Below, in pieces: positions 1 to 64,000 of a stretch of DNA of 64,000 nucleotides. A model generated the notes under the pieces. The model searched no databases. It had not been told where the DNA came from and saw nothing but the letters and a program-made list of their open reading frames with translations. Each line of letters starts with the position of its first letter. Position 1 is the first letter of the stretch. Where the stretch lies: positions 1,550,001 to 1,614,000 of the forward strand of contig NZ_JACCFH010000001.1 of NCBI RefSeq assembly GCF_013410775.1. The letters run 5' to 3'. The position numbers and the translations under genes were made by a program. The stretch is from Sphaerotilus montanus (GTDB lineage: Bacteria > Pseudomonadota > Gammaproteobacteria > Burkholderiales > Burkholderiaceae_C).

Positions 1-861
1 GCCAAGGACGCCGGCCGCAACGCCATCCGCTTCTTCAACCCGGCGATGCAGGCCGCGATCGACGCCCGCATCGCCATGGAAAACGCCCTGCGCCAGGCCC
101 TCGTCCTCGGGCAGTTCCAGCTCCACTACCAGCCCCAGGTCGATGCCACGGGCTGGCACACCGGCGCCGAGGCGCTGATCCGCTGGAGCGATCCGGTGCG
201 CGGCATGGTGCCGCCGGACCGCTTCATCCCGCTGGCCGAGGAAACCGGCCTGATCATCGAGATCGGCCAGTGGGTGCTCGACACGGCCTGCGCACAGCTC
301 GCGCAGTGGGCGACGGATCCGGCACGGCAGAACCTGCAGATCTCGGTCAACGTCAGCGCGCGCCAGTTCCACCAGTCCGACTTCGTCGAGCGTGTGCGGC
401 GCAGCCTGGCCGCCAGCGGCGCCAACCCGGCGCGGCTGATGCTGGAGCTGACCGAGAGCATCGTCATCGACCGCGTCGACGAGGTGATCGACCGGATGGA
501 GCAGCTGAACGTGGTCGGCGTGAAGTTCTCGCTCGACGATTTCGGCACCGGCTACTCCTCGCTGTCCTGCCTGAAGCGGCTGCCGCTGGACGAGGTCAAG
601 ATCGACCGCTCCTTCGTGCGCGACCTCGTGGACGACAGCAACGACGCCGCCATCGTGCAGGCCATCCTCGCGATGAGCCACTCGCTCGGCCTGCGGGTCG
701 TGGCCGAGGGCGTCGAGACGCTGGCACAGCGCGACTTCCTGCTGACCCGCGGCTGCGAGACCTTCCAGGGCTACCTGTTCGGCAAGCCCGCCCCGATCGC
801 GCAGTGGGCGGGATCCGGACATTCCCGCGGTGTCGCGCGGGTGTCGCCACTGGAGGCGTGA
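1..861 (+). CDS. GGDEF/EAL cyclic-di-GMP phosphodiesterase, 5' truncated
   Basis: The frame is open from base 1, so the start lies outside the window. The first residues (AKDAGRNAIRFF) match the usual end of a GGDEF domain. An EAL domain follows, with EALIRW (the EAL signature), a DDFGTGYSS loop and KIDRSFV, all positions used for metal and c-di-GMP binding. The protein therefore probably hydrolyses c-di-GMP; whether its GGDEF half is active cannot be judged. Internal ATG codons, for example at base 46, are not the true start. The gene ends 57 bases before the FAD oxidoreductase. Confidence 0.93.
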   Translation, partial: AKDAGRNAIRFFNPAMQAAIDARIAMENALRQALVLGQFQLHYQPQVDATGWHTGAEALIRWSDPVRGMVPPDRFIPLAEETGLIIEIGQWVLDTACAQLAQWATDPARQNLQISVNVSARQFHQSDFVERVRRSLAASGANPARLMLELTESIVIDRVDEVIDRMEQLNVVGVKFSLDDFGTGYSSLSCLKRLPLDEVKIDRSFVRDLVDDSNDAAIVQAILAMSHSLGLRVVAEGVETLAQRDFLLTRGCETFQGYLFGKPAPIAQWAGSGHSRGVARVSPLEA

Positions 862-918
862 TCAGTCGGACAGTGCAGACCGGCTGCCTGGGCCGCGCGG
901 CGCGGCGACAATCCCGCC

Positions 919-2589
919 ATGCTGCGCATCACCGAACTCCGCCTGCCCCTGGCCCACGCCGAGGACGCCCTGCGTCCGGCCATCCGCGCCCGCCTGGGTC
1001 TCGACGACGACGCCGACCTCGTCGCCTTCACCGTCTTCAAGCGCGCCTACGACGCGCGCAAGAAGACCGCCATCGTGCTGATCTACACCGTCGACTGCAC
1101 CTTGCGGGACGGCGTTGAAGCCGCCCTGCTGGCGCAGTTCGAAGGCGATCCGCATGTGCGCCCCTCGCCCGACACGGGCTACCGCTTCGTCGGCCACGCG
1201 CCCGCCGACTTCGCCACCAGCGACGAGCGTCGGCGTCCGCTGGTGATCGGCTTCGGGCCATGCGGGATCTTCGCGGCGCTGATCCTGGCGCAGATGGGGC
1301 TGAAACCGATCGTGCTGGAGCGCGGCAAGGAAGTCCGCCAGCGCACCAAGGACACCTGGGGACTGTGGCGCCAGCGCGAGCTGAACCCGGAATCGAACGT
1401 GCAGTTCGGCGAGGGCGGCGCCGGCACCTTCTCCGACGGCAAGCTCTGGAGCCAGATCAGCGACCCGCGCCACCTGACGCGCAAGGTGCTGACCGAGTTC
1501 GTCAAGTCCGGTGCGCCCGAGGAAATCCTCTACGTCAGCAAGCCGCACATCGGCACCTTCCGGCTCGTCGGCATGGTCGAGAAGATCCGCGCCGAGATCA
1601 TCGCGCTGGGCGGCGAGGTGCGCTTCGAGCAGCGGGTGAGCGACGTGCGCATCGAGGACGGGCACATCCGCGGCGTGACGCTGGCCTCGGGCGAGGAGAT
1701 CCGCGCCGACCACGTCGTGCTGGCGCTCGGCCACAGCGCGCGCGACACCTTCACGATGCTGCACGAGCGCGGCGTCTACATGGAGGCCAAGCCGTTCTCG
1801 ATCGGCTACCGCATCGAGCACCCGCAGAGCGTGATCGACCGCGCCCGCTTCGGCCCGAACGCCGGCAACCCGATCCTCGGCGCGGCCGACTACAAGCTGG
1901 TCCACCACGCCAGGAACGGCCGCGCGGTCTACAGCTTCTGCATGTGCCCGGGCGGCACGGTGGTGGCCGCGACCTCGGAGGAGAACCGGGTCGTCACCAA
2001 CGGCATGAGCCAGTACTCGCGCAACGAGCGCAACGCCAACGCGGGCATCGTCGTCGGCATCTCGCCCGAGGACTACCGCCGCGACCCGGGCGGCACCGGG
2101 CCGGTGAACCCGCTGGACGGCATGGCGTTCCAGCGTATCTGGGAATCGCGCGCCTTCGAACTCGGCGAAGGCGGTTACCAGGCGCCGGGGCAACTCGTCG
2201 GCGACTTCATCAAGCGCCAGCGCAGCCGCGTGCTGGGCAACGTGGAGCCGTCGTACAAGCCGGGCGTGCTGATGACCGACCTGGCGCAGAAGGACAACGG
2301 CTCGCTGCCCGTCTACGCGCTCGACGCGATCCGCGAGGCGCTGCCGGCGTTCGAGAAGCAGATCAAGGGGTTCTCGATGGCCGACGCCGTGCTGACCGGC
2401 GTGGAGACGCGCACCTCGTCGCCGCTGCGCATCACGCGGGGCCGCGACTACCAGAGCCTGAACGTGCGCGGCCTGTTCCCGGCGGGTGAAGGCGCGGGCT
2501 ACGCGGGCGGGATCATGTCGGCGGGCGTGGACGGGATCGAGGTCGCCGAAGCGCTGGGGGCGGACATTCTGGGCGTGGTGCGGCCATGA
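919..2589 (+). CDS. NAD(P)/FAD-dependent oxidoreductase (COG2509-type)
   Basis: This 556-residue protein has a 100-residue N-terminal extension (start MLRITELRLPL) and then a dinucleotide-binding GFGPCG motif at residues 111-116. A conserved FGEGGAGTFSDGKL stretch follows, and the C-terminal FPAGEGAGYAGGI motif is typical of flavoproteins. This architecture belongs to the uncharacterised FAD-dependent dehydrogenase family related to HI0933/YdhS-like proteins. The substrate is unknown. The ATG at 919 has no obvious Shine-Dalgarno sequence but gives the family's normal N-terminus. It overlaps the next gene by four bases (ATGA), so the two are probably translationally coupled. Confidence 0.88.
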   Translation: MLRITELRLPLAHAEDALRPAIRARLGLDDDADLVAFTVFKRAYDARKKTAIVLIYTVDCTLRDGVEAALLAQFEGDPHVRPSPDTGYRFVGHAPADFATSDERRRPLVIGFGPCGIFAALILAQMGLKPIVLERGKEVRQRTKDTWGLWRQRELNPESNVQFGEGGAGTFSDGKLWSQISDPRHLTRKVLTEFVKSGAPEEILYVSKPHIGTFRLVGMVEKIRAEIIALGGEVRFEQRVSDVRIEDGHIRGVTLASGEEIRADHVVLALGHSARDTFTMLHERGVYMEAKPFSIGYRIEHPQSVIDRARFGPNAGNPILGAADYKLVHHARNGRAVYSFCMCPGGTVVAATSEENRVVTNGMSQYSRNERNANAGIVVGISPEDYRRDPGGTGPVNPLDGMAFQRIWESRAFELGEGGYQAPGQLVGDFIKRQRSRVLGNVEPSYKPGVLMTDLAQKDNGSLPVYALDAIREALPAFEKQIKGFSMADAVLTGVETRTSSPLRITRGRDYQSLNVRGLFPAGEGAGYAGGIMSAGVDGIEVAEALGADILGVVRP

Positions 2590-3893
2590 GCGGACTGCCC
2601 GACACGGTCCGCACGGTCGAGTGCGCGGTGGCCGATTTCTCGTCGATCGCCCGCGGCAAGATCGTCGGGCGCGCCGAGTTCGACGCGATGCGCGGCTGCA
2701 AGCTGCCGTCGGTGGTCTTCGGCGTGACGCTGACGGGCGGTGAGCCGGAGACCGTGTTCGGCCCGCTGCTGCCCGCGGCCTATGGCGATCTGCATCTGGA
2801 GCCGGACCTGTCCACCGCCGTGCCCGTGCCCGGTCGCACGGACCGCGTGAGCGTGGTCTGCGAGCCGACCGGCTTGCTGCCGGATGCGCGCCGCTTCTCG
2901 CCCCGTGCCGCGCTGCGCCAGGTGCTGCAGCGGCTGGCGGACGCGGGGCTGCGCGCGACAGTGGCGCCGGAGCTGGAGTTCTTCCTCGTCGAGCGCACCA
3001 CCGAGGGCGGGCTGCGTCCGGCGGCCGTGCCGGGCGGATCGGGCGCCCGCGAGCACGCGCTGGAGATCGCCTCGCTGGAGCGGACCGCGCAGTTCGCGCC
3101 CTACTTCGACGCGCTGTTCGACGCCTGCGCGGTGCAGCGCCTGCCGGTCACGGGCCACGCGCACGAGTCGGCGCCCGGCCAGTACGAGGTCAACTTCGCG
3201 CCCGGCGAGCCGCTGGCAATGGCCGACGCGGTGTGGCGCTTCAAGCGGCTGGCGCGCGAGACGGCGGTGCGGCAGGGGTTTCTGGCGACCTTCCTCGCCA
3301 AGCCCTTCCTCGACCAGCCCGGCACCGGCATGCACTGGCATTTCAGCCTGCAGGACACCACCAGCGGCCGCAACGTCTTCAGCCAGCCCGACGGCCAAGC
3401 CTCGCCGCGGCTGGCGCACTTCATCGCCGGACTGCAGCACGACGCCGCGGGTGCGCTGGCGCTGTTCGCCCCCTACGACCACACCTTCGACCGCATGAAC
3501 CGCGGCGATGCCTCGCCGACCACCGCCGGCTGGGGTGGCGATGACCGCAGCGTGGCCTTCCGGCTGCCGCCGGCCAGCCCGGCAAACCGGCGGGTCGAGA
3601 ACCGCCTGCCCGGCGGCGACGCCAACCCCTACTTGACGGTGGCCGCCACGCTCGGCCTCGGCCTGCTCGGCATGGAACGCGCCGACGAGCCACTGCCTGA
3701 AGCCCCCGCCCTGCCGCGCTCGCTCGGTGCGGCGCTGGACGCGCTGGACACCAGCGCCGCGCTGCGCGAGGTGCTCGGCGATGCGCTGGTCGATCTCTAT
3801 ATCGCGCTCAAGCGGCATGAAAGCGCCGAGCGCAACGCCGTGGCGAATCCGCGCCACGGGTGGGACTTCGTGCACCTCACCGAGCAGGCCTGA
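2586..3893 (+). CDS. glutamine synthetase family protein (gamma-glutamylamide ligase-like)
   Basis: The 435-residue product carries the glutamine synthetase catalytic fold. Metal-binding acidic residues sit in APELEFF (E129, E131), GMHWHFSL forms the glutamate-binding segment, and ANPYLTVAATLGLG lies near the C-terminus. It is shorter than GlnA (about 470) and I see no adenylylation-loop tyrosine motif. That resembles the PuuA/GlnA-like ligases that glutamylate polyamines or other amines. The substrate is an inference. It starts inside the stop codon of the FAD oxidoreductase, so the pair may serve one amine or amino-acid pathway. Confidence 0.85.
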   Translation: MSGLPDTVRTVECAVADFSSIARGKIVGRAEFDAMRGCKLPSVVFGVTLTGGEPETVFGPLLPAAYGDLHLEPDLSTAVPVPGRTDRVSVVCEPTGLLPDARRFSPRAALRQVLQRLADAGLRATVAPELEFFLVERTTEGGLRPAAVPGGSGAREHALEIASLERTAQFAPYFDALFDACAVQRLPVTGHAHESAPGQYEVNFAPGEPLAMADAVWRFKRLARETAVRQGFLATFLAKPFLDQPGTGMHWHFSLQDTTSGRNVFSQPDGQASPRLAHFIAGLQHDAAGALALFAPYDHTFDRMNRGDASPTTAGWGGDDRSVAFRLPPASPANRRVENRLPGGDANPYLTVAATLGLGLLGMERADEPLPEAPALPRSLGAALDALDTSAALREVLGDALVDLYIALKRHESAERNAVANPRHGWDFVHLTEQA

Positions 3894-3915
3894 CAACCCG
3901 ACGCATTCCCTGCCG

Positions 3916-4518
3916 TCACAAGAAACTCCGCAGACGTTCCACGGTTCGGAGCAAGCTCGGCGCCACCTCGGAGGCCACGGACACATCCCAGTGCTCGCGC
4001 ACAAATTCGGACAGCCGCTCGTTGTACAGCGGCCCCATCGAGACACGGGAACCACCTTGTGGCGGAACGATCTCGGCAACCAATCGCTTGCTCCGGCTGC
4101 CTCGAACCAGATTCACCAGTGCCTGCTTGGGATCAGGCAGCCGCTCTGGCTCCGCAGGCACCTTCTTCACATCGACTTTGGCGAACTGGGCAAATCCCGC
4201 CCGGTCCGCCAGCAGCCAAGCCTCGGTTTCACGAACAGCCACCCGGAACTGCAAGCCCTCGGGCACCTCGGCGACACCCCAATCCCGCCGCAAACTGGGT
4301 GCGCACGGTGCTTGGTCCAAGTCAGTCAGCACGACGTGGCGCATACCCCGGCTGGCGCCGAGGTACTTCGGAATGCCCTTGCGGATGTTGCCGAAGCCGC
4401 GTTCATTCACTTCACGGAAGATGTCGTGCGCGCGTCCCGTGGCGATCAATACCTTTTTCAGGACTTCGAGGCTCAGCACATCCTCTGCCACGATGAGCAG
4501 TTGGGGCGGCAGCGACAT
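3916..4518 (-). CDS. TOPRIM-like partner protein of an AAA ATPase (DUF4276/RloB-like)
   Basis: This 200-residue protein begins with a hydrophobic strand ending in an acidic residue (LLIVAED, E12) and has VLTDLD with D66 and D68. The E then DxD layout is that of a TOPRIM nuclease fold. A conserved VRETEAWLLAD segment (about 95-105) is typical of DUF4276-like proteins found beside AAA_21 ATPases. It starts two bases after the ATPase stop, so the two form one operon. By analogy with AbiL, RloA/RloB and PARIS systems it may be the effector of an anti-phage module. That role is inferred from architecture only; exact family membership is uncertain. Confidence 0.65.
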   Translation of the reverse strand: MSLPPQLLIVAEDVLSLEVLKKVLIATGRAHDIFREVNERGFGNIRKGIPKYLGASRGMRHVVLTDLDQAPCAPSLRRDWGVAEVPEGLQFRVAVRETEAWLLADRAGFAQFAKVDVKKVPAEPERLPDPKQALVNLVRGSRSKRLVAEIVPPQGGSRVSMGPLYNERLSEFVREHWDVSVASEVAPSLLRTVERLRSFL

Positions 4519-4520
4519 GT

Positions 4521-5678
4521 TCAGAAGATCGACAGTTGGTCGAGCGAGGCCGGACGAACCGGGGTGCCGACCAGTTGGGCGACGGTGTAGCCGCTGTTGA
4601 CCAGATCGATTTCCTGCGCCGAGAACAGTTCGACCTTCGTGCCATCGTCCGTTGGGACCAGCCGCAGGATGTCGCGGGGATCAATGCTGGAATGCTCCAG
4701 CAGCGCCTCACTGTGCGTGGTCACGAACACCTGCCGCCGGTGCTTGGCCTTGCGCTGCATCTGCCACAACAGCGGCGGAATCTGTCGAACGATCGATTCG
4801 TTCAGCGACAGCTCCGGCTCTTCCAGCAACAGCAGCGAGTCACCATCCAGCAGACTCCACATGATCCCCAGCAGCCGCAGCGTACCGTCGGAGAACTGGT
4901 CTTCGCGCTGCCAGCCGGCATCCGGACGCCAGTGTTCGTACAGGGCTTCGAGGTGCGGCGTTCCGGTAGTTTCATCACGCTGGAACTTCAGGTCGCGCAT
5001 GTTGGGCACGCAGGCTTTCAGTGCCGATTCGATCTTCTTCAGACGCGCATTGCGGGTACGGTCAGGTGTCTTGGCGATGTGCTCCAGAAACGATTGCCCG
5101 AAGGGATCGCCCTCCAGTTGCATCGCGCTGCCAAGCTCCTTGTGGCGGAGCAACTGCGGCACCAGGTGCAGGTAGGTCAGCGAACTGAAGAACTGCGCGA
5201 TCTCGCGGAAGTCCTTGTTGGCGTTGACCTGCTCCAGGCTGGTTTCGGTCAAGCGCTCCTTGTCGGCCTTGTCGGAAGCATCCGGACGGTTCAGCAGCAC
5301 GGTCTGGGTGCGCAAATTTTCAACATGCTCCTGGCTCACCACCACGCGCTGCAGCCCTTTGCCTTCGCTCTTGAAAGCCAGCCGGTAACGCCAGATCGCA
5401 GGCTCATCAAGGCGCTCGGCCAGCTCGACTTCGATGGATATTTCCGGATCGCGTCGCGCCAGCAGACAGCGCAACTTGGACAGCCCGCCCCTTGACTCGA
5501 CTGCCCTCTGCAATCCACCCCCAGCGGGCTTGGCAACATCACGCAGAAAACGGAACACGTCCAGCAGATTCGACTTGCCTGACGCATTCGGTCCGATGAC
5601 GATCACACGCTCGCGCAGATCGACATTCACCGATTTGAAATTGCGCCAGTTCTTGAGCTTCAGCTTGGATATCAACAT
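4521..5678 (-). CDS. AAA_21/RecF-like ATPase, likely defence module
   Basis: This 385-residue SMC/RecF-type ATPase starts MLISKLKLKNWRNFKSV, the usual opening strand of the OLD/RecF class. Walker A is GPNASGKS (residues 29-36), Walker B is LLLLEEPE (about 282-289), and a switch TTHSE sits near residue 321. Such ATPases bind DNA or sense phage products and control a nuclease partner. The pair is first in its transcription unit and lies between a convergent glutamine synthetase-like gene and pncB, which are unrelated metabolic genes, so it looks like an inserted cassette. Its base composition appears somewhat less GC-rich than its flanks. Confidence 0.82.
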   Translation of the reverse strand: MLISKLKLKNWRNFKSVNVDLRERVIVIGPNASGKSNLLDVFRFLRDVAKPAGGGLQRAVESRGGLSKLRCLLARRDPEISIEVELAERLDEPAIWRYRLAFKSEGKGLQRVVVSQEHVENLRTQTVLLNRPDASDKADKERLTETSLEQVNANKDFREIAQFFSSLTYLHLVPQLLRHKELGSAMQLEGDPFGQSFLEHIAKTPDRTRNARLKKIESALKACVPNMRDLKFQRDETTGTPHLEALYEHWRPDAGWQREDQFSDGTLRLLGIMWSLLDGDSLLLLEEPELSLNESIVRQIPPLLWQMQRKAKHRRQVFVTTHSEALLEHSSIDPRDILRLVPTDDGTKVELFSAQEIDLVNSGYTVAQLVGTPVRPASLDQLSIF

Positions 5679-5715
5679 GGCGGGAACTTGGTTCGAGAGT
5701 GTCGTGACCGTCGGA

Positions 5716-6921
5716 TCAAACGGATTGTCCCACCCCGAACACCTGCCGCAGATACGCCAGAAACGTCTCGTCCTCGCACATCGTCTTGCCCGGGCTGTCG
5801 CTGAGCTTGGCCACGGGCTGGCCGTTGGCGCGTACCAGCTTCATCACGATGTTGAGCGGCTGCAGCCCCACGTCGTTGCTGAGCTGCGTGCCGATGCCGA
5901 AGCCGAGCTGCACGCGGTCGGCGAAGTGGCGGTAGAGGGCCAGTGCCTTGTCCACCGTCAACCCGTCCGAGAAGACCAGCCGGCGCGTGTGCGGGTCGAT
6001 CTTGAGCTTCGCGTAGTGCGCCAGCGCCTTCTCGCCCCAGACGAACGGATCGCCCGAGTCGTGGCGCAGGCCGTCGAAGAGCTTGGCGAAATACAGGTCG
6101 AAGTCGGCCAGGAAGGCGTCCATGCCGACCACGTCGGTCAGCGCGATGCCGAGGTCGCCGCGGTACTCCTGCACCCAGTCCTCCAGCGCCGCTTTCTGGA
6201 AGTCGCGCAGCCGCACGCCGAGCGCCTGGTAGGTCTGCAGGTACTCGTGCGCCATCGTGCCGATGGGGGTCAGGCCGAGGGTGCGGGCCAGGTGGACGTT
6301 GGAGGTGCCCTTCATGACGTCGGGCAGCTCGCGCTGCAGCGTGGCGGTGGCCTCGCGCTGCCACGCGCCCGAGAAGCGGCGGCGCACGCCGAACTCGAAC
6401 AGCTCGAAGGGGTGGCGGCGTGCCGGCTCGTCCGCCAGCGCGTGGATCTGGTCGATCTTCAGCGCGAGGCGGCGGCGGCCTTCGGCGTGCGCGGCGGCGG
6501 CGTCGAAGCGGCGGAAATAGAGTTCGTTGACCAGCGCCAGCACCGGGATCTCGAACCCCATCACATGCACCTGCGGCCCGCGCGCTTCGATGTGCAGCGT
6601 GTCGCCCTCGGCCCAGGCGCGGATGAAGGCGCGCTGGAACTGGAACAGCCGCAGGAAGTCGACGAAGTCGGACTTGATGTAGCGCAGCCCGCCGAGGTAG
6701 GCCAGTTCGTCCTCGGTGAAACGCAGCGTGCAGAGGTGGTCGAGCGCGGCGTTGACCTCGGGCAGCAGCTCAGACAGCGGGAACACCGCGTCGCCCGGGT
6801 TGCGGCAGACGAAGCGGTACTCGGCCTGCGTCGCCGGGTGGCGGTGCAGCAGCGCCTGCCACATCGTGAACTTGTAGAGGTCGGTTTCCAGCAGGCTGGT
6901 GATCACAGCAGGGGTGTCCAT
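5716..6921 (-). CDS. pncB: nicotinate phosphoribosyltransferase
   Basis: PncB converts nicotinate and PRPP to nicotinate mononucleotide in the Preiss-Handler NAD salvage pathway. The 401-residue length is standard. It begins [18 protein letters not shown], a family hallmark, and has the phosphorylatable histidine in GTMAHEYLQ (H225). [15 protein letters not shown] and GIGTQLSND contribute to the phosphate and PRPP sites. It starts one base after the pncA stop, giving a pncA-pncB operon in which nicotinamide is deamidated and then ribosylated. A divergent NrtR regulator probably controls both. Confidence 0.97.
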
Positions 6922-6922
6922 C

Positions 6923-7756
6923 TCAGGCTTTCATCTCGGCGATGACCTCGGCACAGGTCGCCAGCCGCACGCCGCGCTGGCGCATGTCCTCGAAGAACGC
7001 AGCCTGCTGCGCCTCGAAACCGCCGACCGGGCTGATCGCATCGGTCAGCAGCGTGAGGCGGGACAGGCGCTCGGACGTCGGGTCGGGCAGGTGCGCCACG
7101 AGGTGCTCGACGGTGGCGCGCACGCAGTGGCTGCCCGCCTCGCCCGCGATGAGCAACCGGCCGGGTGTGTCGAGCCGGGCGATCAGCGCGCGGTTCAGGC
7201 CGGTTTCCGGATCGGTCGGGTCGGGCACCTCGGCCTGCAGCGCGCTGTAGTGCTCGGTCCACGGGTTCAGGCCCTTGAAGACGACATGGCTGGCGCGCTG
7301 GCGGCGCAGTTCCCAGTCGGCGCAGGCCGCGCGCACGGCGTCGTGGAGCTGGTGGCCCCAGGTGCCGACCTCGCAGTGGACCGGCCAGACCATCAGCGTG
7401 TAGCGGCCCTGGGCTTCCAGCGCGTCGAGGTAGGCGAGCGTGCGCGGCAGCGCGGCGGGGTCGCGCGGCTGGAACTGGCCGGCGCGGACCTGGGCGGCGG
7501 TGATCTGCGTGAAGGGAATCACCTCGGCACCCCAGGTGTCAGCCCACCAGAAACCAGGGTGTGCCACGTCGTAGGCATGGTGGCTGTCGAGTGTCAGCGT
7601 GATGGCGTCGAGTGCATCGCCGGCTTCGCGCACCAACGCGGCCACGCGGTGCAGGTCGGCGTCGGCACCCGCCACGGGCAAGGCGGGGCGGGCGGGCGCC
7701 GGCAAGTCGCAGAAGTCGTTCTGCGCGTCGATCAGGAGCAGGTGGAATGCCGTCAT
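6923..7756 (-). CDS. pncA: nicotinamidase / cysteine hydrolase
   Basis: This protein hydrolyses nicotinamide to nicotinate, feeding PncB. I place the start at the ATG at 7756 ([15 protein letters not shown]); the open frame continues further upstream but only into the divergent nrtR gene. Catalytic D10 lies in LLIDAQNDF, metal ligands in [13 protein letters not shown], and the nucleophilic cysteine in [10 protein letters not shown]. At 277 residues it is longer than the E. coli enzyme (about 213), as in other members of this isochorismatase-fold subgroup. One base separates it from pncB. Confidence 0.92.
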
Positions 7757-7796
7757 GATGCACCTCGGGACCACAAGATGCAGACACGATAAGGCA

Positions 7797-7819
7797 CTTA
7801 GTACAGCATTGCAAATAAG
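7797..7819. promoter_or_regulatory. candidate NrtR operator between pncAB and nrtR
   Basis: The 87-base gap between the divergent pncA and nrtR starts holds an AT-rich island. Its 23-base core begins CTTA and ends TAAG (half-sites CTTAgT and AaTAAG), an imperfect inverted repeat. NrtR proteins usually bind such sites at their own and NAD-salvage promoters. The match is partial and the assignment is mainly positional. Confidence 0.4.
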
Positions 7820-7843
7820 ACAGAATATCTGGGGATCCATGCC

Positions 7844-8539
7844 ATGCCACACCCTCCTGTGCACAGCCCGACCATCCTCTGCACCGTCGATGTGGTGCTG
7901 CTGACTCTGACCGCGGACGGCCTGCAGGTCGCGCTGCTGGTCCGTGACCGGGCGCCGCACGCGGGAGCACTCGCGCTGCCGGGCGGGTTCGTCCGCCCCA
8001 CCGAGGACTCGGGTACCCGCGACGCCGCAGCCCGGATGCTGCGCGAGAAGACCGGCCTGCACAGCCCCTACCTGGAGCAGCTCGCCACCTTCAGCGGCCC
8101 GGACCGCGATCCGCGTGGCTGGTCGGTGTCGGTCGTCTACTACGCGCTGGTGCCACCGATGGCGCCGGACGACGGAGCGCCGGCGGCGGTGGAATGGCAT
8201 CCGGTCGATCGCCTGCCGCCCCTGCCCTTCGACCACGCCGAGATCGTGCGCCAGGCGCTGGCACGGGTGCGCTCGAAGAGCCAGTACTCGTCGCTGCCGG
8301 TGCACCTCTGCGGCGAGCGCTTCACGCTGCCGCAGCTGAAGCTGGTCTACGAGGCGGTGCTCGGCGAGCGGGTCAACCAGGTGAGCTTCCGGCGGCGGAT
8401 GGACGAGCTGGGCATGCTGGAGCCGATGGTGGGCGAAACGGTCGGTGGGGCACACCGGCCGGCGCAGGTCTGGCGGGTGAAGGAAGCGTTCCGGGGGGAG
8501 CTGTCGCTGTCGGAGCGGGTGCTGGCGGGGCGGGACTGA
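7844..8539 (+). CDS. nrtR: NrtR-type Nudix transcriptional regulator of NAD metabolism
   Basis: A Nudix-fold N-terminal domain (about residues 8-140) is followed by a winged-helix DNA-binding domain (about 150-230), with the NrtR-typical SLPVHLCGERFTLPQLKLVYEAVLG junction and a VNQVSFRRRMDELG helix. The Nudix box is degenerate: where the consensus is RELxEExG, this protein reads RMLREKTG, so two catalytic glutamates are missing. That fits NrtR as an ADP-ribose sensor rather than a hydrolase. It diverges from pncAB. The family usually represses NAD salvage and is released by ADP-ribose; both points are inferred for this gene. Confidence 0.9.
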   Translation: MPHPPVHSPTILCTVDVVLLTLTADGLQVALLVRDRAPHAGALALPGGFVRPTEDSGTRDAAARMLREKTGLHSPYLEQLATFSGPDRDPRGWSVSVVYYALVPPMAPDDGAPAAVEWHPVDRLPPLPFDHAEIVRQALARVRSKSQYSSLPVHLCGERFTLPQLKLVYEAVLGERVNQVSFRRRMDELGMLEPMVGETVGGAHRPAQVWRVKEAFRGELSLSERVLAGRD

Positions 8540-8569
8540 GCGCCAGCCACACGGGACAAGGTCACGGCG

Positions 8570-9775
8570 TCACGGCGTCTTCACTGCCCGGCTCGCCACC
8601 AACCCCTGCTGCGCCGCCCACCCCGCCACGTCCTCGCGCCGGATCGCCGCCGCCATCAGCCCCGGAAACGCATCCGGCGTGCACGCGAACGACGGCACGC
8701 CCAACCCCGCCAGCTTCGCCGCGAGCTGGTGGTCATAGCTCGGCGCCCCTTCATCGCTCAGCGCCAGCAGCGCCACGCACTGCACCCCGGCTTCCACCAT
8801 CTCCGCCGCGCGCTGCAGCAGCCGCTGCTCCACCCCGCCCTCGATCAGGTCCGAGATCAGCACGAAGATCGTGTTGCGCGGGTCGCGGATCTGGCTCTGG
8901 CAGTAGGCGACCGCACGGCCGATGTCGGTGCCGCCGCCGAGCTGCACGCCGAACAGCAGTTCCACCGGGTCGTCCAGTTGATCGCTCAGGTCGACCACCT
9001 CGGTGTCGAACACCACCAGCTTCGTCGCCACCGCCGGCAGCGACGCCAGCACCGCGCCGAAGATGCTCGAATAGACGACGCTGGCCGCCATCGAGCCGCT
9101 CTGGTCGATGCACAAGATGATCTCGCGCTGCGGGCGGCGCGACTTGCGGCCATGGCCGATCAGTGTTTCGGGGACGACGGTGCGCAGCTCGGGCTGCCAG
9201 TGGCGCAGGTTGGCGCGGATGGTGCGGTGCCAGTCGATCTCGCTGTGGCGCGGGCGGCGGTTGCGCACGCTGCGGTCGATCGCGCCGGTCACGGCCGAGC
9301 GCAGCGGCTCCTCCAGGCGTTTCATGAGCTGGTCGACCACCGACTGCACCACGCGCCGCGCCGTGTCCTTGGTGCCCGCCGGGATCACACGCGACAGCGA
9401 GACGAGGCTGGCCACAAGATGCACGTCCGGCTGCACCGCTTCGAGCATCTCGGGCTGCAGTAGCATCTCGTTCAGGTTCAGCCGCTGCAGGGCGTCGCGC
9501 TGCATCACCTGCACCACCGACGCCGGGAAATACTGGCGAATGTCGCCCAGCCAGCGCACCACGGTCGGCGCGCCGCGGCCCTTGCCCGCCGTGCGCTTGC
9601 CCAGACCACCGGGGCCGTCGGCGTCGTAGAGGGCGGCCAGCGCGCGGTCCATCTCCAGCGCGGCGCCACTCGGGCTGCCGCAGGTGCCGTCGGCTTCCTC
9701 GCCGAGCACGAGGCGCCAGCGTTGCAGGCGGGTCAACGTGGCGGGGCTCTGGTCGTCACTCATGCCATCAGTCAT
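8570..9775 (-). CDS. vWA domain protein (CoxE-like), last gene of MoxR cluster
   Basis: The C-terminal half is a von Willebrand A domain with a complete MIDAS metal site: DQSGS (DxSxS), the threonine of GGGTDIG and the aspartate of LISDLIEGG. The N-terminal half is helical, as in CoxE-like proteins that act with MoxR ATPases. Two starts are possible. The ATG at 9775 overlaps the DUF5682 gene by eight bases, and another at 9763 follows its stop. I use 9775. The frame continues upstream but only as antisense coding shadow. The partner ATPase is two genes upstream. Substrate unknown. Confidence 0.88.
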   Translation of the reverse strand: MTDGMSDDQSPATLTRLQRWRLVLGEEADGTCGSPSGAALEMDRALAALYDADGPGGLGKRTAGKGRGAPTVVRWLGDIRQYFPASVVQVMQRDALQRLNLNEMLLQPEMLEAVQPDVHLVASLVSLSRVIPAGTKDTARRVVQSVVDQLMKRLEEPLRSAVTGAIDRSVRNRRPRHSEIDWHRTIRANLRHWQPELRTVVPETLIGHGRKSRRPQREIILCIDQSGSMAASVVYSSIFGAVLASLPAVATKLVVFDTEVVDLSDQLDDPVELLFGVQLGGGTDIGRAVAYCQSQIRDPRNTIFVLISDLIEGGVEQRLLQRAAEMVEAGVQCVALLALSDEGAPSYDHQLAAKLAGLGVPSFACTPDAFPGLMAAAIRREDVAGWAAQQGLVASRAVKTP

Positions 9776-12020
9776 GCGAAATCGCCTCCCTCGGCAAGCC
9801 GAGCAGTTGATGCAGCAGCGGCAGCGCCCGCGCCACCCGCACCTCGTTCCAGACCGGCCCGTCCGCCGCCGCACCACTCGCCGCGACCTTCGGCGGCTGC
9901 GCGGCGCGTTCGCCGAGCGAGCGGCGTTCGCTGCGGCTGAACTCGGCGAAGCTGCGGCGCACCAGCGGCAGCACCTGCTGGAAATGTGCGTCGCCCAGCC
10001 CGGCAAGCCAGCCGTCGATCAGCGCCCAGATCCGCGCGTCGTGCAGCAGCACCAGCGCGTTGCGGTTCAGGAAACCTTCGAGCCACGACGCCGCTGCGGC
10101 CGGGTCGGTGGCGCGGGACAACTGGTGTTGCAGCGCAATGCCGGCCTCGTCGGCGTTCACCACACCGTCGTCCAGCAGCAGCCGCATCGCCACCCCGCGC
10201 AGCAGCGCCGCCGCCGAGTCGAGCGCCGCCAGCCCGGCCAGCGCACGACGCCATTCCGCGGTCTGATCGTCACCGGCACGCCGGGCCACGGCGGCGTGTG
10301 CGGCCAGCAGCGGCTCGCGCAGCGCATGCGCCGCCTCGTCGTCCAGCGCCGCGCAGGCCAGCGGCAGGCCGATCGCGGCGCGGCCGATCAGGTGGTCGAG
10401 CACCACGCCGACCTGCGCCGTGTCGGTGCCGCGCACGTCGCCGTAGCGGAAGACATGCGCCAGCGGCGGCAGCGTCTGCAGCAGTTGCGCCGTGTCGCCG
10501 GTGACCGCTGCGAGCCGGTCCAGCGCCTGCGTCACCGCCTGCACCGCGCCCGGCAAGTCCGCCCGCAGCACGTCATCGACCAGCGCGGCCAGCACCGGCA
10601 GCGACGTTTCCTGTGCCACGCGGTCGGCGATGCGGCTGCTGGCGGCGGCCTCGACCGTCGTGCCCCAGCGGCTCGCCTCGATCAGCGTGATGGCGAACTC
10701 GGGCGCCCACTGCAGCCGCCACGTCTCATGGAAGCTGCCCTTCGCGCCGCGACTGCCGCGATCCGGCACGCCCCAGTCCAGGTCGAGCAGCCGCAGCCGG
10801 TGCAGCAGCCGGCTGCGCTCCAGGTCGTTCGGCTGGCGCAGGTCCAGATCGAGCACCCGCTGCGCCACCTCGGCCTTCAGGCGCAGGCGTTTCTGCTGCG
10901 CCTCGACATCGCGCTGCAGCGGCACGATCGGCACATCGGCCGGCACCGTGCCGAGCGCCTCGCCGACGTGCAGCGCGTGCCCGATCAGGCCGAGCACCGC
11001 GTCGTCGCCCTGCCCGATGACGCTGCGCACGGCCTCGTCCAGGTCGGCCAGCCCCGGCGTCGCGTGGCCGCGCAGCGTGGCGAGCGTGTCGGCGAGCCGG
11101 ATGGCTTCGATGACGTGGGCGCTGGAGCAGTCGATCTCGTGGGCGCGCAGCAGCGTGGCGACCTTGGCGAGCCAGCCGGCGGCGCGGGGGTGGCGGTCCG
11201 GGTCGTGCTGCCACAGGAAGTCGTACCAGCCCGGCGAGACGACACCCGCGCCATACCCCGCGCGCGTCAGGTGCCGGTGCGACCACGGCACCCAGGTCGC
11301 CTGCACCTTGAGCTTGGGCAGGCCCTTGAGCGTTGCAGCGTCGGCCTTGACGCTCGACACACCGTCCTGCAGCGCCGGCACGTGCCACGCGCCGCAGACG
11401 ACGGCGATGCGCGCAAAGCCTTCCTTGCGCGCCGCGCGCAGGCACTGGCGCATGTGGGCCTCGCGCTGCGCCTCGCGGTCGTCGGGCGGCGGCTCGTCGC
11501 GGCGCATCTCAGTCATCGCCTCGGCGATGGCGGCGAAGATGCCGGTGTCGTCACCACGTTCCTCGACCCAGCGGTTCCACCAGCTCTCGCCGTCCGGGTG
11601 GCCGTCGGCGCGGGCGAAGTCGTCGAAGGGGTCACTGCGCGGGCGGCGTGGTTCGGTGGGCTCGACCGGCACCTCGGCTTCCGCCTGATCCAGCGCCAGC
11701 GCATGCGCCCGCGGCAGGTCAATGAACCGCGCCGTGACCCCACGCCCGACCGCCCACTGCAGCGCCTGCCACTCCGGCGAGAAGCGCGCGAACGGGTAGA
11801 ACACCGCCCGCTGCGGCACGTCGAGCGCGTGGACCAGCAGCGCCACCGGCGGCACCAGCGCCGCGTCGGCGAGGTGGTGGAGCAGCGCATCCGCCTCGGG
11901 CGGGCCTTCGACGAGCAGCGCGTCGGGCTGCCACTCGTCGAGCGCCTGGCGCAAGCTGCGCGCGCAGCCGGGGCCGTGGTGGCGGATGCCAAAAAGGCGA
12001 ACCTCGGGCGTCGTGCTCAT
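9768..12020 (-). CDS. DUF5682 family protein
   Basis: This 750-residue protein starts MSTTPEVRLFGIRHHGPGC. The opening IRHHGPG motif and LLVEGPPEADAL, followed by a long alpha-helical remainder, match DUF5682. The N-terminal pattern (HHGPG, then an acidic VEGPPE) recalls TraB/ChaN/erythromycin-esterase-like domains, but that is only an impression. No transmembrane segment or signal peptide is visible. The open frame runs further upstream into the MoxR gene; the ATG at 12020, five bases after the MoxR stop, is clearly the real start. It probably works with the MoxR-vWA pair around it. Confidence 0.82.
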   Translation of the reverse strand: MSTTPEVRLFGIRHHGPGCARSLRQALDEWQPDALLVEGPPEADALLHHLADAALVPPVALLVHALDVPQRAVFYPFARFSPEWQALQWAVGRGVTARFIDLPRAHALALDQAEAEVPVEPTEPRRPRSDPFDDFARADGHPDGESWWNRWVEERGDDTGIFAAIAEAMTEMRRDEPPPDDREAQREAHMRQCLRAARKEGFARIAVVCGAWHVPALQDGVSSVKADAATLKGLPKLKVQATWVPWSHRHLTRAGYGAGVVSPGWYDFLWQHDPDRHPRAAGWLAKVATLLRAHEIDCSSAHVIEAIRLADTLATLRGHATPGLADLDEAVRSVIGQGDDAVLGLIGHALHVGEALGTVPADVPIVPLQRDVEAQQKRLRLKAEVAQRVLDLDLRQPNDLERSRLLHRLRLLDLDWGVPDRGSRGAKGSFHETWRLQWAPEFAITLIEASRWGTTVEAAASSRIADRVAQETSLPVLAALVDDVLRADLPGAVQAVTQALDRLAAVTGDTAQLLQTLPPLAHVFRYGDVRGTDTAQVGVVLDHLIGRAAIGLPLACAALDDEAAHALREPLLAAHAAVARRAGDDQTAEWRRALAGLAALDSAAALLRGVAMRLLLDDGVVNADEAGIALQHQLSRATDPAAAASWLEGFLNRNALVLLHDARIWALIDGWLAGLGDAHFQQVLPLVRRSFAEFSRSERRSLGERAAQPPKVAASGAAADGPVWNEVRVARALPLLHQLLGLPREAISHD

Positions 12021-12025
12021 CGGGA

Positions 12026-13120
12026 TCAGCCGTGGTCGCGGAAGGCGCGGTACAGGTCTTTCCAGTCGCCGCGTTCCTTCACGACCGTCTCCAGGTATTC
12101 CTTCCACACCACCGCGTCCTGCACCGGATCCTTGATCACCGCGCCGAGCAGCCCCGACGCCAGGTCCGGCGCCCCGACCACGCCGTCGCCGAAATGCCCG
12201 GCCAGCGCCATGCCGTTGCTGACGACCGAGATCGCCTCGGCGGTGGACAGCGTGCCGCTCGGGCTCTTGAGCTTGGTCTTGCCGTCCTCGGTCTGGCCGT
12301 TGCGCAGCTCGCGGAAGATCTGCACCACCCGCTTGACCTCGCGCAGCGCGGGCGGCTCGGCGGGCAGGTCCAGCGCGCGGCCCATCTCGGCGACGCGCTT
12401 GACGACGATCGACAGCTCTTCCGCCTCGCTCGACGGCACCGGCAGGATCACCGTGTTGAAGCGCCGTTTCAGCGCGCTCGACAGCTCGTTGACGCCCTTG
12501 TCGCGGTTGTTCGCGGTGGCGATGACGCTGAAGCCGCGCACCGCCTGCACCTCGCTGCCGAGTTCCGGCACGGGCAGCGTCTTCTCCGACAGCACGGTGA
12601 TCAGCGAGTCCTGCACGTCGGCGGGAATGCGCGTCAGCTCCTCGATGCGGGCGATGCGGCCGGTGCGCATCGCGTTCATCAGCGGGCTGGGCACGAGCGC
12701 CTTCTCGGACGGGCCGTGCGCGAGCAGCTCGGCGTAGTTCCAGCCGTAGCGCAACTGCTCTTCGCCGGTGCCGGCGGTGCCCTGGATCAGCAGGGTCGAG
12801 TCGTTGCTGATCGCGGCGGCGAGGTGTTCCGAGACCCACGATTTGGCGGTGCCGGGCACGCCGAACAGCAACAGGCCGCGGTCAGTCGCCAGCGTGGCCA
12901 CGGCAATCTCCATCAGCCGGCGCGCGCCAATGTACTTCGGGCTGACCTCGAAGCCGTTGTCGAGCCGCCCGCCGAGCAGGTAGGTCACCACCGCCCACGG
13001 CGACAGCTCCCAGTGGTCAGGGCGCTGGCGGCGGTCGGTGCGGCGCAGTTCGTGGAGTTCCTCGGCGTACTGGTGCTCGGCGTGGCGGCGCAGGACGGCG
13101 GTTGAAGTGGTGTCGGTCAT
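12026..13120 (-). CDS. MoxR-family AAA+ ATPase
   Basis: This 364-residue AAA+ protein has Walker A GVPGTAKS (87-94), a Walker B-like RIEEL segment (about 158-162), sensor-1 ATANN (201-205) and an arginine pair in LKRRF (219-220). MoxR ATPases act as chaperone-like remodelling machines, usually with a vWA protein that presents the substrate. The vWA gene lies two genes downstream. Gaps are 12 bases from the DUF5691 stop and five bases to the DUF5682 start, so co-translation is likely. The remodelled client in this cluster is unknown. Confidence 0.93.
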   Translation of the reverse strand: MTDTTSTAVLRRHAEHQYAEELHELRRTDRRQRPDHWELSPWAVVTYLLGGRLDNGFEVSPKYIGARRLMEIAVATLATDRGLLLFGVPGTAKSWVSEHLAAAISNDSTLLIQGTAGTGEEQLRYGWNYAELLAHGPSEKALVPSPLMNAMRTGRIARIEELTRIPADVQDSLITVLSEKTLPVPELGSEVQAVRGFSVIATANNRDKGVNELSSALKRRFNTVILPVPSSEAEELSIVVKRVAEMGRALDLPAEPPALREVKRVVQIFRELRNGQTEDGKTKLKSPSGTLSTAEAISVVSNGMALAGHFGDGVVGAPDLASGLLGAVIKDPVQDAVVWKEYLETVVKERGDWKDLYRAFRDHG

Positions 13121-13132
13121 GTTCAGCGTGAT

Positions 13133-14845
13133 TCAGCGGAAATCGGTGGAGGAAGAAACCGCCGCCACGGGCAGCGCATGAAAGGCTCGGCGCAGCGCCA
13201 CGGCCTGCTGCAGCCGGTCGTGCAGCGGCGCGATCCGGTGGTGCAGCCAGGTCGACGTGGTGGCGCTGGCATTCGGGTCCAGGGCAGCGGGCTCGGGCAG
13301 TGCTTCCACAGCGCCCAGGCACGCCAGCGGCAACCAGGCGATCAGTTCGGGCGCGGTGTCCAGCCAGGCCAGCGCGCGGCGCTCGTCGGCGTGGCGACCG
13401 GCGAACAGGTCGGTCAGTTCGCGCACCATCGCGGCCGACAGCGACGCGGCCAGCGCAGGATCCAGCTGACCGGCCTGTTCGGGGCGGCCGTCGATCAGCG
13501 GCTGTGCGCAGGTGCGCACCACCTCGCCGGCCACGTCCGCGGCTGCGCCGCCCACCCGTTCGCGCCACAGCGCCGTGCGCGCGGCCAGCGGCAGGTGGCT
13601 GCGCAGCGCGGTAACCTCGTGCGCGGGCCAGCCCGGCGCCTCGCGGCAGTCCAGCAGCGCCAGCAGCCAGCGCGCATCGACCGCACCGGGCTGCGCGTCC
13701 GGCTCGCCGGCCACGCCTGCCGAACCCGCCGCCGCCAGCACCGCCTCGCGCCAGCCGCGCAGCAGCGCGTCTTTCCAGTCCGTGCCCCGCGCCCAGTCGA
13801 TCAGCTCGGTCGGCGTCATCGCCATGTGCGCCGGCCAGAACGCGGGCGCCGTCAGCCGCGCCAGTTGGTACAGCCACCAGCCGCGTTCGCCCAGGCCGTC
13901 GTGGCGCGGGCGCTGCGTGTCGAGCCCGCGGGTTTTCCACGCCGGGTCTTCGGCAGTCGGCGGCTCGACATGCCAGCGCTTCTTCAACCCAAGCCACGCC
14001 GACTCGACCCGCAGCAGCGCCGACCACTGCCCCGCCAGCCACGCCGACTGCTCGCTGTCCGGCAAGCGCGGCAGCAGTTGCGCCGCCAGCGTGCGCACGT
14101 CACCCGCCCGGTCACGCAGCAGCTTGACCAGCAGCGGCTCGTCCGCCGCGGACAGGCCCACCGCCAGCGCCTCGACCAGCTCGGCGCGCTCGCGAGCGGC
14201 CAGCGACGCCAGCTCGGCGGTCAGGCGCTCGCGGGCGGCGTCGGGGTCGCGGCGGCGTTCGTCCTTGAGGAACGCGAGCCGGGCCGCGCCACTGCCGTGC
14301 GCCCAGTCTTCCTCGGTGGGTTCGGCCGGACGCTCGACGATCGAACGCCAGCGTGGCTGTTGCTGCACCAGCCAGCGCCCGCGCTCGCCCATCACCGCGC
14401 CCACCGCCGGCCGCAGCATCGGCAGCCGCAACGCCAGCGCCAGCATCGGCGGCAGCAGCGCCGCCGGCAGCCGCCAGCCGCGCTGCGCGACCAGCGACAG
14501 GGCCTCATGGCGCAGGCTGTCGGGGACGTCCTCTCCCAGCAAACGCTGCAGGAGCGCCTGGTGCGGCTCGGCAGACAAGGCCGGACGAGTGTCTGGCCGA
14601 GCGGGAGCCGGTGCCTCGGGCAGTGCCTCCGCCAAGGCCAGTCCACCACCGACTCGATGCGCCACCGCCAACACACCCGCGGCCCGCAGCAACACGGTGG
14701 CGTCGTCCTCCGGCGCCGTGGCCAGCGCCTGCATCAACCCGGTCAACGGCGCCGGCCCCTCGCGCAGCAGCGCCCGCAACCCCGGCGAGCGCTCCGTGCC
14801 CACCAGCGCGATCGGCAACAGCCGGTCCATCATCGGCCCCGTCAT
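13133..14845 (-). CDS. DUF5691 family helical protein
   Basis: This 570-residue protein is rich in alanine, leucine and arginine. It has repeated amphipathic helices and HEAT-like passages such as KLLRDRAGDVRTLAAQLL, which suggests a scaffold. It begins MTGPMMDRLLPIALVGTERSP, characteristic of DUF5691. The ATG at 14845 overlaps the SWIM-gene stop by four bases, which decides the start even though the frame remains open upstream. No catalytic motif is evident. In other genomes DUF5691 proteins accompany SWIM, MoxR, DUF5682 and vWA genes, as here. Confidence 0.82.
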   Translation of the reverse strand: MTGPMMDRLLPIALVGTERSPGLRALLREGPAPLTGLMQALATAPEDDATVLLRAAGVLAVAHRVGGGLALAEALPEAPAPARPDTRPALSAEPHQALLQRLLGEDVPDSLRHEALSLVAQRGWRLPAALLPPMLALALRLPMLRPAVGAVMGERGRWLVQQQPRWRSIVERPAEPTEEDWAHGSGAARLAFLKDERRRDPDAARERLTAELASLAARERAELVEALAVGLSAADEPLLVKLLRDRAGDVRTLAAQLLPRLPDSEQSAWLAGQWSALLRVESAWLGLKKRWHVEPPTAEDPAWKTRGLDTQRPRHDGLGERGWWLYQLARLTAPAFWPAHMAMTPTELIDWARGTDWKDALLRGWREAVLAAAGSAGVAGEPDAQPGAVDARWLLALLDCREAPGWPAHEVTALRSHLPLAARTALWRERVGGAAADVAGEVVRTCAQPLIDGRPEQAGQLDPALAASLSAAMVRELTDLFAGRHADERRALAWLDTAPELIAWLPLACLGAVEALPEPAALDPNASATTSTWLHHRIAPLHDRLQQAVALRRAFHALPVAAVSSSTDFR

Positions 14846-16251
14846 CGTGCGCCTCCTTCGATGCGGCCGATCTGCCACACGCCCTCGTTGCTGCGCAGCG
14901 TCAGCAGCCGCAGCGTCCGGCCATCCCACTCGCCGTGCAGATCGACCAGACCGCCGCCGGCCAGCGCCAGCAGCGTCGGCACCTGCTCGACCGGCACGTT
15001 CAGCGGCAGCGCGTGCACGTCGCCGCAGGCCCAGACGTCGTCCTCGACCACCCGGATCGTCGCCCCCGCCAGCCGCAGCGGCCACAGCGGCAGCCAAGCG
15101 TGTGCCGCCATCGCCGCCGCCGCGCGGTCGAGTTCGTCGTCCCACCCGGCGGGCACATGCGCCTCGCCGTCACTGGAGTCCGGCACCGCCTCGCGCTGCA
15201 CCGACAAGGCCCGCAGCGGCGTCGCCGACGGAAAGAACACCAGCCGCCCGGCCCGCGCCTGCCCGGTGATCCAGCTGGTCTCGAAGCCCGTCGTGCCGTG
15301 GCTGAAATCGAGCAGCAGCGCCCGCCGCCCGCTGCGCCGCCCGGACAGCCAGACGCGGCGCTCGACCAGCCGCTGTTCGCGCTCCTCGACGATCTGGCCG
15401 TCCACGCGCCAGACATCGTCCACCGCCTCGCCGCGCGCCAGCACCTCGTCGCGGTCCAGCGGCCAGCCCAGCGTGGCGCGCACATCGGCCAGCACGCCCG
15501 CGTCCAGCGTCGCCCGCCGCTGCACCGCCTCGATCAGCAGTTGCAGCCGCCCGAGCCGGGCCAGCAGCGCGGCGCTGTCGGACTCGGCCGCCGCCGCGTT
15601 CAGCCAGCCGGCCAGCGCCCCTGCCTGTGCATCGACCATGCGGGCGGCCATCGTCTGCCATTCGCCCGCGCTCTCGCGGGTCTGCACCGCCAGGCCGCGC
15701 CGCACCCGGTCGGCGAGCCAGCGCGCCAGTTCCTCCAGGCCCGCATCGATGCGCTGCCAGCGCTTGTCCTGGCGGGCGTTGGTGGTGTCGGGGATCGGTG
15801 CGGCAGCGGGATCGCCGCTGGCCGTCGGGGCCGATGCCGCCACCAAGACGGCATCCTGCTGTTTCTGCTGTTTCTGCTGCTTCTGTTCCTGCTTTTCAGC
15901 CCGCTCGCGCCGCCCTTCCAGCCAGGCGCGCACCCACTCGGGCGGCTCGGCGGGCGTGGTGAAGCGGCTGGTGTCCTGGGCGCGCAGCAGCAGCAGCGCC
16001 AGCCCGTGCTTGCAAGGGAATTTCCGGCTCGGGCACGAGCACTTGAACACCGGACCGCTCAGATCGACCTGCGTCTGATACGGCTTGGACCCGCTGCCCT
16101 GGCACTCGCCCCAGGCCGCCGCGGTGTCGTGGCCCAGGGTCGGCCACTTCGCCGGGGCCAGCAGTCCGCGGGCCGCCTTGGCGGAGGCATCGTCCGGCGC
16201 CAGGGCCAGCACCGCCTCCGTCGTGAGGACTGTCGCTGTCGCTGTGGTCAA
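14842..16251 (-). CDS. SWIM zinc-finger protein, first gene of MoxR cluster
   Basis: This 469-residue protein has a SWIM zinc finger near its N-terminus: CSCPSRKFPCKH supplies C71, C73, C80 and H82 in the CxCx(n)CxH pattern. SWIM domains bind DNA or protein partners. A central stretch (about residues 115-135) is rich in glutamine, lysine and glutamate, probably a flexible or coiled linker. It is the promoter-proximal gene of the five-gene unit, so it may recruit the complex to a target. The upstream 82 bases contain no recognisable operator. Confidence 0.88.
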   Translation of the reverse strand: MTTATATVLTTEAVLALAPDDASAKAARGLLAPAKWPTLGHDTAAAWGECQGSGSKPYQTQVDLSGPVFKCSCPSRKFPCKHGLALLLLRAQDTSRFTTPAEPPEWVRAWLEGRRERAEKQEQKQQKQQKQQDAVLVAASAPTASGDPAAAPIPDTTNARQDKRWQRIDAGLEELARWLADRVRRGLAVQTRESAGEWQTMAARMVDAQAGALAGWLNAAAAESDSAALLARLGRLQLLIEAVQRRATLDAGVLADVRATLGWPLDRDEVLARGEAVDDVWRVDGQIVEEREQRLVERRVWLSGRRSGRRALLLDFSHGTTGFETSWITGQARAGRLVFFPSATPLRALSVQREAVPDSSDGEAHVPAGWDDELDRAAAAMAAHAWLPLWPLRLAGATIRVVEDDVWACGDVHALPLNVPVEQVPTLLALAGGGLVDLHGEWDGRTLRLLTLRSNEGVWQIGRIEGGAR

Positions 16252-16333
16252 TCGAACTCCCCGGATCTGAAGTGCCGGGAAGTCTATCGACGCAACGCCG
16301 TTCAGCGGACACGCCGCGCGTGAACAAGGTCGC

Positions 16334-17968
16334 TCAAACGCAGCCGCTGGCGGCCGTTGCCGCTTCGATCAGCAGGGTCCCCGCCTGCGGCAGCAACTGC
16401 CCGCGGGCCACCAGCGCCTGCACATGGCGCGAGAAGACGGCCAGCGGCCAGCGGGCCTGCGCACTGGCACGCGGGATGCGCAGGACCAGCCGTGCCGCCT
16501 GCAGCTCGGCCTGCAGCACCTGGGCCGGTCGCGGCCCGAGGATCCCGGCCGTCTGCAGCGCGCTCACCTGCCCGATCAGCGCCCCGACCCGTTCGGCGGC
16601 CGTGAACACCGGCGCGCTGCCCGAGTGCGTCACCGGCCCGCCCCAGGCCCACGCCTGCGGCCCGATGCCGAGGCAGGTCTGCGGCGCCTCGGCGCGGGCG
16701 ACGGTGCCGGAGTAGTAGTCGTGCGTGAAACCGGCCGTGTTGCTGTAGATCGAGTTCGGGATCGGCTGCGCCTCGGTCTCGTCCTGCCAGACGTAGTACT
16801 GCCCGGTCTTGCAGTTGACGTACTGCGAGGCGGTGGCGTGGTTGTTCACGGTGGGCTGCGGGGTCTGCTGCAGCGCCTCGAAGTAGGACAGGATCGAGTG
16901 CCCCCACTCGTGCTTGTAGACGTTGCGGTGGCCGTTCACGCCGGCGTACTCGACGCTCATCGTCGTGTAGGTCTGGCTGACACCGCGTGCCTGCGTCAGC
17001 CCGGCGCCGCCCCCGATCCACAGCGACTCGCCCGTGGCCACGTCCTTCACCCGCGGATCCCACACCACGATCACCGAGTCGAAGGCCGGGTCCAGCTCCG
17101 ACAGCACATCGCCCTGCGCCGGCCACCAGCCCTCGCCGACCGGCGACAGCGTCTTCATCGGCTGGCGCGCATGGCGGATGGTCAGCGTGGGCAGCATGTT
17201 GCCGCTGGTCAGCGCCGGGATGTCGCGCTCGACGAACAGCCGGGCCTGCTCGGCGGTCTTGGTCAGTTCGGCGGACGACGAGGTGCCCTGCACATGGCGG
17301 GGCGAGCCGTCCGGGCGGGTGATCACCGCGTCGGTCTGCGGATAGACCAGCAGCAGGATCTTCCAGCGCGGATGCGGCGCATCGGCCACCCGCGGCACCA
17401 GCACCAGATCGTCATACCAGGCGGTCCCCGAAGCCAGCCCGCCCCAGAAACCCAGCCGCGGCGCCACCAGCAGCGGGCTGGTGTCCGAGAGGAAGCTCAT
17501 GCCCACGGCATGCCACGGCGTCGTTCCCAGCGTCGGCGCCGGCTGGTCCCAGCGGCCCAGCACGGAGACGGTCGCGCCCGGACTGCCCGGCTGGTCCGCC
17601 CCGCGCTGCACGTTGTCGGACTTGATCCAGCCCCCCAGGAACAGCGGCACGTTGACCGGCGCGGCCACCGGTTGCCGCCAGAGTGCGTCATCGGGCGACC
17701 GCGCATCGATGCGCACGCTGCGCCGCCCGCTGTGGGCGGTGGTGTTGTCCCAGGTGCCCAGCGCCGTGGTCGACCAGGACTCGAACTCCCACCCGGTCGG
17801 ACGCCCGCCGGGCGAGAAGGCGCCGCCCTCGAACCCGGCATTCGGGATCAGGTTCGCGGGTGCACGGCACAAGGGTGCCGCCAGGGCGGAGCCCAGCAGA
17901 CCGACCGCCAGCAGCGCGGTCGAGAGCAGACGCGGGGCGGGCGGGACAGAACGGACCGAAGAGCGCAT
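16334..17968 (-). CDS. secreted HEWGH zinc metallopeptidase-like protein with CBM-like N-terminus
   Basis: The start at 17968 follows a strong AGGAGG ribosome site and gives a Sec signal peptide ending near ALAAPLC. A carbohydrate-binding-like domain follows (NLIPNAGFEGG, then RRSVRIDARS, about residues 35-190). The C-terminal domain contains HEWGH (353-357, bases 16898-16912), a zincin HExxH motif with E as catalytic base; a downstream glutamate or THDYYSG histidine could complete the zinc site. Length is 544. It probably acts outside the cytoplasm on protein or glycoprotein. I do not recognise a named peptidase family. It is a tandem paralogue of the gene at 18124-19749. Confidence 0.72.
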   Translation of the reverse strand: MRSSVRSVPPAPRLLSTALLAVGLLGSALAAPLCRAPANLIPNAGFEGGAFSPGGRPTGWEFESWSTTALGTWDNTTAHSGRRSVRIDARSPDDALWRQPVAAPVNVPLFLGGWIKSDNVQRGADQPGSPGATVSVLGRWDQPAPTLGTTPWHAVGMSFLSDTSPLLVAPRLGFWGGLASGTAWYDDLVLVPRVADAPHPRWKILLLVYPQTDAVITRPDGSPRHVQGTSSSAELTKTAEQARLFVERDIPALTSGNMLPTLTIRHARQPMKTLSPVGEGWWPAQGDVLSELDPAFDSVIVVWDPRVKDVATGESLWIGGGAGLTQARGVSQTYTTMSVEYAGVNGHRNVYKHEWGHSILSYFEALQQTPQPTVNNHATASQYVNCKTGQYYVWQDETEAQPIPNSIYSNTAGFTHDYYSGTVARAEAPQTCLGIGPQAWAWGGPVTHSGSAPVFTAAERVGALIGQVSALQTAGILGPRPAQVLQAELQAARLVLRIPRASAQARWPLAVFSRHVQALVARGQLLPQAGTLLIEAATAASGCV

Positions 17969-18049
17969 GACAACCTCCTGTTCGACAGGGGTGACAGTGC
18001 CCCTGCGCAAGGTCATCCTGTGCACTTTTCCACGCGCCAGCATTGAGTT

Positions 18050-18061
18050 GAAACAATTTGT
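18050..18061 (-). promoter_or_regulatory. GAAACAA-box upstream of metallopeptidase gene
   Basis: The sequence GAAACAATTTGT lies 82 bases upstream of the 17968 start. It resembles the perfect palindrome found upstream of the tandem paralogue (19830-19844). The bases between box and start also align between the two genes, so the promoter seems to have been duplicated with the coding sequence. The regulator is unknown. Confidence 0.45.
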
Positions 18062-18123
18062 GCGCATCGACTCCGTGCGGCCATCCGGGCGGAGTGGTGG
18101 CTGTCGGCGTGGGGGCCGGTCCC

Positions 18124-19749
18124 TCAGACGCAGCCGATCGCCGCCGTCGCCGCCTCGATCAGCAGCGCGCCGGCCTGGGGCAACAGCCGGCCGCTGTGCA
18201 CCAGTGCCTCCACCTGGCGCGAAAACGCCTGCAGCGGCCCGCTGGCCTGGTGGCTGGCACGGGGCAGGCTCAGCATCCGGCGGGCCGCCTGCAGTTCGGC
18301 CTGCAGGGTCTGGGCCGGACGCGGGCCGAGCATGCCGGCCGTCCGCAGTGCCTGCACCTGCGAGACCAGCGCCTCCACACGCTCGGGCGCCGTGAACACC
18401 GGAGCAGTCCCCGAGTGCGTCACTGGTCCGCCCCAGGCCCAGGCTTGCGGGCCGATGCCGAGGCACACCGCCGGTGCCTCGGCGCGGGCCACCGTGCCGG
18501 AGTAGTAGTCGTGCGTGAAACCAGCCTGGTTGCTGTAGATCGAGTTGGGGGTGGGCTGGTCGAGCGTCTCGTCTAGCCAGACGTACTGCTGACCCGTCTG
18601 GCAGTGGACATACCGCGACGCCATCGTGACGGGCGGCACGGTCGGCTGCGGCGTGCGCTGCAGCGTCTCGAAATGGCTCAGGATCGACGCGCCCCAGTGC
18701 AGCTTGTACACATTGCGGTTGCCGTTGGGGCCGGCGTACGGCAGCGTGACGGTCGTGTAGGTCTGGCGCGTGCCGCGGTACTGCATCCCGCCAAAGCTGG
18801 AACCCAGCCAGAGCGACTCGCCGGTGGCGGTGTCGCGCACCCGCGGCTCCCAGAGCACGATGACCGAATCGAAACCGGGCTCCGCATCCGCCTGCGCATC
18901 CGGCCACCACCGCATGTCACCGTCCGGCGACAGCGTCTGCATCGGCCGGCTGGCGGTGCGCACCGTCAGCGTCGGCAGCATGTTGCCGCTGGTCAGTGCC
19001 GGGATGTCCTGCTCGACGAACAGGCGTGCATGCGCGAGGGCCTGCGTCACTTCGGTCGGCGAAGCCTGTCCCTGCACATGCCGCGCCGTGCCATCGGGCT
19101 GCGTGATGACGGCGTCCGTCTGCGGATAGACCAGCACCAGGATCTTCCAGCGCGGGTGCGGCACCTCGGCGACCCGTGGCACCAGCGTCAGGTCGTCGTA
19201 CCAGGCGGTGCCGGTGGCCAGCCCGCCCCAGAAACCGAGCCGCGCCGAGACCAGCAGCGGGCTGGTGTCGGTGATGAAGCTCATGCCGACCGGGTGCCAC
19301 GGCGTCGTGCCCAGCGTGGGGGCGGGCTGGTCCCAGCGGCCGAGCACGGAGATGGTGGCGCCGGGGCTGGTGGGCTGGTCGTGGCGCTGGAGGTTGTCGG
19401 ACTTGATCCAGCCGCCGAGGAACAGCGGCGTGTTGACCGGGACCGCCGCGCTCTGCAGCCAGTGGCTGTCTTCGGGGCGCGTGGCGTCGATGCGCACGCT
19501 GCGCCGGCCAGTGTGCGCGACCGCGGTGTCCCAGGTACCGAGGGCGCCGCTGTAGGCGGATTGGAAGGTCCAGCCGGGCGGGTTGCCGCCTGGGGAGGGA
19601 CGGCCGTTCTCGAAACCGGGGTTGGCGAGCAGGTTCGCGGGGGCGCGGCACAGGGGCGCCGCCAGCGCCGATCCCGCCAGGCCCAGCGCGAGGAGCGCCG
19701 TGGAGATCCGCCGCAGGGCGGGAACGGGGTGGGTGTTCGGTGTGCGCAT
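18124..19749 (-). CDS. paralogue of the metallopeptidase with destroyed zinc motif
   Basis: This 541-residue protein is collinear with its neighbour at 16334-17968: signal peptide, NLLANPGFENG carbohydrate-binding-like domain, and a C-terminal domain that also ends 192 residues after the motif position. Where the neighbour reads KHEWGHS, this copy reads KLHWGAS (residues 350-354, bases 18688-18702). Both histidines and the catalytic glutamate are gone, while THDYYSG and the surrounding sequence remain. It is therefore probably a pseudoenzyme, such as a binding protein, regulator or decoy, rather than decay, because the frame is intact. AGGAG precedes the start. Confidence 0.72.
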   Translation of the reverse strand: MRTPNTHPVPALRRISTALLALGLAGSALAAPLCRAPANLLANPGFENGRPSPGGNPPGWTFQSAYSGALGTWDTAVAHTGRRSVRIDATRPEDSHWLQSAAVPVNTPLFLGGWIKSDNLQRHDQPTSPGATISVLGRWDQPAPTLGTTPWHPVGMSFITDTSPLLVSARLGFWGGLATGTAWYDDLTLVPRVAEVPHPRWKILVLVYPQTDAVITQPDGTARHVQGQASPTEVTQALAHARLFVEQDIPALTSGNMLPTLTVRTASRPMQTLSPDGDMRWWPDAQADAEPGFDSVIVLWEPRVRDTATGESLWLGSSFGGMQYRGTRQTYTTVTLPYAGPNGNRNVYKLHWGASILSHFETLQRTPQPTVPPVTMASRYVHCQTGQQYVWLDETLDQPTPNSIYSNQAGFTHDYYSGTVARAEAPAVCLGIGPQAWAWGGPVTHSGTAPVFTAPERVEALVSQVQALRTAGMLGPRPAQTLQAELQAARRMLSLPRASHQASGPLQAFSRQVEALVHSGRLLPQAGALLIEAATAAIGCV

Positions 19750-19829
19750 GACAGGCTCCTGTGCGACGGGAGTTGCAGCTCTCCGTCAAAAACCATCTTG
19801 CGCAGGCGAATCTGCAGGGCACTTGATCC

Positions 19830-19844
19830 GAAACAACTTGTTTC
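19830..19844. promoter_or_regulatory. palindromic GAAACAA-c-TTGTTTC operator candidate
   Basis: A perfect 15-base inverted repeat with seven-base arms lies 81 bases upstream of the 19749 start. The same position relative to the neighbouring paralogue carries a related but less symmetric copy (18050-18061). Matching location and sequence support a shared DNA-binding regulator. Confidence 0.5.
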
Positions 19845-19967
19845 AGTAACTGGGCGCAACAAGCGAGACGGTTCAGTGCCGCTTCAGCGTCGGCGCGCGG
19901 GGTCGCCGGCAGGGTGAAAAGTATGCGGGGATCAAATCTCGTCCGGTTCGAGACGGAACCATGTTGA

Positions 19968-19990
19968 GCGTGAATTCTTTCACGCGTGAA
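19968..19990. promoter_or_regulatory. triple GCGTGAA half-site cluster
   Basis: Three copies of the same half-site overlap here: GCGTGAA (19968-19974), its inverse TTCACGC (19979-19985) and again GCGTGAA (19984-19990). TTCACGCGTGAA is a perfect 12-base palindrome. It lies at the edge of the lower-GC cassette region, in a 583-base stretch (19750-20332) with no gene. It may be an operator, but its target gene is unclear. Confidence 0.35.
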
Positions 19991-20025
19991 ATCGAAATGA
20001 AAAACTATGCTCGCATGGCTTTGAC

Positions 20026-20201
20026 GGCGTAACAGGTTACGCCAGCAGTGCAGGCTTTGAGCCTGCTTTACGGGAGTGAAACCATGTAACGCAGAAAAAA
20101 ACTTCAATCTCAGCGCGAACTTACGTTCCGTCGCCCACAAGATGATACGCAGCATCGTGGTTGTTACGCCGGCAAGGCGTGACGTCGATATTACGTTAGG
20201 C
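20026..20201 (+). repeat. inverted repeats and core site of a possible degenerate attC
   Basis: Within the gene-free stretch before the first cassette gene I see a perfect inverted repeat GGCGTAAC-AG-GTTACGCC (20026-20043), a hairpin with arms GCAGGCT and AGCCTGC (20050-20066), and a second GTTACGCC (20163-20170) that can pair with the first GGCGTAAC. A consensus integron core site GTTAGGC occurs at 20195-20201. It would form the left boundary of the cassette ending in the attC at 20842. Its partner arm could not be assigned with confidence. Confidence 0.4.
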
Positions 20202-20332
20202 CGTGCGGTGAGCGCAGCAGTTCAAAACGGAAGTCGACGGCCTTAGGCTCGGCGTGACTATGGTCGAGGTACAGGTCCGGGCACTGAGTCAACGCCATTA
20301 CTGACAATGCCGACTGGCATTAGGAGAAGAAC

Positions 20333-20749
20333 ATGAGCACGAAACTGATAACCGGCAAGTTGTACAAGAAAGTCGGCAGAGACGAGGTGTATTACTTCGA
20401 TCAAGACACGCTTCGCTACGTTCAGAGCATCGACACTCTTAACGGCGTGTTTGATGGCGTCCTGCAGGAATCGCCAACAATCGACGCCCTGATTGACGGC
20501 GCACCGAAGGGTGATCCGATCGTACCAGGAAGCTATCTCGCCAAGAGCGAGATATCCGACACCGTGTATTTTATCGACTCGCTCGGAGGAGCGGTGAAAA
20601 AGCGTGCGATATCGACCTCGCCCGTATTTGAAGCGCGCAGCTTCAAGTGGAGCACCATCATGACAGTGCCCTGGCTGACACTGGGAGCGATTCCTGACGG
20701 GCCAGCGATAACGATTGGTTACGACGACAACGGTAATCCGATCACGTAA
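20333..20749 (+). CDS. integron cassette-encoded hypothetical protein
   Basis: This 138-residue protein follows a good ribosome site (AGGAGAAG) and has no recognised family. It seems to contain two related units: KKVGRDEVYYFDQDTLRYV near residue 12, and KSEISDTVYFIDSLGGAVKKR near residue 71. No signal peptide or membrane segment is visible. Base composition is clearly less GC-rich than the surrounding chromosome. It is followed 92 bases later by a good attC site in the same orientation, the normal layout of a mobile integron gene cassette. Function unknown. Confidence 0.75.
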   Translation: MSTKLITGKLYKKVGRDEVYYFDQDTLRYVQSIDTLNGVFDGVLQESPTIDALIDGAPKGDPIVPGSYLAKSEISDTVYFIDSLGGAVKKRAISTSPVFEARSFKWSTIMTVPWLTLGAIPDGPAITIGYDDNGNPIT

Positions 20750-20841
20750 TTAGATTGCGTTGATTGAACGCACGGCGAATCGAGGCTTATTGCTCCGGGC
20801 GATCGGAGTCCGATTCTGGCACCTCTATCTGGCCTAATCCG

Positions 20842-20948
20842 GCCTAACAAATCGTTGGACCGGAGCGGCGCGGCAGCTCGTTTCGCAAGTTGATTGCTCG
20901 GCGGAGCTTGAATGAATTCGCGCCGCCCGGTCAACTCAATCGTTAGGG
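20842..20948 (+). repeat. integron attC recombination site
   Basis: The 107-base imperfect palindrome starts with the inverse core GCCTAAC (20842-20848) and ends with GTTAGGG (20942-20948). The outer arms pair: TAACaaaTCGTTggaccgg at the left matches ccggTcaactcaatcGTTA at the right, with extra unpaired bases as in real attC stems, then GCGGCGC pairs with GCGCCGC. The core GTTAGGG deviates from GTTRRRY at the last base. Cleavage after G20942 would release a cassette starting at about 20196. Confidence 0.8.
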
Positions 20949-21010
20949 TGCGCCGTGAAAAGGCGCTTTTTTCTAGGCGCCTGTCGGACTTGAGCTATAC
21001 CAAGATTCCA

Positions 21011-21544
21011 ATGCGCAAAATTCATTCGTTCTTCATCGCCATCGCACTTTGCACGACAGCGCTGGCGCATGCCGGCACACAGGTACTTGGTTTCGAGATC
21101 GGCGTCACAACAGTCGAACAACTCAGGGAAACTCTATCGAAGAAAACAGAGCTTGAGCCGTCTGGCACGAACAAGTACTCCGGCGGAGAAATGTTGAAGA
21201 CGGATGGTGCGGTCTATGATATTGAAGGCCTCACCAGCGTCTTGTACGTTTTCGATGACCAGAAGAAACTCGCTGGCGTGTTCATGGACATGGGAAAACA
21301 TCGGTTCGATGCCATCTTCCAGTTCCTGAGCAAAAAGTACAAAGTATCTGCGCAACAGCATCCGTTTGTCGGCGATCAGTTCGCAAGTTTCCGCCCGGCC
21401 GATACCCTCATCGAAATGGATGCTCCGCACCTCGGATTCACGATGGAAGTCCGGTATATCCGGAACGACCTCTTGCAAAAATTCAAGGCGCAAAGCAAGG
21501 CCGAGGCCGCAGCGAAGAGGAATTCAGAGGCCTCGAAGTTCTGA
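21011..21544 (+). CDS. exported hypothetical protein, second cassette gene
   Basis: I choose the ATG at 21011 because it begins a signal peptide, MRKIHSFFIAIALCTTALAHAG. The earlier in-frame ATG at 20912 lies inside the attC stem. The mature protein (about 155 residues) has no recognised domain; it contains FEIGVTTVEQLRETL and a lysine/alanine-rich C-terminus. The pattern is loosely like small periplasmic proteins that compare two calculated states, but no function is proposed. It follows the attC directly, so it is probably another cassette. I find no attC after it, before the reverse-strand CoA transferase. Confidence 0.7.
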   Translation: MRKIHSFFIAIALCTTALAHAGTQVLGFEIGVTTVEQLRETLSKKTELEPSGTNKYSGGEMLKTDGAVYDIEGLTSVLYVFDDQKKLAGVFMDMGKHRFDAIFQFLSKKYKVSAQQHPFVGDQFASFRPADTLIEMDAPHLGFTMEVRYIRNDLLQKFKAQSKAEAAAKRNSEASKF

Positions 21545-21603
21545 GTATTGCCTGATCGGGTGGGTAGCTGGAGTCAAGCCCAATACCCTCCTGCTGAAAC
21601 AAC

Positions 21604-22770
21604 TCAGCGCAACGTCAGCGCCGGCGCCGTCAACCGCTGCATCCCCTCGTCCCGCGTCACCGGCGCCCGCCCGAACAGCGCCTCATGCGCGCCCAGCACC
21701 GGCGTGACGCAGCAATCCGCGCCCGCGAACCGCTCGACCCACACCGCCAGCGGCCGGCTGGCGATCAGAGCCCCCAGCTCGTCGATCAGCCCCCGCGCCG
21801 CCTCGCTGCCCGGCGCTTCCCCCAGGCTCCAGTGCCGCGCCGCCCAGTCCTCGCGCCCGACCACCGCGCACACGCCCTGCCAGAACTTCAGCTCCAGCGC
21901 CCCGACCGCCAGCCAGCGGTTGTCGGCGCAGCGGTAGAGGTTGTAGCAAGGCACGCCGCCGTTGAGCAGCGACGCGCCCGGTGCGGGCGACTCGCCGTCA
22001 GCCAGCGCGTCGGTGCCGAGGATCACCTGGTGCTGGCGCACCGCGTCGGTCATCGACACGTCGACCCAGCGCCCCTGCCCCGTCCACTGCGCGCCGAGCA
22101 CGGCGGCCAGCGTGCCGATCGCCGCGGTCTGCGCGCCGCCGAGCTGGTCGGCGATCTGCAGGTGGCTGAAGACCGGGCGGCCGTCGGGCGTGCGCGTCTG
22201 GTCGACCACGCCGGCCAGCGACAGGTAGTTCAGGTCGTGCCCGGCCGCCAGCCGCAGCGGGCCTTCCTGCCCGTAGCCGCTGATGCTGGTCAGCACGGTG
22301 GCCGGGTTGATCGCCTGCAGCGCCTCGTAGCCCAGGCCGAGCCGCTCCATCACGCCGGGCCGGAAACCTTCGACGACCGCGTGCGCCTCGGCGACCAGCG
22401 CGCGCAGCGTGGCGAGCTGGTCCGGCTGCTTCAGGTCGAGCACCAGCCGGCGCTTGCCGTGGTTGACGACGCGGTAGAAGTGCGAAACGCCGTCTTCACC
22501 CGGCCCCATGTAGGCCGCGTCATCGCCCGGCAGACCAGGGCGGCCGGGCAGCGGCGGCTCGACCTTGAGCACCTGCGCGCCCAGATCGGCCAGGTGCCGG
22601 CACGCCATCGGGCCAGGCAGCAGCCGCGACAGGTCCAGCACCCGCAGCGGCGCCAGCGGTCGCTGACGCTCGGACGCGGGCGGGCCGTCGTGGGCGGTGA
22701 TCGGGGGGGCCTCGGTCCAGGCGTCAGCCCATGACCGGGCGCCCTGCGGGGGGGTCTTCTCGGCAAGCAT
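21604..22770 (-). CDS. CaiB/BaiF (family III) CoA transferase or acyl-CoA racemase
   Basis: This 388-residue protein contains the family opening LRVLDLSRLLPGPMACRHLADLGAQVLKVEPP, split here by position: LRVLDLSRLLPGP near residue 42 and VLKVEPP near 68. A conserved SHFYRVVNHGKRRLVLDLK segment follows. Members transfer CoA between acids or epimerise 2-methylacyl-CoA (AMACR). I cannot tell which. The start ATG at 22770 has an AGGAG site. The first 35 residues are an extension rich in proline. It lies directly beside the cassette DNA and converges on it. Confidence 0.85.
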   Translation of the reverse strand: MLAEKTPPQGARSWADAWTEAPPITAHDGPPASERQRPLAPLRVLDLSRLLPGPMACRHLADLGAQVLKVEPPLPGRPGLPGDDAAYMGPGEDGVSHFYRVVNHGKRRLVLDLKQPDQLATLRALVAEAHAVVEGFRPGVMERLGLGYEALQAINPATVLTSISGYGQEGPLRLAAGHDLNYLSLAGVVDQTRTPDGRPVFSHLQIADQLGGAQTAAIGTLAAVLGAQWTGQGRWVDVSMTDAVRQHQVILGTDALADGESPAPGASLLNGGVPCYNLYRCADNRWLAVGALELKFWQGVCAVVGREDWAARHWSLGEAPGSEAARGLIDELGALIASRPLAVWVERFAGADCCVTPVLGAHEALFGRAPVTRDEGMQRLTAPALTLR

Positions 22771-22842
22771 GCGGGGTCTCCTGCGGATCGATGCCGACCC
22801 GATCCGGCATTGTGATCCCCGCGCCCGCCCCGCCTCAACGGG

Positions 22843-23718
22843 TCAGCGGAACTGCACCTGCACCGCCGGATTGCCCGGCAGGCCGTTGTAGCGCACCTGC
22901 ACCGCCAGCCCCGGCTTCGGCGGCATCAGCTTCGAGAACGAGCCCAGGCTGAGCACGTCGCCGACCTTGAGCTTCACGCCGTCCGCCTGCAGCGCCTGCG
23001 CCAGCCAGACCACCGCGTTGAGCGGGTGCTCCAGCACGTCCGAGCCGCGGCCACGGTCGAGTTCCGCGCCGTTGCCGGAGACGACGACCTGCATGTCGCG
23101 CAGCGCCTGGCTGAACTCGGCGGTACGCTGCACGGGGATCGGCGTGCCGACAACACCGTAGCGCGCGCCGACGTTCACCGCGGCCAGCACGTTGCCGTTG
23201 ATCTTGGCCGGCGTGTCCACCATCAGGTCAGGCAGCTCGATGAACGGGATCACCTGGTCGATCGACTGCAGCACGTCCTCGACGCTGCGGGCCTGGTTGA
23301 TGCGCGCGTTGCTGACGCGCACGAGCAGGTCGGCCTCGAACAGCGGACGGGCGCCGAACGCGGGGTCCACGATCGCGCCGTCCTTCAGCAGCATCGGCGC
23401 ATACAGCGCGCCCCACACCGGCGCGGTCGCCTGGAAGCGCTTCTGCACGGCCGGGTTGGTCAGGCCGGCCTTGTAGCCGACCGGGCGGCCGTGCGCGGCT
23501 TCCAGCGAGGCGTTGAACTTGGCCCGGGTGCAGGCCGCATCGGCGGCGCTCAGACCCTCGGGCGTGTCCACCTGCCGGCGGACCTGCAGGGACGCCACCA
23601 GCCGTGTCACTTCAGCGTCGCTCAGGCAAGCCGCCTGCGCGAGCGGGCCAGCCATCGTCATCCAGCCGGTCAGGACAGCGAGGCCGGCGGCGCGGCGCCA
23701 TGTGGATTGCTGAGGCAT
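22843..23718 (-). CDS. exported 2-keto-4-pentenoate hydratase-like protein
   Basis: The protein has an obvious signal peptide (MPQQSTWRRAAGLAVL to PLAQAACL). The rest resembles the FAH-fold MhpD/2-oxopent-4-enoate hydratase family: GRPVGYKAGLTNPAVQKRF, an acidic FEADLLVRVS segment, FIELPDLMV and LKVGDVLSLGSFSKLMPP. Family members are normally cytoplasmic, so export is unusual. A GTG at 23727 is possible, but the ATG at 23718 has GGAG eight bases upstream and gives a normal signal peptide. Metal-ligand glutamates seem present (EAD, ELPD). The reaction is unknown. Confidence 0.75.
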   Translation of the reverse strand: MPQQSTWRRAAGLAVLTGWMTMAGPLAQAACLSDAEVTRLVASLQVRRQVDTPEGLSAADAACTRAKFNASLEAAHGRPVGYKAGLTNPAVQKRFQATAPVWGALYAPMLLKDGAIVDPAFGARPLFEADLLVRVSNARINQARSVEDVLQSIDQVIPFIELPDLMVDTPAKINGNVLAAVNVGARYGVVGTPIPVQRTAEFSQALRDMQVVVSGNGAELDRGRGSDVLEHPLNAVVWLAQALQADGVKLKVGDVLSLGSFSKLMPPKPGLAVQVRYNGLPGNPAVQVQFR

Positions 23719-23847
23719 GCTTTTCACTCCGAAATTGAAAAATTCGCAGTGTCAGCCTCAACCTGACGCCAGGCTTGGCCGGGCCCGGCACCAGACACGA
23801 ATCTTGCGCTGGAACAAGCGCCGTGCGTCTGACCGGGTCGGACCGGA

Positions 23848-24534
23848 TCAGCGCGCCAGTTCGGTGCGCATCGCGTCAACCACGCGGGCGTAGTCGGGCG
23901 TGTTGAAGATGGCGCTGCCGGCGACGAAGGTGTCGGCGCCCGCGTCGGCCACACGGCGGATGTTGTCGATCTTGATGCCGCCATCGACTTCGAGGCGGAT
24001 GTCGCGCCCGCTGGCGTCGATGAGCTTGCGGGCCTTCTCGATCTTGCGCAGCGCCGAGTCGATGAAGCTCTGGCCACCGAAGCCGGGGTTCACGCTCATG
24101 ATCAGGATCAGGTCGACGCGGTCGATCACCCACTCCAGCACGTCCAGCGGCTCGGCCGGGTTGAACACGAGGCCCGCTTTGACGCCCTCGGCCTGGATGA
24201 GCTGCAGCGTGCGGTCCACGTGCGTCGAGGCATCCGGGTGGAAGCTCACGAGGTCGGCGCCGGCCTTGCAGAACGCCTGCGCCAGCGCGTCCACGGGAGA
24301 CACCATCAGGTGCACGTCGATCGGGGCGGGCGTGCCATCCGGCTTGACCGAGTGCTTCTTCAGCGCCTGGCAAACCATCGGCCCGAAGGTCAGATTGGGG
24401 ACGTAATGGTTGTCCATCACGTCGAAGTGGATCCAGTCGGCGCCAGCGGCGAGCACGTTTTTCACTTCGTCGCCCAGGCGGGCGAAGTCGGCGGACAGGA
24501 TGGAGGGGGCGATGCGGTAGGTGGGGGTCGTCAT
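23848..24534 (-). CDS. rpe: ribulose-phosphate 3-epimerase
   Basis: This interconverts ribulose 5-phosphate and xylulose 5-phosphate in the pentose phosphate and Calvin pathways. The 228-residue TIM barrel shows all hallmarks: [13 protein letters not shown] at the start, the metal-binding [35 protein letters not shown] and EVDGGI. Length is normal. Product from the pentitol operon 22 kb away (xylulose 5-phosphate) would enter this enzyme, although the genes are not linked. Confidence 0.97.
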
Positions 24535-24585
24535 GCCCCGGATTCTAGGGAACAGGCGGGTTACAGCGTGGCTGCAGGGGCAGTT

Positions 24586-25347
24586 TCAGGCGCCCGGCGC
24601 GGCGGGTTCGCGCCACTGCTTCAGATGCTGACCGGCATCGACGAAGACCGTCTGCGCCGTGACACGCCGCGCGTCCAGCAGCCACGCCACGGCGTCCGCC
24701 ACGTCCTCGGGCGCCACGGCACCCTGCAGCGGTGTCGCCCGCGCGGCGGCGTCGAAGGCGGCCAGATCGGCGTCCGGCAGCGGCAAGGTCGGCCCCGGCG
24801 CCACCGCGTTGACACGGAACGGCGCCAGCGACAGCGCCAGCCGTGGCAGCGCCGCGTGCATCGCGCCCTTGGACAGGCAGTAGCTCAGGAACTGGTCGTG
24901 CAGGTTGGCGACGTTCTGGTCGAGCACCATCAGCGCCTGCCCGCAGGGAAAGCGTTGTGCGGCCGCCAGCGTCAGCAGCACGGGCACCTCGTAGTGCACC
25001 GCGTGGTGCATCCGGAAGCGCTCCAGCGTCACCGAGTCGCGGTCGTCGTTCTCGAAGGCGCTGGCGTTGTGGACCAGCGCCAGCTCGGCCTCGGCGGGCA
25101 GCGTCGCCAGCAGCGTCTCGAACGAGGCGAGCGTGGCCGCCGTGTCGGAGAAATCGGCTTGCCAGACGCCCATCGGGCCGTGCGGCGGCGGGTTGAGCTG
25201 CTGGTCGAGGGCCTCGGCACGGGCGGTGCCGCGGAAGGCGTGCAGCAGCACGCGCCAGCCGCGGGCGGCCAGCGCCTCGGAGATCGCCCGGCCGACGCGC
25301 GAATGCCCGCCGGTGACGAGGGCGATGCGCAGCGGCCCGGCGCTCAC
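24586..25347 (-). CDS. pteridine reductase-like SDR (FolM type)
   Basis: This 253-residue short-chain dehydrogenase has VTGGHSRVGRAI for NADPH binding and YCLSK with Y156 and K160. The usual catalytic serine is absent; instead MVLDQN supplies D143, 13 residues before the tyrosine. That D-Y-K arrangement is typical of PTR1/FolM pteridine reductases. The folB-like gene upstream supports a pterin role, probably dihydromonapterin or dihydrofolate reduction. Translation starts with GTG at 25347, overlapping the folB stop (GTGA). Confidence 0.8.
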   Translation of the reverse strand: MSAGPLRIALVTGGHSRVGRAISEALAARGWRVLLHAFRGTARAEALDQQLNPPPHGPMGVWQADFSDTAATLASFETLLATLPAEAELALVHNASAFENDDRDSVTLERFRMHHAVHYEVPVLLTLAAAQRFPCGQALMVLDQNVANLHDQFLSYCLSKGAMHAALPRLALSLAPFRVNAVAPGPTLPLPDADLAAFDAAARATPLQGAVAPEDVADAVAWLLDARRVTAQTVFVDAGQHLKQWREPAAPGA

Positions 25348-25754
25348 GCCAGCGCCCGCGCGGTGGCGTCCACCTTCATCAGCAGGTCGCGGTCGACCGG
25401 CGTGAAGAAGCCGATGCTCTCGACGCCGTCGTAGCGCTCGGTCTTGCGCACGCGCACGTCCACGCGCTCGACATGCTCGCTGGCCAGCACGCGGCGGCCG
25501 ATCTTCAGCGCCAGCGACTCCTGCAGGATGTGGTGCCCCTCGGCCAGCGTGGTGGCGATGGCGTCCACCGCGGCCATGTAGTCGTAGGGCATGGCGTAGC
25601 GGTCGAGGTAGAGCGCAGGGTTGAAGAACAGGTGCACGCGCAGGTCGATCACCACGCCCTGCGCCACGCCATGCTCGTCCGGCGCACAGCCGATCTGCGC
25701 GCGGGCCTGGTAGCCGTTGATCTCGAAGTAGGGAGCGGTCGGGGAGGCGGACAT
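25344..25754 (-). CDS. folB: FolB/FolX-type dihydroneopterin aldolase
   Basis: This 136-residue T-fold protein matches the dihydroneopterin aldolase/epimerase family, with FEINGYQARAQIGCAPDEHG, YDYMAAVDAI, then the conserved HILQESLALKIGRRVL segment and VRVRKTERYDGVES. It probably cleaves or epimerises 7,8-dihydroneopterin (or its triphosphate) in folate or monapterin synthesis. It is four-base-overlapped with the FolM-like reductase and begins one base after the copper-chaperone stop, so the three genes are co-transcribed. FolB versus FolX cannot be separated by eye. Confidence 0.85.
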   Translation of the reverse strand: MSASPTAPYFEINGYQARAQIGCAPDEHGVAQGVVIDLRVHLFFNPALYLDRYAMPYDYMAAVDAIATTLAEGHHILQESLALKIGRRVLASEHVERVDVRVRKTERYDGVESIGFFTPVDRDLLMKVDATARALA

Positions 25755-25755
25755 G

Positions 25756-25965
25756 TCAGGCGGTCACCTCGAAGCCCGCGTCCTCGACGGCGGCGGCGAG
25801 CTGGACGGACGAGACCTGCGCATCGTCGTAGCGCACCTGCGCCTGGCCGGGCGTCAGCGTCACGTTGACGGATTCGACGCCGGGCAGCGCCTGCAGCACG
25901 GCGGTGACGCTGCGCACGCAGCCGCCGCAGGTCATGCCGGTGATGGGGAGGGTGAGGTCGGTCAT
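25756..25965 (-). CDS. heavy-metal-associated domain protein (copper chaperone CopZ-like)
   Basis: The 69-residue ferredoxin-like HMA domain has the metal-binding MTCGGC motif (C13, C16) followed by VRSVTAVLQALPGVESVNV. It is too short for a transporter, so a soluble Cu(I) chaperone is likely. I choose the ATG at 25965; a longer frame upstream is coding shadow. It is first in a three-gene unit with folB and folM, an odd pairing with no evident functional link. Confidence 0.88.
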   Translation of the reverse strand: MTDLTLPITGMTCGGCVRSVTAVLQALPGVESVNVTLTPGQAQVRYDDAQVSSVQLAAAVEDAGFEVTA

Positions 25966-26182
25966 GGTCGGGCCTGTCGGATCGGGGTCGATTCGGGATG
26001 GAATCGGATCGGAAATCAGTATAGGACGCACCGCAGCAGGCCCTCGCCGCCTCGGGACATTGCGCCCTTGTCCTACAGCAAGGCGAAGCCGGGGCTGACG
26101 CAGCCCGGCGGTGGCGCCCCCCAGGATGGACACAGGGAGCACCGCGCCTGGTGGCACCCGGAATCCCTGCCACGAGTTGCCC

Positions 26183-27103
26183 ATGTCGCACGCCCTGCCG
26201 TCCCTTGCACCCGCCACGACTGATCCCGCGGCGCTCCCCGCCAGCGGGTGGTCGTGCTGGATCCTGCTCGGGCGCCGCGCGGTCAAGGCCTGGATCGACG
26301 ACCGCGCGGCCAGCATGGGCGCGGCGCTGGCCTACTACACGCTGTTCTCGCTGGCACCGCTGTTGCTCATCGTCATCTCGGTGGCCGGGCTGGTGTTCGG
26401 ACCGGAAGCCGCCCGCGGCGAGATCGAGGCCCAGATGCGTGGCCTCATCGGCGAGGCCGGCGCGGTCTCGCTGCAGGCGCTGCTGGCCAGCGTGAACCGC
26501 CCGACCGACGGCCTGGTGGCCACGCTGTTCGGCCTCGGCCTGATGCTGGTGGGTGCCACCACCGTGTTCGCCGAACTGCAGGACACGCTCGACCACATCT
26601 GGCGCGCCCCCGCACGGCCGGCCAGCGGCCTGTGGAGCCTGCTGCGCGCACGGGTGCTGTCCTTCGGGCTGATCCTGGGGGTGGGTTTCCTGCTGGTCGT
26701 GTCGCTGCTGTTCAACACCGTGCTGGCGGTCGTGCAGCACTGGTGGGCACCGGGTCTGGGCGAGGCCTTTGCCGGCGTGGCGGGACAGGCCGCCAGCTTC
26801 ACGCTGATGACCCTGCTGTTCGCGATGATCTACAAGATCATGCCGCGCGCCCGCATCGCCTGGACCGACGTCTGGATCGGCGCGCTGGTGACCGCGGGCC
26901 TGCTCACCGCGGGCCGCCACGGCATCGGCCTGCTGATCGCCACCAGCGGCGCCGCGGCGGGTTATGGCGCGGCCGGCTCGCTGGTGGTGCTGCTGCTGTG
27001 GGTCTACTACTCGGCGCAGATCTTTCTGCTGGGGGCGGAGTTCACCTGGGTCTATGCCCATGCGCTCGGCTCCCACCGCGGCACGGCGGCGGTGCGGGCA
27101 TGA
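26183..27103 (+). CDS. YihY/virulence factor BrkB family membrane protein
   Basis: This inner-membrane protein of about 306 residues has six hydrophobic segments. Family motifs include MGAALAYYTLFSLAPLLLIVI in the first helix, ELQDTLDHIWRAP in a loop, and the C-terminal WVYYSAQIFLLGAEFTWVYA. It was once misnamed tRNA-processing RNase BN; the real function is unknown, perhaps export. ATGs at 26111 and 26126 are also in frame. I prefer 26183 (MSHALPSLAP), though no site has a strong ribosome signal. It overlaps the AsmA gene by four bases. Confidence 0.88.
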   Translation: MSHALPSLAPATTDPAALPASGWSCWILLGRRAVKAWIDDRAASMGAALAYYTLFSLAPLLLIVISVAGLVFGPEAARGEIEAQMRGLIGEAGAVSLQALLASVNRPTDGLVATLFGLGLMLVGATTVFAELQDTLDHIWRAPARPASGLWSLLRARVLSFGLILGVGFLLVVSLLFNTVLAVVQHWWAPGLGEAFAGVAGQAASFTLMTLLFAMIYKIMPRARIAWTDVWIGALVTAGLLTAGRHGIGLLIATSGAAAGYGAAGSLVVLLLWVYYSAQIFLLGAEFTWVYAHALGSHRGTAAVRA

Positions 27104-29097
27104 CCCCGCGCTGGCGCCCGGGCCGTCCCCTGCTCGGCGGGCTGGGTCTGCTCGCGCTGCTCTGCATCGGCTTCGCCTGGGGCGAGCGGGCGGGCTGGCC
27201 CTGGCTGGCGCAACCCCTGGCGCGGGTCCTGAGCGACCGGCTCGGGCGCACGGTGCAGTTCGGCGCGGACGGGTCAGACCGGCTGCAGCTCCATCTGCTC
27301 GGCGGGGTGCGGCTCCAGGCCGACCGGCTGCAGGTGGCGCCACCCGCCTGGGCCGCCAGCCGCCCGCCCACGCTGGACGCGCAGACGGTGCAGCTCGACC
27401 TGCGCTACCGCGATCTGCTGACCGGCTGGCGCGGCGGCGCGCTGGTCGTGCAGCGCCTGCAGGCCGATCGTCTGGCGCTGGACCTGCTGCGCGACCAGGA
27501 CGGCCGCGCCACCTGGCAGACCGGCCAGGGCGCACCCGACACGGACGTGCCGCCGCCGCCGGTGCAGGTACGCACGCTGGCCGTGCAGAACGGCACCGCG
27601 CAATTGCAGGACGACGCCCGGCAGCTCACGCTGGCGCTGGACTTCTCGCTGGCGCAAGGAGCAGCTGGTCCGGGCATCCAGGCCAGCGCCACCGGCCGCT
27701 TGCGCCAGGAGGCCATCACCGCGGCGCTGCGCACCCAGGGCCCGCTGCCCTGGGTGTCCGGGCCGGATCCCGTGGAGACCGGGCTGACGTTCAATCTGCA
27801 GGTCGGTCAGGCCGCGCTGGCCTTCGACGGGCGGGCCGGGAGCCTGTCGACGCTGGAGGGCCTGCGCGGCACCTTCGGCGTCGGCGGGCTGTCGCTGGCG
27901 CCGGTCGGACGGGCGCTCGACCTGACGCTGCCGGCCAGCCATCCCTTTGCCGCGGCCGGCAGCGTGGCGCACCACGCGAACCGCTGGGATCTGGACATCG
28001 TGCTCGCCACCGTGGGCCGCAGCAGCGTCCACGGGCAGGTGCACCACGACACCGTCGGCGGGCGGGGCCGGGTGACCGGGTCGCTCGTCAGCCCGCTGTT
28101 CCAGTTGCGCGATCTGGCGCCTGCGATCGGCGCAGCCCCCGCCGGCACCCCCGCCCCGGCCGGACGCCGCCACCGCACCCTGCCAGACCGCCCCTTCGAC
28201 CTGGCCGCGCTGCGGGCGATGGATGCCGACGTGCAGCTGTCCGTGGCGCGGCTGGACCTCGGCACCCCGGCGCTGCAGGCCGTGCAGGCACTCGACACCC
28301 GGCTGCGGCTGGACGCCGGCGTGCTGGTGCTGGACGCCCTGACCGCCCGCCTGGCCGATGGCCGGGTGACCGGCCGCCTCCAGCTCGACGGCCGGCAGAC
28401 CCCCGCCCGCTGGGACACCACCCTGCGGGTGCACGGCCTGCGGCTCGAACACTGGGTCCGCGCCGTGAACCGGCCGGGCCAGCCGCCCTATGCCAGCGGC
28501 CAGCTCGGCATGACCCTGCAGGTGGCTGGCCGCGGACGCTCCACGGCCGAACTGCTGGCCACGGCCAACGGGCGCGCGGTGCTGCTGTGGACGCGGGGCG
28601 CCATCTCGCACCTGCTGGTCGAAGCGGCCGGACTGGACCTGGCGCAGGGGCTCGGGGTGCTGCTGGTCGGCGACGATGTGCTCCCGGTCACCTGCGGCGC
28701 GGCCGATCTCCGGATCCACGACGGACGGCTGACCCCGACCATCCTGATGGTGGATACCCGCGACTCCACGCTCTGGGTGGAAGGCCAGGCCTCGTTCGCC
28801 AGCGAAACGCTGGCGCTGACGGCGCGGGTGCATCCGAAGGATTTCAGCCCGCTGAGCCTGCGCTCGCCGCTGCGGGTGGAGGGCACGTTTGCCGCACCCC
28901 GGGTGCAACTCGAACGCGGTGCACTGCTCGGCCGGCTCGGGCCGGCGGCGCTGCTGGCGCTGGTCACGCCGCTGGCCGGGCTGCTGCCGCTGCTGGACAC
29001 GGGGGGCGACAGCGGTGCACCCGCGGTCGCCGGCTGCACCCGGCTGATGCGCGGGCAGGTGGGGCCGGTGGCGCTGGGGGCGACCCGGCAGCGCTGA
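27100..29097 (+). CDS. AsmA family protein
   Basis: This 665-residue protein has one N-terminal membrane anchor (LLGGLGLLALLCIGFAWG, about residues 11-28) and a large periplasmic part. Repeated beta-strand units and LRLEHWV, FASETLALTARVHPKDFSPLSLRSPLRVEGTF match the AsmA C-terminal domain. AsmA-like proteins are bridge-like carriers for phospholipid transport between membranes. The start ATG at 27100 overlaps the yihY stop (ATGA). Coupling with YihY may reflect joint envelope function, an inference. Confidence 0.88.
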   Translation: MTPRWRPGRPLLGGLGLLALLCIGFAWGERAGWPWLAQPLARVLSDRLGRTVQFGADGSDRLQLHLLGGVRLQADRLQVAPPAWAASRPPTLDAQTVQLDLRYRDLLTGWRGGALVVQRLQADRLALDLLRDQDGRATWQTGQGAPDTDVPPPPVQVRTLAVQNGTAQLQDDARQLTLALDFSLAQGAAGPGIQASATGRLRQEAITAALRTQGPLPWVSGPDPVETGLTFNLQVGQAALAFDGRAGSLSTLEGLRGTFGVGGLSLAPVGRALDLTLPASHPFAAAGSVAHHANRWDLDIVLATVGRSSVHGQVHHDTVGGRGRVTGSLVSPLFQLRDLAPAIGAAPAGTPAPAGRRHRTLPDRPFDLAALRAMDADVQLSVARLDLGTPALQAVQALDTRLRLDAGVLVLDALTARLADGRVTGRLQLDGRQTPARWDTTLRVHGLRLEHWVRAVNRPGQPPYASGQLGMTLQVAGRGRSTAELLATANGRAVLLWTRGAISHLLVEAAGLDLAQGLGVLLVGDDVLPVTCGAADLRIHDGRLTPTILMVDTRDSTLWVEGQASFASETLALTARVHPKDFSPLSLRSPLRVEGTFAAPRVQLERGALLGRLGPAALLALVTPLAGLLPLLDTGGDSGAPAVAGCTRLMRGQVGPVALGATRQR

Positions 29098-29218
29098 ACT
29101 GCACGCGGGGCCGCTGTCGGACGACGCCGACACGGCGGCGGCACGCTGGCCGATGGTGCGCGGGCCATTCGGCGCCTACGCTGAGGCCATGCACTGCCAA
29201 CCGCTGAAAGGACTTCCC

Positions 29219-29725
29219 ATGAACGCCACCCGCACCTCCACCGCCGCATCCACCACCGCCTCGTCTTCCCGTCTGCGCTGGGCCGTGCTGACCGCCGCAT
29301 CGTCCCTGGTGCTGCTGGCCGCCTGCGGCAAGCAGGACGACCGCACCGTCGGCCAGAAGGTCGATGCCACGGTGAACGCCGTGGAACAGAAGACCGACGA
29401 CGCCGCCGAGAAGCTGCGCCAGGAGTCGGCCGATCTGAAGGTGCGCTCCGGGGAAGCGCTCGACAAGGCCGCCGACAAGACCACCAGCGCGGCCAACCAG
29501 GTGGTCGCGACGGTCGAGGATGCGGCCATCACCACGGCCGTGAACGCCGAGCTGACCAAGGACCCGACGCTGAGCGCCCTGTCCATCAACGTCGACACCG
29601 CCGCAGGCGCCGTGACCCTGCGGGGCACCGCGCCCAGCACGGTGGCACGCGAGCGGGCCACGGCGCTGGCCATGGCCGTCAAGGGCGTGCGCAGTGTCGA
29701 TAACCAGCTGCTGATCAAGGGCTGA
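29219..29725 (+). CDS. BON-domain lipoprotein
   Basis: This 168-residue lipoprotein has a lipobox LLAAC with the modified cysteine at residue 36. A helical, charged linker (VNAVEQKTDDAAEKLRQES) precedes one BON domain (about 95-168: ITTAVNAELTKDPTLSALSINVDT, AGAVTLRGTA, then KGVRSVDNQLLI). BON domains bind phospholipid or outer-membrane partners and occur in OsmY and DolP. AAAGGA precedes the ATG at 29219; an earlier in-frame start at 29153 would give a poor signal peptide. Confidence 0.9.
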   Translation: MNATRTSTAASTTASSSRLRWAVLTAASSLVLLAACGKQDDRTVGQKVDATVNAVEQKTDDAAEKLRQESADLKVRSGEALDKAADKTTSAANQVVATVEDAAITTAVNAELTKDPTLSALSINVDTAAGAVTLRGTAPSTVARERATALAMAVKGVRSVDNQLLIKG

Positions 29726-29847
29726 CCCGCGACGCGACGCAACGCCTCCATCGATGACCGCTTCACCGGCAGGGATCCGGGAGCGCCAGGCGACGGCAGA
29801 AACGGCATGCGCCGCATGATCTTGTTCGCACCCCAGGAGACCGCACC

Positions 29848-30090
29848 ATGGACACCCTCTTCCATTCGATGAAGGAACTCTTCGCCCAGCTGGGCCTGGA
29901 CGACGATCCCGCCGCCATCCGCGCCTTCATCGCGCAGCACCGGCCGCTGCCGCTGGAAACCCGGCTGTTCGACGCGCCGTTCTGGTCGCCCTCGCAGAGT
30001 GCGCTGATCCGTGAGAAGCTGCAGGAGGACGGCGACTGGTCCGTCCTGATCGACACCCTGAACACACAGCTGCGCGCCAGCCCGGTCTGA
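29848..30090 (+). CDS. DUF2789 family protein
   Basis: This 80-residue acidic protein opens MDTLFHSMKELFAQLGL and contains FWSPSQSALIREKLQEDGDWSVLIDTLN (conserved core, near residue 46), the DUF2789 pattern. It has no membrane segment and no known activity. It lies eight bases before the sorbosone-dehydrogenase-like gene and may be co-transcribed with it. An AGGAG site precedes the ATG. Confidence 0.88.
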   Translation: MDTLFHSMKELFAQLGLDDDPAAIRAFIAQHRPLPLETRLFDAPFWSPSQSALIREKLQEDGDWSVLIDTLNTQLRASPV

Positions 30091-30098
30091 AGGTCGCC

Positions 30099-31445
30099 AT
30101 GCCCATGTCACGATGCACCAGCCCCACTGTCCGCCTGCCGATGGCCCTGGGCCTCGCGGTGCTGGCGCTCGCCGGCCTGACCGCCTGCGGTGAAACCGCG
30201 CGCCTCACCGTGCGCGACGGCACCGGCCCGGATCCCGTGCTGCCGCCTCCGGTGCGCACGCTGCTGCCGACGGCGGTGATCGCCCCGGCCGCCGGCTGGC
30301 CGGCCGGCCAGAAACCGACGCCCGCGCCCGGTCTGGCGGTGCAGGCCTTCGCCGAAGGGCTCGACCACCCGCGCTGGCTCTACCGCCTGCCCAATGGCGA
30401 CATCCTCGTCGCCGAGACCAACGCCCCCGCCCGTCCGCCCGCCACCGGGCTGCGCGCCTGGGCGACCCGCTACCTGATGGGCCGCGCCGGCGCCCGCTCC
30501 CCCAGTGCCGACCGCCTGCTGCTGCTGCGGGACGCCGATGGCGACGGTCAGGCCGAAACGCGGCATGTCTTCCTCGCCGGGCTGCACTCGCCGTTCGGCA
30601 TGGCGCTGGTCGATGGCCGGCTGTACGTGGCCAATGCCGACGCCGTGGTGTCGGTGCCCTACCGCGACGGTGACGTGCAGGCCAGCGAGGCGCCGACCCG
30701 GCTGGTCGGCCTGCCCGGCGGCCCGCGCAACCACCACTGGACCAAGAGCCTGATCGCCAGCCCCGACGGCCGCCACCTCTACGTCGGCGTCGGCTCGAAC
30801 AGCAACGTCGCCGAACACGGCCTGGCCGAAGAAGCCGGACGGGCCGCGGTCCACGAGATCGACCTGCCCGGCGGCGCATCGCGGATCTTCGCCAGCGGCC
30901 TGCGCAACCCGGTCGGCCTGGCCTGGACACCCGGTCCGGCGCCCCGGCTGTGGACCGTGGTCAACGAGCGCGACGAACTCGGCAGTGACCTCGTGCCCGA
31001 CTACCTCACCGCGGTCGAGCCCGGCGCCTTCTACGGCTGGCCCTGGAGCTACTACGGCGACCACGTCGACACCCGTGTCCAGCCACCCAACCCGGCCGCC
31101 GTCGCCCGCGCGCGCCGCCCCGACTACGCGCTCGGCCCGCACACCGCCTCGCTCGGCCTGGCGTGGCTCGACCAGGGACCGCTGCAGGCCGTGCTCGGCA
31201 CCGGCATGGTCGTCGGGCAGCACGGCTCGTGGAACCGCCAGCCGCCCTCGGGCTACCAGGTGGTCCACGTGCCCTTCGTCGGCGGCCGGCCCGGCGGCTG
31301 GCCCCGCACCGTGCTCGACGGATTCCTGGACGAGACCGGGCGGGCCCGCGGCCGGCCGGTCGGCGTGGCGCAGGACGCCAGCGGCGCGCTGCTCGTCGCC
31401 GATGACGTGGGCAATGTGGTCTGGCGCGTCACGCACCAACCGTGA
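30099..31445 (+). CDS. sorbosone dehydrogenase-like (PQQ/GDH-type beta-propeller) lipoprotein
   Basis: This 448-residue protein has a lipoprotein signal peptide with lipobox LTAC (C30). The mature part is a six-bladed glucose/sorbosone dehydrogenase-like propeller: GLDHPRWLYRLPNGDILVAE, RNHHWTKSLIASPDGRHLYVGVGSNSN, GLRNPVGLAW and VGQHGSWNR. Related soluble aldose dehydrogenases use PQQ in the periplasm. PQQ ligands cannot be checked by eye, so substrate and cofactor are inferred. A nine-base gap from the DUF2789 gene suggests one transcript. Confidence 0.85.
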   Translation: MPMSRCTSPTVRLPMALGLAVLALAGLTACGETARLTVRDGTGPDPVLPPPVRTLLPTAVIAPAAGWPAGQKPTPAPGLAVQAFAEGLDHPRWLYRLPNGDILVAETNAPARPPATGLRAWATRYLMGRAGARSPSADRLLLLRDADGDGQAETRHVFLAGLHSPFGMALVDGRLYVANADAVVSVPYRDGDVQASEAPTRLVGLPGGPRNHHWTKSLIASPDGRHLYVGVGSNSNVAEHGLAEEAGRAAVHEIDLPGGASRIFASGLRNPVGLAWTPGPAPRLWTVVNERDELGSDLVPDYLTAVEPGAFYGWPWSYYGDHVDTRVQPPNPAAVARARRPDYALGPHTASLGLAWLDQGPLQAVLGTGMVVGQHGSWNRQPPSGYQVVHVPFVGGRPGGWPRTVLDGFLDETGRARGRPVGVAQDASGALLVADDVGNVVWRVTHQP

Positions 31446-31479
31446 CACGCGCCGGAAACCTTGCGTCTATCATCCGCCC

Positions 31480-31854
31480 ATGCCGCACCCCCAGTTCACC
31501 TGCACCGTCCTTCCCGCCTATCTGGCTGAACACTCCGACGCGTCGAAAGGGATCTACGCCTTCTCGTACACCATCACGGTGGTCAACACCGGCGACACCG
31601 TGGCGCAGCTGATCGGGCGCCACTGGGTCATCACCGACGTCGCCGGCCACACCGAGGAAGTGCGCGGACTGGGCGTCGTCGGCCACCAGCCGGTGCTCAA
31701 GCCGGGCGAGCGTTTCGAGTACACGAGCTGGACCCGGCTCGCCACGCCGCGCGGCCAGATGCGCGGCACCTTCTTCTGCATGACCGAAGACGCGCAGCCC
31801 TTCGACACCCCCGTCCCCGCCTTCGAGCTGTCGCAAGCTCACGCACTGCATTGA
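31480..31854 (+). CDS. apaG: ApaG protein (Co2+/Mg2+ efflux-associated)
   Basis: This 124-residue fibronectin-III-like protein has the ApaG core: YAFSYTITVVNTGDTVAQLIGRHWVITD, GLGVVGHQPVLKPGERFEYTS, and TPRGQMRGTFFC. Function is still unclear; it is associated with cation resistance and often lies beside ksgA/apaH or, in Burkholderiales, other genes. The ATG at 31480 gives the standard N-terminus. The stop overlaps a TTG start of the next gene. Confidence 0.93.
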   Translation: MPHPQFTCTVLPAYLAEHSDASKGIYAFSYTITVVNTGDTVAQLIGRHWVITDVAGHTEEVRGLGVVGHQPVLKPGERFEYTSWTRLATPRGQMRGTFFCMTEDAQPFDTPVPAFELSQAHALH

Positions 31855-33845
31855 CGGGGCTGCTGCACCGCCTCCGCACGGTCTGGGCCGCACGCCCGGC
31901 CGCCGATCTGCCCACCCTGCTCGACACCGCCGACCCCGGCGCCCCGCGCGCCGATCGCCACCTCTGGCTGATCGCGCTGGTCGACGCCCTGCGCCCCGCC
32001 GACACCGCGGCCGGCGACACGGCCACGCCGCTGGCACGGCTGGGCCACCTGCTCGACCTGCTGGACGCCGACCCCCTGCTGGCCAGGCGCTGCCGCGTGC
32101 TGCTGCGCTCGGTCTTCGCCACCGCCGACGCCGGCACGCTGCTGGCGGATTTCGGGTTCTCGCCGCGCTCGGGCTTCGGTGCCGAGCTGATCGACCGGCT
32201 GCGCCTGCTCACCCTGCCCGGCACGCCCGACACCGGCGACCTCGGCCAGCTCTTCCAGATGGTCTTCCACGACCCGCGCGACGCCGACTGGCTCGGCGCC
32301 ATCGACGCGCCGACGCTGGCCCGCATCGAGCGGCTGCTGGTCGACGACCACGTGCGCGGACACTGGCACCAGGCGCTGATCGACTCGGTGCAGATGCTGG
32401 CCAGCCAGGTGCGGGCGGTCGGGCTGTCGGCGTCGATCCGGCCGCGCATCGATCCCACGCTGCTGGCCGACCGGCCCTTCCACCAGCTGGCCCAGGCCGC
32501 GGCGCTGCTCTCCGATGCGGCTGATCCACACGAACAGCAGCAGCAGATCAATTACCTGCGCGTGCTGCTCGACACCTGCCGGACGGCCGCCGCCAGCGTG
32601 CGCGAACACCTCGACGCCTGGGGCGTGTCGGTGGACGTGGTGTTCCAGATCGAGCAGCTCCACGAGCGCATCACCCGCATCGAGGCCCTGCTGAACTGCC
32701 TGGCCGCCGCCGAGCCGGCGCGCGAGTGGCAGCTGCTCACGGTGGCCTTTGCGCGCAGCGTGCAGACGCGGCGCAGCGTCGGCGCACTGTTCTCGCACCA
32801 CTACGCCATGCTGGCCCGCAAGGTCGCCGAGCGCAGCGCCGCCACCGGCGAGCACTACATCACCCGCACGCGGGACGAGTACGTCGACATGCTGCGCCGC
32901 GCCTGCGGCGGCGGACTGGTGATCGCGGGCACGACGTTCCTGAAATTCTTCATCGGCGCGGTCACGCTCTCGGCGTTCTGGGCCGGCTTCTGGACCGGCA
33001 CCAACTACGCGGCCAGCTTCGTGCTGATCCACCTGCTGCACTGGACCGTGGCGACCAAGCAGCCAGCGATGACGGCCCCCGCCATGGCCGCCAAGCTCGA
33101 AGGCGTGGTGGACAGCGACGCGGCCACCGAGGACTTCGTCGACGAGGTCACCCACCTGATCCGCACGCAGATCGCCGGCATCCTGGGCAATGTGCTGGTG
33201 GTGGCGCCGGTGGTGGTGCTGATGCAGCTCGCCGCCTGGGCGCTGCAGGGTGCGCCGCTGATCGATGCCCACACCGCCCACCACGTGCTGGACAAGCTCA
33301 CGCTGCTCGGGCCGACCCTGCTCTACGCGGCGTTCACCGGCGTGCTGCTGTTCCTGTCGAGCCTGATCGCGGGCTGGTGGGAGAACTGGTTCGTCTTCCA
33401 CCGCCTGGACAGCGCCATCGCGCACAACCCGCGCATCGTGCGCTGGCTGGGCCGCGCGCGGGCGCAGCGCTGGTCGGGCTGGTGGCGCGAGAACATCTCG
33501 GGGCTGGCCGCCAACTGCTCGCTGGGGATGATGCTCGGACTGGTACCGACACTGGCCGCCTTCTTCGGGCTTCCGATCGAGGTGCGCCACGTCACACTGT
33601 CGGCGGGCCAGATCGCGGCCGCGCTGGGCACGCTGGGGGTGCCGGTGCTGCACGATCCGGCCTTCTGGTGGTGCGTGGCGGCGATCCCGCTGACGGGCGC
33701 GCTCAACGTGCTGGTGAGCTTCACGCTGGCCTTCCGGCTGGCGCTGCGCTCGCGGGGGCTGAAGGTGCGTGACCGCGGGCGGCTCTATGCGGCGCTGCGC
33801 CGGCGCGCACGTTCGGCGCCGGGCAGTTTCCTGCGTCCGGCCTGA
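31851..33845 (+). CDS. Gcr-family site-specific recombinase-like membrane protein
   Basis: This 664-residue protein matches the SpecificRecomb family (COG4389, Gcr), named after a gonococcal gene. The N-terminal half is soluble and helical. From about residue 360 it has several hydrophobic segments (VIAGTTFLKFFIGAVTL, GILGNVLVVAPVVVLM, LLYAAFTGVLLFLSSLIAG). No tyrosine or serine recombinase motif is visible, so the name is doubtful; a membrane function looks more likely. The start is TTG at 31851 overlapping the apaG stop (TTGA); no in-frame ATG lies nearby. Confidence 0.82.
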   Translation: MTGLLHRLRTVWAARPAADLPTLLDTADPGAPRADRHLWLIALVDALRPADTAAGDTATPLARLGHLLDLLDADPLLARRCRVLLRSVFATADAGTLLADFGFSPRSGFGAELIDRLRLLTLPGTPDTGDLGQLFQMVFHDPRDADWLGAIDAPTLARIERLLVDDHVRGHWHQALIDSVQMLASQVRAVGLSASIRPRIDPTLLADRPFHQLAQAAALLSDAADPHEQQQQINYLRVLLDTCRTAAASVREHLDAWGVSVDVVFQIEQLHERITRIEALLNCLAAAEPAREWQLLTVAFARSVQTRRSVGALFSHHYAMLARKVAERSAATGEHYITRTRDEYVDMLRRACGGGLVIAGTTFLKFFIGAVTLSAFWAGFWTGTNYAASFVLIHLLHWTVATKQPAMTAPAMAAKLEGVVDSDAATEDFVDEVTHLIRTQIAGILGNVLVVAPVVVLMQLAAWALQGAPLIDAHTAHHVLDKLTLLGPTLLYAAFTGVLLFLSSLIAGWWENWFVFHRLDSAIAHNPRIVRWLGRARAQRWSGWWRENISGLAANCSLGMMLGLVPTLAAFFGLPIEVRHVTLSAGQIAAALGTLGVPVLHDPAFWWCVAAIPLTGALNVLVSFTLAFRLALRSRGLKVRDRGRLYAALRRRARSAPGSFLRPA

Positions 33846-33883
33846 GGCCGTGGTCCCCGGCGGACGCAGGGCTGCCGCTACAG

Positions 33884-34006
33884 TCAGCGGTCTTCCGGTT
33901 CGTCCTCGACCCGCTCGCCACCGCGGCGGCCCGAGAACATCGTCCACCAGACAATTCCGACCAGCAGCAACCCGGCCCCCAGTGCTTCCAGAATGATCAG
34001 CGTCAT
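33884..34006 (-). CDS. 40-residue single-span membrane protein
   Basis: This small gene encodes MTLIILEALGAGLLLVGIVW, then WTMFSGRRGG and an acidic tail ending EDEPEDR. It has one clear transmembrane helix (residues 3-22) followed by a basic stop-transfer patch. AGGAACAAGGAC precedes the ATG, a better ribosome site than that of the opposed mltA. The two start codons overlap head to head in a single CATG (34004-34007). Similar small membrane proteins may stay unannotated. Role unknown. Confidence 0.6.
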   Translation of the reverse strand: MTLIILEALGAGLLLVGIVWWTMFSGRRGGERVEDEPEDR

Positions 34007-35312
34007 GTCCTTGTTCCTCTCGAACCGCCCCGAATTCGTGCACCGCGTGCGCCAGCGGGCCGGGGCCGCCCTGGTGGCCGCGATTCTAGGCACGCTGGCC
34101 GGCTGTGGCGGCAGGCCGCTTCTGGCCCCCGCACCACCACCGCTGGACATCCCGCCGTCGGTGCAGACCCCGCCGCCCGCCGCCGTCGATGCCGAGATCC
34201 GCACGACGCCCCGCGGACGCTGGGTGCGCGGCGAGTGGTCGGACCTGCCGGGCTGGGACGCGGACCAGACGCTGATGGCCTGGCCGGCGCTGCAGCGCAG
34301 CTGCGACAAGGCCATCACCGCCGCCAACGGCGGCAACACCAGCGGCCGCGGCCTGGCGGCCGCCAGCATCGCCACTGGCACGGTCAGTTTCAGCCCCTAC
34401 GCCTTCGCATCCGAGTGGAACGCGCTCTGTCGCGAAGTGCGCCGCCTCGGCCCCGGCCCGAACGAGGCGCAGGTGCGCCAGCTGCTCCAGTCGCGGCTGC
34501 AGCCCTGGCGGGTGGAGAGCGCCGAAGGCAAGCCCGAGGGCCTGCTGACCGGCTACTTCGAGCCGCTGCTGGAGGCCAGCCGCGTGCGCACCGAGCGCCA
34601 CACCGTGCCGGTGTACGGCTTGCCGGCGGACCACGGCCTGCGCAAGCCCTGGTTCACCCGCGGCGAGATCGAGACCCAGCCCGCCGCCCAGGCCGCGCTG
34701 AAGGGCCGCGAGATCGCCTGGCTGGCCGATCCGATGGACCTGCTGCTGGTGCAGATCCAGGGCTCCGGCCGGCTCACCTTCACCGAGCCGGGCGGCATGC
34801 GGCGCATGGTGCGGCTGGCGTTCGCGGGACACAACGACCAGCCTTACCAGTCGGTCGGCCGCTGGCTGGTGGAGCAAGGCGCGTTCACGCTGGAGCAGGC
34901 GAGCTGGCCGGCGATCCGCCAGTGGGCGCGCCAGAACCCGCAGCGCGTCAAGGAGATGCTGGCGGTCAACACGCGCTATGTCTTCTTCCGCGAGGAGCCG
35001 CTGGCCGATCCCGCGATCGGCGCGGTCGGGGCCCAGGGCGTGCCGCTGACCCCCGGCCGCTCGATCGCGGTGGACAAGGACAGCATCCCCTACGGCACGC
35101 CCGTCTGGCTCGCCAGCACCGAGCCGCAGGTCTGGAGCCAGAACGCGCCGCCCGCCCGCCCGCTGCAGCGCCTCGTGCTGGCACAGGACACCGGCAGCGC
35201 GATCCTCGGCGCGGTGCGTGCCGACTACTTCTGGGGCTGGGGCGATGGCGTCGAGGAACGCGCCGGACGCACCAAGCAGCCGCTGAAGCTGTGGGTGCTG
35301 TGGCCGAAGTGA
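34005..35312 (+). CDS. mltA: membrane-bound lytic murein transglycosylase A
   Basis: MltA cleaves peptidoglycan glycan strands with formation of 1,6-anhydromuropeptides. The 435-residue protein has a lipobox LAGC, the GLLTGYFEPLLEAS entry to the MltA domain, QIQGSGRL, and the 3D-domain end with the catalytic aspartate in AQDTGSAILGAVRADYFWGWG. Starts at 33993, 34005 and a GTG at 34037 all give plausible signal peptides, and none has a clear ribosome site. I use 34005. Confidence 0.92.
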   Translation: MSLFLSNRPEFVHRVRQRAGAALVAAILGTLAGCGGRPLLAPAPPPLDIPPSVQTPPPAAVDAEIRTTPRGRWVRGEWSDLPGWDADQTLMAWPALQRSCDKAITAANGGNTSGRGLAAASIATGTVSFSPYAFASEWNALCREVRRLGPGPNEAQVRQLLQSRLQPWRVESAEGKPEGLLTGYFEPLLEASRVRTERHTVPVYGLPADHGLRKPWFTRGEIETQPAAQAALKGREIAWLADPMDLLLVQIQGSGRLTFTEPGGMRRMVRLAFAGHNDQPYQSVGRWLVEQGAFTLEQASWPAIRQWARQNPQRVKEMLAVNTRYVFFREEPLADPAIGAVGAQGVPLTPGRSIAVDKDSIPYGTPVWLASTEPQVWSQNAPPARPLQRLVLAQDTGSAILGAVRADYFWGWGDGVEERAGRTKQPLKLWVLWPK

Positions 35313-35319
35313 CGTCGGC

Positions 35320-35763
35320 TCAGTAGGTCTTGTACGGCAGGAACTTGCCCGACATCGTGATGCTGACCCGGTCGCCCTTCGGATCGGGCTCGCGCTGCAG
35401 GTCCATCTTGAAGTCGATCGCGCTCATGATGCCGTCGCCGAACTCCTCGTGGATCAGCTCCTTGAAGGTCGTGCCGTAGACGCTCACCAGTTCGTGGAAG
35501 CGGTAGATCAGCGGGTCCGTGGGCACGGAGGTGGGCAGCGAGCCCTTGTACGGCACGACCTGCAGCCAGCGCACCGCCTCGTCGGGCAGCTCGAACACCT
35601 CGCCGACCACGCCGGCCTGCGCCGCGGTGAAGGTCATCTGGCCGAGGCAGCCGGCGGTGACCCATTCCTTGCTCAGCCCCACCCGCTCGGCGACCTGCGC
35701 CCAGGTGATGCCCTTGCGGACCTTGGTCTCGATGATCAGTTCGGTGACGTCGTTGCGGTTCAT
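35320..35763 (-). CDS. cynS: cyanate hydratase (cyanase)
   Basis: Cyanase turns cyanate and bicarbonate into CO2 and carbamate, which gives ammonia. The 147-residue product has an N-terminal helix-turn-helix-like domain (ITWAQVAERVGLSKEWVTAG) and the catalytic domain with R88, E91 and S114, matching R96, E99 and S122 of E. coli within YRFHELVSVYGTT and GDGIMSAIDFK. No cyanate transporter or carbonic anhydrase gene is nearby. It converges on mltA with a seven-base gap. Confidence 0.95.
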   Translation of the reverse strand: MNRNDVTELIIETKVRKGITWAQVAERVGLSKEWVTAGCLGQMTFTAAQAGVVGEVFELPDEAVRWLQVVPYKGSLPTSVPTDPLIYRFHELVSVYGTTFKELIHEEFGDGIMSAIDFKMDLQREPDPKGDRVSITMSGKFLPYKTY

Positions 35764-35857
35764 GCGGTCTCCTGCAGGTGGTTCCGGTGGCCGCACCGGT
35801 TCGGTGCGCCTCCAGCCAGCCATGCGAGAACCGCACCAGCCCGAGAAAGCCCGGCGC

Positions 35858-37021
35858 TCAGCTCGCCTCGGTCCGGTCGCGCCCGGCTTCCTTGGCCCGG
35901 TACATGGCCTGGTCGGCCCGCTCGATCGCGCTGTCGATGTCCCCTTGTCCGAGGCAGCCGGTGACCCCCGCCGAGAAGGTGAGCTGCAGCCCCGGCGCCA
36001 CCTCGTCGAATGGCGAGGCGCGCAGCCGGTCGCGCAGCCGCTGCAGGCACTGCTGTGCCGCCTCGACCGAGGTGTCCGGCAGCATCAGCAGGAACTCCTC
36101 GCCGCCCCAGCGCGCCATCACGTCGCCGCCGCGCAGCTCGGACTCGACCCGGTGGGCGAAGCCGCGCAGCACCTGGTCGCCACCGGCATGGCCGTGGGCA
36201 TCGTTGATGCGCTTGAAGTGGTCCAGGTCGATCAGCGCGATCGCCAGCGGCAGCTTCTTGCGGGCCTGACGGGCGGTTTCGGTGGCGAGCTGGTCGAGGA
36301 TGGCGCGGCGGTTGGGCAGACCCGTCAGCTCGTCGCGGGTGGCGAGTTCGCTGATGCGGGACAGCGCCTGCTGCAGTTCGGTCCGCTGCTGCTGGTGCTG
36401 CTCGCGCAATTGCGTCACCCGCATCGCCAGCAGGGCCACCCCGGCCAGCACGACGGTGGTGTAGGCCAGGTTCAGGGCCTCGACATCGGCCGGAAAGTGG
36501 AACGGATCGGTCAGCGTCAGCCAGCGCGAAGCGGCGCCGAGCAACAGCAGGGCCGCCGCAGCCAGCCCCAGCGCCTCGCGCGGGCCGAGCCGGAACATCG
36601 CGAACACGACCACCAGCACCATCAGGCCCAGCGCCGCTCCCCGTGTCGGTCCGGTGACCAGGTAGACCCACACGGCCCCGAACAACCCGGCGACCGACTG
36701 CGCCAGCGTCAGCGACGGCTCGATGCCGAAGCGCCGGTGCAGCACCAGATTCAGCCCGCTGCGCATCACCGCCACGAAGCCCAGCCCGCAACCCAGTGCC
36801 GCCAGCGCCAGCGGCAGCGCTGCACGGGTGCTGATCAGGTCCAGGCGCCACTGCCACGCCAGGACCAGCGCCAGCACGGCGTACGCGCCCAGCGCCAGCA
36901 GGCTCTGGGCCACGCGCCAGCGTTGCGGCCCCGCAGGGCCGAGCAGCCAGTCGGCCACGGGGGTGATGGAACGGTTCACGGAATGGTCAATGCGCCTCGG
37001 AATATCCGGGCCGATCTTCAC
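35858..37021 (-). CDS. membrane-bound diguanylate cyclase
   Basis: The N-terminal 200 residues contain about six hydrophobic helices, and a short coiled region (REQHQQQRTELQQALSRI) leads to a GGDEF domain. The active-site loop is GGEEF and an RGGD inhibitory site lies five residues before it, so it should make c-di-GMP with product inhibition. DELTGLPNRR and IDLDHFKRINDAHGHAGGD are the metal and nucleotide segments. The sensory input is unknown. It starts with GTG at 37021; a later start is possible. Confidence 0.92.
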   Translation of the reverse strand: MKIGPDIPRRIDHSVNRSITPVADWLLGPAGPQRWRVAQSLLALGAYAVLALVLAWQWRLDLISTRAALPLALAALGCGLGFVAVMRSGLNLVLHRRFGIEPSLTLAQSVAGLFGAVWVYLVTGPTRGAALGLMVLVVVFAMFRLGPREALGLAAAALLLLGAASRWLTLTDPFHFPADVEALNLAYTTVVLAGVALLAMRVTQLREQHQQQRTELQQALSRISELATRDELTGLPNRRAILDQLATETARQARKKLPLAIALIDLDHFKRINDAHGHAGGDQVLRGFAHRVESELRGGDVMARWGGEEFLLMLPDTSVEAAQQCLQRLRDRLRASPFDEVAPGLQLTFSAGVTGCLGQGDIDSAIERADQAMYRAKEAGRDRTEAS

Positions 37022-37046
37022 TGATTCCGTGCAGTTTTCCCACCCC

Positions 37047-37595
37047 TCAGGCCCGCCCGCCCGAATGCGTGAGGTGCGACAGCGGCCAGGCTGCGCCCGC
37101 TTTCACTTCGCCCAGCGAAAAGCTGGTGTGCATGTCCTTGACGTTGGGCACCTTGAACAGCGTGTCGCGCGCCCAGCGCGAGTAGGCGTCCAGGTCGGTG
37201 GTCACCACCTGCAGCTCGAAGGTGCCGGTGCCGCTGATGTAGTGGCAGGACACGACCTCGGGCATGGCGCGCAGGCCGTCCTCCAGCGCGCGGGTCGCCT
37301 CGGCGTTGTTGCGCTCGGCGTCCACGCGCACGAAGGCCAGCACGCCCAGGCCGATGCGGCGGCGGTCGATCTCGGCGCGGTAGCCGGTGATGTAGCCCTC
37401 GTCTTCGAGCCACTTGACGCGCCGCCAGGTGGGCGCGGCCGACAGGCCGATCCGGCTGGCCAGCTCGGCATTCGACAGCCGCGCATCGCGCTGCAGCTCC
37501 CCCAGGATCGCAATGTCGTAGCGGTCCAGGCCACCTTCCGCTGAATTGCGGGTTTTCCCTGAATCGGAGGGTTCGGGCAATCCTGTTTCGTTCAT
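37047..37595 (-). CDS. Lrp/AsnC family transcriptional regulator
   Basis: This 182-residue regulator has an N-terminal winged helix (LDRYDIAILGELQRDARLSN, then LASRIGLSAAPTWRRVKWLE) and a C-terminal RAM effector domain (VVSCHYISGTGTFELQVVT). A 24-residue leader rich in polar residues precedes the HTH. It diverges from the indolepyruvate oxidoreductase gene with 132 bases between them, so it very likely regulates that gene, probably in response to aromatic or branched-chain amino acids. The effector is inferred. Confidence 0.92.
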   Translation of the reverse strand: MNETGLPEPSDSGKTRNSAEGGLDRYDIAILGELQRDARLSNAELASRIGLSAAPTWRRVKWLEDEGYITGYRAEIDRRRIGLGVLAFVRVDAERNNAEATRALEDGLRAMPEVVSCHYISGTGTFELQVVTTDLDAYSRWARDTLFKVPNVKDMHTSFSLGEVKAGAAWPLSHLTHSGGRA

Positions 37596-37597
37596 CT

Positions 37598-37627
37598 GGC
37601 TTCCTTGCTGAAATGCTTGCTGAAGCC
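37598..37627. promoter_or_regulatory. candidate Lrp-type site between regulator and oxidoreductase
   Basis: Two direct copies of TTGCTGAA (37605-37612 and 37617-37624) are 12 bases apart and are framed by inverted GGCTTC and GAAGCC. The site is immediately upstream of the Lrp-family start and about 100 bases upstream of the oxidoreductase start. Autoregulation plus control of the divergent gene is plausible. Confidence 0.35.
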
Positions 37628-37727
37628 AGTGTATTCAGGGCATGAAAAGAAAACACCTGTCGGGCGTGGATGCCTACACTTTCCGCCATTGGCGACCCCG
37701 TCCGGTTGCCCGTGCCGGAGCCCTTCG

Positions 37728-40700
37728 ATGAACGCCCCTTTGCCTGATGCGGTCCGCCGCACGCTCGACGCGGTCACGCTCGACGACAAGTACACGCTCG
37801 GCCACGGCCGCGCCTTCATGAGCGGCGTGCAGGCGCTGGTCCGGCTGCCGATGCTGCAGCAGGCGCGTGACAAGGCCGCCGGCCTGGACACCGCCGGCTT
37901 CATCAGCGGCTACCGCGGATCGCCGCTCGGCACGTATGACCAGTCGCTCTGGGCCGCGAAAAAACACCTCGCCGCGCAGAACATCGTCTTCCAGCCCGGC
38001 GTGAACGAGGAACTCGCCGCCACCGCGGTCTGGGGGACGCAGCAGCTCGACCTGTTCCCGCAGACGAAAAAACACGACGGCGTCTTCGGCCTCTGGTACG
38101 GCAAGGGCCCCGGCGTGGACCGCTGCAGCGACGTGTTCAAGCACGCCAACATGGCCGGCACCGCGCGCCACGGCGGCGTGCTCGCCATCGCCGGCGACGA
38201 CCACATCAGCAAGAGCAGCACCGCCGCGCACCAGAGCGACCACATCTTCAAGGCCTGCGGCATGCCGGTGTTCTTCCCGAGCACGGTGCAGGAGATCCTC
38301 GACATGGGGCTGCACGCGCTGGCGATGAGCCGTTATGCGGGCGTCTGGGCGGGGATGAAGACGATCCAGGAAGTGGTCGAGTCGTCGTCTTCGGTGAGCA
38401 TCGACCCGGACCGCGTGAACATCGTCCTGCCCGAGGATTTCCAGATGCCGCCGGGCGGGCTGCACATCCGCTGGCCGGACGCGCCGCTGGAGCAGGAAGC
38501 CCGGTTGATGGACCACAAGTGGTACGCCGCGCTCGCCTACGTGCGCGCCAACCGGCTGAACTACAACGTGGTCGCCACGGCGCACGACCGCTTCGGCCTG
38601 ATCGCCAGCGGCAAGGCCTACAACGACATGCGCCAGGCGCTGATCGACCTAGGGCTGGACGACGACACCTGCCGCGCGCTGGGCATCCGCATCCACAAGG
38701 TCAACGTGGTCTGGCCGCTGGAGGCGACGATCACGCGCGACTTCGCCCAGGGGCTGCAGGAGATCCTCGTCGTCGAGGAGAAGCGCCAGGTCATCGAGTA
38801 CCAGGTCAAGGAGGAGCTGTACAACTGGCGCAGCGACGTGCGGCCGAACGTGCTCGGCAAGTTCGACGAGCCGGACGGGGACCAGACCGGCGGCGAGTGG
38901 TCGATGCCGAACCCGAGCCAGAACTGGCTGCTGCGCGCCAAGGCGGACCTGACGCCCGCGATCATCGCCCAGGCGATCGCCAAGCGGCTGAAGCGGCTGG
39001 GCGTGCCAGCCGACATCGCGGCGCGCATGGACCAGCGGCTCGACGTGATCGCCGCGAAGGAGCGGGCGCTGGCGACACCGGTCGCGGCAGTCGGGGATCG
39101 GACGCCGTGGTTCTGCAGCGGCTGTCCGCACAACACCAGCACCCGCGTGCCGGAGGGCTCACGCGCGCTGGCCGGCATCGGCTGCCACTACATGGCGACC
39201 TGGATGGACCGCAGCACCGTCACCTTCAGCCAGATGGGCGGCGAGGGCGTGGCCTGGGTCGGGCAGGCGCCGTTCACCACCGACGCGCACGTCTTCGCCA
39301 ACCTCGGCGACGGCACGTATTTCCACAGCGGCCTGCTCGCCATCCGGCAGTCGATCGCCTCGGGCGTGAACATCACCTACAAGCTGCTCTACAACGACGC
39401 CGTGGCGATGACCGGCGGCCAGCGTGTCGGCGAGCGGCCGGAGGGGCACTCGGTCTTGCAGATCATGCAGAGCCTCCTCGCCGAGGGCGTGGCGAAGCTG
39501 GTCATCGTCACCGACGAGCCGGCGAAGTACGCGGGGGTCGCGCTGTCGCCGGGGGTGACGGTGCACCACCGCGATGAACTCGACGCGGTGCAGCGCCAGT
39601 TCCGCGAGCTGAAGGGCACGACGGCGATCATCTACGACCAGACCTGTGCGACCGAGAAGCGGCGCCGCAGGAAGCGCGGCACGATGGCCGACCCGGAGAA
39701 GCGCGTCGTCATCAACGAGCTGGTCTGCGAGGGCTGCGGCGATTGTTCGACGCAGAGCAACTGCCTGAGCGTCGAGCCGGTCGAGACCGAGTTCGGCCGC
39801 AAGCGGCGCATCAACCAGAACTCGTGCAACAAGGATTTTTCGTGCGTGAAGGGCTTCTGCCCGAGCTTCGTCACGGTCGAGGGCGGGCAGCTCAAGAAGC
39901 CGAAGAAAGAGCAGCGCGGTGACCTGAGCGCCCTGCCGCCGCTGCCGGAGCCGGTGCTGCCGGTGGCGGAGAGCGCGTGGGGCATCGTCGTCGCGGGCGT
40001 CGGCGGCACGGGCGTGATCACGATCGGGCAGGTGCTGGGCATGGCCGCGCACCTCGAAGGCAAGGGCGTCGTCACGCAGGACGCGGGCGGCCTCGCGCAG
40101 AAAGGCGGCGCGACCTGGAGCCACATCCAGATCGCCAACCGCCCGGACGCGATCCACACCACCAAGGTGGACATCGCCCGCGCCGACCTGGTGATCGCCT
40201 GCGACCCGATCGTCGGCGCGAACAAGGCGACGCTGGCCACGATGCAGAGTGGGCGCACGTTTGTCGCGCTGAACAGCCACGGGGCGCCGACGGCGGGGTT
40301 TGTCCACAACCCGGATTGGCAGTTTCCGGCCGGCAACTGCGACACGGCGCTGACGGCGGCGGTCGGCGCGGACGGGCTGGGCGCGTTCGACGCGGAGCAG
40401 GCCGCCTCGCAACTGCTCGGCGACTCGATCTACGCCAACCCGCTGCTGATGGGCTTCGCGTGGCAGAAGGGCCGCATCCCGCTGAGCCGGGCGGCGATCC
40501 TGAAGGCGATGGAGCTGAACGGCGTGCAGGTGGCGAACAACCAGGCGGCGTTCGACTGGGGCCGCCGCTGCGCGCATGACATGGCGGGCGTGCGCAGCCT
40601 GTTCGCGGCGCAGCAGGTGATCCAGATCGTCAAGCGCCCGTCGCTCGACGAGGTGATCGCCAAGCGGGTCGAGTTCCTCACCGGGTATCAGAACGCGGCC

Positions 40701-41264
40701 TATGCCGACGAGTACCGCGCGTTTGTCGCCAAGGTGCGCACGACCGAGGCGCCGCTGTCGAGCACGAAGCTGACCGAGGCGGTGGCCCGCTACCTGTTCA
40801 AGCTGATGGCCTACAAGGACGAGTACGAGGTCGCCCGGCTGCACAGCGACCCGGCGTTTGCGGCGCAGATCGGGGCGATGTTCGAGGGTGAATTCAAGCT
40901 CGTCCACCACCTCGCGCCACCGCTGCTGGGCAAGACCGACGCGCAAGGGAATGCGGTCAAGCAGGCGTTCGGGCCGTGGATGCACAAGGCCATGCCTTGG
41001 CTGGCGAAGCTGAAGGGGCTGCGCGGCACGGCGTTCGACCCGTTCGGCCGGACCGAGGAGCGGCGCACCGAGCGGGCGCTGGTCGGCGAGTACCGGGCGG
41101 CGATCGAGGAGGTGCTGGGGCGTCTGTCAGCGGAGCGGCTGGGGGCGGCGGTGGAGATTGCGCGGGTGCCGGAGGAGATTCGGGGGTATGGGCGGGTGAA
41201 GGAGGGGAATCTGGCCAAGGTGCGGGTCAAGTGGGGTGGGTTGATGGCGGTTTGGCGCGCTTGA
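37728..41264 (+). CDS. indolepyruvate ferredoxin oxidoreductase, fused subunits
   Basis: This 1178-residue enzyme oxidatively decarboxylates aryl (or branched) 2-oxo acids to acyl-CoA with ferredoxin, a step of aromatic amino-acid catabolism. The N-terminal part is thiamine-diphosphate-dependent (GFISGYRGSPLGTYDQ, GDGTYFHSGLLAIRQS). A cysteine-rich ferredoxin-like region follows near residues 665-715 (VCEGCGDCSTQSNC, SCNKDFSCVKGFC). The C-terminal gamma-type domain has VVAGVGGTGVITIGQVLG. Archaeal IorA and IorB are separate; this fusion is common in proteobacteria. The ATG at 37728 has GGAG upstream. Confidence 0.93.
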   Translation: MNAPLPDAVRRTLDAVTLDDKYTLGHGRAFMSGVQALVRLPMLQQARDKAAGLDTAGFISGYRGSPLGTYDQSLWAAKKHLAAQNIVFQPGVNEELAATAVWGTQQLDLFPQTKKHDGVFGLWYGKGPGVDRCSDVFKHANMAGTARHGGVLAIAGDDHISKSSTAAHQSDHIFKACGMPVFFPSTVQEILDMGLHALAMSRYAGVWAGMKTIQEVVESSSSVSIDPDRVNIVLPEDFQMPPGGLHIRWPDAPLEQEARLMDHKWYAALAYVRANRLNYNVVATAHDRFGLIASGKAYNDMRQALIDLGLDDDTCRALGIRIHKVNVVWPLEATITRDFAQGLQEILVVEEKRQVIEYQVKEELYNWRSDVRPNVLGKFDEPDGDQTGGEWSMPNPSQNWLLRAKADLTPAIIAQAIAKRLKRLGVPADIAARMDQRLDVIAAKERALATPVAAVGDRTPWFCSGCPHNTSTRVPEGSRALAGIGCHYMATWMDRSTVTFSQMGGEGVAWVGQAPFTTDAHVFANLGDGTYFHSGLLAIRQSIASGVNITYKLLYNDAVAMTGGQRVGERPEGHSVLQIMQSLLAEGVAKLVIVTDEPAKYAGVALSPGVTVHHRDELDAVQRQFRELKGTTAIIYDQTCATEKRRRRKRGTMADPEKRVVINELVCEGCGDCSTQSNCLSVEPVETEFGRKRRINQNSCNKDFSCVKGFCPSFVTVEGGQLKKPKKEQRGDLSALPPLPEPVLPVAESAWGIVVAGVGGTGVITIGQVLGMAAHLEGKGVVTQDAGGLAQKGGATWSHIQIANRPDAIHTTKVDIARADLVIACDPIVGANKATLATMQSGRTFVALNSHGAPTAGFVHNPDWQFPAGNCDTALTAAVGADGLGAFDAEQAASQLLGDSIYANPLLMGFAWQKGRIPLSRAAILKAMELNGVQVANNQAAFDWGRRCAHDMAGVRSLFAAQQVIQIVKRPSLDEVIAKRVEFLTGYQNAAYADEYRAFVAKVRTTEAPLSSTKLTEAVARYLFKLMAYKDEYEVARLHSDPAFAAQIGAMFEGEFKLVHHLAPPLLGKTDAQGNAVKQAFGPWMHKAMPWLAKLKGLRGTAFDPFGRTEERRTERALVGEYRAAIEEVLGRLSAERLGAAVEIARVPEEIRGYGRVKEGNLAKVRVKWGGLMAVWRA

Positions 41265-41273
41265 CACCACCTC

Positions 41274-41355
41274 CGTCACCCTCGCGAACGCGAGGGCCCA
41301 CGCAGTCCACCACCGCCGATGGACTGCGTGGGTGCCCGCCTGCGCGGGCATGACG
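41274..41355. repeat. three-hairpin intergenic repeat, probable bidirectional terminator
   Basis: This 82-base element fills the gap between two convergent genes. Its ends are CGTCA and TGACG. Inside are three hairpins: CCCTCGCG/CGCGAGGG (41279-41296), a 13-base arm CCCACGCAGTCCA with its exact complement (41297-41309, 41320-41332), and TGCCCGC/GCGGGCA (41333-41350). It resembles dispersed REP or MITE-like repeats of betaproteobacteria. Without a T-run it may end or protect both transcripts. Confidence 0.7.
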
Positions 41356-41356
41356 G

Positions 41357-43114
41357 TCAGACCGCCACGATCTTCCGATTCCCCACCCCCGGCAGCACCC
41401 GCAGCGCCTTGTCCGACACCGTCGTGTACGTCCGCGACGCCACCGTGCTGACGTACACCCAGTCCGCGCAGCACTCGGCCGGCGTGGCCGTGACGACGAG
41501 GTAGCCGCGGCGCGCCGTGTCGGCGTAGACCAGCGGCCCGATCAGCTCGGTCAGACCCGCGGCGAGCGCAGCCGGGTTCTCGTTCGGCAGCACGGTCTCG
41601 AAGCCCGGCGAGGTCACCGAGCTGGTCGCGAACTCGACGCCGATCGCATTGCCGCTGGCGTCCTGCAGGTCGCTGGCCCAGGCGTTGTGCGTGTCGCCGG
41701 CCAGCACGACGAGGTTCTTGTTCAGCACCCGGGCCGTGCCGAGCAGGGTCTCGCGCGCCACCGGGTAGCCGTCCCAGGCGTCCAGGTTGTACGGCACGCT
41801 CGGCTGCGCGAGGACCGCTTGTTCGACCACCGTGAGTGTGGCCGGCGCGGTGCGGGCCTTGTTGACGATCGCGGCGTAGGCCGAGACGCTGACGCCCGAG
41901 CCCGGCACCAGCGCGTCCAGCAGGATCGGCGCCGGGATGTGCATGCGGCCCATCAGCACCTGCTGCCCGAGCACCTGCCAGGTCGCGGTCGAGCTGCTCA
42001 TCTGCGTCTGCAGCCAGCCGGACTGCGCCGTGCCGAGCACCTGCCGCGCCGGGTCGCTCATCGCCGAGGTGAACGCCGCGGCGTTCAGGCCGGTGGCGGT
42101 GAGGAAGTTGGCGTAGTCGAGCTGCTGGTCGCGGGCGAGCACGCGGGTGTCGAGCATGTGCAGCGCCAGCAGGTCACCGAACGCGAAGCTGCGGTAGATC
42201 GACAGCCGGTCCGCGCCGGTGCGCACCGGCAGCCATTCGTGCCAGGCCTGCACGGCGGCGGCGCGGCGGTCGGCGAAGGCGCCTTCGGTGGCGGTGGTGT
42301 GGTTCTCGGCGCCATCGCGCCACGTGTCGTTGGCGATCTCATGGTCGTCCCACACGGCGATCATCGGCACGGCGGCATGCAGCGCCTGCAGGTCGGCGTC
42401 GGCGCGGACCTGGGCGTGGCGCTGGCGGTAGTCGGCCAGCGTCAGCAGCTCGGTCGCCGGCAGGGCGAGGCGGCCGAGCGCGGCGGCCTGTTCGTTGGCG
42501 TAGCCGTCGCGGCCGTATTCATAGAGGTAGTCGCCAAGGTGCAGCGCCGCGTCCAGATCGTCGCGCTGCGCGGCCGCGGCGTAGACGTTGAAGTAACCCG
42601 CCCCGTAGTGCGCGCAGGAGAACACCGCCAGCCGCACCTGGCTGACCGCGCCGACCGGCAGCGTGCGGGCGCGGCCGACGGGCGAGGTCTGGGTGCCGAC
42701 CTTGAAGCGGTACCAGTAGCGCGTGCCCGGCTGCAGGCCGGTGGCGTCGACCTTGACGGTCCAGTCGCGGCTGGCGTCGGTGGTGGTGGTGCCGCTGGCG
42801 ACGAGGGTGGTGAACGCGGCGCTGGTGGCCACTTCCCAGGCGACGGTGACGGCGCTGGTCTCGGCGGTGGTCAGGCGGGTCCAGAGGATGACGCGGTCGG
42901 AGAGCGGATCGCCGCTGGCCACCCCGTGCGCGTAGCTGACGGTGGGCACGACCACGGCCGGTGCCGCTGCGTCATCGCCGCCGCCGCCGCAGCCGCTCAG
43001 ACCGAGCGAGCCCAGCGCCAGCCCGCCGAGGGCCAGGTCGCGCACGAAGGTCCGCCGGCCGGCGACGGGTTGGCTGACATCGGACGCGGCATCGGAACGG
43101 CGGGCTGGGCTCAT
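41357..43114 (-). CDS. PhoD-type alkaline phosphatase
   Basis: This 585-residue enzyme starts with a twin-arginine-like signal (GRRTFVRDLALGGLALG) that ends in a lipobox (LSGC), so it may be a Tat-exported lipoprotein. The N-terminal beta domain is followed by the metallophosphatase domain: AVFSCAHYGAGYFN, LHLGDYLYEYGRDG, VWDDHEIANDTW and VLAGDTHNAWASDL supply the metal ligands. PhoD hydrolyses phosphodiesters and monoesters. It faces a phytase-like gene across a 181-base divergent promoter region. Confidence 0.92.
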   Translation of the reverse strand: MSPARRSDAASDVSQPVAGRRTFVRDLALGGLALGSLGLSGCGGGGDDAAAPAVVVPTVSYAHGVASGDPLSDRVILWTRLTTAETSAVTVAWEVATSAAFTTLVASGTTTTDASRDWTVKVDATGLQPGTRYWYRFKVGTQTSPVGRARTLPVGAVSQVRLAVFSCAHYGAGYFNVYAAAAQRDDLDAALHLGDYLYEYGRDGYANEQAAALGRLALPATELLTLADYRQRHAQVRADADLQALHAAVPMIAVWDDHEIANDTWRDGAENHTTATEGAFADRRAAAVQAWHEWLPVRTGADRLSIYRSFAFGDLLALHMLDTRVLARDQQLDYANFLTATGLNAAAFTSAMSDPARQVLGTAQSGWLQTQMSSSTATWQVLGQQVLMGRMHIPAPILLDALVPGSGVSVSAYAAIVNKARTAPATLTVVEQAVLAQPSVPYNLDAWDGYPVARETLLGTARVLNKNLVVLAGDTHNAWASDLQDASGNAIGVEFATSSVTSPGFETVLPNENPAALAAGLTELIGPLVYADTARRGYLVVTATPAECCADWVYVSTVASRTYTTVSDKALRVLPGVGNRKIVAV

Positions 43115-43295
43115 GGGGTGTCCTGTGGGGCAAGGGGCGGAGGTTGCCCGGACACTACGCGCGCGGCGTGATCAGGACGTGACAAGGTTCACAGGTGGTG
43201 ACCGCACCACGGCGGCCCGCTGCGTCACGGGCTGGTCACCGCCCGGTCACCGGGGCGGCCTAGATTGCCGCGCACCGTTGCCTCAGGAGTCCGCC

Positions 43296-44705
43296 ATGTC
43301 CTTCCCGCCCGATTTTCCGCCCCGGTTGCCGCCGCATTGGCCCGTCGTGCTGCTGGTGGCCGGCCTGTCGCTGCTCGCCGCGCCGCGCGTGCGCGCCCAG
43401 ACCGAGGTCACCGCCGTGCTCGCCGGCCACGCGCTGGTGCCGCATGACACGACCGTGCGCGCCCCGCGGGACGCCGGCCCGTTCTTCGCCACCGCCGGCA
43501 AGTTCAGCGCCGCCAGCCGCCTGCGCAGCGAAGCGCTCGGCAGCGTGCCGGCCAACACCTTCGTCGGCGATCCGAAGTACCCGCGGGCCTCGGGTGGTGC
43601 ACTGCCGGTGCAGGGGCAGTCGGTGCAGGGCTTCTCCGGCATCGTGGCGCTCGGCAAGGACACGTTCCTCGCGCTCACCGACAACGGCTTCGGCAGCAAG
43701 GTCAACTCGCAGGACGCGCTGCTGATGGTCCACCGGCTGCAGGCGGACTGGACGACCGGCCAGGTCAAGCGCACGCACACCACCTTCCTGCACGACCCGG
43801 ACCGCAAGATCCCGTTCGCCATCCAGAACGAGGCCACGCGCGAGCGCTACCTGACCGGCGTCGACCTGGACATCGAGTCGATCCAGGTGGTGGGCAACGA
43901 GTGGTGGATCGGCGACGAGTTCGGCCCCTACGTGGTCCGCTTCGATGCGCAGGGCAAGGCGCTCGGCCTGATCGAGGCGACGGTCGGCGACAAGACCTAC
44001 CGCAGCCCGGACCACTACGGAATGGGCCGCCTGCCGAACTACCCCGGCGACGCGGGCACCTGGGACGTGCGCCGCTCGGGCGGGTTCGAGCCGATGGCGC
44101 TGTCGAAGGACGGCCGCACGCTCCACCCGATGTTCGAATGGCCGCTGTGGGACGCAGCGACCAAGGCGCAGGAGCAGCACGACGGCAAGCCCTTCACCCG
44201 CATCCTGTCGCTGGACGTGGCCAGCCGGCGCTATGGCGCGCAGCAGTGGAAGTACCGCTTCGAGGCGGCCGGTCATGTCGCCGCCGATTTCCAGATGCTG
44301 GACGCCACCACCGGTCTGGTCATCGAGCGCGACGACGCCAGCGAAGGCGCCGGCCCCGGCTGCCCGGACGCGCCGCGCACCGACTGCTTCACCCGCCCGG
44401 CCCGCTTCAAGCGGATCTACAAGATCGACCTGGCCCAGACCGACGCCGACGGCTTCGTGCGCAAGGTCGCCTTCATCGACCTGACGAAGATCGCCAACCC
44501 GAAGCGGCTGGCCAAGGTCGGCCCGAACGAGGACGTCTTCGTGCTGCCGCACCTCGGCCCCGAAGGACTGACGGTGGTGGACACGCGGCACATCGTCGTC
44601 GTCAACGACAACAACTTTCCGTTCTCGTCGGGGCGGCAGATCGGCAAGCCGGATGACAACGAGTTGACGTTGCTGGACATCGGGGCGTTGGTGGACGCGA
44701 AGTAA
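43296..44705 (+). CDS. secreted esterase-like phytase family protein
   Basis: This 469-residue protein has a Sec signal peptide (PVVLLVAGLSLLAAPRVRAQ). The body matches the esterase-like-activity-of-phytase family (PF13449): GFSGIVALGKDTFLALTDNGFG, DIESIQVVGNEWWIGDEFGPYVVRFD, GGFEPMALSKDGRTLHPMFEWPL, and a final DDNELTLLDI. The likely fold is a phytase-like beta-propeller. It probably hydrolyses phosphoesters outside the cytoplasm. A CAGGAG site precedes the ATG at 43296. It diverges from phoD, hinting at joint phosphate scavenging. Confidence 0.87.
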   Translation: MSFPPDFPPRLPPHWPVVLLVAGLSLLAAPRVRAQTEVTAVLAGHALVPHDTTVRAPRDAGPFFATAGKFSAASRLRSEALGSVPANTFVGDPKYPRASGGALPVQGQSVQGFSGIVALGKDTFLALTDNGFGSKVNSQDALLMVHRLQADWTTGQVKRTHTTFLHDPDRKIPFAIQNEATRERYLTGVDLDIESIQVVGNEWWIGDEFGPYVVRFDAQGKALGLIEATVGDKTYRSPDHYGMGRLPNYPGDAGTWDVRRSGGFEPMALSKDGRTLHPMFEWPLWDAATKAQEQHDGKPFTRILSLDVASRRYGAQQWKYRFEAAGHVAADFQMLDATTGLVIERDDASEGAGPGCPDAPRTDCFTRPARFKRIYKIDLAQTDADGFVRKVAFIDLTKIANPKRLAKVGPNEDVFVLPHLGPEGLTVVDTRHIVVVNDNNFPFSSGRQIGKPDDNELTLLDIGALVDAK

Positions 44706-44729
44706 GGGGCAGAAGGGACTGGAGGACGA

Positions 44730-44941
44730 TCACCACTCGGCCGGTGTCGCCGGCTCGTCCGTTCCACGCACCTGCAAGGTCAGGTCCAGCCCCAGGCTGC
44801 CACACAGCGCCAGCAGTTGCTCGACCGTCATCGCCCCCGGGTTCTGCTCCAGCTTCGACAGCCGCGACTGGCTCAGGTTGATGCGCACGGCCAGTTCGGT
44901 CTGCGACCAACAGGCGCCGCTTGCGGGCCGATTGCCGCCAC
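44730..44941 (-). pseudogene. broken XRE-family (HipB-like) regulator
   Basis: The frame ending at 44730 encodes QTELAVRINLSQSRLSKLEQ and a normal XRE tail with a final EPATPAEW. Upstream in that frame there is no ATG, and the residues before it (GNRPASGAC) do not form an HTH first helix. The usual N-terminus, VAAIGPQ, appears in a different frame just upstream (44918-44941). A small deletion with a frameshift is the simplest reading. It lies just downstream of fic on the same strand. Confidence 0.5.
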
Positions 44942-44950
44942 GGTCTCCCC

Positions 44951-46174
44951 CTACGCTTCCGCCCCACCCTGCTGCGTATCGCCGTCATCCACCTCAGCCT
45001 CCGGCCACAGCGCCGGAAAGCAGAACCGCAGCGCATGCAGCGGCAACCCGAAGCGCACCCGCCCCTGCGGCGTGTCGCTGACCAGCAGGCCCCGCTGCAG
45101 CAGCGCCCGCAGCAGCGACCCCGCCGTGCGCTCGCCCAGGCCTGTCATCTGCTTGAACTCGCCGCGCTCCAGCGCCCCATCGGTGACGAACAGGTAGTGC
45201 AGCGGTCGCAGCGCCGCCATCCGGACACCCGAGCGCAGCGTCTGCTCCTCGAAGGCGAGGCAGGCGGCGATGCGGCGCTCCATGTCGCCCAGCCGCAGCA
45301 GCCCCGACATGAATGCCACCTGGTCCTGACAGACCGACAGCACGTAGCCGATCCAGTCCACCAGCGCCCGCTGGCTCAGGTTGCCCCGGCCGTCCAGGTC
45401 CCCTCGACGCGATTCGTCCGCCGCCGCCAGCAGCGCGTAGTAGCGGTCGGTGCTTCGCGCAAAACCCCGCAGCGGCGACCACAGCCCCCCGGTGTAGCCC
45501 AGCGCTGCCAGCAGCGTGTGCGTGTGCAGCCGCATCACCCGGCCATTGCCATCGACGAACGGGTGGATCCAGCCCAGCCGCTGGTGCGCAGCAGCCAGGG
45601 CCAGCAAGGCGGCTTCACCTCGGCGGGTGTTGCCGTACACCTCGGCCCAGCGGGTCAGGAAGGTCGGCACCGCCTGCCACGCCGGGGCGATGTGGTGGCC
45701 GACGCTGACCTCGCGGGTGCGCAGGATGCCGGGTGCGATGACGGGGCCAGCGTCAGGGTTCAGGTCTTCGGTCGGCAGGCGGTTGAACAGTTCGCGGTGG
45801 ATGTCCTGCACGGCGTCGAGGCTGTAAAGCCGCCGGACGCCGTCAGCGCCGGTGTAGCGCGACTCCAGCACCGCCTCGGTCTCGATGTGCGCCACCGCCA
45901 GCCGCTGCCGGGCGGCCAGTTCCCGGTTGGCGGAAAAGTCGCGCCGCAGCGCCTGCTCGATCTCGAACGGCCGCGTGTGCTGGCCCTCGATGCGGTTGGA
46001 GTAGTACGAGGTCATGCTGCGCAGCAGACAGCGCAGTTCGCCAGGCACCGCTGAGCCGGCCAGCAGGAGCGCCGACCGCGCCAGGTCATGTGCCTGGGAC
46101 AACAGCGGCGACTGCGCGGCGTCAGACGGCAGCAGCGGCTCGAACTGGTGGACGGAGTCGTAGAGCATGACCAT
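44951..46174 (-). CDS. Fic family AMP-transferase
   Basis: This 407-residue protein has the complete Fic motif HPFVDGNGRVMR (H204 catalytic), which transfers AMP or related groups to proteins. The N-terminal part has the inhibitory motif SNRIEG (S59 to G64; S/TxxxEG), so the protein is a class II, self-inhibited Fic. Its C-terminal half (about residues 300-400) looks like a winged-helix domain (LHYLFVTDGALERGEFKQMTG, LLRALLQRGLLVSD). The target is unknown. A broken XRE gene lies 3' of it. The start at 46174 lacks a clear ribosome site. Confidence 0.9.
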   Translation of the reverse strand: MVMLYDSVHQFEPLLPSDAAQSPLLSQAHDLARSALLLAGSAVPGELRCLLRSMTSYYSNRIEGQHTRPFEIEQALRRDFSANRELAARQRLAVAHIETEAVLESRYTGADGVRRLYSLDAVQDIHRELFNRLPTEDLNPDAGPVIAPGILRTREVSVGHHIAPAWQAVPTFLTRWAEVYGNTRRGEAALLALAAAHQRLGWIHPFVDGNGRVMRLHTHTLLAALGYTGGLWSPLRGFARSTDRYYALLAAADESRRGDLDGRGNLSQRALVDWIGYVLSVCQDQVAFMSGLLRLGDMERRIAACLAFEEQTLRSGVRMAALRPLHYLFVTDGALERGEFKQMTGLGERTAGSLLRALLQRGLLVSDTPQGRVRFGLPLHALRFCFPALWPEAEVDDGDTQQGGAEA

Positions 46175-46289
46175 GATTTGCCAACATCATGGCACAGGCA
46201 ACTCCTTGTCAATCCATGGTTTTTTCATGCCGTTGCCTGCGAGGTTGCCAACCTGGATGCAGACCCTCTGCACACTTACACAGGACGTG

Positions 46290-47759
46290 TCACGCCGTGG
46301 GAAACAGCCCTTCCACCGCCCGGTACAGCGCCTTGAACCGCGCATGCCTCGGCCCCAGCACTGCCGCCTCGGCCGCATCCGGCGCAAACGTCGCCGCCAC
46401 CTGCGGCGCCCGGCAGACCTCCTCCACCGCCCCCCCATCCGCCAGCCAAGCCAGCCGCGCCGCCCCCAGCGCCCCGCCGGCCTCGCCCCCCCGCCGCGTC
46501 ACCATCGGCACCCCGATCGCGCTCGCCAGCAGTTGCGCCCACAGCGCGCTGCGCGCCCCGCCGCCGACCAGCGACAGGCTCTCCACCTCCCCCGGCTGCA
46601 CACCCAGCGAGTGCCACCCGTCCAGCAGCCCGAAGGTCACGCCCTCGACCACCGCATACCCGAGCGCCGCCGCGTCATGGTCGTTCGTCAGCCCGAAGAA
46701 GCAGCCCTGCGCGTGCGGGTTGTTGTGCGGCGTGCGCTCGCCGTTGAGGTAGGGCAGGAACAGCGGGGCGCGTGCGCGTTGCTGCGGCGTCAGTTGCGCG
46801 ACCTGTTCGAGCAGCGCCGCCTCGCTCGCCGCGCCGACGAGGTGCGTGACCCAGCGCAGGCCGTTGGCGGCGCTGAGCATCACGCTCATCTGGTGCCAGG
46901 TGCCGGGCAGCGCGTGGCAGAAGGCGTGCATCGCGCTGGCCGGGTTCGGGCGGAAACGGTCGCTGGTCAGGAAGATCACGCCCGACGTGCCCAGCGAGAC
47001 AAAGCCCTCGCCCGGCCGCACCGCGCCGATGCCGACCGCGCTCGCCGCGTTGTCGCCCCCACCGCCCGCGATCACCACACCCGCCGGCAAACCCCAGCGC
47101 GCGGCCAGCTCCGCCTTGAGCACGCCCGACACTTCGCTGCCCTCGACCAGCCTCGGCATCTGCACCTCGGTCATGCCACACGCGGCCAGCACCTCGGCCG
47201 ACCAGCGCCGCTCGGCGACATCCAGCCACAGCGTCCCCGCCGCGTCGCTCATCTCGCCGACGCGCTCGCCGGTGAGCATGAAGCGCAGCCAGTCCTTGGG
47301 CAGCAGCACGGTCGCCGTGCGGGCGAAGAGGTCCGGCTCATGCTTGCGGACCCACAGCAGCTTCGGCGCCGTGAACCCCGGCATCGCGAGGTTGCCGGCG
47401 ATGTCGTGCAGCCGCGGACACGCCGCCTCCAGCTCCACACACTCAGCCCCGCTGCGCCCGTCGTTCCACAGGATCGCCGGCCGCAGCACCTCGCCCGCCG
47501 CGTCCATCAGCACCGCGCCGTGCATCTGCCCGGACAGCCCGATCGCACGGACCTGCGCCAGCGCCGCGCCGTGTTCGGCCTTCAGCCGCTGCATCGCCCG
47601 CTCGGTCGCCGCCCACCACTCGCCGGGCGCCTGCTCGCTCCACAGCGGCTGCGGGCGCTGCACGGTCAGCGGCTCACCGACGACGGCGTGGATCTGGTGC
47701 TGCGCGTCGAGCAGCAGGAACTTGACTTCGGACGTGCCGAGATCGATGCCTAGGTACAT
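46290..47759 (-). CDS. xylB: xylulokinase
   Basis: This FGGY kinase phosphorylates D-xylulose to xylulose 5-phosphate. The 489-residue protein begins MYLGIDLGTSEVKFLLLD and has LSGQMHGAVL, ILWNDGR, GTSGVIF and SLVGGGARSALWAQLLA, the usual xylulokinase blocks. The start overlaps the end of the araC gene by ten bases. It is the last gene of the pentitol operon, where it would take xylulose produced by the D-arabinitol dehydrogenase. No separate ribulokinase for the ribitol branch is present. Confidence 0.94.
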   Translation of the reverse strand: MYLGIDLGTSEVKFLLLDAQHQIHAVVGEPLTVQRPQPLWSEQAPGEWWAATERAMQRLKAEHGAALAQVRAIGLSGQMHGAVLMDAAGEVLRPAILWNDGRSGAECVELEAACPRLHDIAGNLAMPGFTAPKLLWVRKHEPDLFARTATVLLPKDWLRFMLTGERVGEMSDAAGTLWLDVAERRWSAEVLAACGMTEVQMPRLVEGSEVSGVLKAELAARWGLPAGVVIAGGGGDNAASAVGIGAVRPGEGFVSLGTSGVIFLTSDRFRPNPASAMHAFCHALPGTWHQMSVMLSAANGLRWVTHLVGAASEAALLEQVAQLTPQQRARAPLFLPYLNGERTPHNNPHAQGCFFGLTNDHDAAALGYAVVEGVTFGLLDGWHSLGVQPGEVESLSLVGGGARSALWAQLLASAIGVPMVTRRGGEAGGALGAARLAWLADGGAVEEVCRAPQVAATFAPDAAEAAVLGPRHARFKALYRAVEGLFPTA

Positions 47760-48691
47760 GAGAGGGTTCCGAAGCGGTTGTCCGCCTGCTTGCGGAACTC
47801 GCTCGGGGTCATGCCCTTGATTTCCAGGAAGCGGCGGTTGAAGTTGGCGACGTTGTTGAAGCCGACTTCGTAGCAGATGTGGGTGATCAGCCGGTCCGAC
47901 TCCATCAGCAACTGGCAGGCGCGGTTGATGCGCACGCGGTTGACGAAGTCGGTGAAGGTGTTGCCGGTGGCGCGGCGGAAGAAGCGGCTGAAGCGGCTTT
48001 CGCTCATGCCGAGTTCGGTGGCGATGTCGGCCGCCGAGAAGGGCTGCGAGAGGTTGTCGGTGATGCGGCTGACGACCGCGTCGATCTGGTCGAGCGAGTC
48101 GTCGTCGTCGATGCTCTGCATCTGCACGTTCGACAGCAGCCGGTAGTCGGTGCTCGCCGAGAGGTCGCACAGGAAGTCGCAGAACGCCGTGAAGCGGCGC
48201 AGCCCACGGCCGGCCTTGACGCGGTGCCAGTGCTGCTGGGCGCGCTCGCCCATGCCGAAGAACTCGATGCCGTGCCGCGCCCGCTCCAGCAGCGGCAGCA
48301 CCTCGGCCAGCTCGGGGATCGTTGCCGCCGAACGGGTCAGCGGCTCGTGGTGGAACTGGATCACCAGATCCCGCTCGGGCACGCCCCCTTCGGGCAGGTC
48401 CATCGACAGCCAGTTGTGCGGCAGGCGCGGCCCGGTCAGCACGAGGTGGCCGGGCTGGAACTGGCCGATCCAGTCGCCCACGAACGCCTTGCCCGAGGTG
48501 CTGGTGATCAGGTGCAGCTCGTACTCGTCGTGGTAGTGCCAGCGCGCCAGCGGCGTCGGAAACCCGTGCGCCAGACAGCGGATGAACCCGGCTTCGCCCG
48601 GCGCCTCGTAGCCCAGGTCGGGCGAGCGGGCGTAGTCGTGCTCCAGTTCAGGCTTGATCTGGCGGGGCGTGGAGCGGGGCTTGGCGGGCAT
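47750..48691 (-). CDS. AraC family transcriptional regulator of pentitol operon
   Basis: This 313-residue regulator has an N-terminal cupin-like sensor domain (WHYHDEYELHLITS, GPRLPHNWLSMDLP) and a C-terminal double HTH (SAADIATELGMSESRFSRFF and ICYEVGFNNVANFNRRFLEIKGMTPSEFRK). It is similar in layout to MtlR-type regulators of polyol operons. Being inside the operon, between dalD and xylB, it would be made together with the enzymes, giving positive feedback once the inducer (probably a pentitol) is present. Confidence 0.92.
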   Translation of the reverse strand: MPAKPRSTPRQIKPELEHDYARSPDLGYEAPGEAGFIRCLAHGFPTPLARWHYHDEYELHLITSTSGKAFVGDWIGQFQPGHLVLTGPRLPHNWLSMDLPEGGVPERDLVIQFHHEPLTRSAATIPELAEVLPLLERARHGIEFFGMGERAQQHWHRVKAGRGLRRFTAFCDFLCDLSASTDYRLLSNVQMQSIDDDDSLDQIDAVVSRITDNLSQPFSAADIATELGMSESRFSRFFRRATGNTFTDFVNRVRINRACQLLMESDRLITHICYEVGFNNVANFNRRFLEIKGMTPSEFRKQADNRFGTLSCT

Positions 48692-48700
48692 GGCCGGAGC

Positions 48701-50113
48701 TTATCGGGCAGCGGTCCCGTTGTGTTCCGCCACGAAGCGCGCCACCCGCTCGCCCGCCCCGCGCACCGCCGCCACCAGCCGCGCATCCCCCGCCAGATCG
48801 CCCCACAGCGGCCGGTCGGCGCAGAAAGCAGCGACCGGGTCCGCCGCCTCGCAGACCGCGTGCGCCACCGCCGGGTCCATCGCCTGGTCCTGGTAGGTGT
48901 AGGGGATCAGTCCCTGATGCCAGCGCTGCAGGTAGGCCAGGAACAGCGCCGGCAGCATCGCCACGCTGTCGATCGTCGCGCCCTGCGCCAGCCGCTCGCG
49001 GATCGTCGGCGCGATGAAGCCGGGGATCTTGCTGAAGCCGTCCATCGCGACGCGCTGGTTGGTGTCGCAGATCGCCGGGTTGCCGAAGCGGTCGAGCACC
49101 ACGTCGCGGTAGGTCGGCAGGTGGATCGGGCACGGGTGCTCGGGCGTGTCGAGCACGGGGATGGTGTCGTCGGTGACGTAGTCGAACGCCATCTGGCGGA
49201 TCACCGGATCGTGCGTGCCCTCGTGGATGTAGAGGTAGCCGACCAGCGTGCCCGCCCAGGCGATGCACGAGTGCGTCGCGTTGAGCAGGCGGATCTTGGC
49301 TTCCTCGTAGGCATCGACGGACTGCACCATCTCGACGCCGACGGTCTCCCACGCGGGGCGGCCGGCGATGAAGCGGTCCTCGATGACCCACTGGATGAAG
49401 CTCTCGCCCATCAGCGCAGCGGGGTCATCGACGCCGGTCGCCGCCAGCACGCGCTCGCGCACGTCGGGGGTCGGACGCGGGGTGATGCGGTCGACCATCG
49501 CGTTCGGGCTGGTGGTGTTCGTCTGCACCCAGTCGAGCAGCGCGGCGTCGCCAATGAGTTCGATGAACTGCAGCAACCCGCCGCGCGAGCGGTCGCCGTT
49601 GTGGCGCAGGTTGTCGCAGTTGAGCAGCGTCACCGGACCCGCGCCACTCGCCATGCGGGCGCGCAGGATGGCGGTCAGCGCGGCGTAGATCGTCGAGCCG
49701 GGCTGGCCCGCGCGCGCGGCGTCGAGGTCGGCGCGCAGATCAGCGAAGGTGGCGAGGTCGAGGCGGTTGTGCGCATCGAGGTAGTAGCCGGCTTCGGTGA
49801 CGGTGAAGGAGATGATCTTCGTGTCGGCGCTCGCCCCTTGCGCGACGAGGCCGGCGAGGTCGGACGTGTACGGGATGACCTGGCGGATCGAGGTGACGCG
49901 CTCGTAGCGGTGCTCGCCCGCCGGGGAAATGGTCTCCAGCGTGTAGGCGCCGCCCTGGGCGGCCAGCGCGGCCATCGTCTCGGCCATGTCGGGGCGGGTG
50001 TTGCCGCCCGCGAGTTGCCACGCGGTGTCGCCGGTCTGGATCAGCGCGTGCAGGTAGACAGCCAGGTGGGCGCGGTGGAACGAACCCAGGCCGAGGTGCA
50101 GGATGACGTTCAT
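48701..50113 (-). CDS. dalD: D-arabinitol 4-dehydrogenase
   Basis: This 470-residue polyol-specific long-chain dehydrogenase starts MNVILHLGLGSFHRAHLAVY (NAD-binding) and carries the catalytic K-N-H set in KIRLLNATH (K273, N278, H281). The run TTSPNAMVDRITPRPTPDVR and HSCIAWAGTLVGY fit DalD rather than mannitol 2-dehydrogenase. It oxidises D-arabitol to D-xylulose, which XylB then phosphorylates. Some family members also accept mannitol. It is 25 bases after the ribitol dehydrogenase stop. Confidence 0.88.
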   Translation of the reverse strand: MNVILHLGLGSFHRAHLAVYLHALIQTGDTAWQLAGGNTRPDMAETMAALAAQGGAYTLETISPAGEHRYERVTSIRQVIPYTSDLAGLVAQGASADTKIISFTVTEAGYYLDAHNRLDLATFADLRADLDAARAGQPGSTIYAALTAILRARMASGAGPVTLLNCDNLRHNGDRSRGGLLQFIELIGDAALLDWVQTNTTSPNAMVDRITPRPTPDVRERVLAATGVDDPAALMGESFIQWVIEDRFIAGRPAWETVGVEMVQSVDAYEEAKIRLLNATHSCIAWAGTLVGYLYIHEGTHDPVIRQMAFDYVTDDTIPVLDTPEHPCPIHLPTYRDVVLDRFGNPAICDTNQRVAMDGFSKIPGFIAPTIRERLAQGATIDSVAMLPALFLAYLQRWHQGLIPYTYQDQAMDPAVAHAVCEAADPVAAFCADRPLWGDLAGDARLVAAVRGAGERVARFVAEHNGTAAR

Positions 50114-50138
50114 GGTGGTGCGTCGTGTCGGTGAGGGG

Positions 50139-50867
50139 TTACAGATCGAAGTTGCTGGGCATCATCACGACGTCGCGGATCGTCATGCCCCGCGGCCGGG
50201 TCAGCATGAAGGTGATGACTTCGCCGACCTCAGCCGGGTCGAGCAGGCTGCCGGACGCCCGCGCCTCGGCCAGCTTGTCCGCCGGCCAGTCGGCGAGCAG
50301 CCCCGTCATCACCGGCCCCGGCGAGATCGCGCCGACGCGGATGCCGTGCTTGAAGACCTGCCGGCGCGTCGTCTGCACGAAGCAGTCGATCGCCCACTTC
50401 GACGAGGCGTAGACGGGCTCCCACGGCGTCGGGTAATGCGCCGCGAGCGAGCTGGTGACAAGGATGTCGCCCGAGCCGCGCGCGATCATGTGCGGCAGCA
50501 CGTCGCGGACGTTCTTCATCACGACGTTGATGTTCAGGTGCAGCATCCGGTCGATCGCGTCGGTGTCCGCGTCCACCAGATCGCCGCCGACGTACAGGCC
50601 CGCGTTGGCGTGCAGGATGTCGAGCCGGCCGGCGAGTTCGAGCACCCGCGGCACCAGCGACTTGCACTGCGCCGCATCGAGCAGGTCGAGCTGCAGCGGG
50701 ATGACCGCGTCGCCGTGCTGCGCCTGCATCGCGGCCAGCCCGGCGGCGTCACGGTCGACCAGCACGACACGCGCGCCACCCGCCAGCAGCGCCTCGGCGC
50801 TGGCGCGGCCGATGCCCGAGGCCGATCCGGTGACGGCGGCGACTTTTCCCTGGAATGCCTGGTTCAT
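50139..50867 (-). CDS. rbtD: ribitol 2-dehydrogenase (SDR)
   Basis: This 242-residue short-chain dehydrogenase has TGSASGIG (13-20), NAG at 88-90, and the S140-Y153-K157 catalytic set. Segments LDILHANAGLYVGG, MLHLNIN, and TTRRQVFKHGIRVGAISPGPV closely resemble Klebsiella ribitol 2-dehydrogenase as I remember it. It would oxidise ribitol to D-ribulose. I choose the ATG at 50867, preceded by GGGGGA, over an in-frame GTG at 50885. It sits 14 bases after the ABC ATPase. Confidence 0.82.
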   Translation of the reverse strand: MNQAFQGKVAAVTGSASGIGRASAEALLAGGARVVLVDRDAAGLAAMQAQHGDAVIPLQLDLLDAAQCKSLVPRVLELAGRLDILHANAGLYVGGDLVDADTDAIDRMLHLNINVVMKNVRDVLPHMIARGSGDILVTSSLAAHYPTPWEPVYASSKWAIDCFVQTTRRQVFKHGIRVGAISPGPVMTGLLADWPADKLAEARASGSLLDPAEVGEVITFMLTRPRGMTIRDVVMMPSNFDL

Positions 50868-50881
50868 GCGGTTCCCCCGGT

Positions 50882-51910
<1,029 letters not shown>

Positions 51911-51919
51911 GGATGTCTC

Positions 51920-52750
51920 TTACTTGACGGCGCCGAAGGTCAGACCTTGCACCAGTTGCTTCTGGCTGAACCAGCCGAACACGACGATGGGCGCGATGGC
52001 CATCAGCGAGGCCGCCGACAACTTGGCCCAGAACAGCCCTTCCGGACTGGAGTAGCTGGCGATCAGCGCGGCGAGCGTGCCGGCCTTGGCCGCGCTGAGC
52101 GTGAGGCTCCAGAACGCCTCGTTCCAGCTCAGCACCAGGCACAGCAGCCCCGTGGACGCCAGCCCGCCCAGCGACAGCGGCAGCAGCACCTGGCGGAACT
52201 CCTGCCACAGCGTCGCGCCGTCCATGCGCGCGGCTTCCAGGATCTCGGGCGGGATGTCCTTGTAGCCCGAGTACAGCATCCAGACCATGATCGGCAGGTT
52301 GCTCAGCGTGAAGATGATGATCAGCCCGAGCTGCGTGTCGAGCAGGCCCGACCACTGCGCCAGCACGTAGATCGGCATCAGCGCACCCACCGCCGGCATC
52401 ATCTTCGTGGACAGCATCCACATCAGCACGTCCTTGGTGTGCGGGCCCTTGAAGAAGGCCATCGAGTACGCCGCCGGGGCCGCCAGCAGCAGACCCAGCA
52501 CCGTCGAAGCCACGCTGGTGACCAGCGAGTTCTGGGCGTAGAGCAGGTAGTCGCTGCGTTCCTGCACCTCGTGGAAGTTCTCCAGCGTCGGTGTGAAGAA
52601 CAGCAGCGGCGGCACGGAGATCGCCTGCAGCTCGGTCTTGAACGCGGTCAGCACCAGCCAGCCGAGCGGGAAGAACAGGAGCAGCGTCACCAGCCAGGCG
52701 ACGACGGTGCGCACCGCGAGGGCGGGCGTGAAAGTGGGGGCTCTGGACAT
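51920..52750 (-). CDS. polyol ABC transporter permease (MalG-like)
   Basis: This 276-residue permease has six predicted helices and the EAA loop EAARMDGATLWQEFRQVLLPLSLGG, which docks with the ATPase. It begins near VRTVVAWLVTLLLFFPLGWLVLTAFK, the first helix. It is the second membrane subunit of the pentitol importer, 26 bases downstream of the first. Confidence 0.93.
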   Translation of the reverse strand: MSRAPTFTPALAVRTVVAWLVTLLLFFPLGWLVLTAFKTELQAISVPPLLFFTPTLENFHEVQERSDYLLYAQNSLVTSVASTVLGLLLAAPAAYSMAFFKGPHTKDVLMWMLSTKMMPAVGALMPIYVLAQWSGLLDTQLGLIIIFTLSNLPIMVWMLYSGYKDIPPEILEAARMDGATLWQEFRQVLLPLSLGGLASTGLLCLVLSWNEAFWSLTLSAAKAGTLAALIASYSSPEGLFWAKLSAASLMAIAPIVVFGWFSQKQLVQGLTFGAVK

Positions 52751-52776
52751 GATGCGTGCGGGTCAGGTTGTCGTCG

Positions 52777-53637
52777 TCATTTGTCGAGGTTCTTGCCGAC
52801 CATGCGGATCAGGAAGGCCGCCGCGATGTTGGCCAGCACCACCGCGAACAGCGCCCCCGCCGAGGCCACACCGGCGTCGAAGTTCAGCAGTGCCTGCTTG
52901 AAGATCAGGAAGGCCATGTTGGTGCTGGCGTCGCCGGGGCCGCCGCCGGTGGTCGTGTAGATCTCGGCGAACACGCTCAGCAGGAAGATCATCTCGATCA
53001 TCACCACCACCGCGACCGAGCGGCCGAGGTGCGGCAGGTAGAGGTAGCGCAGCTGCTGCAGGTAGGTCGCACCATCCATGCGCGAGGCTTCGAGCTGGTC
53101 GCGGTCCATGCTCTGCAGCGACGTGATGAAGATCAGTGTGGCGAACGGCAGCCACTGCCACGACACCATGATGATCACGCTCAGCAGCGGGAAGTCGGTC
53201 AGCCAGTCCACGGGCTGTGCGCCGAAGAAGATCCAGACCTGGGCGAGCACGCCGTAGATCGGGTTCATCATCATGTGCTTCCACAGCAGCGCGTTCACCG
53301 TCGGCATGACGAAGAACGGACTGATCAGCAGGATGCGCACCAGGCCGCGGCCGGGGAAGGGATCGTCGATCAGCAGCGCGATCCCGATGCCCATCCCCAC
53401 GGTGATGAGGATCACGCTGCCCAGCAGCAGCAGCGTGTTGACCACCGAGGTCGAGAACGACGGGTCGGTGATGAAGTATTCGAAGTTCTCGAGCCCGATG
53501 AAGCCGGTGGCTTCGGGCTGCATGAGGTTGTAGCGGATGACGCTGAAATAGATCGTCATCACCAGCGGCACGATCATCCACAGGAAGAGCGTGACGACAG
53601 CGGGCGCCATCAGGGCGCGGGGCAGGAATCGGTTCAT
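52777..53637 (-). CDS. polyol ABC transporter permease (MalF-like)
   Basis: This 286-residue permease has about six membrane helices (LMAPAVVTLFLWMIVPLVMTIYF near the start) and an EAA loop EASRMDGATYLQQLRYLYLPHLG. It forms a heterodimer with the MalG-like partner. I use the ATG at 53637; in-frame upstream codons run through the intergenic hairpin and are unlikely to be translated. A gap of 150 bases with a large hairpin separates it from the binding-protein gene. Confidence 0.92.
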   Translation of the reverse strand: MNRFLPRALMAPAVVTLFLWMIVPLVMTIYFSVIRYNLMQPEATGFIGLENFEYFITDPSFSTSVVNTLLLLGSVILITVGMGIGIALLIDDPFPGRGLVRILLISPFFVMPTVNALLWKHMMMNPIYGVLAQVWIFFGAQPVDWLTDFPLLSVIIMVSWQWLPFATLIFITSLQSMDRDQLEASRMDGATYLQQLRYLYLPHLGRSVAVVVMIEMIFLLSVFAEIYTTTGGGPGDASTNMAFLIFKQALLNFDAGVASAGALFAVVLANIAAAFLIRMVGKNLDK

Positions 53638-53668
53638 GGGGGCTGTCACCCGTGTGCAAGGCCGGTGG

Positions 53669-53708
53669 GGGCGTGGCGGCACCAGAAGGATCCGGTGCCG
53701 CCACGCCC
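53669..53708 (-). terminator. strong hairpin between binding-protein and permease genes
   Basis: A perfect inverted repeat with 15-base arms (GGGCGTGGCGGCACC and its complement, 53669-53683 and 53694-53708) and a ten-base loop lies 3' of the binding-protein gene on the transcribed strand. No T-run follows, so it is more likely a partial terminator or mRNA-protecting structure. It would leave more binding protein than permease, as known for malE-malF. Confidence 0.65.
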
Positions 53709-53787
53709 GCCGGCGGGTCTCACCTCACCACAGGGAGAGGGTCGAACAACCCGGGCCGCCAACGCGCGTCACCCGGGCCGGGCGGGC

Positions 53788-55107
53788 TTACTTGTAGTAG
53801 CCGGCCTTCTTCATCTCGCGCTCGGCCGCGGTCTGGCTGGCCTTCAGCGCAGCGTCGATCGAGGTCTTGCCGGCCAGGGCCGCACTCATCTGCTGGCCCA
53901 CCGCCACACCGATCGACTGGAACTCGGGGATCGCGGCGAACTGCACGCCCACGTACGGCGACTTCGGCAGCGTCGAGTCGTTCGGGTTGGCGCTGTCGAT
54001 GGCGGCCTTTTCAGCCGCGGCGAAGACGGCGGCCTTCTGGAACGCCGGGTTGGCGTAGGTGCTCTTGCGGGTGCCGGTCGGGACCGCGGCCCAGCCGTTG
54101 GTCTTGGCCACCAGCTCGATGTACTCCTTCGAGGTCGCCCAGCTCACGAACTTCTGCGCCGCGTCCTGCTTCTTGGTGCCCGACGGAACGGCCAGTGCCC
54201 AGGCCCACAGCCAGTTGGCGCCCTTCGGCGTGTTCATGGTCGGCGCTTGCGCGAAGGCCACCTTGTCAGCGACCTTGGACTGCTTCGGGTCGGTGATGAA
54301 CGACGCCGCGATGGTCGCGTCGATCCACATGCCGCACTTGCCTTCGTTGTACAGCGCCAGGATCTCGTTGAAGCTGTTGGCCGACGAGCCCGGGGGGCCG
54401 TAGTTCTTCAGCAGGTCGACATAGAACGTGATCGCGTCCTTCCAGGGCTTCGATTCGAGCTGCGGCTTCCACTGCATGTCGAACCACTGGCCGCCGAAGG
54501 TGTTCACCAGCGTGGTCAGGAAGGCCATGTTGTCGCCCCAGCCCGGCTTGCCGCGCAGGCAGATGCCGTACACGCCGTTCTTCGGGTCGTGGATCTTGCT
54601 GGCCAGCGTCTTGATGTCGGCCCAGGTCGGGTTGGCCGCGACGGTGATGCCGGCCTTGTCCGCCAGGTCCTTGCGGTACATCAGCATCGAGCTTTCGCCG
54701 TAGAACGGAGCGGCGTACATCTTGCCGCCGACCGACAGGCCGTTGCGCATGGCCGGCAGGATGTCGTCGGCGTCATAGGCGGCGTCGGTCTTGAGTTCCT
54801 GCAGCCAGCCCTTCTTGCCCCAGATCGGGGTTTCGTACATGCCGATGGTCATCACGTCGAACTGGCCACCCTTGGTGGCGATGTCGGTGGTCACGCGCTG
54901 GCGCAGCGTGCCTTCCTCCAGCGTGACCCACTTGACCTTGATGTCCGGATTGGCGGATTCGAAATGCTTGGTGAGCTTCTGCATTTCGATCATGTGGCCG
55001 TTGTTGACGGTGGCGACGACGAGTTCGGTCGCGGCCTGGGCCATCGTCGTCAGGCCGGCGGCGAGACCGAAGGCCAGGGCCAGGGATGCTTTGAGCGTCA
55101 GCTTCAT
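53788..55107 (-). CDS. polyol ABC transporter periplasmic binding protein
   Basis: This 439-residue solute-binding protein (family 1) has a clean signal peptide (MKLTLKASLALAFGLAAGLT to AQAATEL). FDVMTIGMYETPIWGKKGWLQEL, PFYGESSMLMYRKDL, and EGKCGMWIDATIAASFI are typical of polyol/sorbitol binders (MtlE/SmoE type). GAGGAGACACCCC precedes the ATG at 55107. As first gene of the eight-gene operon it should be the most expressed. Confidence 0.93.
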   Translation of the reverse strand: MKLTLKASLALAFGLAAGLTTMAQAATELVVATVNNGHMIEMQKLTKHFESANPDIKVKWVTLEEGTLRQRVTTDIATKGGQFDVMTIGMYETPIWGKKGWLQELKTDAAYDADDILPAMRNGLSVGGKMYAAPFYGESSMLMYRKDLADKAGITVAANPTWADIKTLASKIHDPKNGVYGICLRGKPGWGDNMAFLTTLVNTFGGQWFDMQWKPQLESKPWKDAITFYVDLLKNYGPPGSSANSFNEILALYNEGKCGMWIDATIAASFITDPKQSKVADKVAFAQAPTMNTPKGANWLWAWALAVPSGTKKQDAAQKFVSWATSKEYIELVAKTNGWAAVPTGTRKSTYANPAFQKAAVFAAAEKAAIDSANPNDSTLPKSPYVGVQFAAIPEFQSIGVAVGQQMSAALAGKTSIDAALKASQTAAEREMKKAGYYK

Positions 55108-55253
55108 GGGGTGTCTCCTCTTGGGGGTGGAACAAGGAACCGATCGACAGGCGCAACGATAGACGTGCCGTGATGCTGTTCTCGATACTGGCATCGCGTC
55201 TTCATGTACTCGATTGCACAGAGAGGTTGGTGTTTTCCATGATCAATGACAGC

Positions 55254-55273
55254 AAAGTACATGTTTGTACTTT
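55254..55273. promoter_or_regulatory. AAAGTACA-N4-TGTACTTT palindrome upstream of pentitol operon
   Basis: In the 339-base gap between the divergent binding-protein and MATE genes (55108-55446) a perfect 20-base inverted repeat with eight-base arms lies about 147 bases upstream of the operon start. A further half-site TGTACT lies at 55205-55210. The surrounding bases are AT-rich, as in a promoter. The operon's AraC regulator is the obvious candidate ligand, though AraC proteins often prefer direct repeats. No gene is seen in this gap. Confidence 0.5.
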
Positions 55274-55446
55274 TTTGCAGTGCTGTTGCGCAATACAGGA
55301 TCTGCCTGGCGCGGTCCGGTCCCTGCCCAGGATCGCCGGATGCCCCTTTGGCGAGAACACCGCACTGGGTTACACGAAGATTACGCCCCAGAATGGTGGA
55401 ACCGTTTCCAGCCCATTTCAGCCCATTCCCGCCGCCCCTCGCCACC

Positions 55447-56814
55447 ATGAACACCCACGCCCGCCCGCGCCTGAACGCCATCGCCGGCCCCATCCTCGGT
55501 GAATTCCTCGTCGGCATGAGCGTGGCGATGGCCGGGCTGTGGCTGGCCTCGCAGACCTCGGACGTCGCCGCCGGCGCCTTCGGGATGAGCAACCAGGTGA
55601 TGGAGACACTGTTCGTGCTGTTCCGCGTGCTGGCGATCGGTGTCGGCGCAGGAATCACGCAGGCGGTGGGCGGCCAGCGGCCGGAGGCGGCGCGGCGCAC
55701 GGCGCTGGTCGGGCTGGGGGCGAGCACCTGGGCAGGGGCGTTCGTGGCGGGCTGGATGCTGCTGGCCAACGAGTGGACGCTGGACGTGCTGAATGCCCCC
55801 TCGGGCGTGAGCCTGCTGGCGGCGCCTTACCTGCAGGCCCTGGCGCTGGCGATGGTGCTGGAAGCGTACAACCTGACCATGGCAGCCATCCTGCGTGCCC
55901 ACCTGCACGCCCGCGACACGCTGCTGGTCATGCTGGTGATGCACAGCGTCCACCTGGGACTCGCCTTCGTGCTGATGCGCGGCGTGGGCAGCTGGGACGG
56001 GCTGGGGCTCTACGGCTACGCGGTCGGGCTGGTGGTCAGCCGGGTGGTGGGACTGGTGATGCACCTGCGCTTCTGGCGCCTGCGGCTGCAGCTGGTGCCG
56101 CACCGGCGCGACTGGTGGGTGTGCCCCGTGCGGTCGCTGATGCCGGTGCTGCGCACGGGCGTGCCGGCGGCTTCGCTGGAGCTGGTCTACCGGATCGGTT
56201 TCATGATGTCGCTGGCGGCGGCGGCCAAGCTGGGCGTGCCGGCACTGGCGGCGCAGGCCTACACGCTGCAGACGCTCAAGTACGTGATGCTGGTGAGCCT
56301 GTCGATCGGCTGGGCCTGCGAGATCATGGTCGGCCACCTCGTCGGCGCCGGCGAATTCCGCACCGCGCACCAGCTCGTGCGCAAGGGCCTGCGCAACGGG
56401 ATGCTGGCCTCCGGGGCGCTGGCCCTGCTGGCAGCGGCGAGCGCCCCGTGGCTGATGCGCGCCTTCACGCGCGACCCGGAGGTCATCGCCGCGGCGCAGA
56501 CCCTGCTGTGGATCGCCTTCGCGCTGGAGACCGGGCGGGTCGCCAACATCGTCGTGCTGGGTGCGCTGCGGGCGACGGGCGACGTGGTGTATCCGGTGGC
56601 GGCGAGCATGGCCTCGCTGATCCTGGTGCTGGGCGTGGGCTCGGTGGTGCTGAGCCGCTACTTCGGACTGCCGGGCATCTTCATCGCCTACGCCGCCGAC
56701 GAGTGGATCCGCGGCACCATCCTCTACCACCGCTGGACCACCCACGGCTGGGTGCAGCACGCCCGCGAGATCTACCAGCGCATGCGCACGCCGGGGGCGG
56801 AGACGCGGTTCTGA
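55447..56814 (+). CDS. MATE family efflux transporter
   Basis: This 455-residue membrane protein has about 12 hydrophobic helices and the MATE pattern (GPILGEFLVGMSVAMAGL, FGMSNQVMETLFVLFRVLAIGVG, then GVPAASLELVYRIGFMMSL and VGHLVGAGEFRTAHQLVRKGL). Such proteins export cationic drugs or metabolites using Na+ or H+. I place the start at 55447; the longer in-frame upstream part lies over the promoter region. It diverges from the pentitol operon, so a shared regulator is possible. Confidence 0.9.
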   Translation: MNTHARPRLNAIAGPILGEFLVGMSVAMAGLWLASQTSDVAAGAFGMSNQVMETLFVLFRVLAIGVGAGITQAVGGQRPEAARRTALVGLGASTWAGAFVAGWMLLANEWTLDVLNAPSGVSLLAAPYLQALALAMVLEAYNLTMAAILRAHLHARDTLLVMLVMHSVHLGLAFVLMRGVGSWDGLGLYGYAVGLVVSRVVGLVMHLRFWRLRLQLVPHRRDWWVCPVRSLMPVLRTGVPAASLELVYRIGFMMSLAAAAKLGVPALAAQAYTLQTLKYVMLVSLSIGWACEIMVGHLVGAGEFRTAHQLVRKGLRNGMLASGALALLAAASAPWLMRAFTRDPEVIAAAQTLLWIAFALETGRVANIVVLGALRATGDVVYPVAASMASLILVLGVGSVVLSRYFGLPGIFIAYAADEWIRGTILYHRWTTHGWVQHAREIYQRMRTPGAETRF

Positions 56815-56833
56815 GCGCTGCGGGACAGCCGGC

Positions 56834-57535
56834 TCAGACCACCCGCACGCGGATCTCGCCCAGCCCGTCGATGCCACCCCGCATCACCTGACCGCGCTCG
56901 ACCGGGCCGACACCTTCGGGCGTGCCGGTGTAGACCAGGTCGCCGGGCTGCAGCGCAAAGTAGGTCGAGAGGTTGGCGATCACCTCGGGCACCGACCAGA
57001 TCAGCGCGTCGATGTCGCTGCGCTGGCGGTCGGCGCCGTCGATCTGCAGCCAGACCGCGGCCGACGCCGGGTGGCCGATGTCCTCGGCGGCATGGATCAA
57101 TCCGATCGGCGCCGAGTGGTCGAACGCCTTGCCGAGCTCCCACGGGCGGCCCTTGTCGCGCATCTTGAACTGCAGGTCGCGCCGCGTCATGTCCAGCCCG
57201 ACGGCATAGCCGAACACATGGTCCAGCGCCTGCCCGACCGGGATGTCGCGCCCGCCCCGCCCGATCGCCACGACCAGCTCGATCTCGTGGTGGACGTTGC
57301 CGGACTGCGGCGGGTAGGGGAACTCGACCGTCTGCCCCGGCGGCGCGACGACGATGCTGTTGTCGGGCTTGCAGAAGAAGAACGGCGGTTCGCGCTCCGG
57401 GTCGAAACCCATCTCGCGGGCGTGCGCGGCGTAGTTGCGGCCGACGCAGTAGAGGCGGCGCACCGGAAACAGCGTGTCGCGGCCGGCGACCGGAACGGCC
57501 ACCTGGGGTTCGGGCGGGAAGGCGTAGAGGCTCAT
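56834..57535 (-). CDS. fumarylacetoacetate hydrolase family protein
   Basis: This 233-residue protein has the FAH fold: RLYCVGRNYAAHAREMG, FFFCKPDNSIV, and metal ligands in VHHEIELVVAIG and GYAVGLDMTRRDLQ, then YTGTPEGVGPV. Members act as fumarylpyruvate hydrolase, acylpyruvase or oxaloacetate decarboxylase. The exact reaction cannot be chosen by sequence reading; fumarylpyruvate or acylpyruvate hydrolysis is likely. AGGAG precedes the ATG. It ends 20 bases from the MATE stop (convergent). Confidence 0.92.
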   Translation of the reverse strand: MSLYAFPPEPQVAVPVAGRDTLFPVRRLYCVGRNYAAHAREMGFDPEREPPFFFCKPDNSIVVAPPGQTVEFPYPPQSGNVHHEIELVVAIGRGGRDIPVGQALDHVFGYAVGLDMTRRDLQFKMRDKGRPWELGKAFDHSAPIGLIHAAEDIGHPASAAVWLQIDGADRQRSDIDALIWSVPEVIANLSTYFALQPGDLVYTGTPEGVGPVERGQVMRGGIDGLGEIRVRVV

Positions 57536-57567
57536 CGAAAACGGCTCCTTGTAACGCCGCGATGATG

Positions 57568-58164
57568 TCAGTTCTGCAGCGACCAGACCAGCCGCACCGG
57601 CAGCTCGGTCCGCTTGAGCACATCGCCCCGCGCCTCGCCCGTCGCCGGATTCACGGCCCAGCCATGGAGAAACGACAGCTGGGTGGTGTTCTCGTCGGTG
57701 CGACCGCGCTGGATGTTGGCGTAGTTGTACTGGTTGACTGGCGACAGGTTCGTGTCGATGCTGGCCGTCATGGCCCAGTGGCTCTCGGCGGGGGCGGCGG
57801 GAAACAGCACCGGGTCCAGCCCGGGCGGTGGCCCCGACCGGTGCACCAGCCGCTCCAGCTCGGTGACCCGCGGCAACCGCCAGGCGAACCCGTCCGCGTC
57901 CTTGCGCGCCGCCGCCAGCGCCAGCGCCTGGGCATGGCCGACGCGCGCCGGCTGGCCGGTGCAGGTCCGGCCATTCCAGCGCATGCCCTCCACGCAGCGC
58001 GCCCATGCCAGCCCCGTGTAGGGATCCAGGACCTGCGCGCCGTTGTCGGCGGGAACGAGGGCCGGTGCGTCCGCCGGAATGGGCGGGGCCGCCTGCACGG
58101 TGGCAGCGAACAGGACGGGCGCCAGCACGCGCAGCAGCCGGCAGTGGAGCGGGAGGATCGACAT
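57568..58164 (-). CDS. exported DUF1566 (Lcl) domain protein
   Basis: This 198-residue protein has a signal peptide (LLRVLAPVLFAATVQAAPP) and a DUF1566-like domain: VLDPYTGLAWARCVEGM, GFAWRLPRVTELERLV, and the final W/V-rich strand LPVRLVWSLQN. Two cysteines (RCVEGMRWNGRTC) may form a disulphide. These domains occur in surface or lectin-like proteins; the binding partner is unknown. It lies 32 bases upstream of the FAH gene on the same strand. Confidence 0.82.
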   Translation of the reverse strand: MSILPLHCRLLRVLAPVLFAATVQAAPPIPADAPALVPADNGAQVLDPYTGLAWARCVEGMRWNGRTCTGQPARVGHAQALALAAARKDADGFAWRLPRVTELERLVHRSGPPPGLDPVLFPAAPAESHWAMTASIDTNLSPVNQYNYANIQRGRTDENTTQLSFLHGWAVNPATGEARGDVLKRTELPVRLVWSLQN

Positions 58165-58257
58165 GGAGGCTTATTCGGCCGATCCCCCGGAAATCTGAAC
58201 CGCGCGTCCGATCAGGTCCATACTGGGTCACGCCTCCACCACCACAAGGAATTGCCC

Positions 58258-58386
58258 ATGTCCAAGAGTCAGAACGGCAACAAGGAGGTCAAGAAGCCCA
58301 AGAAGGTCCCGCCGAAGCCGCTGCCCGCCGGCGCAGCACCGCCGACCATCACGGCAGCCGCTCCCCCGGTGCGCCGCAAGAAATGA
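58258..58386 (+). CDS. 42-residue lysine/proline-rich small protein
   Basis: The product starts MSKSQNGNKEVKKPKKVPPK and ends in PPVRRKK, strongly basic and without hydrophobic segments. AAGGA stands nine bases before the ATG, so translation is likely. It may bind nucleic acid or be intrinsically disordered. A TnpB element ends about 12 bases after its stop. The tnpB open frame reads antisense through its last 38 bases. Confidence 0.6.
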   Translation: MSKSQNGNKEVKKPKKVPPKPLPAGAAPPTITAAAPPVRRKK

Positions 58387-59692
58387 CATGTCGTGATTTG
58401 AAATCCTCCCCGCCCTGAAGGGCGAGGATTCCGGCGGACGCGACCGCTTGCGCGGCCGGGCCTTCGGCGGGTTCCTGCTTCATTGCGGCTGCGCGTCGTC
58501 CCCTCACGGGTCTGGCGCGTCTGACCTCCGCTCCACAGGCTTCGGGTCTTTCGACCCAGACCGCGTGTCCCGCGGCCAGTACGTTCTTCGCGGCGTTCAG
58601 GTCCGCGTTTTCTTCATGTCCGCACGCTTCGCACTCGAAGCGGGCTTGCGTCGGCCGGTTCTCCCTGGCGGTGTGCCCGCAGGCGCTGCACCGCTGGCTC
58701 GTGTACGCCGGGTTCACTGGCACCACTGCACCACCTCGGGCGGCTGTCTTGTATTCCAGTTGTCGCCGTGCCTCGCCCCACGCCTGATCGAGGATCGAGC
58801 GGTTCAGCCCTGCTTTATGCCGCACCCGCTTTCCCGGCTCGGCAACCGTCCCCTTGGCGCTGGCGCTCATCGCTGCCACCTTCAGATCCTCGATGGCGAT
58901 CACAGGATGAGCGTCAGCCCACTTCGTCGTCAGCTTGTGCAGCCAGTCGCTGCGCTGCGCCGCGATCCGGGCATGCACTCTGCCCAGCCGGTCGATCGCC
59001 TTGCGTCGATTCTTCGAGCCCTTCACCTTGCGCGAGACGCTGCGCTGGACCCGCTTCAGGTACTTCTGCTGCCGCTTCAACGCATTCAGCGGCGCCACGC
59101 ACTCACCGTCCGTCGTCGCAGCGAACAGCTTCACGCCGAAGTCGATCCCCAGTGTCGGCACCAGCCCCGCTGCCGGGATCACGTCCGGCTGCTCCACCTG
59201 GATCGACACGAACCAGCGGCCCCGCTCCTGCGTCAGCGTGTAGTTCCGAACCACACCCTCGACCAACTGCGACCGACGCATCCGGACCCAGCCGAGTTTC
59301 GGGGGTTTCAGGCGCTGGTTGTCCGTGTCGAGCTTGCAATCCGAAGCCTTCGGGAACCGCAGCCCGGCGTCCTGGCCCCGACCCCGAAACCTCGGATAGC
59401 CGCCATTCCTCTCGAAGAAGCGTCGGTAGCTCGCCTCCAACCGCTTGAGCGTCTGCTGCTGTGCCTGCACGGGTGTTTCGGCCAGCCACGCCGTGTCCGG
59501 ATCGTTGCGCCACATCGTCAGCCAGCGGCACATCGCAGCAAAGCCCGAGAACTTCTCGCCCGCCTCCCTCAGCCGCTGCTGTTCGCCGATGGCCCGGTTC
59601 CACACCCAGCGGCACGCGCCTGCGAACCGGCGCAGGGTGTGCGCGGTGCCGGGCTTGGGGAGCAACTGGAAGCGGAAGGCTCGAATTGGCAT
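58349..59692 (-). CDS. tnpB: TnpB RNA-guided nuclease (IS605 OrfB)
   Basis: This 447-residue protein has all TnpB features: RuvC D184 (GIDFGVKL), E268 (AIEDLKV) and D364 (NADLNAAKN), with a zinc ribbon CSACGH/CEACGH (C335, C338, C354, C357). The nuclease should be active and use an RNA transcribed from the element's right end. The open frame continues through the right-end hairpin (LALQGGEDF) and stops outside the element, so its last ten or so residues come from flanking DNA. Confidence 0.9.
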   Translation of the reverse strand: MPIRAFRFQLLPKPGTAHTLRRFAGACRWVWNRAIGEQQRLREAGEKFSGFAAMCRWLTMWRNDPDTAWLAETPVQAQQQTLKRLEASYRRFFERNGGYPRFRGRGQDAGLRFPKASDCKLDTDNQRLKPPKLGWVRMRRSQLVEGVVRNYTLTQERGRWFVSIQVEQPDVIPAAGLVPTLGIDFGVKLFAATTDGECVAPLNALKRQQKYLKRVQRSVSRKVKGSKNRRKAIDRLGRVHARIAAQRSDWLHKLTTKWADAHPVIAIEDLKVAAMSASAKGTVAEPGKRVRHKAGLNRSILDQAWGEARRQLEYKTAARGGAVVPVNPAYTSQRCSACGHTARENRPTQARFECEACGHEENADLNAAKNVLAAGHAVWVERPEACGAEVRRARPVRGRRAAAMKQEPAEGPAAQAVASAGILALQGGEDFKSRHVISCGAPGERLP

Positions 59693-59818
59693 GGTTGAAA
59701 CTGTACATAAAACCAGTCAACCATGCCACAGGAAACTCAACCACCAAGCCAATGGCTCGCTGCGCGAGCCTGCGCTCTACCTCCCCGCCCTGAAGGACGG
59801 GGCTTCTCGCGCCTTCTG
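58398..59818 (-). mobile_element. IS200/IS605-type element carrying only tnpB
   Basis: The element holds a single gene, tnpB, with no TnpA transposase, as in IS1341-type elements. Both ends carry the same 17 bases, CCTCCCCGCCCTGAAGG (58405-58421 and 59780-59796), each forming a subterminal hairpin. The left end (right side here) is flanked on the element's strand by TCAC, a plausible target tetranucleotide (59819-59822). Exact borders are estimates. It depends on TnpA in trans. It lies between a small basic protein gene and slyX. Confidence 0.72.
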
Positions 59819-59883
59819 GTGACCTGAACGCCCGGGACGCCCGCCCCGGGCGTCCCACCACGGATCTGGCGTCCAATGGCGCC

Positions 59884-60126
59884 ATGGAACATCCGCAGCC
59901 CCCCCCGCACCAGCACGACGCCCTCGACCAGCGCCTGACCGATCTCGAGATCAAGGCCAGCTTCACCGAGGACCTGGTCGACCACCTGAACCAGATCATC
60001 ATCCGCCAGCAGCAGCAGATCGACGCGCTCGCCCGCGAGGTCAGCCAGTTGCGCCAGCAGAGCGGCGCCGACAGCGGTGTGCCCGCTTTTCGCAGCCTGC
60101 GCGACGAATTGCCCCCGCACTACTGA
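59884..60126 (+). CDS. slyX: SlyX family protein
   Basis: This 80-residue protein is mainly a coiled coil (LDQRLTDLEIKASFTEDLVD, then LNQIIIRQQQQIDALAREVSQL) and ends in PPHY, the SlyX signature. The function is unknown although the gene is conserved in proteobacteria. It starts 65 bases from the TnpB element's left end, so the insertion may have altered its promoter. Confidence 0.93.
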   Translation: MEHPQPPPHQHDALDQRLTDLEIKASFTEDLVDHLNQIIIRQQQQIDALAREVSQLRQQSGADSGVPAFRSLRDELPPHY

Positions 60127-60257
60127 ACCGCACATGGCGCCGGCAGCAGCGTTTGCGTTTGCGCTTGTAGCCGAATAGCCCTCTTCACAAGGGGTATTTT
60201 TACCCATCGGAACCCGAGGCCAGCCCCTACGCTGGCGTCCAAACGACGGGTCCGAAA

Positions 60258-62225
60258 ATGAACAAAAATCAAGCCACTCAAGGAATGTTCGGTGACTTCT
60301 TCCGCTACCACGGGTGGATGTCCCCCGGGGTACGCTGGTTTCGACGGTCCAGTTTCAAGGCCAAGGCGGCCGTGATCGCGCTGGTCTTCCTGGTTCCGCT
60401 GACCTTCTGCCTCGCGCTGCTCTGGAAGGGCAGTGGCCAGGCCATCGCGGTCGCGCAATCCGAACGCCAGGGACTGGCGGTGCTCCGACCCCTCTTCGCC
60501 TTCATCCAGGACGCGCAGCTCCGGCGCCATGCCGCCATCCTGCATCCGGCCGACCTGCCCGCGCTGCAGCAGCGCCTGGGTGCCGCAGCCGAACAGATCG
60601 AGCGCCAGCGCCGCGAATCCGGTACCGGCTTCAACGACAAGGAAGCCCACGAGGCGTTCCGGACACTGCAGCAGACCGTGCACCAGACCCCGGTGGCCGC
60701 GTCGCAGGATGACACGTTCCAGACCCACAGCGACCTGATCCAGGCCGCACTGAAGCTGGCCGCGGTCATCACCGACGGCTCGCAGCTCAGCCTCGATCCG
60801 GACCTGGACACCTTCCACATGATGAATGTCGCGGTGCTGCGCGGCCCGCGGCAGACGGAAAACACCGCCAGGATCAACGCGATGGGGCAGATGATGCTGA
60901 CCAGCGCCGATGCCCGCGCGGCCCGGCATGAGCAGATCGCGCAGTGGACCGCCGTGCAGCGTTTCCTGGATGACGATGTCGAAGCGTCCTACCAGGCCGG
61001 CATCAGCATCGACCCGCAGACCGCCCGCCTGTTCGACATGCAGGGCACGGACGACGCCTTCGACGCCTTTCTGGCAGCCGTCGGCCAGCAGATCATGGCA
61101 GGAGAGCCCAAGGGGGATGTCTCGGCCTACGCCCGGCTGGGTGATGCGATCGCGGCCAAGCAGAACACGCTGAACGGGCAGATCCTGGAGGAACTCGACC
61201 GCCGCCTCCAGGCACGCATCGACCGGCTGGTGCGCGGACGGGCACTGGAGCTGGGCATCAGCATCCTGTTCGTGGCGATCGCGCTGTACCTGATGCTGGC
61301 GTTCTACCGGGTGATGACGGGTGGTCTCAACGAGGTGGCCGGCCATCTGAAGGAAATCAGCCTGGGCAACCTGACCACCGCACCGCAGCCCTGGGGCAAC
61401 GACGAAGCCGCGCAGCTGATGATGAACCTGCGCGCGATGCAGGCCAGCCTGCGGCGGACCGTCGGTGTCGTGATCGACAGCGCCACGCAGGTTCAGGCGT
61501 CCAGCGACAACATTGCCTCGGCCGCCGCCGACCTGTCGGTCCGCACCGAGCAGTCTGCCGTCAGCCTGCAGCAGACGGCAACCACGATGGGCCACATTGC
61601 CAGCACGGCCGACCAGGCCGCCAGAACCGTGGAGGCCGCCACCGCCAGCGTGCAGGAAAACGCCCGGGTGGCCGAGCGCGGCGGGCAGGTGATTGCCGAA
61701 GTGATCCGGAACATGGAAGACATCCACGCCGCATCGACGCGGATCAGCGAGATCATCGGCACCATCGACGGCATCGCCTTCCAGACCAACATCCTGGCGC
61801 TCAATGCAGCGGTCGAGGCCTCGCGGGCGGGTGAGCATGGCCGCGGCTTCGCGGTCGTGGCCGCCGAGGTGCGGGCACTGTCGGGACGCTCGGCCTCAGC
61901 GGCCAAGGAGATCAAGTCGCTGGTTCACTCCAGCCTCGCGCAGGTCCGCAGCGGCACAGCCGTCGTGACCGACGCAGGCCAGATCATGAAGAACATCGTC
62001 GGCAATGCCGACAAGGTGTCCCGCCTGATCAGCGACATTGCCGAAACCGCACGCCACCAGCGCCACAGCCTGCAGCAGATCAGCACCGCCGTGAGCGAAC
62101 TCGACCAGGCCACCCAGCAGAACGCGACGCTGGTGGAGCAGAGCAGCAATGCCTCCGGCACGCTGGCGGACCAGGCCCGGCAGCTCAGCAGCGAAGTGAG
62201 CCAGTTCCGGCTGGCGGCCCACTGA
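60258..62225 (+). CDS. methyl-accepting chemotaxis protein
   Basis: This 655-residue receptor has membrane helices near residues 37-56 and 335-355 with a large periplasmic sensor between, then HAMP and a signalling domain. The conserved tip is [20 protein letters not shown] with [21 protein letters not shown]. The C-terminus ends QFRLAAH without a CheR-binding pentapeptide. The periplasmic part looks helical; its ligand is unknown. It is a single gene with its own AT-richer upstream region. Confidence 0.94.
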
Positions 62226-62232
62226 TCCGACC

Positions 62233-62253
62233 GCACGCCAGCGCATGGCGTGC
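62233..62253. terminator. hairpin between convergent MCP and thiolase genes
   Basis: A perfect inverted repeat GCACGCCA-GCGCA-TGGCGTGC stands eight bases after the chemotaxis stop and 30 bases from the thiolase stop. It lacks a T-run, so termination in either direction is plausible but not certain. Confidence 0.4.
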
Positions 62254-62282
62254 CGCCGGCGTGTGGATCCGATGCACGCGAC

Positions 62283-63485
<1,203 letters not shown>

Positions 63486-63513
63486 GGCGGGGTCCGGATC
63501 AGATAGGAGTGGG

Positions 63514-63954
63514 TCAGGTGCGGTTGAGGTCGAACAGGCTGGTCGCTTCGAGGTCGAGCACCTCGGTGTCCGTCTGCTTGAAGAGCTGCCAGCGCCAGCG
63601 CAGGATGCCCAGGTGCAGCTGGCTCGCCGAGCGGCGCGTCTCCAGCACCGTGGCGCGCACGCGTAGCGCGTCACCCGGCCGCACCGGATGTTTCCACTTC
63701 AGGTAGGCCAGCCCCGGCGAGGCAAACGACTCCGAGCCGGCCAGCGCCGCGTCCGCCACCAGCCGCATCGCGATGCCACAGGTGTGCCAGCCGCTGGCGA
63801 TCAGGCCGCCGAACGGGCCCTGCGCGGCGGCGTCCGGATCGGTGTGGAACCACTGCGGGTCGTAGGCACCGGCGAACTGCAGCACCTCGGCCTCGGTGAC
63901 GTGGTACGGGCCGGCCTCGATGACCTGGCCTGGGAAGAATTCGGCGAATTTCAT
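63514..63954 (-). CDS. MaoC-like hydratase/dehydratase
   Basis: This 146-residue hot-dog protein starts MKFAEFFPGQVIEAGPYHVT and has the MaoC hydratase motif FAGAYDPQWFHTDPDAA with D and H catalytic, then GLIASGWHTCGIAMRL. It hydrates enoyl-CoA or related thioesters. It lies upstream of the thiolase in the same direction, and both fit a beta-oxidation-like or aromatic acid pathway. Confidence 0.9.
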   Translation of the reverse strand: MKFAEFFPGQVIEAGPYHVTEAEVLQFAGAYDPQWFHTDPDAAAQGPFGGLIASGWHTCGIAMRLVADAALAGSESFASPGLAYLKWKHPVRPGDALRVRATVLETRRSASQLHLGILRWRWQLFKQTDTEVLDLEATSLFDLNRT

Positions 63955-63966
63955 GGCGTCCTGTCC

Positions 63967-64000
63967 TCAGATGGCGCAGCGCAGCCAGGGGCTGACGCGG
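63967..64000 (-). CDS. C-terminal end of an unidentified gene
   Basis: On the minus strand a frame open to the window edge ends RVSPWLRCAI at a TGA (63967-63969), 12 bases upstream of the MaoC start. It may be the last gene before MaoC in the same operon. Too little is present to identify it. Confidence 0.35.
   Translation of the reverse strand, partial: RVSPWLRCAI

Follow-up and report, generated by a model that had tools for sequence, protein, structure and literature searches.

Pairs of an active and a dead metallopeptidase are a known theme. In Helicobacter pylori, the M23B LytM proteins Csd1 and Csd2 are two homologues of which Csd1 has a zinc site, whereas Csd2 is degenerate and metal-free; PMC5053510 describes a heterodimer formed via the helical domains, in which the dead Csd2 retains its groove. 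The M16B heterodimers TTHA1264/TTHA1265, SPH2681/SPH2682 and the mitochondrial MPP combine an active subunit with a homologue lacking the HXXEH motif, and according to PMC12731061 and PMC11266112 the activity needs the dimer and TTHA1264/TTHA1265 come from adjoining genes. In the E. coli envelope, the LytM factor EnvC is a pseudo-metallopeptidase that acts by binding, as an amidase activator (PMC5053510).

We analysed a window of 64,000 nucleotides from Sphaerotilus montanus, in which two adjoining genes, A and B, encode an intact and a motif-dead homologue. In this they resemble the Csd and M16B pairs, but they match neither M23 nor M16 and the motif is HEXXH rather than HXXEH. A heterodimer was shown for Csd1-Csd2, whereas a complex of A and B would be hypothetical and their relatives are single genes. 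B, as proposed here, would resemble EnvC in acting by binding, but it belongs to a different family and EnvC is an amidase activator. Catalytic residues are likewise missing from NlpD. L023, an HExxH protein (HEVGH) from the bacterial family to which S. montanus belongs, is joined to a relative of the CBM_4_9-like module of A and B; its peptidase domain is different and weakly M6-like, with Peptidase_M6 at E 0.078 falling short of the Pfam cutoff, and its module lies at the C-terminus, whereas that of A and B is N-terminal.

The tandem genes and their domains

Gene A (16334..17968 including the stop, minus strand) encodes a secreted protein of 544 residues with an intact HEWGH motif, and gene B (18124..19749 including the stop, minus strand) its secreted paralogue of 541 residues with LHWGA instead. 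Both are open frames with a ribosome site before the ATG, AGGAGG in A and AGGAG in B. The open frame of A extends farther upstream, and its ATG was picked via the ribosome site and the signal peptide. The 155-base spacer between B and A (17969..18123) showed no promoter-like or terminator-like site. When aligned, the two proteins shared 72% identity, interrupted by three small gaps that keep the frame, and had an equal architecture. Each starts with a signal peptide, judged by eye from the translation, of residues 1-30 ending in ALA (A, 17879..17968; B, 19660..19749; both minus strand). The blocks GFTHDYYSG and GPQAWAWGGPVTHSG are the same in A and B, and from the start of the motif to the C-terminus both proteins have 192 residues. 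The sequence-only reading had described adjacent collinear paralogues with a shared signal peptide and CBM-like N-terminus and an equal length after the motif, all three HExxH residues being replaced in B while the frame and the neighbouring blocks were kept, and the frames and the alignment bear this out. A search of the S. montanus genome with A at E<=0.001 returned A and B only.

The CBM_4_9-like domain covers residues 31-196 of A (17381..17878, minus strand) and, by alignment, residues 31-195 of B (19165..19659, minus strand). The N-terminus of A itself did not match CBM_4_9 (PF02018) in Pfam, and the assignment rests on N-terminal profile matches in other proteins including L023, whose homologous residues 437-593 reached E 9.3e-5, just below the Pfam cutoff. 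A zincin-like domain follows, delimited by alignments to about residues 197-450 in A (16619..17380, minus strand), with its pseudo-zincin counterpart at about residues 196-447 in B (18409..19164, minus strand); it matches no known family. At the C-terminus of B, residues 459-538 (18136..18375, minus strand) are FIMAH-like (PF22888, E 0.0019, 19.2 bits, Pfam cutoff 24.8). The FIMAH model stayed below its cutoff in three of four family members, namely B and the two relatives L004 and L005 introduced below (best 20.2 bits), and did not match A.

None of the four members matched a peptidase family model in Pfam, where A matched no family at all and L004 gave, apart from FIMAH, one spurious leader-peptide match. 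The NCBIfam peptidase models, searched with A and B only, did not match either, and the PDB sequences held no relative of the two proteins. The HMMER filters used discard most matches with E > 0.1. For NCBIfam and one Pfam search, A carried 18 extra upstream codons, which were left out in the later Pfam searches. The zincin fold of A and B and the zinc site are named here as putative, inferred from the sequences. In the open-licence literature searched we found no description of the family; the one paper with HEWGH is unrelated, and two with FIMAH concern uropathogenic E. coli.

The putative zinc site and its loss

The HEWGH motif of A occupies residues 353-357 (16898..16912, minus strand; KHEWGHS in context in the translation). 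In B, translation and codons give LHWGA at residues 350-354 (18688..18702, minus strand; KLHWGAS in context), so that all three motif residues differ (H353L, E354H and H357A in A numbering). The codons changed from CAC to CTG, GAG to CAC and CAC to GCG, which is 7 of 9 nucleotides and more than one single lesion would produce. Given that all three residues changed, such a count has a P of 0.06 if the neutral difference is 40%, less if it is smaller and 0.15-0.31 if it is 50-60%, and hence gives only a hint that B did not lose its motif recently.

His377 of A (16838..16840, minus strand), 24 residues past His353, is a candidate third zinc ligand at the thermolysin-type spacing. It aligns with Val374 in B (18628..18630, minus strand) and with Asn in L005. 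H416, D417 and E397, conserved in all four members, may also be third ligands. His347 of A (16928..16930, minus strand) is kept in both intact members and is Asn in both dead ones. HExxH is present in A and L004 (both HEWGH) and absent in B (LHWGA) and L005 (QQWGV), and E340, H347 and H377 are likewise kept together in A and L004 and gone together in B and L005; both dead members have P340 and N347. Because these residues are retained jointly and lost jointly, they look like one metal or catalytic site.

Among the columns conserved between the intact members, B and L005 were both altered at 12 of 42 within columns 335-385 and at 22 of 295 outside this range (Fisher P 2.2e-4). The enrichment persisted without the three motif columns (P 0.0048) but was gone in the narrower span of columns 345-365 without the motif (2/18, P 0.68). 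From residue 197 on, nine histidines are conserved between the intact members; four of them, at 347-377, are lost in both dead members, and of the other five both dead members keep four, with H515 kept by L005 only. Outside the core, the scaffold of the zincin domain is largely retained: counting the columns common to the other three members, B keeps 100 of 110 and L005 100 of 117, compared with 100 of 103 for A and 100 of 108 for L004. Judged from these alignments, B is a homologue that is otherwise conserved and has lost its putative catalytic residues.

Relatives, phylogeny and selection

Relatives were sought by scanning 84,980 species for exact matches to six peptide patterns from A, and members holding none of the six can escape such a scan. 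It gave 19 loci, 17 of which match the N-terminal part only, within residues 5-222. The other two, L004 and L005, both Aquabacterium genes, are the only full-length members recovered outside the window. The intact L004 is the sole match in its genome (G446) and the dead L005 the sole match in G447, which is a MAG, so that an intact copy could be absent from the assembly. Further relatives were sought in overlapping sets of 100, 399, 399, 42, 369, 398 and 259 genomes and in plasmids, phages and viral contigs. Neither the species scan nor these genome sets yielded a second active/dead pair: a dead and an active member occur together in the S. montanus genome, whereas G446 and the MAG G447 each show one form.

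Several candidates from the genome sets were dropped as N-terminal matches only (G063 in the 100-genome set, G153 and G351 in a 399-genome set, and G1299, G1497, G1264 and G1243 in the 398-genome set). Others were attributed to chance: G194 in a 399-genome set had 31% identity over 86 residues with two stops and was not recovered by profiles among open frames of at least 80 residues, the match of G708/L029 in a 399-genome set was limited to profile positions 77-136, and that of G1592/L066 in the 259-genome set was a stop-broken frame opposite other genes. The gene surroundings were compared by tblastx of the flanks, where the five matches kept per pair had 29-50% identity and were 34-122 residues long, except for one of 11 residues; two fall in the SWIM and DUF5691 genes of the window (31-32%). 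These were not counted as shared synteny, since a tblastn search at E 1e-3 with ten neighbours from the window had no match at either L004 or L005.

The tree joining A with B and L004 with L005 was favoured by 54 lnL units with codons and had a pAU of 0.994 with proteins, against 0.0064 and 0.00034 for the others. Since A pairs with B, the motif loss probably happened twice, independently in B and L005. For the core, columns 335-385, this tree had a pAU of 0.74, and the tree joining A with L004 and B with L005 had 0.355; for the N-terminal domain the latter was weakly and not significantly preferred (0.89 against 0.10). In view of this preference and the shared P340 and N347, B and L005 may belong to an old dead lineage with gene conversion. 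We did not adopt this reading of them as dead orthologues blurred by conversion; the core does not favour that tree, and the four-fold identity between A and B showed no clear converted tract. Only four proteins of the family are known, so that any rule stands on very few events.

Codon models rejected neutral evolution of B over the mature protein, both with four sequences (2dlnL 14.15, w 0.203) and in the three-gene fits (2dlnL 19.67 and 23.74). It was also rejected for L005 (2dlnL 30.49, w 0.113), which showed no rate elevation in the four-gene fit. In the zincin domain, the four-gene fit gave B a w of 0.243 against a background of 0.047 (2dlnL 17.88), whereas in the three-gene fits w(B) was not significantly above w(A). 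When the core was removed from the zincin domain, w=1 was not rejected for B at the 5% level (2dlnL 3.65 and 3.39), nor was it in the C-terminal part (B 0.69, L005 0.03). The tests for B and L005 are whole-branch averages, which cannot date the loss on the branch. Silent sites are close to saturation (four-fold identity between A and B is 0.60, where composition predicts 0.46 for A or 0.42 for B) and some branch lengths lie at their bound, so that the w values are rough. Averaged over its branch, the mature protein of the dead copy is under selection, but a partial relaxation of B is possible.

The earlier proposal had been a maintained pseudoenzyme paired with an active enzyme. Its first half is supported by an intact frame, the rejection of w(B)=1, the clustering of the shared changes near the putative active site and the existence of L005, also dead, whose loss the tree makes independent. 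Pairing as a rule is not supported, as L004 and L005 are each alone in their genomes; the failure to find further pairs counts against the pair and not against the pseudoenzyme.

Possible roles of the dead copy

B could be the obligate or activating partner of A, shaping its groove or activating it as in Csd1-Csd2 or M16B. The neighbouring collinear genes, their 155-base spacer with no terminator-like site found and their equal architecture fit a heterodimer, as do the precedents of a dead Csd2 with a zinc-bound Csd1 and of an HXXEH-lacking subunit with an active one (PMC5053510, PMC12731061 and PMC11266112). However, both an intact and a dead member occur singly, and we regard this as unlikely. 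Somewhat less probable still is that B died fairly recently and is now drifting, its conservation being left over from before the loss. The raised w of its zincin domain, the neutrality not rejected there without the core and a branch average that gives no date all leave room for decay, but B has neither frameshift nor stop, its changes in common with L005 cluster in the core, w(B) does not significantly exceed w(A) in the three-gene fits, and L005 is dead without any rate elevation. The extent of the motif change adds its hint on the same side.

It is improbable that neither protein is a peptidase, with HEWGH in A being structural or glycan-binding and its loss in B of little consequence. The searches of Pfam, NCBIfam and PDB, which named no peptidase relative, would suit this, but HExxH, the histidine at +24, H347 and E340 come and go together. 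A changed chemistry, with another metal site or activity gained through new histidines, seems the least probable of all. Four histidines of the zincin domain (residues 240, 351, 359 and 382) are indeed unique to B and three of them lie close to the former motif, but L005, the other dead member, has none of these. Their spacing is not known to fit any zinc motif.

The reading we prefer, at about even chances, is that B is a secreted pseudo-zincin that acts by binding, possibly in competition with A, and is not A's obligate subunit. On this view A and B would be two tandem copies of a zincin-like secreted protein that is rare. HEWGH and the conserved H347, H377 and E340 make an active zinc peptidase the likeliest reading of A. 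B would be a pseudoenzyme; its sequence shows that it has lost the whole putative catalytic set and kept the signal peptide, the glycan-binding-like N-terminus and the scaffold. It most likely works without chemistry: once exported, it would bind A's substrate, a surface or a glycoprotein, hold or shield it, and in cells that make both proteins could thereby compete with A or tune its action. That B is not an obligate subunit follows from the intact or dead member standing alone in the relatives, and the loss, apparently twice in four proteins, suggests that a form that only binds may be of use more than once. As far as sequence goes, B may be an inhibitor, a decoy or a partner. More tentatively, A and B may belong to a secreted zincin family, so far undescribed, that was repeatedly selected for the loss of catalysis: two of its four known members would have shed the whole metal site independently and kept the scaffold. 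In S. montanus both twins would then be made from the tandem genes, and the dead one would protect or chaperone the target that they share, or compete for it by binding.

Across three related bacteria, this small family presents an intact member alone, a dead member alone and both in tandem, with probably two independent losses. If confirmed, it would add a family of secreted HExxH proteins to which our Pfam, NCBIfam and PDB sequence searches gave no name, and would serve as a small natural experiment on the conditions under which losing its chemistry makes a peptidase more valuable.

Tandem paralogues with and without the putative catalytic residues

Two collinear genes occupy the minus strand at 16334-19749, gene B (18124-19749, 541 aa) preceding gene A (16334-17968, 544 aa) with a spacer of 155 bases. 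Each has an AGGAG-type ribosome site of its own. Crude scans of the spacer found no promoter-like or terminator-like sites, and one transcript for B and A is plausible. The proteins are 72% identical and both start with a signal peptide with an ALA end, as judged by eye. A has the motif KHEWGHS and B has KLHWGAS, followed by equal lengths. Here, the coordinates, motifs and lengths of the sequence-only reading all proved correct when re-read.

Residues 31-196 of A are a CBM_4_9-like module that has relatives in other architectures. One of these, L023, is a 600-aa open frame that starts near base 196 and comes from a member of the same bacterial family. It carries the module at the C-terminus behind a HEVGH domain; the module matches CBM_4_9 just under the Pfam cutoff and the HEVGH domain is weakly M6-like (E 0.078, under cutoff). 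The HEWGH motif of A lies within residues ~197-450. This region matched no peptidase family in Pfam (A, B and the relatives L004 and L005) or in NCBIfam (A and B), and a PDB sequence search to E 10 gave nothing. The family is without a name in these libraries. The C-termini of B, L004 and L005 are weakly FIMAH-like, under the Pfam cutoff; that of A had no FIMAH match.

L004 and L005 came from one scan of 84,980 species for six exact peptide patterns of A; of the 19 loci that it gave, two encode full-length members. L004 (Aquabacterium sp. CECT 9606) has an intact HEWGH, and L005 (an Aquabacterium MAG) reads QQWGV. Each is the sole match in its own genome, and they were the only matches in the 42 genomes searched of L004's genus. 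No match was obtained in 12 other genomes of the window's genus, and samples of the family, order, class and phylum yielded no further full-length member. One genome, with the same hit, occurs in both family samples, which suggests that Aquabacterium and the window organism belong to one family. The pairing of an active with a dead copy, as proposed before, was not borne out in the relatives: the L004 genome has the intact form alone and the L005 MAG the dead form alone.

Loss of the site and conservation of the scaffold

The intact members agree at 337 columns, 34 of which are altered in both dead members, B and L005. These changes were concentrated in the core around the putative active site, columns 335-385 in the numbering of A (12/42 vs 22/295 elsewhere, P 2.2e-4), also when the three motif columns were left out (9/39, P 0.0048). 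A narrower window, 345-365, gave 5/21 (P 0.048), and 2/18 without the motif (P 0.68). Gone from both dead members are, among others, H353, E354, H357, H347, H377 and E340. The intact members share nine histidines from residue 197 onward. Both dead members lack the four that lie at 347-377 and retain four others, and H515 is missing in B only. Two of the eight conserved glutamates, E340 and E354, are altered in both and none of the other six is; the conserved D196, at the domain edge, is altered in both as well. The putative catalytic set is complete in A and absent in B. H377 lies 24 residues past H353. Thermolysin-type zincins have their third zinc ligand at the same spacing, and for this reason we propose H377 as a candidate third ligand of A. 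Outside the core, B keeps 100/110 and L005 100/117 of the zincin-domain columns common to the other three members; the intact proteins keep 100/103 and 100/108.

For the four sequences, the tree joining A with B and L004 with L005 was favoured by 54 log units under the codon model and had a pAU of 0.994 in the protein test (other two trees, 0.0064 and 0.00034). Since each pair contains one intact and one dead protein, the tree requires a minimum of two losses, or else the regain of a lost motif; on this best tree the loss in L005 is independent. The A+B grouping is supported by 138 columns before and 179 after the core; the core points the same way but is not decisive, and the N-terminal module has a weak preference for A with L004. 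P340 and N347, common to both dead proteins, arose by convergence or are left over from an older shared ancestry.

In four-sequence codon fits of the mature protein, the rate ratio w of B was 0.203 vs a background of 0.063 (2dlnL 13.35), and neutral drift (w=1) was rejected (14.15). For L005, w was 0.113, with no rise over background (0.38), and neutrality was rejected (30.49). In the zincin region, B had 0.243 vs 0.047 (17.88), with neutrality rejected for B (8.37) and L005 (21.61), as it was in the N-terminal module (11.49 and 12.79). In the C-terminal part, w=1 was not rejected for either (0.69 and 0.03). When the badly saturated internal branch was left out in three-sequence fits, w was 0.132 or 0.153 for B and 0.114 or 0.113 for A, the difference not being significant (0.06, 0.34), and w(B)=1 was rejected (19.67, 23.74). 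Because silent sites are near saturation and several branch lengths at their limit, we trust the exact w less than the rejection of neutrality. The maintenance of the dead copy claimed earlier is supported over the branch for the mature protein, with a conserved scaffold. In three-sequence fits of the zincin region without the core, w(B)=1 was not rejected at 5% (3.65, 3.39). Going by w alone, B could have died recently on its branch. Two hints speak against this: B differs from A at 7/9 motif nucleotides (P 0.06 for a neutral difference of 40%, a weaker hint for larger ones), and the changes common to B and L005 cluster in the core.

A variable genomic site

A SWIM zinc-finger gene and a CoA-transferase gene flank an interval of 5352 bases (16252-21603) that contains A, B and two small frames. 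In G004, a genome of the same genus, the two flanking genes are ~124 bases apart by match limits; the distance is ~1.25 kb in G006 and ~2.2 kb in G001, and the content differs. The SWIM gene turned up in five other genus members, including these three (6/13 when the window's own genome is counted); G005 has the two genes on separate contigs, and the SWIM match of G007 lies at the end of a contig. Since the gap varies among genus members, the interval is a variable (cargo) site, and A and B have the look of accessory genes. Five frames were picked by hand around each relative: the neighbours of L004 include CheR, ABC, MacB-like and HlyD-like proteins, those of L005 a GST and an ABC importer. 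Ten window neighbours had no match within the 11.6 kb around either.

The small plus-strand frames, 20333-20749 (138 aa) and 20912-21544 (210 aa), had no match in Pfam and PHROGs at E 0.001 and lie in a lower-G+C stretch (0.577 for 20001-22000). Upstream of B, a 256-base element (19942-20197) is 81% identical to sequence from this intergenic site in G001, and five further partial matches (76-86%) lie in the window's own genome; it had no Rfam match at gathering scores and is possibly a dispersed repeat. Directly downstream of A, a minus-strand row (9768-16251) of DUF5682, MoxR-like AAA, DUF5691 and the SWIM protein resembles function-unknown MoxR systems, bpMoxR being a Pfam match under cutoff.

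Possible roles of the two proteins

A is inferred to be an exported zinc peptidase whose N-terminal module recruits the target to be cut, a surface or a glycan-decorated one. B would arrive at the same place and bind without cutting. Pairing of A and B has real precedent in Csd1-Csd2 (PMC5053510) and the M16B pairs (PMC12731061; PMC11266112), and as an active/dead metallopeptidase pair A and B are of a kind already known. Because the relatives carry single forms, we prefer binding or competition by B over obligate pairing, with the caveat that there are just two relatives and one is a MAG. That a family this small combines intact, dead and tandem states seemed unusual to us.
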